From a virus, in IMG/VR virus record IMGVR_UViG_3300008116_000465, positions 1-32,047 of that record: DNA of 32,047 nt; one strand, 5' to 3'. The notes under the pieces are model-generated. The model had not been told where the DNA came from. It saw only the letters and a list, made by a program, of their open reading frames with translations, and did not search any database. The position numbers and the translations under genes were made by a program. This document shows, piece after piece, positions 1 to 32,047 of the stretch. Each line of letters begins with the position of its first letter. Position 1 is the first letter of the stretch.

Positions 1-169
1 ATGTGAGATATGTATCTATATCCCTTGGAACTATACCTAGTTCGCTTACATGGAGATATTCTTGTTTATTTCCATATATCACTTCTGTTTTAACTCTTAC
101 AAACCACATGCCCTTCTCTAATTTCTCAGGTACATATGATTTAAGTACGAGCTTGCAATCTATAAACAT
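1..169 (-). CDS. hypothetical protein, 5' part only (gene runs off the left edge)
   Basis: A minus-strand ATG at 169 opens a frame that stays open for 56 codons to the window edge. It starts 3 bases after the TAA of the upstream minus-strand gene (173-475), so it is the last visible member of that four-gene run. The visible protein begins MFIDCKLVLKSY and continues with a charged, beta-like sequence (WFVRVKTEVIYGN, then YLHVSELGIVP); no signal peptide or membrane segment is seen. I do not recognise a family. A plus-strand frame covers the same bases (3-425), but the tight minus-strand packing argues for this gene. Confidence 0.6.
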   Translation of the reverse strand, partial: MFIDCKLVLKSYVPEKLEKGMWFVRVKTEVIYGNKQEYLHVSELGIVPRDIDTYLT

Positions 170-172
170 AAT

Positions 173-475
173 TTATCTAAGGTTGTGTCTGCGTGATGTC
201 TCCCAAGATGTGTCCTTAGGACACTTTAACTTGTTTGGACCACTACAAGCGGTGAATAATGAGGTTAATGCTATAACAAATATAAAGCTTTTAATACTCT
301 TCCAAAAATCTATTTCTTGTCTAAGGTCCTTAATAATAAGGAACAATAGACATACAATAGCTGAAAGGATAAATATCACACCTAACATTAGATGTGATGT
401 TGATGGTGCTGTAAGTAATAAATAACTACCTGATAATGATGTAGTTATGCAGATTAATGCGAATAAAAATTTCAT
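173..475 (-). CDS. small membrane protein with a C-terminal lipoprotein-like segment
   Basis: The 100-residue product has an N-terminal hydrophobic stretch (residues about 2-22), a second strong membrane segment (GVIFILSAIVCLLFLIIKD, about 32-50), a short charged linker, and a third hydrophobic stretch ending in SLFTAC followed by SGPNKLKCPKDTSWETS. That last part is built exactly like a lipoprotein signal peptide with lipobox (L-F-T-A-C) and a short polar mature region, yet it sits inside the protein. It may be a fusion, or a separate lipoprotein may start internally at a non-ATG codon (an ATT lies just before the hydrophobic stretch). Gene order and strand match the neighbouring small envelope genes. 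Function unknown; envelope location is inferred from hydrophobicity. Confidence 0.6.
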   Translation of the reverse strand: MKFLFALICITTSLSGSYLLLTAPSTSHLMLGVIFILSAIVCLLFLIIKDLRQEIDFWKSIKSFIFVIALTSLFTACSGPNKLKCPKDTSWETSRRHNLR

Positions 476-515
476 TTGATTGTGTTTAAGTGTGTGTTTG
501 GTAATGTGTGTGTTA

Positions 516-713
516 TTATCTATTGTCCTCTATAATAAGACTATCTAATGCAGGAACAGCTGAACAGGCTAATGAACCAACATATCTATTCCCATCAAAG
601 ATGTAAATAGAATCAGCATCAACTTTCATCTGATATCCATTAGTAGAAGGACGAGAACTAATTGTACAACCAACAATAGTGGTTATAAGAAGGAATAATA
701 TAATCTTTCTCAT
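516..713 (-). CDS. small lipoprotein (65 aa)
   Basis: A short basic start (MRKIILFLLITTIVGC) is a classic signal peptidase II leader with lipobox ending at Cys16. The mature peptide is about 50 residues and polar (MKVDADSIYIFDGNRYVGS ... LDSLIIEDN). The ATG overlaps the TGA of the upstream gene by 4 bases (ATGA at 710-713), so the two are translationally coupled. The product should be anchored in the host envelope. A small lipoprotein next to a small two-helix membrane protein could be an outer-membrane spanin-like lysis factor or a superinfection-exclusion lipoprotein; nothing in the sequence decides between these. Confidence 0.75.
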   Translation of the reverse strand: MRKIILFLLITTIVGCTISSRPSTNGYQMKVDADSIYIFDGNRYVGSLACSAVPALDSLIIEDNR

Positions 714-916
714 ATTTTTGATGGTTTAGTGTTTAAGGATAAAGCTATCCACAATATTAATGGTAATCCAAAGGTTAATCCATAGAATATCCAAGTGGCA
801 GCTATTGTATTAGTAATGTTCAGATCAATTGGACCTGAATGAAATAACATAACACCTAATAATAGTGTCATCCATATAATCCATATAATAAGTAGGATTG
901 ATTTAATTATCTTCAT
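710..916 (-). CDS. small two-helix membrane protein (68 aa)
   Basis: The product consists almost wholly of two membrane segments: residues about 4-26 (IKSILLIIWIIWMTLLLGVM) and about 36-60 (IAATWIFYGLTFGLPLILWI), joined by a short polar loop with HSGPIDLN and ending in a basic tail KPSKI. It is the first gene of the minus-strand run and overlaps the lipoprotein gene by ATGA. Size and topology suit a holin or other small envelope protein, but that is only a guess from shape. Its stop is TGA, one of the codons showing that TGA is read as stop in this genome. No clear Bacteroidetes-type promoter was found just upstream. Confidence 0.7.
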   Translation of the reverse strand: MKIIKSILLIIWIIWMTLLLGVMLFHSGPIDLNITNTIAATWIFYGLTFGLPLILWIALSLNTKPSKI

Positions 917-1395
917 ATGTATGTGTTTAAAGCGAATATATAGCCTAATGTTGCCTCAGCTGTATATTCTTATGTATTCATATGCAACAAATGTCTATGT
1001 CTCAGTCATGTAGAACTGTCAGGTTAACCTCTATACCTGCATTATAGTTAATAAAAATCATAGAGCAGTCTTAATTTATTACACGCAAGCCACTAGCGTG
1101 AGCAATAGAACCTATCTAGTATAGGAAACCAGTAGTCTAAGCTGGCATATTACCAAGTGAATGATAACTAGAATATATGTATAAGGACAAAGTTTATTAT
1201 CATGTAGACAATAACTCTTGTTAATGCTATATGTATTGTATTATGTTTTACATTTAGCTGTTGTTGAAAATAGTGTATTTATCTGTCAGAGGTTATACGT
1301 CTGTTCATATATACTCACAAAATACATTGAATATCAGTGTGTTATGTGTAGTTTTTCTATTAACCCACCCTATTGAATGTAATTCCCACCCTATA
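917..1395. other. non-coding stretch between two minus-strand units, with small hairpins
   Basis: I see no convincing gene on either strand. Three short inverted repeats follow each other at 1082-1100 (CACGC/GCGTG), 1111-1125 (CCTAT/ATAGG) and 1129-1145 (CCAG/CTGG), which could fold into a small structured RNA or mark the leader of the minus-strand run. The right end carries two copies of CCCACCCTAT. I looked for promoters pointing toward the gene ending at 916 and found only poor matches. Confidence 0.4.
1360..1394. repeat. two direct copies of CCCACCCTAT; a longer inverted copy lies at 2381-2392
   Basis: CCCACCCTAT occurs at 1364-1373 and 1385-1394, 21 bases apart. The extended form TTAACCCACCCT (1360-1371) recurs in the opposite orientation as AGGGTGGGTTAA at 2381-2392, just before the small gene starting at 2404. 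In an AT-rich genome a 12-base match of this composition is unlikely by chance. The copies flank the divergent control region. Confidence 0.5.
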
Positions 1396-1424
1396 TATAA
1401 GAAAGAGAGCCCCGAAGGGCTCTC
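1396..1424 (-). terminator. rho-independent terminator of the 1431-1829 gene
   Basis: Read on the minus strand, GAGAGCCC-TTCG-GGGCTCTC forms a perfect 8-bp stem closed by the extra-stable UUCG tetraloop, followed by TTTCTTAT. It lies 7 bases beyond the TAA of the gene ending at 1431, so it ends that transcript. Confidence 0.88.
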
Positions 1425-1430
1425 GTTTCA

Positions 1431-1829
1431 TTAGAATGCAATTAGTTCCTCAGCATTAAAGGTGCTAACAGGCTCGTAACTCACAATGTTATCAGTGATT
1501 TCAACAGCTGGTAGCGTGCTGCCATTGCTTGGCATTACAACCACGTTCATTACATCACCACTAACAGTGAGCTGTTCAACAACAGTGAAGCCCATTAGTT
1601 GAGAAAGCTTCAACTCTTTTGAGCGTAAGCGTTTGCTCACCTCTGTGGAACAAGTAACAAGGTCACTTGTACCGTCTTTCTTTGCAAGAACAAGCACCAC
1701 ACGCTTGTTAGCGTCAGTCCAATTGTTAATACTTGCTGGTCTGAAAGAACCACCTTTTCCAACGATTGATGCGATTGTACCTAATTCAGTACGGTCTGCT
1801 CTTTGATAAGCTTTGAAATTTAGTGCCAT
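1431..1829 (-). CDS. conserved phage protein of unknown function (132 aa)
   Basis: This is a monocistronic minus-strand gene with its own strong terminator. Its A-rich leader without Shine-Dalgarno (…AATCAAA-ATGGC) resembles those of the capsid gene and the 14406 gene, suggesting strong expression. The protein begins MALNFKAYQRADRTELGTI and looks like a compact soluble alpha/beta domain: GKGGSFRPASINNWTD, a hydrophobic strand VVLVLAKKDG, a charged helix (SKRLRSKELKLSQLMGF) and later strands VMNVVVMPSN. No membrane segment, no Cys cluster and no recognised catalytic motif. From memory, similar proteins occur in environmental crAss-like phages near the switch between gene blocks; role unknown. 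A small DNA- or RNA-binding protein would fit size and position but is a guess. Confidence 0.85.
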   Translation of the reverse strand: MALNFKAYQRADRTELGTIASIVGKGGSFRPASINNWTDANKRVVLVLAKKDGTSDLVTCSTEVSKRLRSKELKLSQLMGFTVVEQLTVSGDVMNVVVMPSNGSTLPAVEITDNIVSYEPVSTFNAEELIAF

Positions 1830-2006
1830 TTTGATTTTGTTTTTTAGTTAATAATTGATTGGGGGCTACCCCAACTTGGCAATTTATGCGTGGGGTTGTT
1901 GTTGGAAGTACCCTCTCCTCCCATACATATGAGACCCCATGGGTTTAGAAAAATTTTTTTGTCTGGTAGAAATGACGTATATTTGTATTAAATAAAAATG
2001 TAATAT
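1830..2006. other. divergent control region between left and right transcription units
   Basis: The minus-strand gene starts at 1829 and the plus-strand block at about 2007, so regulation of both lies here. The segment holds a hairpin near 1860-1876 (TTGGGG...CCCCAA with a short loop), which would be in the leader of the minus-strand gene, a palindrome CCCATGGG near 1937-1944, and one plus-strand promoter. I found no good minus-strand promoter match. Confidence 0.5.
1958..1985 (+). promoter_or_regulatory. Bacteroidetes-type promoter for the rightward block
   Basis: TTTG at 1958-1961, a 16-base spacer, then TATATTTG at 1978-1985, an exact TAnnTTTG -7 element. The spacer is slightly short compared with the usual 17-23. 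The first rightward ATG follows at 2007. Confidence 0.6.
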
Positions 2007-2225
2007 ATGTATGGCATGATGCTACAGCTCAATCCAACAATTCCCGTTTGGTGTAAAGCACATGGGGAAGGGGAAGCTATGTTCATTATGGACTATGGGC
2101 TAAACGTGAATACGGTGTGGTTAGTTAGGCTACCTGGAGGAGTTGTCAAACATTTCTACTCTGATGATATTAGGGTGTATGACAATCCCATGAATGGTAA
2201 GGGGGATGATGTGGAATTCATCTAG
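2007..2225 (+). CDS. small hypothetical protein (72 aa or slightly shorter)
   Basis: First gene of the rightward block, directly behind the 1958-1985 promoter. The sequence is compact and beta-rich: LQLNPTIPVWCKAHGEGEA, then DYGLNVNTVWLVRLPGG, then KHFYSDDIRVYDNPMNGKG. This looks like a small SH3-like or OB-like barrel, but I cannot assign a family. The start could be the ATG at 2007, 2016 or 2019; the MLQLNPTIP start at 2019 would give 68 residues and is how I recall relatives beginning. Ends with TAG. Confidence 0.7.
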   Translation: MYGMMLQLNPTIPVWCKAHGEGEAMFIMDYGLNVNTVWLVRLPGGVVKHFYSDDIRVYDNPMNGKGDDVEFI

Positions 2226-2261
2226 ACACTTCCAGGTTTGGCTGTGTTTCACTTCCTAGAT

Positions 2262-2314
2262 TGTCAAGTTATAGCTTGACACTTATTTACGTTTTGTAAA
2301 GGTATAGCTTTACA
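2262..2314. repeat. tandem pair of 7-bp dyads, 33 bp apart, with related loops
   Basis: TGTCAAG-TTATAG-CTTGACA (2262-2281) and TGTAAAG-GTATAG-CTTTACA (2295-2314) are both perfect 7-bp inverted repeats with a 6-base centre, sharing TGTnAAG arms and a TATAG core. Their start-to-start distance is 33 bp, about three helical turns. They lie between the genes at 2007-2225 and 2404-2646 and could be operators for a dimeric regulator or twin RNA hairpins. Confidence 0.65.
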
Positions 2315-2337
2315 TTAAGTTATCCACATTTTGAAAA

Positions 2338-2345
2338 TAAATTTG
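2338..2345 (+). promoter_or_regulatory. possible -7 element (TAAATTTG) ahead of the 2404 gene
   Basis: Exact TAnnTTTG match 24 bp past the second dyad, but no TTTG lies at the expected -33 distance, so the promoter call is weak. If real, the dyads would sit just upstream of or over its -33 region, as expected for operators or activator sites. Confidence 0.35.
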
Positions 2346-2403
2346 TTAATATGAATTCACTCCCCTTACCTTTGGGGTGGAGGGTGGGTTAAACACTTAT
2401 AGC

Positions 2404-2646
2404 ATGATATATATAATAGCAACACTACTGATTGTCACTTCCTTAGTACATGGTTTTTCCAGGTATAACGAAATAGATTTTGCATTAGAGATTAACCTGT
2501 TTAGAAGTCCTTATTTCCTTATAGGCTTATCGTATACAGAATTCATATTAGATGATGGTAATGTAGAGAGAGAATTACGTATAGGTTTCTTTTTTGTAAA
2601 CATTAGTGTTCTATTCTGGATAGATAACCAAGGAAATGATGCATAA
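2404..2646 (+). CDS. small protein with N-terminal membrane segment (80 aa)
   Basis: I choose the ATG at 2404; the frame can be extended upstream to a GTG at 2377, but that lies inside the AGGGTGGGTTAA repeat and a CCCC/GGGG inverted repeat, and the extension looks non-coding. The protein starts MIYIIATLLIVTSLVHGFSR, a single membrane anchor, followed by a second moderately hydrophobic half (SPYFLIGLSYTEFILDDG ... IGFFFVNISVLFWID). No family recognised. It lies between two regulated segments, upstream of a new promoter at 2683. Confidence 0.6.
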   Translation: MIYIIATLLIVTSLVHGFSRYNEIDFALEINLFRSPYFLIGLSYTEFILDDGNVERELRIGFFFVNISVLFWIDNQGNDA

Positions 2647-2664
2647 TATAGCATTAGGTGTTAT

Positions 2665-2685
2665 AAATAACTAATTAAGTTATTT
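2665..2685. promoter_or_regulatory. perfect 7-bp palindrome overlapping the -33 box: candidate operator
   Basis: AAATAAC-TAATTAA-GTTATTT reads as a perfect inverted repeat (7-bp arms; the centre is itself near-palindromic). Its right arm overlaps the TTTG -33 box at 2683-2686, so a bound dimer would block the promoter. Both arms and centre differ from the dyads at 2262-2314. Confidence 0.55.
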
Positions 2686-2713
2686 GTAGATGATTGTAAA
2701 TCAATTACCTTTG
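2683..2713 (+). promoter_or_regulatory. Bacteroidetes-type promoter, near-consensus
   Basis: TTTG (2683-2686), exactly 19 bases, then TACCTTTG (2706-2713). This is the best promoter match in the window. The next ATG is at 2726, so the transcript would have a very short leader. It would drive the genes from 2726 into the packaging genes. Confidence 0.8.
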
Positions 2714-2725
2714 CCCTAATTAAAT

Positions 2726-2902
2726 ATGGAACAACCAACAACCAAGAAGACAATAGTTCAGAAGCTTAAAAAGCCTGTAGAAGATCAATTCGCTACAGCT
2801 GAGAAATACTATTCCCTATTGTCAGCATTGAATGGGTTGAAGCTTACGCAGAGGGAGATACAGCTCGTGGCATTTACAGCTATAAGGGGGAACATCTCCT
2901 AA
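2726..2902 (+). pseudogene. truncated helix-turn-helix-like gene (58 aa remains)
   Basis: An ATG directly behind the 2683 promoter opens a 58-codon frame: MEQPTTKKTIVQKLKKPV, then EKYYSLLSALNGLKLTQREI, then QLVAFTAIRGNIS, ended by two consecutive TAA codons. The stretch LxLTQREIQLVAFTAI resembles the first helices of a winged-helix domain in small crAss-like phage proteins that I recall as roughly twice as long, with the recognition helix following. Here the frame stops right after GNIS, so the DNA-binding half is missing. It is in the same frame as the HU-like gene at 2915, but that gene has its own ATG and is complete. It may be a remnant or a shortened functional form. Confidence 0.5.
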
Positions 2903-2914
2903 TAACCCTTAGCC

Positions 2915-3265
2915 ATGGATAAGCCAATAAGCATGTCCGTTAAGGACTATTTGATCAGGACGCTAGCTGTTAAGATGCTCACAAGTGAGAAGACAATTGA
3001 GGCTGTTGTCAACCATCAGTTCCAATCCGCTAACGAGGCCCTTGACACCAACCACAGTGTAGAGATATCTGGGTTTGGTAAGTTCCTCTTTAACAACAAA
3101 AAGGCCATTAAGAAACTAGAAGCCCTACACGCTAAGGTGATAGCAATGGAAAGAATACTGGCTGATGACACAATTACAGAGCAGAGAAGAAATGCTGCTA
3201 CAGTGACATTAGCTAACACACACATAGCAATCAATCAACTAAAACCAAAGCTCAGATATGATTGA
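2915..3265 (+). CDS. HU/IHF family DNA-binding protein
   Basis: The 116-residue product has the HU/IHF pattern: an N-terminal helical part (SVKDYLIRTLAVKML, then KTIEAVVNHQFQSANEAL) followed by VEISGFGKFLFNNKKA, where the SGFGKF turn (residues 52-57) matches the V-x-l-x-GFGxF signature at the start of the HU beta-arm. After that it diverges: instead of a canonical beta-arm there is a long helix (residues about 60-105), so the DNA-bending arm is short or missing. IHF-like subunits are a known conserved feature of crAss-like phages. The probable role is bending or organising DNA in replication or packaging. It ends with TGA, overlapping the next gene by 8 bases. Confidence 0.8.
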   Translation: MDKPISMSVKDYLIRTLAVKMLTSEKTIEAVVNHQFQSANEALDTNHSVEISGFGKFLFNNKKAIKKLEALHAKVIAMERILADDTITEQRRNAATVTLANTHIAINQLKPKLRYD

Positions 3266-3551
3266 TTTATCCAAGGTTTATGAAGGATGGAGAAACAAGC
3301 TGTTTCCTCCAGCTGAAATGAAGGCCCTAATCACTAAGGTTAGTGAGGAAAGAATGGCCATCTGTAATGACTGTGAGAACATATCTACAAAACATAAGTC
3401 TATTAGACCAGATGTATTTTGTATAGACTGTGGATGTACACTATCAGCCAAAACAAAGTGTCTGTCATGTGCTTGCCCTATTGGTAAGTGGAAAGAGATG
3501 ATGACAGATGACGAATATGATGAAATAAAACAAGCTATCGATGGAGAATAA
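3258..3551 (+). CDS. zinc-ribbon protein (97 aa)
   Basis: Eight cysteines fall in ordered clusters: C36-x2-C39, C55-x2-C58-x-C60, C68-x2-C71-x-C73, followed by PIGKW. The pattern ICNDCEN ... CIDCGCTLSAKTKC ... CPIGKW is one I recognise from small zinc-binding proteins of marine and crAss-like phages, with two zinc sites likely. The N-terminal helix (DLSKVYEGWRNKLFPP) is charged. It could bind nucleic acid or act as an adaptor; no function is known to me. Overlaps both neighbours (8 and 11 bases), in a tightly coupled operon. Confidence 0.8.
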   Translation: MIDLSKVYEGWRNKLFPPAEMKALITKVSEERMAICNDCENISTKHKSIRPDVFCIDCGCTLSAKTKCLSCACPIGKWKEMMTDDEYDEIKQAIDGE

Positions 3552-3789
3552 CCATGATGTCATATTAAGAAAGATTCCTTTATCAGTTTTACTGGACCAC
3601 CTAACAGAAATATACAATTCTGGTGTGGATTACATTGACATCCTTGGTGTTAATGGTGTAGAACAGGATAAAATAGGTATTGCATTCAACTCATCATACA
3701 TGTCTCCTGAGGAAGACACAAATTTAAACCCAGACGAATCACAAATAAATATAAAATTGTCCGATGAGGACCTAAACCAATTATTATAA
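3541..3789 (+). CDS. small acidic hypothetical protein (82 aa)
   Basis: Starts inside the end of the zinc-ribbon gene (11-base overlap). The sequence MENNHDVILRKIPLSVLLDH then LTEIYNSGVDYIDILGVNG suggests a small alpha/beta domain, followed by an acidic disordered tail ending KLSDEDLNQLL. The short C-terminal amphipathic motif could be a protein-docking peptide. I recall similar proteins at this place in environmental crAss-like phages; function unknown. Confidence 0.75.
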   Translation: MENNHDVILRKIPLSVLLDHLTEIYNSGVDYIDILGVNGVEQDKIGIAFNSSYMSPEEDTNLNPDESQINIKLSDEDLNQLL

Positions 3790-3793
3790 TACA

Positions 3794-4081
3794 GTGAGTA
3801 AGAAGAATTATTACAATAGTATAATTCATACGCTTCAAGAACTACATAAGGAATTCCCAGAGTATAACATGGGAAGACACATCGCTACAGCTCTTGATGA
3901 ATATGGAGATATATGGGGAATGACAGACAAGGAGCTAGCTTTTGTAATGGATAAGTACAAAACAAAGCTTGAAATGGATGTCCCTCATACAGACGAATCT
4001 GAGATTGATAAGATTATCAAGGAAGGAATGGATCTGGACAATATTTTAAAAGAAGAAGACGAATATGGCGACAACTATTAA
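3794..4081 (+). CDS. hypothetical protein, GTG start (95 aa)
   Basis: The frame begins with GTG at 3794, 4 bases after the previous stop; no ATG lies close enough to replace it. The product (SKKNYYNSIIHTLQELHKEF, then YNMGRHIATALDEYGDIWGM, then TDKELAFVMDKYKTKLEM) is helical and acidic, with a tail rich in D and E. The 17-base overlap with the next gene supports it being real. No family recognised; helical, acidic and just before TerL, it might assist packaging, but that is position only. Confidence 0.75.
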   Translation: MSKKNYYNSIIHTLQELHKEFPEYNMGRHIATALDEYGDIWGMTDKELAFVMDKYKTKLEMDVPHTDESEIDKIIKEGMDLDNILKEEDEYGDNY

Positions 4082-4400
4082 AAAAACTACATTTATAAAT
4101 ACAGAGCTTGAATGGGCTGAGTCACAACTTACGTCTTGGAAAGCTTATGTTGATGCAAACCCACTACATGAACTGAAAGACAGGATTGAGTGGAAGCCTA
4201 CAGCTAAGGGTGGAATGTTACCAATGGTAATTGCAAGCATTGAAGCACAAGGTAAGTTTGTACAAGAAACAATGAAGAACTATCTAGCCCTTATTGAGGT
4301 GGTAGACAAGCTAAGAAGTGTTGAAGAGGCTAAGGTGGAAGTGAGAGGTAAAGGGGAATTATCTGGTGCTGCAGAAGAGTTCCTTAAGAACAGAAGATAA
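4065..4400 (+). CDS. candidate small terminase subunit (111 aa)
   Basis: Lies directly before TerL, sharing one base with it (stop TAA ends at 4400, TerL ATG begins at 4400). The product is mostly helical: FINTELEWAESQLTSWKAYV, then a coiled-coil-like segment GKFVQETMKNYLALIEVVDK and a charged C-terminus SGAAEEFLKNRR. Small terminases usually sit here and are helical DNA-recognition oligomers, but no helix-turn-helix is obvious, and crAss-like phages often have no recognised TerS. The call therefore rests on position, size and helicity. Confidence 0.4.
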   Translation: MATTIKKTTFINTELEWAESQLTSWKAYVDANPLHELKDRIEWKPTAKGGMLPMVIASIEAQGKFVQETMKNYLALIEVVDKLRSVEEAKVEVRGKGELSGAAEEFLKNRR

Positions 4401-6430
4401 TGAGTAGTGTACACATACAGAGTATAGATTACAAAGACTGGTTTATCAATCAGAAGCGTCTGCCAGACAGAGCATCTGATGAATATAAACCGTTTTATGA
4501 TTTTCATAAAGACCTATGTTTAAATGGCTGTATGATGGGGGGTGTATATATCAACCCCTTTTTATATTGGCACCTAAACATATGGCATACAGAGGTGGAT
4601 ATTATTGATGAGTATGGAAGGATTGCACAGAAATATGCTAATCCTTTATTACGTGATAACGAGTGGCTGGTAACAAACGAAATTGACAGAGCACAGAAAG
4701 AAAGAAAAGGCTTAGTCATTCTAGGTATTAGACGTTTTGCTAAGTCCGTTATTGAGGCATCTTATATTGCATGGGGTGCAACATTTGATGAAAACTCACA
4801 AAACATTATTGCTGGTTTGAACGCTCCAGATATTAAGCTTATCACAGATAAGATTGATAAGGGGCTTAACTTCATTCCAGAATATTGGAGATGGCAGAGA
4901 ATTGAGGATAACTGGAAAAACCAAGTTACGCTTGGTATCAAGACCAAGTCTGGAGAACGTATCCCCTTTTCTTCCATCTTAATTCGTAACCTTGATGAAG
5001 GTAATAATGAGGAAGCTATCGCAGGTACAAAACCTAGAAAGCTTATCATTGATGAGATAGGTAAGGGAAACTTCTTACGTGGATTGCAAGCTGCAATTCC
5101 AGGTTTCACTACACCATTTGGTTGGGGATGTAGCCCCATCCTCACAGGTACAGGTGGTGATATGAAGAAGTTTATGGATGCAAAGAGCTTAATGTTCGAT
5201 GTAGACAACTTCAATTTCCTTACATATAATAATGAGAAAGACACAACTCGCATACATGGACTCTTTATATCTAACAAGTATAGAATGGAGGCCAAAGAGA
5301 AGAGTTCTCTTGGAGCTTTCCTAAGTGAGCCTTACACATCTGATTTACATAAAATTGAGATGTTGGTAAGTGACCAAGAGAAGGCTGACCAAATCACTGT
5401 GCAAAACTTAGAAAGACTTAAGAAAGCTGGTGATAGAGTTGCCTATCTAAAAGAAAAGATGTACTACCCACAAGAAGTGGATGACATATTCCTGAATGAA
5501 GACACCAACATCTTTGATATTGAGGCTGCTAAAAGACAGAAGAGCAGGCTATTACAACAAGAAAGAACAGGTACACCTATTATATTATTCAATGATGGAG
5601 AGAAAATAAGTCACGAGTTTACAGATAAGCTCCCTATATCTAACTTCCCTCTTAAGAATAGTGATCAGAAAGATGCTCCTGTTGTTATATATGAATTCCC
5701 AATTGATAATCCTCCTTATGGATTATATGTAGCTGGGGTCGATCCATATAGACAAGGACAATCTGCATATTCAAGTTCGTTAGGATCTGTGTATATTTAT
5801 AAAAGAATGCATGACCTAACAGGTGAGAAATATCAAGATATGTTCGTAGCTTCGTATTGTGCTAGACCTGAGAAGAAGGAAACTTGGGAAGAACAAGCTA
5901 GACTTCTTATCAAGTATTACAATGCTAGAACGCTTTGTGAGAATGATGATATATCATTTATAGAATATATGAAAGCTAAAGGAGATGCTCACTATTTAGA
6001 AAAGCAACCTCAATGGCTTATGGAGATTGTTCCAAACACAACGGTTAAACGTGAGTATGGAATTCATCGTTCAAGTCAGAAGATAATTGACTATCTTCAC
6101 AACTGCTTAAAGAAGTATTTGGAAGGAACGATATATAAAGAGACGAATGAAGCTGGTGAGACTGTGAGAGAAGTGTTGGGTGTGAGTAAGATCTTTGATC
6201 CTGTACTACTTGAAGAAGTTATTCAGTACAATGACTCAGGTAACTTTGACCGTATCATTGCTGCAGAATTAGCTATCGCTCAAGCACTTAAGATGGACCC
6301 TATTATGGGTAAGATTGGTGGAACTTCTGATGATAGAGTGAAAGCAATGTATGCAGGATCACCAAAGAACCCTTTATTTTCTACATCAAGAGGAATATTT
6401 AATAAAAGAAAACGTAAACTTTTTACATAA
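4400..6430 (+). CDS. terL: terminase large subunit (packaging ATPase and nuclease)
   Basis: 676 residues, typical for crAss-like TerL. The ATPase half has a variant Walker A at G109-I-R-R-F-A-K-S116 (one Gly and the R-x-A-K-S pattern instead of the classic GKS/T) and Walker B at LIID218E219. The C-terminal RNase H-fold nuclease shows its acidic triad: D448 in AGVDPYRQG, the E514-N-D-D517 cluster, and D617 in GNFDRIIAAELAIAQAL. The enzyme pumps DNA through the portal using ATP and cuts the concatemer at the end of packaging. The next gene overlaps its stop by one base and encodes the portal, its partner. Start at 4400 is fixed by overlap with the previous stop. No frameshift or missing motif seen. 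Confidence 0.95.
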   Translation: MSSVHIQSIDYKDWFINQKRLPDRASDEYKPFYDFHKDLCLNGCMMGGVYINPFLYWHLNIWHTEVDIIDEYGRIAQKYANPLLRDNEWLVTNEIDRAQKERKGLVILGIRRFAKSVIEASYIAWGATFDENSQNIIAGLNAPDIKLITDKIDKGLNFIPEYWRWQRIEDNWKNQVTLGIKTKSGERIPFSSILIRNLDEGNNEEAIAGTKPRKLIIDEIGKGNFLRGLQAAIPGFTTPFGWGCSPILTGTGGDMKKFMDAKSLMFDVDNFNFLTYNNEKDTTRIHGLFISNKYRMEAKEKSSLGAFLSEPYTSDLHKIEMLVSDQEKADQITVQNLERLKKAGDRVAYLKEKMYYPQEVDDIFLNEDTNIFDIEAAKRQKSRLLQQERTGTPIILFNDGEKISHEFTDKLPISNFPLKNSDQKDAPVVIYEFPIDNPPYGLYVAGVDPYRQGQSAYSSSLGSVYIYKRMHDLTGEKYQDMFVASYCARPEKKETWEEQARLLIKYYNARTLCENDDISFIEYMKAKGDAHYLEKQPQWLMEIVPNTTVKREYGIHRSSQKIIDYLHNCLKKYLEGTIYKETNEAGETVREVLGVSKIFDPVLLEEVIQYNDSGNFDRIIAAELAIAQALKMDPIMGKIGGTSDDRVKAMYAGSPKNPLFSTSRGIFNKRKRKLFT

Positions 6431-9015
6431 TGGCAATTATACGGTATACAAAAGATGCTACAATTAGGTATGCATATTTAAATATATTTCCTGATCAGTT
6501 CAAGACTGAGAAGGAGAAGCAAGATGAGAGTTGGATTAAAAACACAATGGACTATTTTGCCAACAAATCATACGCTGAGTATGTGAAGAACAGAGACACC
6601 TTTGTCAAGAACTATGATCTTGTTAAGGGTATTTTGCGTATGGAGGATTTCTATCAAGAGCCTGTTGTAAGTAGCTTTACACAAACATTAGAAGCTAACT
6701 TAAATCTTCCTTCATATGTAAAAATGTATTCTATCATCACCACTCCTCTTAATGAGTTAGTTGGTGAGATTTCTAAAAGACCAGATGCTTTCCGTGTTAA
6801 GGCATTTGATGATGATAGTCAAGCTGAAGAACTAGAATTCAAAACTGGTATTCTACAAGAATACGTTATCAGTCAAGCTAAACAAAAGATTTTAAATCAA
6901 GCTCAGTTAAGTGGACAGGAGTTAGAAGAAGAAGATGTTCAGCAAATGACAATGGATCAGGTGAAAGATGAGCTAGATAGCTATACATCTATTGCTGAGA
7001 AATGGGCTAACCATATTCTTACTTGTCAGAAGGCAGAGTTTAATCTTAAGGAGAAATCAGAAGATGCCTTCAGAGATATGTTGATTTCAGCTAGAGAGTT
7101 CTACCATATATATGAGGACAACTCAAAGCTTGGATTTAACATTGAGGTGGCTAATCCTAAGAACACTTGGTTCTTAACCACTCCAGATAGAAAATATGTT
7201 TCAGATCCTACAGGTAGAGCACAAGGAGCTTATGCTGCTGGTATTGTACAGGTGATGGAACTATCTGAAATTATTGAGGCTATTCCAGATATTACTAAAG
7301 AAGAGATTGACCACTTACGTAGTTCTTTACAAGACTATGGTTTGATCAATGTACGTGAATCAAATCTTGGTAATCCAAATGCAACACCAGGTATTGACTC
7401 AGTACAATATGATACATATGATCCATTAGTTCTACAAACTAGAATGATCATTGAATCAGAGATGAAAGAGAATGATGATGGACTTAAAGACTTCTTAGGT
7501 CTTACATCTAATGTAAGCTCATTTGGTTATAAGTATGTTGTTGTTAGAGCCTATTGGATCTCTAAGAAAAAGATTGGTAAACTAATCTACTTAGATGAGA
7601 TGGGTAATGAGCAATCTATGCTTGTTGATGAAAACTATAAGAGTAAGACAATCCCTACAGAAGTTTCTCTAGAATGGGGTTGGATTAACCAATGGTATCA
7701 GGGTATTAAGATTGGTCCAGACATCTACCACATCAAACCTTACAAATTATTAAGTTATTGTCCTATCATTGGATTGGTTCATGAGGTTAAGAATACAGAA
7801 GCTAAAAGCTTAGTAGACTTAATGAAACCATTCCAAGTGTTATATAATGTATGTATGAACCAGCTTTACACACTTCTTGAGAAGGAAGTTGGTAAGGTGT
7901 ATCTAACATCCATCAGACATATTCCTGTTCCTAAGGACGGTGATGCTCAAGATGCTTTAGATATATGGGAACTAGAAGCTCGTAACAGAGGGGTTGTATT
8001 TATTGATGATTCTCCAGAGAACTTAAAAGGTCAGTCTAGCTTTAACCAGTTTAGAGATATTGACCTCACACGTACGCAGGAGATTCAATCTCGTTACACA
8101 TTAGCTATGCAACTTAAGCAAGAGTGTTGGGAACTGATAGGTATGTCTAAACAAAGACTTGGATCTGTATCAGCTAGCGAAAGTGCTACAGGTACAAACG
8201 CAGCTCTTACTCAATCTTATTCTCAAACAGAACCTTTGTTTGTAGCTCATGAATATGTTCTTGGTCAATTGTACCAAGCTATCATTGATGCTGCTTTATA
8301 TGTAGAATCTAGCAAACCACAATCCACCCTATCATACATTACATCTGATGGAGAGTCTGCTTTCGTACAGGTGAATGGATCTGATCTCAGATTCCGTGAT
8401 CTTAAGGTGTTCTTAACCAATCGTCCTGAAGATCAGAAAATGTTTAACGAATTACGTGGATTGTCTCAAGCTGTTATACAAAACGGTGGTTCATTACATG
8501 ACATCATTGAACTTTACAGCACCAACTCTGTACGTCAGATGAAAAAGGTGTTTAAGAGTCTTAAAGATAAGCAAGATGCTATGCAACAACAACAGTTGGA
8601 TATGCAACAGCAACAACAAGAGCAACAACAAGAGCAAGCTATGGCTCAACTCCAACAGGCTCAAGCATCTCAAGAGAGACAATTGGCTAATGATAACTAC
8701 CAAGCTGAGCTTGATAGAATCAATAAGAAAGAGATTGCACTTATTGCTGCTGAATCAAAAGCAGGTTCATTGGCTGATGTAGATGAATCTGGAACTCCTG
8801 ATGTATTGGAAATCAGCAGGTTAGCATTCGAGCAATCAAAAGCTACTAAAGATTATGAAGCAAAGATGAATGATATTCAATCTAAGAATACATTAGCTGC
8901 TCAGAAACTACAAGTTGAAAGAGAAAAACTAAAAGTGGCTAGAGAGAACCAAGCAAATGATTTAGCTATTGCTAAAGAGAATGCTAAGAACAGAGCGAGT
9001 AAGAAAACTAAGTAA
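6430..9015 (+). CDS. portal protein with Gln-rich C-terminus
   Basis: 861 residues, immediately behind TerL with a TAATG overlap; position and size match the large crAss-like portals. The N-terminal part (NTMDYFANKSYAEYVKNRD, MEDFYQEPVVSSFT, SIITTPLNELVGEISKRPDA) has the helical wing character of portals, and KECWELIGMSKQRLGSV-like sequence near residue 565 fits the region just past the stem. Residues about 718-750 are a Gln-rich run (MQQQQ, QQQQQEQQQEQ) inside a long charged coiled coil reaching to the Lys-rich end. This tail is longer than the core fold needs and may lie inside the capsid, contacting scaffold or DNA. I could not identify each portal subdomain; the call combines context and overall pattern. 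Confidence 0.88.
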   Translation: MAIIRYTKDATIRYAYLNIFPDQFKTEKEKQDESWIKNTMDYFANKSYAEYVKNRDTFVKNYDLVKGILRMEDFYQEPVVSSFTQTLEANLNLPSYVKMYSIITTPLNELVGEISKRPDAFRVKAFDDDSQAEELEFKTGILQEYVISQAKQKILNQAQLSGQELEEEDVQQMTMDQVKDELDSYTSIAEKWANHILTCQKAEFNLKEKSEDAFRDMLISAREFYHIYEDNSKLGFNIEVANPKNTWFLTTPDRKYVSDPTGRAQGAYAAGIVQVMELSEIIEAIPDITKEEIDHLRSSLQDYGLINVRESNLGNPNATPGIDSVQYDTYDPLVLQTRMIIESEMKENDDGLKDFLGLTSNVSSFGYKYVVVRAYWISKKKIGKLIYLDEMGNEQSMLVDENYKSKTIPTEVSLEWGWINQWYQGIKIGPDIYHIKPYKLLSYCPIIGLVHEVKNTEAKSLVDLMKPFQVLYNVCMNQLYTLLEKEVGKVYLTSIRHIPVPKDGDAQDALDIWELEARNRGVVFIDDSPENLKGQSSFNQFRDIDLTRTQEIQSRYTLAMQLKQECWELIGMSKQRLGSVSASESATGTNAALTQSYSQTEPLFVAHEYVLGQLYQAIIDAALYVESSKPQSTLSYITSDGESAFVQVNGSDLRFRDLKVFLTNRPEDQKMFNELRGLSQAVIQNGGSLHDIIELYSTNSVRQMKKVFKSLKDKQDAMQQQQLDMQQQQQEQQQEQAMAQLQQAQASQERQLANDNYQAELDRINKKEIALIAAESKAGSLADVDESGTPDVLEISRLAFEQSKATKDYEAKMNDIQSKNTLAAQKLQVEREKLKVARENQANDLAIAKENAKNRASKKTK

Positions 9016-9017
9016 TT

Positions 9018-9548
9018 ATGTTAGATAGGCTGATTGACGTTGTGTTACAATTTGGCTCAGACGTACTCCCTGGTATTATTATTAGGGATTACGAGGAGGC
9101 TGTACTTCTAAGATTTGGTAAATTTAAAAAGGTGTTGAAACCTGGGTTCCACCCAAAGATACCATTTGTAGATGAGGTGATTGACCAACATGTCGTTGTT
9201 ACAACATTAAGCCTTCCAGCACAATCTTTGTATACCAGTGATAGACAGAATATTGTTGTCAAGGGGGTAATCAAATACAAGATATCAGATGTAAAAACAT
9301 TCCTGTTAGAAGTATTTGATGCCCAAGATGCAATAGCTGACATGTCACAAAGTGTCATAAAAAACGTAATCATGTCTATGTCTCTGGAAGAATGTACGGA
9401 TGCAGAACTTGATAACACATTAACTAAGAAGGTGAGGGTTGAAGCTAGGAAATGGGGTGTTGAGATTCAACAAGTTACGCTCACTGACCTAGCCCCAATC
9501 AAGAGCTTTAGATTAATAAATGACACAATTACAAACAATCTTGATTAG
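9018..9548 (+). CDS. SPFH (band 7 / stomatin-prohibitin) domain protein
   Basis: 176 residues, 2 bases after the portal stop. The sequence GIIIRDYEEAVLLRFGKFKK then VLKPGFHPKIPFVDEVID is the start of the SPFH domain; YTSDRQNIVVKGVIKYKISD and the later RVEARKWGVEIQQVTLTDLA are its conserved strands and helix. The usual N-terminal membrane hairpin is reduced to a weakly hydrophobic stretch, and the long C-terminal coiled coil of cellular relatives is absent, leaving nearly the bare domain. SPFH proteins form ring or cage oligomers on membranes. Placed between portal and scaffold, it may act in head assembly at the membrane or as a virion protein; its function is not known. Ends with TAG. Confidence 0.87.
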   Translation: MLDRLIDVVLQFGSDVLPGIIIRDYEEAVLLRFGKFKKVLKPGFHPKIPFVDEVIDQHVVVTTLSLPAQSLYTSDRQNIVVKGVIKYKISDVKTFLLEVFDAQDAIADMSQSVIKNVIMSMSLEECTDAELDNTLTKKVRVEARKWGVEIQQVTLTDLAPIKSFRLINDTITNNLD

Positions 9549-9606
9549 AGTGAATTACATTAATGCTATATTATCGTGAATAATGGGCCTTATAGTGCAC
9601 TACCTC

Positions 9607-9637
9607 TTTGGTATTAATTTATAATAATATACTTTTA
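9607..9637 (+). promoter_or_regulatory. Bacteroidetes-type promoter before scaffold and capsid genes
   Basis: TTTG (9607-9610), 19 bases, TACTTTTA (9630-9637; TAnnTTTR). An 8-bp palindrome AGTGCACT (9594-9601) and a dyad ATTAT-CGTGA-ATAAT (9570-9584) lie just upstream. This would give the scaffold and capsid genes their own late transcript, 32 bases before the ATG. Confidence 0.65.
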
Positions 9638-9669
9638 CATCTGAAAACCAATAATAAAATAAACTACAT

Positions 9670-10932
9670 ATGGCTGAAAATCTAGACAACCCGTCAATGG
9701 GAAACTTTAGTATTCAAGATACTATGGAAATGGGCATGGGAAACCAAGAGCTTTTAAGTGACTTATTTGCTCCTGAGACTTCTACTACCAATCCTGATGA
9801 TATCCAAGATATTAAAGATGAACCTGCTCCTGCACCTAAACCTGCAAAGAAGACACCAGCTCCTGCTGCTGCTTCAGAAGAGAATGATGAGGAAAATAAA
9901 GAAGATAATAAAAAATCTTTACAGGACTTTTTACTAGGTGGAGATGATGAAGAGGATGATGATGAAGATGATTCTCCTGCTCCAACTCCCAAAGCAAAAG
10001 CTCCTGCAGATACAGAAGATGATAATGAAACAGAAGGTGATGAACCATCTAGTCCATTTACATCTCTATCTAGAGACCTTTTCAAACTTGGTGTATTCAC
10101 CAACGATGAAGATGATGAAGAAGTTAATATCTCAACTCCTGAGGAATTCCTTGAGCGTTTCCAAGCTGAAAAGAAGAAAGGAGCTATTGAGGTGGTAAAC
10201 AACTTCATTGGTCAATTTGGAGAAGATTATCAACAAGCATTTGATGCCATATTTGTAAAAGGAGTAGATCCAAAAGAGTATTTCGGTACTTATAATAATA
10301 TAAAGAGTTTTGCTGAGATGGACTTAGCAGACGAATCTAACCAAGTTGCAGTAATTAAACAAGCACTCTCTGATCAAGGATTTGATCCTGAGGATGTTAC
10401 AACAGAAGTTGAAAGACTTAAGAATTACGGTGATTTGGAAACTGTTGCTACTAAACACCACAAAGTGTTGGTTAAGAAAGAAGCAGCAAAGCTCCAACAA
10501 ATGGAGCAAGAAAACGAAAGAAGATTACAACAGCAAGCTGCTGTTAAACAGCAATACTATCAAAACGTTCAGTCGGTATTACAAGAAAAACTAAAAACAA
10601 AAGAGTTTGACGGTATTCCTCTGAACCCTAAATTGGCTGGTGAACTACAAGATTTCCTGTTAGTAGATAAGTATAAGACAGCATCTGGTGAGACTCTCAC
10701 AGATTTTGATCGCACTATTCTAGAACTTAAGCGTCCAGAAAACCATGCAACAAAGGTTAAGATTGGACTTTTATTAAAGATTTTAGAAAAGGATCCTACA
10801 TTATCTACAATACAAAAGACTGGTATCACCAAGAAGTCAAATGAATTGTTTGGTGAAGTTGCTAGACAAGTTAGCAAAAGTTCTACAAAAACAGGAAATA
10901 AGCCCAAGCCTACAACTTCATGGTTTCAATAA
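9670..10932 (+). CDS. capsid scaffold / assembly protein (probable)
   Basis: 420 residues, directly before the capsid gene. After a short N-terminus the protein has a long disordered part of Pro/Ala/Lys and Asp/Glu runs (PAPAPKPAKKTPAPAAA; GGDDEEDDDEDD; residues about 50-135), then an alpha-helical domain (PEEFLERFQAEKKKGAIEVV), and a coiled coil at about 268-313 (KKEAAKLQQMEQENERRLQQ). The C-terminus is basic and Ser/Thr-rich, ending TTSWFQ, like scaffolds that grip the capsid protein with a basic C-terminal end. Position, acidity and coiled coil support a scaffold; no direct homology is claimed. It shares the leader AACTACATATGG with the gene at 12682 and has its own promoter. Confidence 0.65.
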   Translation: MAENLDNPSMGNFSIQDTMEMGMGNQELLSDLFAPETSTTNPDDIQDIKDEPAPAPKPAKKTPAPAAASEENDEENKEDNKKSLQDFLLGGDDEEDDDEDDSPAPTPKAKAPADTEDDNETEGDEPSSPFTSLSRDLFKLGVFTNDEDDEEVNISTPEEFLERFQAEKKKGAIEVVNNFIGQFGEDYQQAFDAIFVKGVDPKEYFGTYNNIKSFAEMDLADESNQVAVIKQALSDQGFDPEDVTTEVERLKNYGDLETVATKHHKVLVKKEAAKLQQMEQENERRLQQQAAVKQQYYQNVQSVLQEKLKTKEFDGIPLNPKLAGELQDFLLVDKYKTASGETLTDFDRTILELKRPENHATKVKIGLLLKILEKDPTLSTIQKTGITKKSNELFGEVARQVSKSSTKTGNKPKPTTSWFQ

Positions 10933-10966
10933 ACAATTTATAAACATTAATTAAAAAAATAACAAA

Positions 10967-12520
10967 ATGGCAATTCAAACAATTCCAGGTTTAACTGGCT
11001 TTACGTATGCTCGTGTTGCTTCTATGGACAAGCGTGCAGTAGGTAAGTTGACAGATGCAAACCACTTGGAGAGTTTTCACTCGACTGAGCCAGCAGATTA
11101 TGATAAGAAGATTATCAGTTTGTACACTCAGAGTTCTCTTTACAGTAACGATTTCTTGGATATGATTAACAAGAGCACTCCTTACTATATCGATAACAAC
11201 AGTGATGCTTGGAAGTGGCAAGTACAAGTTCCTTACAAATTCCCTAAAATCATTGATATTCCTGATAGCACTCTAGCTCTAGATAAGCCAGGTATCGATG
11301 GTCAAGAGTTTTCTCTTGTAATTGACACTAATGAGTTCTCTAAGAATGCAATTGTTTCTGTAGGTACTCGTCAGTATGGTCCTCGTTTCTACGTGATCAA
11401 AGATCCTATTCCTTGGAATATGGGCTTTTTGTACACCTTCACTCTTGTGACTGACAACCCTCAAGTAGATTACGTAAGTTCTACTTTCTTACAGACTGGT
11501 ATTGAACTTGAATTAGTTGATGCTGCTATCGGTGAATTCGATCAAGACTTATTAGGTCTTCCTCGTTTAGGTGAGCAAATCACTATGTTTGAATCTTTAG
11601 GTTCTGCATATGGTTATGAGCACAAGATCACTGAGTGGGCTGATGACAAAATGATGCGTGATGCTTCTGGTAAGCCTCTTGACATCTTAGTATATGCTCC
11701 ACAAAGACGTAACCAATTACCTTTAACTCGTAACGATGTTAAATGGGAACCATTTATTGAGTTCTGGATGCGTAAGTCTATGTTAGAATTAAAAGTTAAG
11801 CGTATGATCTGGGCTAAGCCTGGTACCGTGAAGACTAATGGTTCTAAGCAAGAATTAAAGCGTACATCTGCTGGTGTATACCACAGAATGCGTAATAACG
11901 GTAACTTAGTACAATACAACCGTGGTGAGTTCACTGCAAACTTGATTCGTTCAGTGTTTGGTGACTTATTCTACAGACGTGTTGATGTTAAGGATCGTAG
12001 AGTTAAAATGTACACTAACGAAGCTGGTTTCGATGTGTTCCAACAAGCTCTTAAAAATGATGCACTTAATTCTGGTTTAACTTTCATGGCTGATTCTGGT
12101 AATCGCTACATGCAAGGAGAAGGTCAACACATCACTTACAACTTTGCATTCGATGCAATGGTTACACGTGAAACAGGTCGTGTTGAACTAATTCACTTAA
12201 AAGAATTAGACCTTCCGCAAACTAACTTAGAATTCGGTCAGAACAAAAAATCTACTCCTGTATTCATGGTGTTTGATGTATCTCCAATGAGCGATGGTTC
12301 AATGGTAAACAACATCCGTGAAGTACGTATGAAGGGTGCTCCTTCAATGACTTGGGGTTATATCGATGGAACTCGTCACCACTTAGGTTTTGCTAAGTCT
12401 CAAGGTATGAGTTCTGCGAACAAATTCCCTGGTTATGAGATTTGGATGAAAGACCGTTGTGATGTATTCATTGAAGATTTATCACGTACAGTATTAATCG
12501 AAGAAATACCACAATTCTAA
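10967..12520 (+). CDS. major capsid protein (HK97-type fold expected)
   Basis: 517 residues, the usual size for crAss-like capsid proteins, following the scaffold gene. Codons are biased toward CGT, GGT and GCT, unlike the AGA-rich neighbours, and the leader is A-rich (TAACAAAATGGC); both suit very high expression. A strong RNA hairpin follows the stop. The protein starts MAIQTIPGLTGFTYARVAS, contains the segments SLYSNDFLDMINKSTPYYID, YGPRFYVIKDPIPWNMGF and WEPFIEFWMRKSMLELKVKR, and ends with EDLSRTVLIEEIPQF. No N-terminal scaffold-like delta domain or protease gene is visible. The N-terminal peptide P7-G-L-T-G-F-T-Y-A-R-V-A18 recurs almost unchanged in the giant protein at 28110. Confidence 0.88.
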   Translation: MAIQTIPGLTGFTYARVASMDKRAVGKLTDANHLESFHSTEPADYDKKIISLYTQSSLYSNDFLDMINKSTPYYIDNNSDAWKWQVQVPYKFPKIIDIPDSTLALDKPGIDGQEFSLVIDTNEFSKNAIVSVGTRQYGPRFYVIKDPIPWNMGFLYTFTLVTDNPQVDYVSSTFLQTGIELELVDAAIGEFDQDLLGLPRLGEQITMFESLGSAYGYEHKITEWADDKMMRDASGKPLDILVYAPQRRNQLPLTRNDVKWEPFIEFWMRKSMLELKVKRMIWAKPGTVKTNGSKQELKRTSAGVYHRMRNNGNLVQYNRGEFTANLIRSVFGDLFYRRVDVKDRRVKMYTNEAGFDVFQQALKNDALNSGLTFMADSGNRYMQGEGQHITYNFAFDAMVTRETGRVELIHLKELDLPQTNLEFGQNKKSTPVFMVFDVSPMSDGSMVNNIREVRMKGAPSMTWGYIDGTRHHLGFAKSQGMSSANKFPGYEIWMKDRCDVFIEDLSRTVLIEEIPQF

Positions 12521-12544
12521 TCTAACGATTAGGCATAACCTACC

Positions 12545-12587
12545 GAGAAGAATTCCCCCCCACTACTCCACGTGGGGGAGTCTTCTC
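12545..12587. other. strong RNA hairpin after the capsid gene
   Basis: GAGAAGA (12545-12551) pairs with TCTTCTC (12581-12587), and inside it CCCCCAC (12557-12563) pairs with GTGGGGG (12572-12578) around an 8-base loop. There is no U-tract after it, so it is probably not a simple terminator; it could protect the 3' end of the abundant capsid mRNA, or be a processing site. Confidence 0.7.
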
Positions 12588-12590
12588 ACA

Positions 12591-12650
12591 CAGATGGATG
12601 GGTACAGATCACATGTCTGTATCGCACTCTCTTCGCTGAGAACCCATCTG
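12591..12650 (+). ncRNA. candidate structured RNA: three-way junction between capsid gene and 12682
   Basis: CAGATGG (12591-12597) pairs with CCATCTG (12644-12650). Enclosed are GGTACAGA (12601-12608) with TCTGTATC (12616-12623; one G-U pair, 7-base loop) and TCTC (12628-12631) with GAGA (12638-12641). The 60-base element has a 7-bp closing stem like a tRNA acceptor but is too short and lacks a T-loop. Together with the hairpin before it, almost the whole 161-base spacer is structured. Possible roles are mRNA stabilisation, processing, regulation of the next gene, or a packaging signal. Confidence 0.45.
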
Positions 12651-12681
12651 CAAAAATAAACCAAACAAAAAACAACTACAT

Positions 12682-13650
12682 ATGGGTAAGATAGGAAAAA
12701 TCTCTACTATTAAGAAAGATTACAACAACTCTCAGTTGCAAACCATGCAAGGTGGTCTTGCACAAAAAGGTTTAACCAGGATCCCTGGAACAGGTGTATT
12801 TAAGTATCCTTACAAGGAACTTGATGGTCAGTACAGAACTGGATTAGATCCAAATGCTTCATACATCCGTAGGATGGGTGATAGTCTTGAAAGAGAAATG
12901 GAAGTTGAAAGAGTTACAGCACTTAAAAAGAAGCTTGAAACTGCTTTAGGTGATGTTGATTTAAGTCCTCGTTCTAGTTTCTGGAACTATGGATTGTCTA
13001 CATCTACAGATGATACATTACATGTACAAGCAGTTAAGTTAATGGATGGTGATAACTACTTTGACTTTACTAATCCTTTTCAGGAGTTAGCATTTGCTTG
13101 GTTGAGAGTTCATCCAACAATTGCCTCTAGCTATCAGGCTTGGGAGCGTGGTGAAGTTCCTGCAGATACACAATTTTATGTTGCTGATGATGAAATTGAA
13201 AATGCAGTGATATTCAAGAAGAAACAATTGATCAACAAGGCTATTGTCAAGTTTGATGCAATGAGTCCTGAGAAGAAACGCAAAGTAGCAAGATTGTTAG
13301 GATTACCTGTTACAGAAGACACTAAAGAAGAATCTGTATACAACCAGGTAGATAACCTATTAAAACAAACAGAATTCAAGAATGGCAAACATGCTGGTTT
13401 AAACCCTGTAGAGGTGTTCACCAGATTTGCAGATATGAAGGAAAACTTACTCCATATTAAAGACTTGGTTAAGCAAGCTATTGCTCACTCAGTATATCGT
13501 TTAAAACCTAATGGTAAAGTGTACGAAGGTGAATTTGAGATTGCTAAGGATGAAGATGATTTAGTTAAATTCCTTGCTGATGAAGATAACCAAGACGAAT
13601 TATTAACCTTGGAAGGAAAATTAAAAACTAAGAAAATAGCTTCTGTATGA
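12682..13650 (+). CDS. virion-associated protein after the capsid gene (322 aa, function unknown)
   Basis: Begins 32 bases after the structured spacer with leader AACTACATATGG. The product opens MGKIGKISTIKKDYNNSQLQ and has a basic N-terminus, then charged helical segments (RMGDSLEREMEVERVTALKK, DEIENAVIFKKKQLINKAI, PEKKRKVARLLGLPVTED) and an acidic tail. No catalytic motif is seen. The place right after the major capsid protein and the helical, charged character suggest a head or internal protein. It ends with TGA, overlapping the next ATG (ATGA at 13647-13650), so it is coupled to the connector-like gene. Confidence 0.8.
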   Translation: MGKIGKISTIKKDYNNSQLQTMQGGLAQKGLTRIPGTGVFKYPYKELDGQYRTGLDPNASYIRRMGDSLEREMEVERVTALKKKLETALGDVDLSPRSSFWNYGLSTSTDDTLHVQAVKLMDGDNYFDFTNPFQELAFAWLRVHPTIASSYQAWERGEVPADTQFYVADDEIENAVIFKKKQLINKAIVKFDAMSPEKKRKVARLLGLPVTEDTKEESVYNQVDNLLKQTEFKNGKHAGLNPVEVFTRFADMKENLLHIKDLVKQAIAHSVYRLKPNGKVYEGEFEIAKDEDDLVKFLADEDNQDELLTLEGKLKTKKIASV

Positions 13651-14378
13651 TACCTGTAGATAGTTTATTATATAAAATTGACCAGAAACTAAATAAACTA
13701 TCGACTAACGAGCATCAACAAATCCAATTGGAAGATAAGATTTTAGCCTTGAATGAGGCTCAGATCAAGTTGATTAAACAGAAGGTTGACGGTCAAAACA
13801 CAGTTTCTGGTTTAGGTCTTGATGCTTTTAAGAAGCGTTATGAAGACTTACAAAATCTGGTTGTAGATTACAATAAACAACCTCTTGACTTAACAATCAA
13901 GAATGCTGAATTAAATCAATGGTCGGCTGGACTAAATCAACTCACTCCAAAGTACATGTTCTATATAGATAGTTATGTAATTGCGGATAAGGGTTTGTGT
14001 AAAGATAGACAAATATGGATTAATAGAGACTTGGCTAAGCATAGCGATTTGCAATTTTGCTTGAACAATACCCATTACAAACCATCGTTTGAATATCAAG
14101 AAACGTTCAATCTACTAACTTCTGATGAGATTTCTATATTTACTGACGGTACATTCACACCTAAGAAAATATACGTATCATATATGAGATATCCAGTGTA
14201 TATCAATAAAACTGGATATGTTATGTTAGATGGGCAAAATTCTTATGACGCTGATTGCGAACTAGAAACATACCTGGAAGATGAGTTGTTAGACTTAACA
14301 GTTCAAAACCTAGCGATGTATACAGAGAATCAATCTGCAGTTCAAAGTGCTCAATTTAGGATTCAGACAAACGAATAG
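13647..14378 (+). CDS. probable head-tail connector or ring protein (243 aa)
   Basis: Starts with an N-terminal coiled coil (LLYKIDQKLNKLSTNEHQQI, LEDKILALNEAQIKLIKQKV), then a beta-rich middle (YMFYIDSYVIADKGLCKDRQ, KKIYVSYMRYPVYINKTGYV) and a C-terminal helix ETYLEDELLDLTVQNLAMYT followed by a polar tail. The C-terminal pattern YLExxxLxLTxQxLxxY recurs in the 192-residue protein at 20022 (YLEKQVLELTSQKLLSTYFR), so the two are probably related ring proteins stacked below the portal. This is inference from position and from that shared helix. Coupled to the gene before it; ends with TAG. Confidence 0.6.
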   Translation: MIPVDSLLYKIDQKLNKLSTNEHQQIQLEDKILALNEAQIKLIKQKVDGQNTVSGLGLDAFKKRYEDLQNLVVDYNKQPLDLTIKNAELNQWSAGLNQLTPKYMFYIDSYVIADKGLCKDRQIWINRDLAKHSDLQFCLNNTHYKPSFEYQETFNLLTSDEISIFTDGTFTPKKIYVSYMRYPVYINKTGYVMLDGQNSYDADCELETYLEDELLDLTVQNLAMYTENQSAVQSAQFRIQTNE

Positions 14379-14405
14379 TTATTTTCACAATTTAAATAAA
14401 ACAAA

Positions 14406-15548
14406 ATGGCTGATTTTTCATTAACTACGCTCTTCGTAGTACCAGTAGGAAACACTCTACCTAGTCCTGGTACTTCTACGCAAAACTTGACCGCAGGTCA
14501 GTTTGGCATCTTTAGAAGCGATTACTCTGTAGCTACTGCAGGTAACATTGCTGCTAAACCGTATTTCTATTTGGCTCAAGGTAGAGTTAACACTTATTTA
14601 CAAGGTTCTAAGCGTTCTGATAAGATTGCTTCTGCCCAAGTTAGTGAGTGGTATAAAGTGGTTGGTAACCCAGTGGCTGCTAACCAAGTAACTCAAGTTG
14701 GTAACTTCAACGTTAAAGCTGGTGATGTTGTAACATTCACATTACGTGCTCATTCTTCTTACATTGACACATTGTATTTCAACGGTTTCACCCGTTCTAT
14801 TACAGTTGTTGCTCCTTGTTTAGAGTGTGGTGGCGATCCATGTGCAGATGTTGATGTTCCTGCTTTCATTGATCAAGCTATCTTAAAGTTTGAACAAGAA
14901 GCTCCAGGTAACAACCCTGACAACATTAGCTTCAACACTTTCTATCAATTCCAAAGAGTTGGTAACGATCAGAACGCTAAGTTAGTTATCTCTGGTAAAC
15001 CATTAACTAAGTATGGTCAACCATGTGATGTTGCTGCATTCCCTTGGGAATACGATCGTATGTACTTCCGTACTTTCGTATACAGTGGACCAGCTACAAC
15101 TGCTGACTTCATCGTTGCTGACAATTGTAACATCGTTGCTGAGGCTGTAGTTACTCAACGTGCTTCTTATGTATCTGGTACTTCAGATGAGATCAAGCAA
15201 TTAGAGAAAAACTTCTATAGCTACCAAGCTGGTTACCTTAAGCATTTGTACAGAATGGTTGGTTACAACGAGAACTTTGAGTCTTGGGTAACTGATGGTA
15301 CTACTTATGACACTTATTACATTAAGTTCAATGAGTATGACAAATCTGCTTACAAGTGGGGTGATTACATCATCGAAGATAGCACTGTAATCCTTGCTAT
15401 TCCTAGTGGTGCAACTGCTGCAATCGAGGCAATCTTAGTTGCTGGTTTAGGTCCTGTTACTGATGATAGCGGTCCTATCACAAGTACTACTTCTACTACA
15501 ACTACTGTTTGGCCTAGTACTTCAACAACAACTACTTTGATTCCTTAA
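14406..15548 (+). CDS. abundant structural protein with Thr-rich C-terminus (380 aa)
   Basis: Its leader (AAACAAAATGGC) matches the capsid gene leader, its codons show the same CGT/GGT/GCT bias, and a strong terminator follows. All this points to a second highly expressed virion protein, such as a capsid decoration, head fibre or tail protein. The protein is beta-rich and Cys-poor apart from CLECGGDPCADVD (about residues 138-150). Segments such as VYSGPATTADFIVADNCNIV and FYSYQAGYLKHLYRMVGYNE are distinctive, but I cannot name the family. The last about 25 residues are a Thr/Ser run interrupted by VWPS and ending TTTTLIP, like the ends of other proteins in this window. This tail is probably exposed and flexible. 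Confidence 0.78.
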   Translation: MADFSLTTLFVVPVGNTLPSPGTSTQNLTAGQFGIFRSDYSVATAGNIAAKPYFYLAQGRVNTYLQGSKRSDKIASAQVSEWYKVVGNPVAANQVTQVGNFNVKAGDVVTFTLRAHSSYIDTLYFNGFTRSITVVAPCLECGGDPCADVDVPAFIDQAILKFEQEAPGNNPDNISFNTFYQFQRVGNDQNAKLVISGKPLTKYGQPCDVAAFPWEYDRMYFRTFVYSGPATTADFIVADNCNIVAEAVVTQRASYVSGTSDEIKQLEKNFYSYQAGYLKHLYRMVGYNENFESWVTDGTTYDTYYIKFNEYDKSAYKWGDYIIEDSTVILAIPSGATAAIEAILVAGLGPVTDDSGPITSTTSTTTTVWPSTSTTTTLIP

Positions 15549-15574
15549 TAGAATACAAGTAGAATCATATAACC

Positions 15575-15625
15575 TATGCCAGAGGGTGAGAGGATATTTC
15601 TCAAGTCCTCTGGCATATTTATTTT
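15575..15625 (+). terminator. rho-independent terminator after the 14406 gene
   Basis: TATGCCAGAGG (15575-15585) pairs perfectly with CCTCTGGCATA (15607-15617), with an inner TGAGA/TCTCA stem, followed by TTTATTTT. It ends the transcript carrying the abundant structural gene. Confidence 0.88.
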
Positions 15626-15631
15626 AAAGAC

Positions 15632-16189
15632 ATGACCTTAGATATACTGGTAATACCAACTTATAATACATTAACATTAGGTGTGGCTGATGCATCAACT
15701 TATGATACAGATCCTCCCGTTGTTTCTTCTCCAACCATTGAAATAACAATGCCTGGGTTTGTACCTGTATCTCTACCATTTAACGTTAATGACTTTAATA
15801 TATTTAATTCAGCGTCCTTAGGACTTAGTGTTGTGGGAGATCCATTGATTCCTCTACCTGATGGAATCTATACATTAACATACTCTGTTGCACCTGCATA
15901 CCAGAACTTTGTTACCAAAACCATCATTCGTGTTGAACAGTTACAAGAGAAATTTGATAATGCTTTTATGAAGCTTGATATGATGGAATGTGATCTTGCT
16001 ATCAAGACACAAGCTAAGGTGGATTTAAATAGTATATACTACATGATTCAGGGTTCTATTGCTGCAGCTAATAACTGTGCTGTAGACACTTCTAATAAAT
16101 TGTATGTACAAGCAAACAAAATGCTTAATAATTTTATTAAAACCAATTGTGGTTGTTCAGGAAATAACTACATAATTAATTTTCACTAA
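15632..16189 (+). CDS. virion protein with beta N-terminus and helical C-terminus (185 aa)
   Basis: Residues 1 to about 105 look like an Ig-like or beta-sandwich domain (TLDILVIPTYNTLTLGVADA, IEITMPGFVPVSLPFNVNDF, LPDGIYTLTYSVAPAYQNF). The rest is helical (VEQLQEKFDNAFMKLDMMEC, NNCAVDTSNKLYVQANKML) and ends in a Cys pair CGCSGNNYIINFH. The gene begins directly after a terminator, so it may have its own promoter, though none was recognised in the short gap. I recall such proteins in environmental crAss-like phages before a small Cys-rich gene, as here; role unknown, probably a tail or fibre-base component. Confidence 0.75.
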   Translation: MTLDILVIPTYNTLTLGVADASTYDTDPPVVSSPTIEITMPGFVPVSLPFNVNDFNIFNSASLGLSVVGDPLIPLPDGIYTLTYSVAPAYQNFVTKTIIRVEQLQEKFDNAFMKLDMMECDLAIKTQAKVDLNSIYYMIQGSIAAANNCAVDTSNKLYVQANKMLNNFIKTNCGCSGNNYIINFH

Positions 16190-16190
16190 T

Positions 16191-16334
16191 ATGGCAAACT
16201 GTAGAGAATGTGGCCTAAAGGTAGGCTGCGGTTGTCAATTAATTAATGGCTTATGTTCAGCATGTAATTATAAGCTGAAGCAAGCAACTCAAAGAATAAA
16301 AAATGTTATTACCAAGGCTTACAAACTGTGTTGA
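16191..16334 (+). CDS. 47-residue zinc-knuckle-like protein
   Basis: Too short for most gene finders. It starts 2 bases after the previous stop: MANCRECGLKVGCGCQLING then LCSACNYKLKQATQRIKN. Six cysteines in the arrangement C4-x2-C7, C13-x-C15, C22-x2-C25 imply a zinc-binding mini-domain, followed by a basic helix. It ends with TGA at 16332-16334, inside the next gene (32-base overlap). I recall near-identical small proteins in environmental crAss-like phages, which makes it likely real. Function unknown. Confidence 0.65.
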   Translation: MANCRECGLKVGCGCQLINGLCSACNYKLKQATQRIKNVITKAYKLC

Positions 16335-16569
16335 TTGTGCAACTATCCCTGTACTATTAGCTGATATTGATTGCAAGTTAACAGACTTGGCAAATAATCA
16401 ATATAATAATATCGTATTCTCTTTAAATTATCCTGTACCAGGAGTTGTAATTGGTGACTTACTAAACTATAAAAGGATCTTAACTTACAAGTTTTGTAAT
16501 CCTGATTACTGTAGTCAATTTACTGTAAAGATGATAGCGAGTAAAGTAAAACTTTTAATTCATAAATAA
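16303..16569 (+). CDS. small conserved hypothetical protein (88 aa)
   Basis: Starts within the zinc-knuckle gene, in another frame. The protein begins MLLPRLTNCVDCATIPVLLA, keeps a CVDC pair, then has an alpha segment (LADIDCKLTDLANNQYNNI) and a C-terminal part LLNYKRILTYKFCNPDYCSQ ending in a basic stretch SKVKLLIHK. It looks like a small helical structural accessory protein. I recall this as a family in environmental crAss-like phages, always near the small Cys-rich gene; no function known to me. Confidence 0.7.
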   Translation: MLLPRLTNCVDCATIPVLLADIDCKLTDLANNQYNNIVFSLNYPVPGVVIGDLLNYKRILTYKFCNPDYCSQFTVKMIASKVKLLIHK

Positions 16570-16577
16570 TTTATAAA

Positions 16578-17690
16578 ATGTCTTGTACAAATTGTTATAA
16601 CGGTTGTGTAGAGATTGTTTCTGATAAATGTGTTAGATATACAGGAGACCCTATTCCTTCCTTAGGAATAGATACTGGTGATAACCTTCTTGTTGTAGAG
16701 CAAGCTCTTATTAATAAAGTGATTAGTTTTCTAGATGGAACAGGAATTTCTATTACTATAGATCCAGATGATTATTGTAATCTAGTTACAAAATATCTTC
16801 CTCCTTGTTTTCCTGATTGTGGAAATCCTTCTGCTTTAGATTTATTTACAGCTTTAGTAAAAGCTGCGTGTGATTTACAGGTACAAGTTGATGCTGTAGA
16901 AGCTGATATTGCTGTATTGAACGCAAACTATGATGTAGATTGTCTTACAGGTGTAACAGCCTCTTCTGACACTCATGCTATTGTTCAAGCTGTTATTACA
17001 AAGCTTTGTGATTTAGGTGTAGACCTAGCTGCATTAGCTCTTGATTTAGATACTAACTATGTAAAGCTTTCTGATTTAAACACTTTAATTCAAGCTTACT
17101 TAGACAGTCTTGCTCCTACACAGAACTATACAAAGATGATTCCTTATACAGCTGTAGAATACTACGGTCCATTAAGTTACTTTGATATCACTGGAGCAGG
17201 TATTGCCGCTGATGGGTTTGACAAAATCTACCTATGTAATGGCTGAAATGGAACTCCTGATAAAAGAGGACGTGTTCCTGTAGGTGCTATTGTTGGTATG
17301 GGTGGTGGTGCTCTAGATGCTGCTGTTAATCCTATTAACATTGGTAATCCTAACTATGCTCTTGGAGATGGTGGTGGTGCTAACACTGTAATATTAAACA
17401 GCACACAAATCCCTGCACACTCACATCCTGTTACAGTTACTGACCCTGGTCACACTCATGCTCCTGGTAGCTCTATCTTTAGAGGTAACAGAACTACAGA
17501 TGACTCTGGTGGAACACAATGTGTTGCTACACAATTATCAAACCCAAATATACCAGTACTCACTGGTCCTCAGTATACAACAAGTTCCACTACAGGTATA
17601 AATGTAACTGTTGGTAATACAGGTGGTGGATTAGGTCATGCTAACATTCAGCCTGTACGTGCGTGCTACTATATCATGTACATTCCTTAA
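16578..17690 (+). CDS. tail-collar fibre protein, interrupted by an in-frame TGA at codon 223
   Basis: Codons 1-222 encode an N-terminal Cys-rich part (MSCTNCYNGCVEIVSDKCVR), acidic helices (LFTALVKAACDLQVQVDAVE) and the start of a phage tail-collar domain ending FDKIYLCNG. TGA stands at 17244-17246, and the same frame continues with NGTPDKRGRVPVGAIVGMGG, the next part of the same collar signature, then HSHPVTVTDPGHTH and a C-terminus typical of collar fibres (IQPVRACYYIMYIP). The TGA lies inside the conserved turn, where a Trp (TGG) would suit. Collar domains end short tail fibres that touch the host surface. Either the TGA is read through, or the fibre is truncated, or this is a sequence error. 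TGA ends other genes here, so general recoding is unlikely. Confidence 0.75.
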
Positions 17691-17709
17691 TCGATTAAAC
17701 TAAACTATA

Positions 17710-18042
17710 ATGGCTTGCGTACCTGGTACCCCTTGCTTTGAAAATACGGTAAATGCCTATTACCCTAAACCATGTGATAATGGTTGGGTTGTGGACACTT
17801 ACCCTATTCCAACATCATATAGTCAATATGATGGTCCCAATCTTCCTAATTCAGGAGTTAACAATAAAGATAACTTAAACGTTGTATTACAAAAGTTAGA
17901 TAATAAATTAAGTGCTTCAGAGATAGCTGATGCATTGTTTGCAGCTATTATAAATGATCCATCTGTGGCTGTAGCATTCTGTACACTTGTAAATCAATGT
18001 GTTAGTGCTCCTACAACTACAACAACAACTACAATCCCTTAA
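17710..18042 (+). CDS. small protein with Thr-run C-terminus (110 aa)
   Basis: Starts 19 bases after the collar gene. The N-terminus MACVPGTPCFENTVNAYYPK has two cysteines; then PYPIPTSY-like sequence and a helical part (NKDNLNVVLQKLDNKLSASE, IADALFAAIINDPSVAVAF), then CTLVNQCVSAP and a run of seven Thr ending in Ile-Pro and stop. The helical part resembles the acidic helices in the first half of the collar protein. The ending TTTTTTTIP is nearly the same as that of the 14406 protein (TTTTLIP). Family not recognised; probably an exposed tail or fibre accessory. Confidence 0.65.
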   Translation: MACVPGTPCFENTVNAYYPKPCDNGWVVDTYPIPTSYSQYDGPNLPNSGVNNKDNLNVVLQKLDNKLSASEIADALFAAIINDPSVAVAFCTLVNQCVSAPTTTTTTTIP

Positions 18043-18053
18043 TAAACCACAAT

Positions 18054-18590
18054 ATGACAGTATTAATTACATTAACAACAGCAGGTTCTTCAACAGGACC
18101 ATTCAGTCTATATTCAGATGCAAACTCATATTCTACACCATTTGAAACAGGTGTAGCAAAATCTAGTTTGTTGGCTGGATACACATCTACATTGGTTCCT
18201 AATGGAACAACAATCATTCGTGTTATGTCTACAGGAACCTGTACAAACTATACAGATATATCTGTAGTACCATGTACTACAACCACAACTACCACAGTTC
18301 CTCCAACCACAACCACAACCACCACATCTTCAAGCCCAGTGATGTATACAATTAATTCAGGAGCATCTGGTACTTCTGGTGAGGCTTGTGGTCAATCCCC
18401 AACAATATCAGTATGGGCTCAACCTGGATATACTGTACCATTTGTTACAATGTTTTTATATGATAGCCCAAGTTTAACAAATCCATTCATTGGTTCAACA
18501 GGTTGGCGAAAATTAATTGGACCATCAGGTACATATGCTGTTGAAATCACTACAGCTGGTGAGATTACAAATTATGTAACTTGCCCATAA
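18054..18590 (+). CDS. two-domain protein joined by Thr-Pro linker (178 aa)
   Basis: Residues 1 to about 73 form a beta-rich domain (MTVLITLTTAGSSTGPFSLY ... IIRVMSTGTCTNYTD). Then come two blocks of seven Thr separated by VPP, and then a second small beta domain with two Cys (NSGASGTSGEACGQSPTISV ... NYVTCP). The first domain is clearly related to the N-terminus of the 27244 protein (shared AG-x2-TGPF, then III-x2-STGxC). Such a design, domain plus Thr linker plus domain, suits a virion surface display protein. A terminator follows. Confidence 0.72.
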   Translation: MTVLITLTTAGSSTGPFSLYSDANSYSTPFETGVAKSSLLAGYTSTLVPNGTTIIRVMSTGTCTNYTDISVVPCTTTTTTTVPPTTTTTTTSSSPVMYTINSGASGTSGEACGQSPTISVWAQPGYTVPFVTMFLYDSPSLTNPFIGSTGWRKLIGPSGTYAVEITTAGEITNYVTCP

Positions 18591-18600
18591 AATATCAAAA

Positions 18601-18660
18601 ACCTTGTTTTGTTGGTTTTACAAGGTATCCCCTGGCCTTTCTAGGCTGGGGGTTTTTGTT
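18601..18660 (+). terminator. hairpin plus rho-independent terminator
   Basis: A first hairpin pairs ACCTTGT (18601-18607) with ACAAGGT (18620-18626). The terminator proper follows: CCCC (18629-18632) pairs with GGGG and GCCT with AGGC around TTCT, followed by TTTTTGTTT from 18653. It closes the fibre gene transcript. Confidence 0.85.
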
Positions 18661-18672
18661 TAAACTCTAATC

Positions 18673-18706
18673 AAATTGATTAATGTATATAATTAAATTG
18701 GTTAAT
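18673..18706 (+). repeat. direct repeat AAATTGRTTAAT, 22 bp apart, upstream of promoter
   Basis: AAATTGATTAAT (18673-18684) and AAATTGGTTAAT (18695-18706) differ by one base and are spaced by exactly two helical turns, ending 5 bases before the -33 box at 18712. The arrangement suits two binding sites for an activator or repressor on one DNA face. Confidence 0.45.
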
Positions 18707-18711
18707 TAAAT

Positions 18712-18743
18712 TTTGTAAATGTCAAAATTAGTTCGTACCTTTA
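18712..18743 (+). promoter_or_regulatory. Bacteroidetes-type promoter for the tail module
   Basis: TTTG (18712-18715), 20 bases, TACCTTTA (18736-18743). It closely resembles the promoters at 2683 and 9607. The ATG at 18772 follows after a short A-rich leader, and the tail genes run on without another terminator to 28110 and beyond. Confidence 0.65.
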
Positions 18744-18771
18744 CACCAATTTTAACTAAATTAAACCATAT

Positions 18772-20022
18772 ATGCCTGAAAATCAATCCTTGCTAGAACA
18801 GCTAGAAGAGATTCTACACTGGAAAAAGAGTAAAAAATTCTATGCTGATAAGCTTGGAATTACAGAGTTTGAGGTTGACGAGTTATTAAAAGAATTAAGA
18901 AATCAAGAGAAGAGTGAGGAAGATGCTGAGGTTGGAAATTACATTGCTGAACTAGAGAATGTAATAGTTAAGTTTACAGAGGACATTAGTAAGGGTGTTG
19001 GTGAGGTGGTAGCTAATTTTAGCGAAGAGGTTAAGAGCTTAGATGAACTAATTGAGAAGTGTCACATAGACACAGATAAATGGGAAATAACTAAATATGT
19101 ACAGAACTTCTGGGGGAATGGTGGAAATCCCCATTGGCAGGTTAAAGCCTGGCTAGCAAAGAAGTCTGCAGAGCAACTGTTTCAAGATAGCTTTGTGGAC
19201 TTTTTAGCTTCATATCAGCCTGTTAGTCAGGAAGTTATGAGTCCTAAGTTCACTCCAGAGAAGCCAAATGGTATGCTAGTTATTAACAAACAAGACTCTC
19301 ATTTAAACAAATGGGATGTAGATGGTAATAACAACATAGTAGATAGATTAGCTAACATTATGTATAAGGTGGAAGTGATTGCTGCACAAGCTCAACTTTC
19401 AAACAACCTAGAAGAAATCACATACATTATTGGCTCAGATGAGTTTAATAGTGAATACACCAATGCAACTACAAAAGGAACCCCTCAACAGAATACACAT
19501 ACATATCAAACTTCATTTGAGTATATATGTAACCATGAGGTGTTAATGATTACAATGTTATTACAATACGCTAAACATGTTAATGTGGTGTATGTAGCTG
19601 GTAATCATGATGAGTTTGTAGGATGGCATATGGTTAACTGGTTACAAACGTATTTTAGAAATACAGACAGACTTACAATTGACAGCTCTCCTAAATACAG
19701 AAAGTATGTAAGTTATGGCAATTCAGCATTGATGTTCAATCATGGGGATGCGATTAAGCCAGCTAAACTTGCAGGACTGTTCCCAATAGAATATAGAGAC
19801 CAATGGTCATTCCATAATAACTTCTATATATTCACAGGAGATAAGCACCATGAAGTGAGTCATGATTTTAACGGTATTAAATTTTACCAAATTCCAGCTT
19901 TCTCAAATGCTAAGAGCCTTTGGGATGATAAGAATGGTCACGTGATGTCTAAAGCTGAGGTGACAGCATTCCTAATCGATCAAGCTGAGGGAATGACAAA
20001 TATATTCAAACAGTATTTATAA
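18772..20022 (+). CDS. HTH-domain plus metallophosphoesterase protein (416 aa)
   Basis: The N-terminal part has a helix-turn-helix-like segment (KKFYADKLGITEFEVDELL, about residues 21-45) and an acidic coiled part. The C-terminal half is a calcineurin-like metallophosphoesterase with all five motifs: D175-S-H177, the GDxxx motif as G-S-D223-E-F-N, the G277-N-H-D-E281 signature, N-H324-G-D, and G-D-K-H359-H360. It should bind two metal ions and hydrolyse phosphoesters, such as nucleic acid ends or nucleotides. It is first in the tail operon and overlaps the next ATG by one base. Why a nuclease-like enzyme sits among tail genes is unclear; it could be a virion enzyme or act in packaging or DNA modification. 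Confidence 0.88.
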   Translation: MPENQSLLEQLEEILHWKKSKKFYADKLGITEFEVDELLKELRNQEKSEEDAEVGNYIAELENVIVKFTEDISKGVGEVVANFSEEVKSLDELIEKCHIDTDKWEITKYVQNFWGNGGNPHWQVKAWLAKKSAEQLFQDSFVDFLASYQPVSQEVMSPKFTPEKPNGMLVINKQDSHLNKWDVDGNNNIVDRLANIMYKVEVIAAQAQLSNNLEEITYIIGSDEFNSEYTNATTKGTPQQNTHTYQTSFEYICNHEVLMITMLLQYAKHVNVVYVAGNHDEFVGWHMVNWLQTYFRNTDRLTIDSSPKYRKYVSYGNSALMFNHGDAIKPAKLAGLFPIEYRDQWSFHNNFYIFTGDKHHEVSHDFNGIKFYQIPAFSNAKSLWDDKNGHVMSKAEVTAFLIDQAEGMTNIFKQYL

Positions 20023-20600
20023 TGGCAACTTTAAGGAAATTAGTTTCAGATGTGCGTGCAATGCACAAATTGTTATCAACAGATAACTTAATCACTGATA
20101 GAGTGGTTGCATCTGAGATTAAGAACAACACACTTTTATTAGTAAAACGTGAGACAAATCTCAGAAAGCTTTGGGCTACTGATACTTTGTTTACTACCAT
20201 TCCTTGTTTGGAATTGGTAGAAGTTCCTATTTCTGAATGTTGTGATTATGTGGATCCTTGTACGGTTGCTAGAACAAAATATGAACAATACTATTGGATT
20301 TCAAATGGTTATTTATATGTAAATAATCCTTTGTTACAAGCCATTAGAATTGCTGCTTTCTTTGAAGAAGATGTTCCTAATGAGATCATGTTTGCTGAGT
20401 GTTGCTGCAGTGATAATATTAATCTAGAAGAGTATTGTAAAAATCCTCTAGATAAAGAATATGGCTGCCCTGGTTATTTAGAAAAGCAAGTGCTAGAACT
20501 GACATCTCAAAAGCTGTTATCAACCTACTTCAGATTGAAGACAGATCAAACATCAGATGGGGTGGATGGTCAAGCACCAAACACAACCAATGCAAACTAA
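20022..20600 (+). CDS. probable neck or connector protein, Cys-rich (192 aa)
   Basis: Overlaps both neighbours by one base. The product opens with MATLRKLVSDVRAMHKLLST and NLITDRVVASEIKNNTLLLV, a helical start, has a Cys cluster in the middle (VPISECCDYVDPC, then ECCCSDNINLEEYC) and ends in the helix GYLEKQVLELTSQKLLSTYF with a disordered tail. This helix resembles the C-terminus of the 243-residue protein at 13647, suggesting a common ring-protein family. In crAss-like genomes a gene of this size lies just before the HU-like and gp4-like genes, as here. The exact structural role is inferred. Confidence 0.65.
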   Translation: MATLRKLVSDVRAMHKLLSTDNLITDRVVASEIKNNTLLLVKRETNLRKLWATDTLFTTIPCLELVEVPISECCDYVDPCTVARTKYEQYYWISNGYLYVNNPLLQAIRIAAFFEEDVPNEIMFAECCCSDNINLEEYCKNPLDKEYGCPGYLEKQVLELTSQKLLSTYFRLKTDQTSDGVDGQAPNTTNAN

Positions 20601-21076
20601 TGCGAACAAAAGTTGATTGGAGAAGCTCCAGTAAAGAAAACTACAATAATTTCTGTAAAAAGAACCCTTCCGTAAAAATCTCATTTGACCAATGGAGAAA
20701 CATTATCTATTTGTACAATGAGAGCTTCAAGAACTATATTCTAGAAACTGGAGAGAAAGCAAAACTTCCTTTTGGATTTGGTGACTTCTCAATCAATAAG
20801 AAGAAGAGGAAGAAGATGAAACTAATTGATGGTAAGGAATATGTTAACCTACCAGTTGATTGGAAAAGATCTAAAGAGAAGGGTAAAATAATCTACAACT
20901 TTAACTACCACACCGAAGGATATTTCTTTGGATGGATGTGGTTTAGAGAATCAGCCAGATTCAAGAACATGAAACTCTGGTACTTCAAACCATCTCGTAC
21001 AACCTCTAGGTTGTTATCTCACTACCTAAAAACCAACGATCAATATCAACATATTTATCGTGAATGGAAAAAATAA
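20600..21076 (+). CDS. HU/IHF-like protein with extra C-terminal domain (158 aa)
   Basis: The N-terminal half aligns by eye with HU: helix SFDQWRNIIYLYNESFKNYI, then LETGEKAKLPFGFGDFSINK, in which G-E-K-x-K-L-x-F-G-F-G-D-F (F58-F63) matches the HU stretch GExVxLxGFGxF, followed by a basic KKKRKKMK. Instead of the HU DNA-binding arm, a second domain follows with many aromatic residues (NYHTEGYFFGWMWFRESARF, LWYFKPSRTTSRLLSHYLK). IHF-like genes beside the tail genes are known for crAss-like phages. It could be a DNA-bending or virion DNA protein. Family assignment is mine by pattern; the C-terminal domain is unknown. Ends 5 bases before the next gene. Confidence 0.68.
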   Translation: MRTKVDWRSSSKENYNNFCKKNPSVKISFDQWRNIIYLYNESFKNYILETGEKAKLPFGFGDFSINKKKRKKMKLIDGKEYVNLPVDWKRSKEKGKIIYNFNYHTEGYFFGWMWFRESARFKNMKLWYFKPSRTTSRLLSHYLKTNDQYQHIYREWKK

Positions 21077-21081
21077 AATAA

Positions 21082-22005
21082 ATGTCATATTACTACAAGT
21101 ATAACTTCATCTCCCCTGAGCCTGTCTATGCGACTGTGAAAGAAGAGTTTAAAAGCTACTTCGATACAGGTGCTGTAGATGATTTGTTATTTCCTACATA
21201 CCTGGATAAGTGTCTTAGGAAACTAGGAAGGTCTTCTTATGTTATTAGCGAACAGCTTCTATATATTGAGGATTTTGAAGCTAGACTTCCTGACAACTTC
21301 TTTGCTGTAAGAGAAGCTTGGTTGTGTACATCAATCCCTGGCTATCCTTATCAAACAGCTAATTCATTCTATTCTCAAGCTGCTTCTCAAACAACAATAC
21401 AGGTGAGTCCTGTTATTTCTGGAGGAGCTCCTTGTACCAATCTAGAATGTACAACAGGTTGTCCTACGTGCATGCCTGAGCTTATTCAAGCTGTATACAA
21501 GACTAATCAACAAGTGGCTGTAGAATATCACAGACAATATTTATTAAAACCAGGTAACATATCTGTTAAAGCACATTGTGATCTACAGTGTGCAAACTTT
21601 GGTAGCTCTTCTGCAGATTCATTTGATATTAGAGATAACAAGTTTGTTACTAATTTTAGAAATGGTGTAGTTCACTTAGTGTTCTATTCTACAGCATATG
21701 ATGGAGTGGGTAATGAATTGATTCCAGATAACTATCGTATTAGAGAGTTTGTAGAAGCTTTCATCAAATACAAAATGATAGAAACGCTGACCAACCAAAC
21801 TAATGATGAAACATTTAACCAGCTTCAAACAAAGCTTGCATACTATAAACAACAAGCTGATGAAGCATTCATCATGGCTGATATTGAGGTGAAGAAGCAA
21901 GATTCTTGGGCTAAGCAAAGAAGAATCATCCAAGACTTAAACAGATTTAATAGATTCGAACTACCAAATAGAAGTTACAGATATGGCTGGAGAAGAAACA
22001 ACTAA
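21082..22005 (+). CDS. tail stabilisation protein, P22 gp4-like (probable)
   Basis: 307 residues. Position directly before the large tail hub matches the gene called P22 gp4-like tail stabilisation protein in crAss-like genomes. The start SYYYKYNFISPEPVYATVKE and DDLLFPTYLDKCLRKLGRSS are a helical head; the middle has a Cys cluster (CTNLECTTGCPTC); the C-terminal part is helical (RIREFVEAFIKYKMIETLTN, NQLQTKLAYYKQQADEAFIM, then IQDLNRFNRF). P22 gp4 closes the portal and joins it to the tail needle and hub. Overlaps the hub gene by 23 bases, tight coupling for two interacting proteins. Homology to gp4 is recalled from context, not tested. Confidence 0.62.
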   Translation: MSYYYKYNFISPEPVYATVKEEFKSYFDTGAVDDLLFPTYLDKCLRKLGRSSYVISEQLLYIEDFEARLPDNFFAVREAWLCTSIPGYPYQTANSFYSQAASQTTIQVSPVISGGAPCTNLECTTGCPTCMPELIQAVYKTNQQVAVEYHRQYLLKPGNISVKAHCDLQCANFGSSSADSFDIRDNKFVTNFRNGVVHLVFYSTAYDGVGNELIPDNYRIREFVEAFIKYKMIETLTNQTNDETFNQLQTKLAYYKQQADEAFIMADIEVKKQDSWAKQRRIIQDLNRFNRFELPNRSYRYGWRRNN

Positions 22006-25000
22006 TATTAAACAAGAGTATAACAATGCTACTTCTGGTTTGAATCTGGATCAATCTGTAAATCAGATTGAGAAAGGTAAGCTTACGTATGCATTGAATG
22101 CTAGTGTTGAGAACTTTGACTCAGATTCTGTTAACTATCAGAATGAGCCAGGTAATGAGTTATGTCTAGACTTTCCTACAGGCTATCATTTAATAGGAAC
22201 TCATTTCATTGGTGAACAAAACAAACATATATTCTTCTTAACTAATCCTGAAACAGGAGATAGCCAGATTGGATATATGGATAACAATGATTGTGTATAC
22301 CGTATATACGTAAGTGCTAAATGTTTAGGTTTTGATGTAAAATATCCTATCCTTAAAGCTGTTCATAAGATTACCAATTGCACTACAGAAGTGTATTGGA
22401 CAGATGGTCTTAATCCTAGAAGATACATAGATTTAAATAATATTCCATATAAGTTAGCTCCTACAGCTGATTTATGTGATCCTATTTATACTAATGAACT
22501 TGATTGTAATCAATTAAACGTTCAGCCTAATTTTAACATTCCTTCATTAGATGTAACTGATGTTACAAACGGTGGTGACCTCACTGCTGGTACATATCAG
22601 TTTGCCATTCAGTATTGTGATGCTGCTGGTAATCCCTACACATCTTTCTACTCTATTACCAATCCCACACCTATTGCTGATCCTCAAATTACCACATTAG
22701 ATTTTAACTATCAAGTGGGTAAATCTATTATAGTTAGTGTTGGTAATCTAGATACCACTGGACAATTCCAATATTTCAATCTTGCTGTAATTAAAACAGT
22801 GAACGGTATACCATCTGTGGAATTAGCTGGAACTTATTTTATAGAAGATAGCACTAGAAATATAACTTATACAGGACAGAATGTTACACAGATTCGTCTT
22901 ACTATTGATGATATATTTGAGAAATATCCATACTATGAGATAGCTCAAGACTTAACCACTGCTCAAGATATTCTTATCTGGGACAATCTTACCTCTGTAG
23001 ATAGAATTAACTATCAATCAATTGCAACGCAAATTGATCTTAAATGGGAAACTTATAGAATCCCTAGTACAGAAACCTATGCTGATGAACTGAACGCTAC
23101 AAACCTTAGAGGTTATCTAAGAGATGAGGTGTATGCATTTGAGATAGTTTTCTTGTTAAGTAGTGGTAAACAAACAGATGGTTTTCATATTCCTGGTAGA
23201 ATGATTACTGCTAACGAAGGTTCTCAACCAGATGTACCAAGCACTAATCCTGACTTTATTGGAGATGGTACAAGTGCACCTTATTGGAAGATTTACAATA
23301 CAGGTTCTGTAACAGGATTTTCTCCTGGATATTCACCAAGTCAATCTTACAAAGGACCTTATCAATACGGTGAGTTTGCTTATTGGGAATCAACTGAAAC
23401 CTATCCATGTAATGTAGATGTATGGGGTGATCTTGCTAGTCAACCAATTAGACATCATAAGTTTCCTGATGTTCTTATAAGTCCTATATTTGAAAGTCCT
23501 ACATATACACTAGGAGCAGGGTTTGCACCAGTGATGCAAAGTGATGCTGTATTCCCAATGGGTGTAAAGATTGATGTTCAACAAGTTGCATATTTGGTGT
23601 ACGCATCTAATCTTACACAGGCACAGAAAGAAAGCATCATAGGATTTAAAATTGTAAGAGGAGATAGAAATACAAACAAATCTATTGTAGCTAAGGGTAT
23701 TCTTAGAAACGTAGGTAAATATAAAAGAGAAGAAACAGAGTTCTACTTCCCTAACTATCCATATAACGATCTTAATAAGGATGAGTTCCTTCTTGATAAT
23801 AATAATGCATATCTTGATCAATGTATTACCTACAATGTAATAGCTACTACAACATGTATTATACAATACACTGATTGTTTTTCAAATACAACACAGATAG
23901 AAACATTAGTAGTTGGAACTACAAAAAAGATATGTTCTCTTAGCACTCCTTTGGTTATGAGTGGAACAGCTATAATCACTGTGGTTGTCTATAACACATA
24001 TAATCTTACTAGTGATTCAACAACTGTATTCCAATATCAAGATCCATTAACCACTGCATTTAACCAAATCACAGTGACAGGTAATGGATTACAACAAGTG
24101 AACTCATCAGTACTTCCTATATACTTATCTGGAACAACTAGTTATAGTATTACAACAGATGCAACAAAGAACTCACTTTGTTATCCTAATAAGTTAGATG
24201 CGTTTGCTACAGATGAGTCTAAATACAGAATGGTATTTAACTCACCTGAAACATCTTTTGGACAACCTTTCTTAGGATCTGTTCTTAAGCTTGAGAATGT
24301 TATGTTTGGTGCTGGTATAGCTCATTTTGTAGAGGTTAAGAGAAATGCTACATACAAACTTCTCACAGCAGAAGCTCAACAAGATGCCCTTAGATCTAGT
24401 GAAGTTATTGCTAATATAACAACACCATTCAGTGCTTCAGCAATGTTTGCTGCATATCAAGCCTATCTAACTATCTACATAAATGGAATCACTAGAAGAA
24501 ATTATGGTTATTCATTTAACTCAATAGCTAGTTATGATTACAGTGGAGCTATTGATAACAATCTAGGTATCAAACAAAGACAACTAGATAAGTATCAATA
24601 CGTTATACCAGGTGTACAATCTGTAAGTGACTTACATGATCTTAACAACTTTAACAGAGAATCATCTGTATATCTAAAGACTATTGACACTAGAGATGGT
24701 TCATCAGTGATACCTTTACCATTCCCTAATCAGACTCCTAGTCTTTTAGTTGGTGGTGTAAGTGGTATCTCTGATACATCAAGATTCACTATATCACAGA
24801 AGAATAACTGTTCTGTACCTGGTAAGAATGAAGCAATCAATGTAGTTTCTTACTATGGATCATTAAAGAACATCTTTGTTAATCAGTGGGGGCAAATCTA
24901 TTCTTACAATACAATTGACACAGGATTTCAAGAAAGCATTGATATTAACAATATGATGTTTTCTACACCTAGATCAGCCACTATATTTGGCGGTGATACA

Positions 25001-27232
25001 TTTATTAGTAAGTTTGCATTTAAAACTAAGCTTCCATTCTTTTTTGATGATAGAGTGAATGCTCCTGATGATAGTGATATATTCTATGATGAGATTGGTA
25101 ATGTGGCTTATCCACAATACTGGCACTCAGCTAGATCTGTGTTAAGTGATTTTACATTAACTACGGGTGAGGTGTTAAAGAACATGATTTCTTATAAGGC
25201 ACACAATTTTGATTGTCCTAATAACCAAGATCCTGCACCTCAATCAGCAACAAATCCTCCTGTAGTAAATCCTAACAGAACATTCTACGATGGTAAGATG
25301 TATATGTTTGCTTACGGTATTCCTTCTTTCTATTGTGAATCTTCTATAAATGTAGACTTACGTCAAGCATTTAATAGTTTAGAAGGTGACTTCTACCCAC
25401 ACGTGAGCTCAGGTATTCCTGATAACTGGTTACAAGAGTCTGTGGTTCCTATTGCTTTTGATAATACATATTATTATAATGTAACGTTTTCAAAGCAAAA
25501 TAAAGAGAATACATTTACTCACCTACCTGCAGATTGGGTTGAGGAACTTTGTTATACTAAGTATCCATTTAGAGCTGTCTATTCAGACCCTCAAGATGCA
25601 TATGCTGATAACAGGGTAAATAACTGGTTAAGTTATGGTGCTACATCATTCTTTGACTTCCCTCAAAACTTTGGTGATCTTGTATCATTAGATGGTATTC
25701 AGAATAAAGCTGTGTTAGCTAGATTTGAGAACAAGTCATTGTTATATAATACAATGCTTACAGTTCAAACTAGCAACCCACAAGCTGCTTATTTAGGTAA
25801 TGATACATTATTTAAGAGTGCTCCTCCAATTGACTTTGCTGAAACAGACCTTGGATATGTAGGAGCTCAGAATAAGTTCTTGTTAAAGATTCCTCAAGGA
25901 CAGATTACAGTGGATGCTAAAAGAGGACAGGTATTTTTAATTGCAGGTAATCAGGCTACTGACTTATCAGGGTTTGGTTCAGGACTTAATAAGTTCTTCA
26001 CAGACCATTTAGCATTTGAAATCTTACGTTACTATCCTGATGTAAACACAGATAACCATTATGATGGTATTGGCTTACATGGAGTGTTTGATAGTAAGTA
26101 TGACAGGGTGATTATATCTAAGTTAGATTACATCCCTAATAGCAAAAACATTAAATATGATGCTGTTAAGCAAGAGTTCTATATAGAAAAAACTCTAGGT
26201 GAGAGCGTAATAAGAACAGTGGTGAGTGTTTATGACTCAGAATACTTCTGTAATAAGTCATGGACTCTTTCATTTAGTATGAACACTAAGAGTTGGATTA
26301 GCTTCCATAGCTATATTCCTAACTTCTATATAGCAGAGAACAACTTCTTCTATTCTGGATTGAATGGTGGATGTGACTTAGAAGCAATTGCTTTCTCTGA
26401 GATTCCTTGTATAACCACTACAACAACATCAACAACAAAAGATTGTAGAATAATAGGTACAGCAGTTGATCTGTGTATAGACTGTACATTGATAGGAACA
26501 GCTTGTATAGATTGTACAATAATTGGTACGGCTTGTGTAGATTGTACAATAGTTGGTACAGCTGTAGAACAATGTCCAACTACTACCACTACAACATCTA
26601 GTAGTACAAGTACAACAACTACCACTACTACTGTAGAACCTACCACTACTACCACAACCACTACAGAACCAACAACCACCACAACTACTACCACTATATG
26701 TACTAGTAGACCTGAAGGATTGACAAATTATGAATACTTCTTTACATATACACCTTCAGAAGGGGCTGAGCCAATTAACTACTCTGCAACATTAGAAAGT
26801 GCTTGTGATGCTTGTAATTGGTTAAAAAATAATTATAATTGGGGTGAAGGAGCTTGGATTGGTCAAAGTTCTACATTCGGTGTTGGAAGTTATGTTTATT
26901 TTGGAACATTTACTAATTGTGATGTATTATATGATGGATTTTATATAACAAACCACGAAACTTGTGAAATAACACAAATAGTTGATGGGTATATTGTAGC
27001 TATTACAAATTGTACTATAACTCCAACTACCACCACAACAACAACTGTGGAACCAACTACCACTACTACAACAACATTAGCACCTGGACCCACTACTACA
27101 ACAACTACCAGTACAAGTACTAGCACAACAACCAGTACTTCTACTAGTACCACAACAACAACCACAACTTCTCCACCAGCACCAGATTGTACTCTAACTG
27201 ATGGAACAGCTGTAGAACAATGTCCTTCGTAA
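21983..27232 (+). CDS. tail hub / tail tube protein, P22 gp10-like, with Thr-run C-terminus
   Basis: 1749 residues, the largest complete gene. The N-terminus (YNNATSGLNLDQSVNQIEKG, KLTYALNASVENFDSDSV, NYQNEPGNELCLDFPTGYHL) is the opening I associate with crAss-like P22 gp10-type tail tube proteins; a beta-propeller-like body follows. After about residue 1470 the style changes: four Cys-rich units of about 10 residues (1487-1532), a Thr/Ser run (about 1531-1571), a small insert domain (SRPEGLTNYEYFFTYTPSEG ... GYIVAITNCTI), another long Thr/Ser run (about 1681-1732), and a final DCTLTDGTAVEQCPS. The C-terminal 280 residues are thus a string of linkers and small domains, probably exposed. The gp10-type C-terminal domain itself seems to be in the next gene. 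Confidence 0.75.
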   Translation: MAGEETTNIKQEYNNATSGLNLDQSVNQIEKGKLTYALNASVENFDSDSVNYQNEPGNELCLDFPTGYHLIGTHFIGEQNKHIFFLTNPETGDSQIGYMDNNDCVYRIYVSAKCLGFDVKYPILKAVHKITNCTTEVYWTDGLNPRRYIDLNNIPYKLAPTADLCDPIYTNELDCNQLNVQPNFNIPSLDVTDVTNGGDLTAGTYQFAIQYCDAAGNPYTSFYSITNPTPIADPQITTLDFNYQVGKSIIVSVGNLDTTGQFQYFNLAVIKTVNGIPSVELAGTYFIEDSTRNITYTGQNVTQIRLTIDDIFEKYPYYEIAQDLTTAQDILIWDNLTSVDRINYQSIATQIDLKWETYRIPSTETYADELNATNLRGYLRDEVYAFEIVFLLSSGKQTDGFHIPGRMITANEGSQPDVPSTNPDFIGDGTSAPYWKIYNTGSVTGFSPGYSPSQSYKGPYQYGEFAYWESTETYPCNVDVWGDLASQPIRHHKFPDVLISPIFESPTYTLGAGFAPVMQSDAVFPMGVKIDVQQVAYLVYASNLTQAQKESIIGFKIVRGDRNTNKSIVAKGILRNVGKYKREETEFYFPNYPYNDLNKDEFLLDNNNAYLDQCITYNVIATTTCIIQYTDCFSNTTQIETLVVGTTKKICSLSTPLVMSGTAIITVVVYNTYNLTSDSTTVFQYQDPLTTAFNQITVTGNGLQQVNSSVLPIYLSGTTSYSITTDATKNSLCYPNKLDAFATDESKYRMVFNSPETSFGQPFLGSVLKLENVMFGAGIAHFVEVKRNATYKLLTAEAQQDALRSSEVIANITTPFSASAMFAAYQAYLTIYINGITRRNYGYSFNSIASYDYSGAIDNNLGIKQRQLDKYQYVIPGVQSVSDLHDLNNFNRESSVYLKTIDTRDGSSVIPLPFPNQTPSLLVGGVSGISDTSRFTISQKNNCSVPGKNEAINVVSYYGSLKNIFVNQWGQIYSYNTIDTGFQESIDINNMMFSTPRSATIFGGDTFISKFAFKTKLPFFFDDRVNAPDDSDIFYDEIGNVAYPQYWHSARSVLSDFTLTTGEVLKNMISYKAHNFDCPNNQDPAPQSATNPPVVNPNRTFYDGKMYMFAYGIPSFYCESSINVDLRQAFNSLEGDFYPHVSSGIPDNWLQESVVPIAFDNTYYYNVTFSKQNKENTFTHLPADWVEELCYTKYPFRAVYSDPQDAYADNRVNNWLSYGATSFFDFPQNFGDLVSLDGIQNKAVLARFENKSLLYNTMLTVQTSNPQAAYLGNDTLFKSAPPIDFAETDLGYVGAQNKFLLKIPQGQITVDAKRGQVFLIAGNQATDLSGFGSGLNKFFTDHLAFEILRYYPDVNTDNHYDGIGLHGVFDSKYDRVIISKLDYIPNSKNIKYDAVKQEFYIEKTLGESVIRTVVSVYDSEYFCNKSWTLSFSMNTKSWISFHSYIPNFYIAENNFFYSGLNGGCDLEAIAFSEIPCITTTTTSTTKDCRIIGTAVDLCIDCTLIGTACIDCTIIGTACVDCTIVGTAVEQCPTTTTTTSSSTSTTTTTTTVEPTTTTTTTTEPTTTTTTTTICTSRPEGLTNYEYFFTYTPSEGAEPINYSATLESACDACNWLKNNYNWGEGAWIGQSSTFGVGSYVYFGTFTNCDVLYDGFYITNHETCEITQIVDGYIVAITNCTITPTTTTTTTVEPTTTTTTTLAPGPTTTTTTSTSTSTTTSTSTSTTTTTTTSPPAPDCTLTDGTAVEQCPS
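26441..26578 (+). repeat. four tandem Cys-rich repeats in the tail hub gene
   Basis: Units start at 26441, 26480, 26510 and 26540. The two central units are exactly 30 bases (DCTLIGTACI, DCTIIGTACV); the outer two carry a 3-residue addition (DCRIIGTAVDLCI, DCTIVGTAVEQCP). Each unit has two Cys. A fifth, divergent copy (DCTLTDGTAVEQCPS) forms the very end of the protein at 27184-27229. Confidence 0.85.
26575..26697 (+). repeat. Thr-codon (ACN) run, hub block 1
   Basis: About 40 codons of almost only Thr and Ser, written with mixed ACT, ACA and ACC, so not a simple microsatellite. Blocks of seven or eight Thr are separated by VEP and EP. The opposite strand gives spurious Val-rich frames. Confidence 0.9.
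27025..27177 (+). repeat. Thr-codon (ACN) run, hub block 2
   Basis: About 50 codons of Thr with Pro (VEP, LAPGP) and a Ser-Thr alternating part (STSTSTTTS). Same style as block 1 and as runs at the ends of the genes at 14406, 17710 and in the linker of 18054. Confidence 0.9.
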
Positions 27233-27243
27233 TTAATTAAGAT

Positions 27244-28110
27244 ATGTCTAAAGTAATAACAATAAGATTAACAAAGGCTGGCATTAGAACTGGACCGTTT
27301 AAGATTTCTGATAACTACGGAAATGTCTTAGGAACTAATATTCCTAAGAGCCAAGTTATTTCTGGAATCACCTATTCGGTTAGTGATGATGTTACTGTTA
27401 TTATTATTGAATCTACAGGAAAATGTAAAACAAGATTACAAATGCCTATAGAGGAACTATGTATTACAGATATAGCAGCTATTGAGTTTGTACCTACAAA
27501 CACCCCATCTTTATGGAGGCACTTAACTAACACAACAATTTACAATATATTCTACGGAAACATAGAACCTTATATTATAGAATATCCATTTGCCTATCAG
27601 TATTATGATGAGATCTTACAGAATGTAAAAGATTACACAAAGGCATATAGATACCTCCCTATACCAGATGGTGTGTTCAATGATAACGCTAAGATAGAAA
27701 CAAACACAGTTTATTTCAACAAAGCTGTCCTATACAATGGACAACAGTCTTCTGGTGTACTAGAATTAGTTCCTAAACCAATAAATAACTTAAAGGAATA
27801 CTTGAAGTATCCTATGTATAACGCTGATAGTAAGACGATTATGTTTACTAAATCAGATAATTTTTATCAATATAATACATTTTGGTCATTAGTTAAAGAT
27901 AAATCCATACCTTTGTTTGTAACAGGTTGTGACTCATTGTCTATAGATAAGGTTGTAAATCAACCAAATATGGATTATGGAAAGAGATCATTTAAGAAAG
28001 AACCTCTACGTGCGAAGGATTTAAAGGTGAGACACGTCCTAGATAATAGATCAGATGCCCATTTGATAAGTCAATTCATTATTACACCATCTCAAATCTC
28101 TTACAAATAA
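27244..28110 (+). CDS. tail protein: surface domain fused to a hub-C-terminus-like domain (288 aa)
   Basis: Residues 1 to about 73 are a paralogue of the N-terminal domain of the 18054 protein (MSKVITIRLTKAGIRTGPFK ... IIIESTGKCK). Residues about 80-288 (YGNIEPYIIEYPFAYQYYDE, FNKAVLYNGQQSSGVLELVP, NFYQYNTFWSLVKDKSIPLF, GKRSFKKEPLRAKDLKVRH) resemble what I remember as the C-terminal domain of crAss-like tail hub proteins, with the pattern FxxAxxYNxxQxSGxLxL and FxQFW. Here this part is a separate gene, 11 bases after the hub stop. It probably assembles with the hub. It overlaps the giant gene by one base. Confidence 0.65.
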   Translation: MSKVITIRLTKAGIRTGPFKISDNYGNVLGTNIPKSQVISGITYSVSDDVTVIIIESTGKCKTRLQMPIEELCITDIAAIEFVPTNTPSLWRHLTNTTIYNIFYGNIEPYIIEYPFAYQYYDEILQNVKDYTKAYRYLPIPDGVFNDNAKIETNTVYFNKAVLYNGQQSSGVLELVPKPINNLKEYLKYPMYNADSKTIMFTKSDNFYQYNTFWSLVKDKSIPLFVTGCDSLSIDKVVNQPNMDYGKRSFKKEPLRAKDLKVRHVLDNRSDAHLISQFIITPSQISYK

Positions 28111-31100
28111 TGGCTAAAGGTATTAAATGCACATGTGGACATTCCTGGAATAAATCAGATTCCAGCAAGAAAGATATGTATGTTTGCCATATGTGTGGGA
28201 AAGATAACACCATGAAGGATGGTGGTTGGTTAGATAACTATGGTAAGAAGCCTAATCCTAATGAGGTGGATGTATCTGTAGGTCCTGGTTTTGTAGGAAT
28301 GGGTAATGATACAACAGGTAGAAACTATTCTCCTGCATGGGGTGGACAGTTTCAGAGTGGTGGTTTCTTACAACCTATTAGTTACAAACTACCTTCACGT
28401 TACAGAATTCCTTATGCTGAGCCTAGTACCGAACTAGCTACATCTATAGGAGGAGTAGACGGAGAACCAGCTTATTTAATACCTATGTTTAAAGGTGGTA
28501 AGGATTTAAAAGATCCTGTTGCTGAATATAGAAAGACAGGTGAACATCTTGGTGGTCCATTTAAAACATGGCAAGAGGCTGAAAAATGGGAACAAGAAAT
28601 TAGACATCCATATGTAGAAAAAGGAAAACCTATTCCTACACCACTTAAGAGATGGGGAGATATGGAAGATGGTGGATATGTAGCTCAGGTAGGTAAGTCT
28701 ATCCCTACAATGGCAGATAGTCTTGCTCTTTATAATAATTCTAAGAAAGTACTTGATTATTATAATGATAAAAGATATAAAAATTATAGTACTATAGATT
28801 ATAAAAAGAAAGAACATTATAAACGTTATAATAGAGAGGCACTAGCAGATTTCCTTAAATTAAACAAATCTAGTGGTATTTTAGTGCCTACAGACACAGG
28901 TAAAAAATATGAAATTAAGACTATCCCAGTAGATTCATATTACAAAAAACTTGATGCTAATAGATATCTTCAAAGAGAAACTAGAATTGGAGCATTAGAC
29001 ACAAAATCTCCAATGCAGCTATTTGATAATAGAATCACTCCTACAATGCAGTATTATTATGTAAATAGTAAAACAGACGATCCTTTATTTGCTGATAATG
29101 TTTCTATATATTCTTATGACCCTATATTAGTTAAACCTGTAAGTATGCTCACTTCTAAAGAAAGAGCTACTAGATTAAAAAGATATGGAAAAGAAAGTGG
29201 TTTAATTGATGAAAAGGTAGAACCGTCTACATCTACTGAGGAATCAAAAACTGAACTAGAAAAGAAAAAGACCCCAGTAATTAAAAAATCTGAAGAAACT
29301 AAACCAGCACCATATACTCCTACAGGAAGTAAGAAATACATATTAAATGGAATAGAGATTAGTGAAGAAGACTTCTTAGGTACAGGTAATACAACTGGTG
29401 GTAGTAAAAGAATTATATATAGTACACCAAAACTAAAAGAGCGTAAAGTTCTTCGTTTAGATGGAACTCCTGAAACAGACCCAGAGAAGATTCGTAAGGC
29501 TATGCGTGCACAGGAAAAGGATGGTGATATGGCTATGGGTGGAACAATGCAATATGGAGGTAGTAAATCAACTACTGACAGTGTTAGACATCAAGCTAAT
29601 AAGATATTACAATATGAACAATTAAGAGGTGGACCTGGCGGTGCTCCTTTACCATACTATAGTGATCCTAAGTATATGAATATGCTAATGGATAAAGTAT
29701 ATCCAGAAGTAAAAAAGATAATGCCTGGTGCAACTGCAATGGAAGCTGGTGAAGCTATGGACTTTATCTTTAATGCTGGATGGGATGAGAATAACAATAA
29801 AATAACTAAAGATCCTAGAGCATATGCTTTACAAGAATATTATAGACAATACGATCAATCTAAATTAGATGCTGATGGTAAATGGTCTGGTAGAAAGAAT
29901 GCACCATATTCATTTGATCAAGAATATGCTAGTACTATTGGTAAGCTTTCTGAAAACGAGAGAAGAACATTAATGAACAAAGGTAGAGATTGGTATTATA
30001 AAAATATAAACAATCCAGCCCCTGGAGTTCCTAATAGCAACTATAATGATACTTGGTATGGACGCATTTGGAATACTAATGATTATCTACCATTTGATCC
30101 TAAGAATCCAAAGTTTGTTCCTAAAAAAGCTATGGGTGGTAGCTTACCAGGTGCTGTAGGATTCACGTACGCACGTGTAGCTGGTAGTGCTCCTAGCAAT
30201 GGTAAGTATGCTAAGAAGACAAAAGCTTCTGCACAGAATGGTAAAGAGATGAAGTTCTACCAAGAAGGTTTAGATTTTAAACCTAACAGTATTGCTCAAG
30301 AGGGTGCTATTGTAGACCCAATGGGACAATGGGCACATCCAGGAGAAGTAACTATAATACCAGGAACAGACATAACAATGGAAGGGGTAGATTATCCCGT
30401 ACTAGGAATATCTGATACAGGGGACCAACAGATGATGTATCCTGGAGAAGACTATAACTTTGATGGTGAGTATGTTACAGAGTATCCAATGATGAAAGAG
30501 GGTGGTTGGTTAAGTAAGTATCAATCTGGAGGTCCTTTATCTAGATCTAATCTAGAAACAATGGCAGCTCTTGAAAAGGACATTAAGAATCAGAAAGCTA
30601 GAAATGCTCAAGAAACTGTTTCTCAATACACTCCAAAACCTGGAGACCAACAGAGAATGAATGCAGCTAAAGATGCATACAGAGCAGAACAAGCTAAACT
30701 ATTAAATAGAGCAGCTAGTTCTGAGGTGGCAGCTAAAGCTATGGAGAATATAGTAGAACCTATGTTAGTAATGGAAGGTGTGGCATCTGGCCTTAGTGGT
30801 GTACGTAGTCTAATGACTAAACCAAAATCTATTTCTCCTTCTTATGTTTCTCCTCCTTATGAGAAGTCAGGATTCAATCCACTTGGTTTAGTAGATGATA
30901 TAGCACCGAGAATAGATCCTATAAAAGCAATGGGTGTAGAGATGGATATAATGGACATGAGTCCTTTAAATCTTATACCTGGATACGGCAGAAAACTATC
31001 TGGTAAAAACCAGACGTTTAGAAAGTTTGGTAACTCTCTAGATGATGTTATACAAAGACAGGCATTAAGTCCTGCTGGTGGTTCTAAATTCAGAATGGGC

Positions 31101-32047
31101 AGAGATCAGATAGTTAGTGAAGGAAACTGGGCAGCTAGAAATCAACCATCTGAAAATTATCCAGGTGTGTTTGAAGCCACCTTTGATATGAACAACCCTG
31201 ATGCAAACTTATCTACACTTCAGGTACCTGATAGAAATGGTGTACTTATGGTTGATAAGGCAGGAAGAAGACTTTCTGAAATACCACTTACAGAACCAGG
31301 TATGTCTTTTAACAGAAGGCTTCCTTTTTCTACAAGATATGTTCCTATTGACAAACAGAAGCTGATGAATAACGAGTTTCAGTTTGCTACCATGGCTCCA
31401 CATTTACAAAGTCTTGCTGAGAAGTATACACTTGGACTAGGAGCTGCTAGTGTTTTAGGTAAAGAAACAAGAGATACTTATAACAAGTATACTATAGATC
31501 CAGTTATTGACATGGTTAAGAAGCTTGAAATTGAAAAACTTGGACTGAACGTTGACAAACGCAAAGATGGTGGCTGGTTAAGTAAATTTGATACAGCTCA
31601 GTATGGAAAATCTATGTTTGATCCTATATTTAAGGAGGAGAATAAAAACAGAGGTGATATAGCATCCTACTTTCCTCAAATGAAAATAGCGAAGCAAACA
31701 TATGAGACGAATAAGGCATTAGCTGAAGCTGATCAGAAAAGACCACAACAAATACTTGCAGAGGCAGTTGCTAGAGCTAAAGGCAAACAAGAAACTGTTA
31801 AACAAGATAATAGAACACCTAGACAGAAAGAGATTGCTCAACAACAAGTTGTTAATGCATACTTGGATGAAGCTAAAGGTAAGTCTCCTCTTGCTCAAAC
31901 ATTAAGTTCTTTCACACCAACAGGAAGTAATCAAGCTGCTGGTAAGATAGCTGCTGAGAATGTTGCAGATATGACTCCTATTATGTCAAGTGTTAGAGTA
32001 TCTAGAGCAATTAGAGATCCTAAAAATAACCCTTATGGTATTGGTCA
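28110..32047 (+). CDS. giant virion protein, 5' 1312 codons (gene runs off the right edge)
   Basis: The frame opens with ATG in a TAATG overlap and stays open to the window end. Visible parts: a zinc ribbon at C7-x-C9 and C26-x2-C29; residues about 120-165 (PAYLIPMFKGGKDLKDPVAE, YRKTGEHLGGPFKTWQEAEK), a motif seen in tail and internal virion proteins of other phages; a lysozyme-like stretch about 490-640; the peptide PGAVGFTYARVA at 680-691, also in the capsid protein; a conserved part WAHPGEVTIIPGTDI (about 742-760); and three GGWL motifs at 38, about 797 and 1153. After 800 the sequence is helical, with membrane-like GLGAASVLG. I expect an internal, ejected or tail-tip protein; no overall function is known to me. 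Confidence 0.8.
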   Translation, partial: MAKGIKCTCGHSWNKSDSSKKDMYVCHMCGKDNTMKDGGWLDNYGKKPNPNEVDVSVGPGFVGMGNDTTGRNYSPAWGGQFQSGGFLQPISYKLPSRYRIPYAEPSTELATSIGGVDGEPAYLIPMFKGGKDLKDPVAEYRKTGEHLGGPFKTWQEAEKWEQEIRHPYVEKGKPIPTPLKRWGDMEDGGYVAQVGKSIPTMADSLALYNNSKKVLDYYNDKRYKNYSTIDYKKKEHYKRYNREALADFLKLNKSSGILVPTDTGKKYEIKTIPVDSYYKKLDANRYLQRETRIGALDTKSPMQLFDNRITPTMQYYYVNSKTDDPLFADNVSIYSYDPILVKPVSMLTSKERATRLKRYGKESGLIDEKVEPSTSTEESKTELEKKKTPVIKKSEETKPAPYTPTGSKKYILNGIEISEEDFLGTGNTTGGSKRIIYSTPKLKERKVLRLDGTPETDPEKIRKAMRAQEKDGDMAMGGTMQYGGSKSTTDSVRHQANKILQYEQLRGGPGGAPLPYYSDPKYMNMLMDKVYPEVKKIMPGATAMEAGEAMDFIFNAGWDENNNKITKDPRAYALQEYYRQYDQSKLDADGKWSGRKNAPYSFDQEYASTIGKLSENERRTLMNKGRDWYYKNINNPAPGVPNSNYNDTWYGRIWNTNDYLPFDPKNPKFVPKKAMGGSLPGAVGFTYARVAGSAPSNGKYAKKTKASAQNGKEMKFYQEGLDFKPNSIAQEGAIVDPMGQWAHPGEVTIIPGTDITMEGVDYPVLGISDTGDQQMMYPGEDYNFDGEYVTEYPMMKEGGWLSKYQSGGPLSRSNLETMAALEKDIKNQKARNAQETVSQYTPKPGDQQRMNAAKDAYRAEQAKLLNRAASSEVAAKAMENIVEPMLVMEGVASGLSGVRSLMTKPKSISPSYVSPPYEKSGFNPLGLVDDIAPRIDPIKAMGVEMDIMDMSPLNLIPGYGRKLSGKNQTFRKFGNSLDDVIQRQALSPAGGSKFRMGRDQIVSEGNWAARNQPSENYPGVFEATFDMNNPDANLSTLQVPDRNGVLMVDKAGRRLSEIPLTEPGMSFNRRLPFSTRYVPIDKQKLMNNEFQFATMAPHLQSLAEKYTLGLGAASVLGKETRDTYNKYTIDPVIDMVKKLEIEKLGLNVDKRKDGGWLSKFDTAQYGKSMFDPIFKEENKNRGDIASYFPQMKIAKQTYETNKALAEADQKRPQQILAEAVARAKGKQETVKQDNRTPRQKEIAQQQVVNAYLDEAKGKSPLAQTLSSFTPTGSNQAAGKIAAENVADMTPIMSSVRVSRAIRDPKNNPYGIG

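Follow-up and report, generated by a model that had tools for sequence, protein, structure and literature searches.

Does the TGA that interrupts a tail-fibre gene in the window (the whole stretch of DNA analysed here, a virus record of 32,047 bases that is a fragment of a genome) regulate the length of the fibre, or does it have a more trivial origin? Translation of the forward frame 16578-17690 gives 222 amino acids, a TGA at 17244-17246, a further 147 amino acids and then a TAA, with FDKIYLCNG immediately before the stop and NGTPDKRGRVPVG following it, and the in-frame stop at codon 223 described in an earlier, sequence-only reading of this DNA is therefore present as described (Table 1). 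We conclude, with a probability of about 0.95, that this TGA is an isolated T>G change private to one contig, representing either an error in the consensus base or a private nonsense mutation, and that it serves no evolved function. On this account, a single metagenomic contig would carry TGA in place of an ancestral TTA (Leu) codon in an ordinary crAss-like tail-fibre gene.

Table 1. Coordinates of the interrupted tail-fibre gene and its parts in the window.
Feature	Position	Strand	Remarks
TGA within the frame, where the nearest relatives have TTA (Leu)	17244..17246	+	Differing base 17245 (T>G)
Tail-fibre gene, split at codon 223; undivided in the nearest relative (open frame of 370 aa)	16578..17690	+	
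N-terminal 222 aa; mostly helical (model of intact homologue)	16578..17243	+	Expected product, given a real and unsuppressed stop
C-terminal 147 aa, tail-fibre-like (phrog_8763, phrog_8469)	17247..17690	+	Lost if the stop is real

The genes surrounding the fibre gene place it among the crAss-like phages (Crassvirales). The window encodes a crAss-type major capsid protein (PF23898), a portal and a terminase, and it is these that form the genome neighbourhood of the fibre gene, as in other members of the group. The C-terminal half of the gene matches two crAss-like tail-fibre families, PHROG 8469 and PHROG 8763, and an intact homologue matches the same two (E values of 1e-14 and 7.7e-20, respectively) over a segment that spans the TGA site. 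The designation tail fibre is used here because of these PHROG matches, and collar-like because of the CNGxNGTPD motif. A Pfam search with the intact homologue returned no family at E values up to 1, the collar-domain model included. The family profile has a weak match to the long tail fibre of the solved structure 8kec (E = 0.0015), and a tblastn search of an annotated phage collection with the intact homologue gave no matches. The structure model of the intact homologue is of low confidence, above all in the C-terminal half (mean pLDDT 63, pTM 0.27). We also note that the products of 14406-15548, 17710-18042, 18054-18590 and 21983-27232, otherwise dissimilar proteins of the structural region, share threonine-rich runs, which often lie at the C-terminus or close to it (e.g. 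ending PTTTTTTTIP).

We next turned to the relatives of this gene. A search of IMG/VR using the part downstream of the stop as the query identified 80 loci, 79 of which cover codon 223, and in all 79 the frame is open through that codon, closing only at the end of the gene where the locus extends that far. Alignment of relatives at this position, a check proposed in the sequence-only reading, thus finds a sense codon in every case and the stop in none: the codon is TTA (Leu) in 35 of the 79 and AAC, CAG, TCA, AAT, GCT, CAA, TCT, CTA, TTG or GCA in the others, with neither a stop codon nor TGG (Trp) at any locus. Over approximately 1.2 kb, only two positions separate the window from L002 and three from L003, its two nearest relatives, and both of these have TTA; the TGA is therefore a single T>G step at position 17245 from a leucine codon. 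The two halves belong to one protein, as had been proposed, because the frame runs open across the site in every relative checked. The alternative of two separate proteins meeting at the TGA is ruled out by the same observation.

Two further comparisons bear on the residue itself. Pattern scans of IMG/VR, which may not include records from the genome of the window itself, gave no matches for CNG-x-NGTPD with TAA, TAG, TGA or TGG at x, and a control pattern with Leu (TTA or TTG) at x gave at least 119 stretches. Among 139 distinct sequences compared, the only TGA at this codon is the window's own and none has Trp. The proposal that Trp would fit the position is thus contradicted, with relatives carrying Leu, Asn, Gln, Ser or Ala and the nearest of them TTA, and the stop is also not at a conserved core position as had been supposed: in an alignment of 30 homologues residue 223 is the variable one within an otherwise invariant CNGxNGTPD. 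This variability argues against a special role for Trp there. Three related contigs, read from end to end, each contain a single copy of the motif, and we therefore see in them no second fibre copy that could stand in for a broken one.

Of the functional interpretations, programmed opal readthrough, in which a regulated leak at the TGA would yield a common short fibre and a rare long one, draws on the intact frame downstream of the stop, which still encodes the conserved domain, although an intact frame is equally expected if the change is very recent or an error. The stop is missing from all relatives, near-identical ones included, and the 84 nucleotides 3' of it fold no better than shuffled sequences (z = -0.41), leaving no sign over that interval of a downstream RNA structure that might stimulate readthrough; we regard this proposal of the sequence-only reading as very unlikely. 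A version confined to this strain, with a real stop read through by the host or by an undetected suppression so that both fibre lengths are made, is equally improbable. Decoding of TGA as Trp, by a suppressor tRNA or by recoding of late genes, has precedents in the group, since some crAss-like phages recode TGA to Trp, chiefly in late genes, and opal suppressor tRNAs are encoded by some (PMC7886860; PMC12386605); recoding has also been reported in crAss-like phages in which no suppressor tRNA could be detected. Phage Lera, a crAss-like phage with opal TGA-to-Trp recoding, resembles the window in that a late structural gene contains an in-frame TGA, but in Lera 41 ORFs contain a suppressed TGA, there are two suppressor tRNAs, and relatives have Trp at these sites (PMC12386605), whereas the window has one internal TGA, no tRNA gene that we could find, and Leu in the nearest relatives. 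More specifically, no tRNA genes were found in the window, itself a fragment, in its nearest relative (57.9 kb) or in two relatives of approximately 114 kb, and with no relative carrying the stop either, the suggestion of suppression by a phage tRNA is not supported. All 115 Trp codons summed over the listed frames of the window are TGG, and the fibre gene is the only listed gene with an internal stop, the terminase, portal and capsid frames being open with TGG for every Trp. Where relatives extend over the TGA terminators at 3265, 13650 and 16334, these codons are conserved, and TGA is thus a working stop in this genome, which agrees with the sequence-only reading that the genome as a whole is not recoded. 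With Trp at codon 223 in 0 of the 79 aligned loci and 0 of the 139 distinct sequences, we consider decoding as Trp to be highly improbable.

Hypervariation of the fibre gene by a diversity-generating retroelement (DGR) has in its favour that some Zeta crAss-like phages have such elements acting on their tail-fibre genes (PMC12386605) and that codon 223 specifies a variable residue across the family. We found no match to the reverse transcriptase family PF00078 in either the window or six related records, all seven of which may be fragments, and only two bases of the fibre gene differ between the window and L002. DGR mutagenesis is typically adenine-directed, and the change here, T>G on the coding strand, is not. 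The chance that a DGR is responsible is vanishingly small, and the related idea of a phase-variation-like switch finds no retroelement to drive it and no relative, among 79, in which the gene is broken at or before the site.

These readings together account for only a very small share of the probability, and the choice lies between an error and a private mutation, both of them options raised in the sequence-only reading and both consistent with a stop that is private to the window in a gene that is intact in all relatives. We favour a wrong consensus base arising in sequencing or assembly, which is probably somewhat better than an even bet, over a true nonsense mutation in the sampled phage population, which is rather less probable but still a substantial contender. 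Over the part that overlaps the nearest relative there are 25 substitutions, a count that leaves out one short pair of indels and 229 bp absent from the relative; sixteen are synonymous, eight change an amino acid and one is the nonsense change. A random single-base change in these genes creates a stop in approximately 5% of cases, such that about 1.3 nonsense changes are expected among 25 unselected changes, and the one observed is therefore unsurprising. Twenty-two of the 25 window alleles that differ from L002 recur in other relatives and look like natural strain variation. Each of the three private alleles (at 12217, 17245 and 20264) is a change to G, in two cases from T, and because HiSeq data have a reported bias towards G as the wrong substituting base (PMC4787001), an error is somewhat favoured, although three private sites are too few for an error signature and the sample may not be HiSeq. 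Illumina errors are linked most strongly to sites directly after 3-mers ending in GG (PMC4787001); base 17245 lies two positions past a GGC and not directly after it, and a sequence-specific error of this type gains little from the context. If the stop is real, translation would end after residue 222 and the 147-residue C-terminal domain would be lost, presumably with loss of function, and a successful lineage would seem unlikely to lose a fibre domain for which no second copy is seen. As either an error or a private mutation the TGA is of little importance, whereas conservation would have made it an instance of regulated fibre length. When one metagenomic contig shows a single in-frame stop, comparison with near-identical relatives should come before any proposal of readthrough or recoding.

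There are several other departures between the window and its nearest relative. The substitutions are clustered at window positions 19695-19746, 20248-20283 and 23413-23593, and most of the window alleles in these clusters recur in other relatives, a pattern matching what recombination between strains would give. At 30497-30506 a one-base insertion and a one-base deletion compensate each other within a few bases, and there is also a substitution. Lastly, the L002 record lacks 229 bp within gene 9018-9548, out of frame (window 9022-9250; about position 14252 in L084), which could be either a deletion or a misassembly in that record; the gene is whole in the window and in many other relatives.
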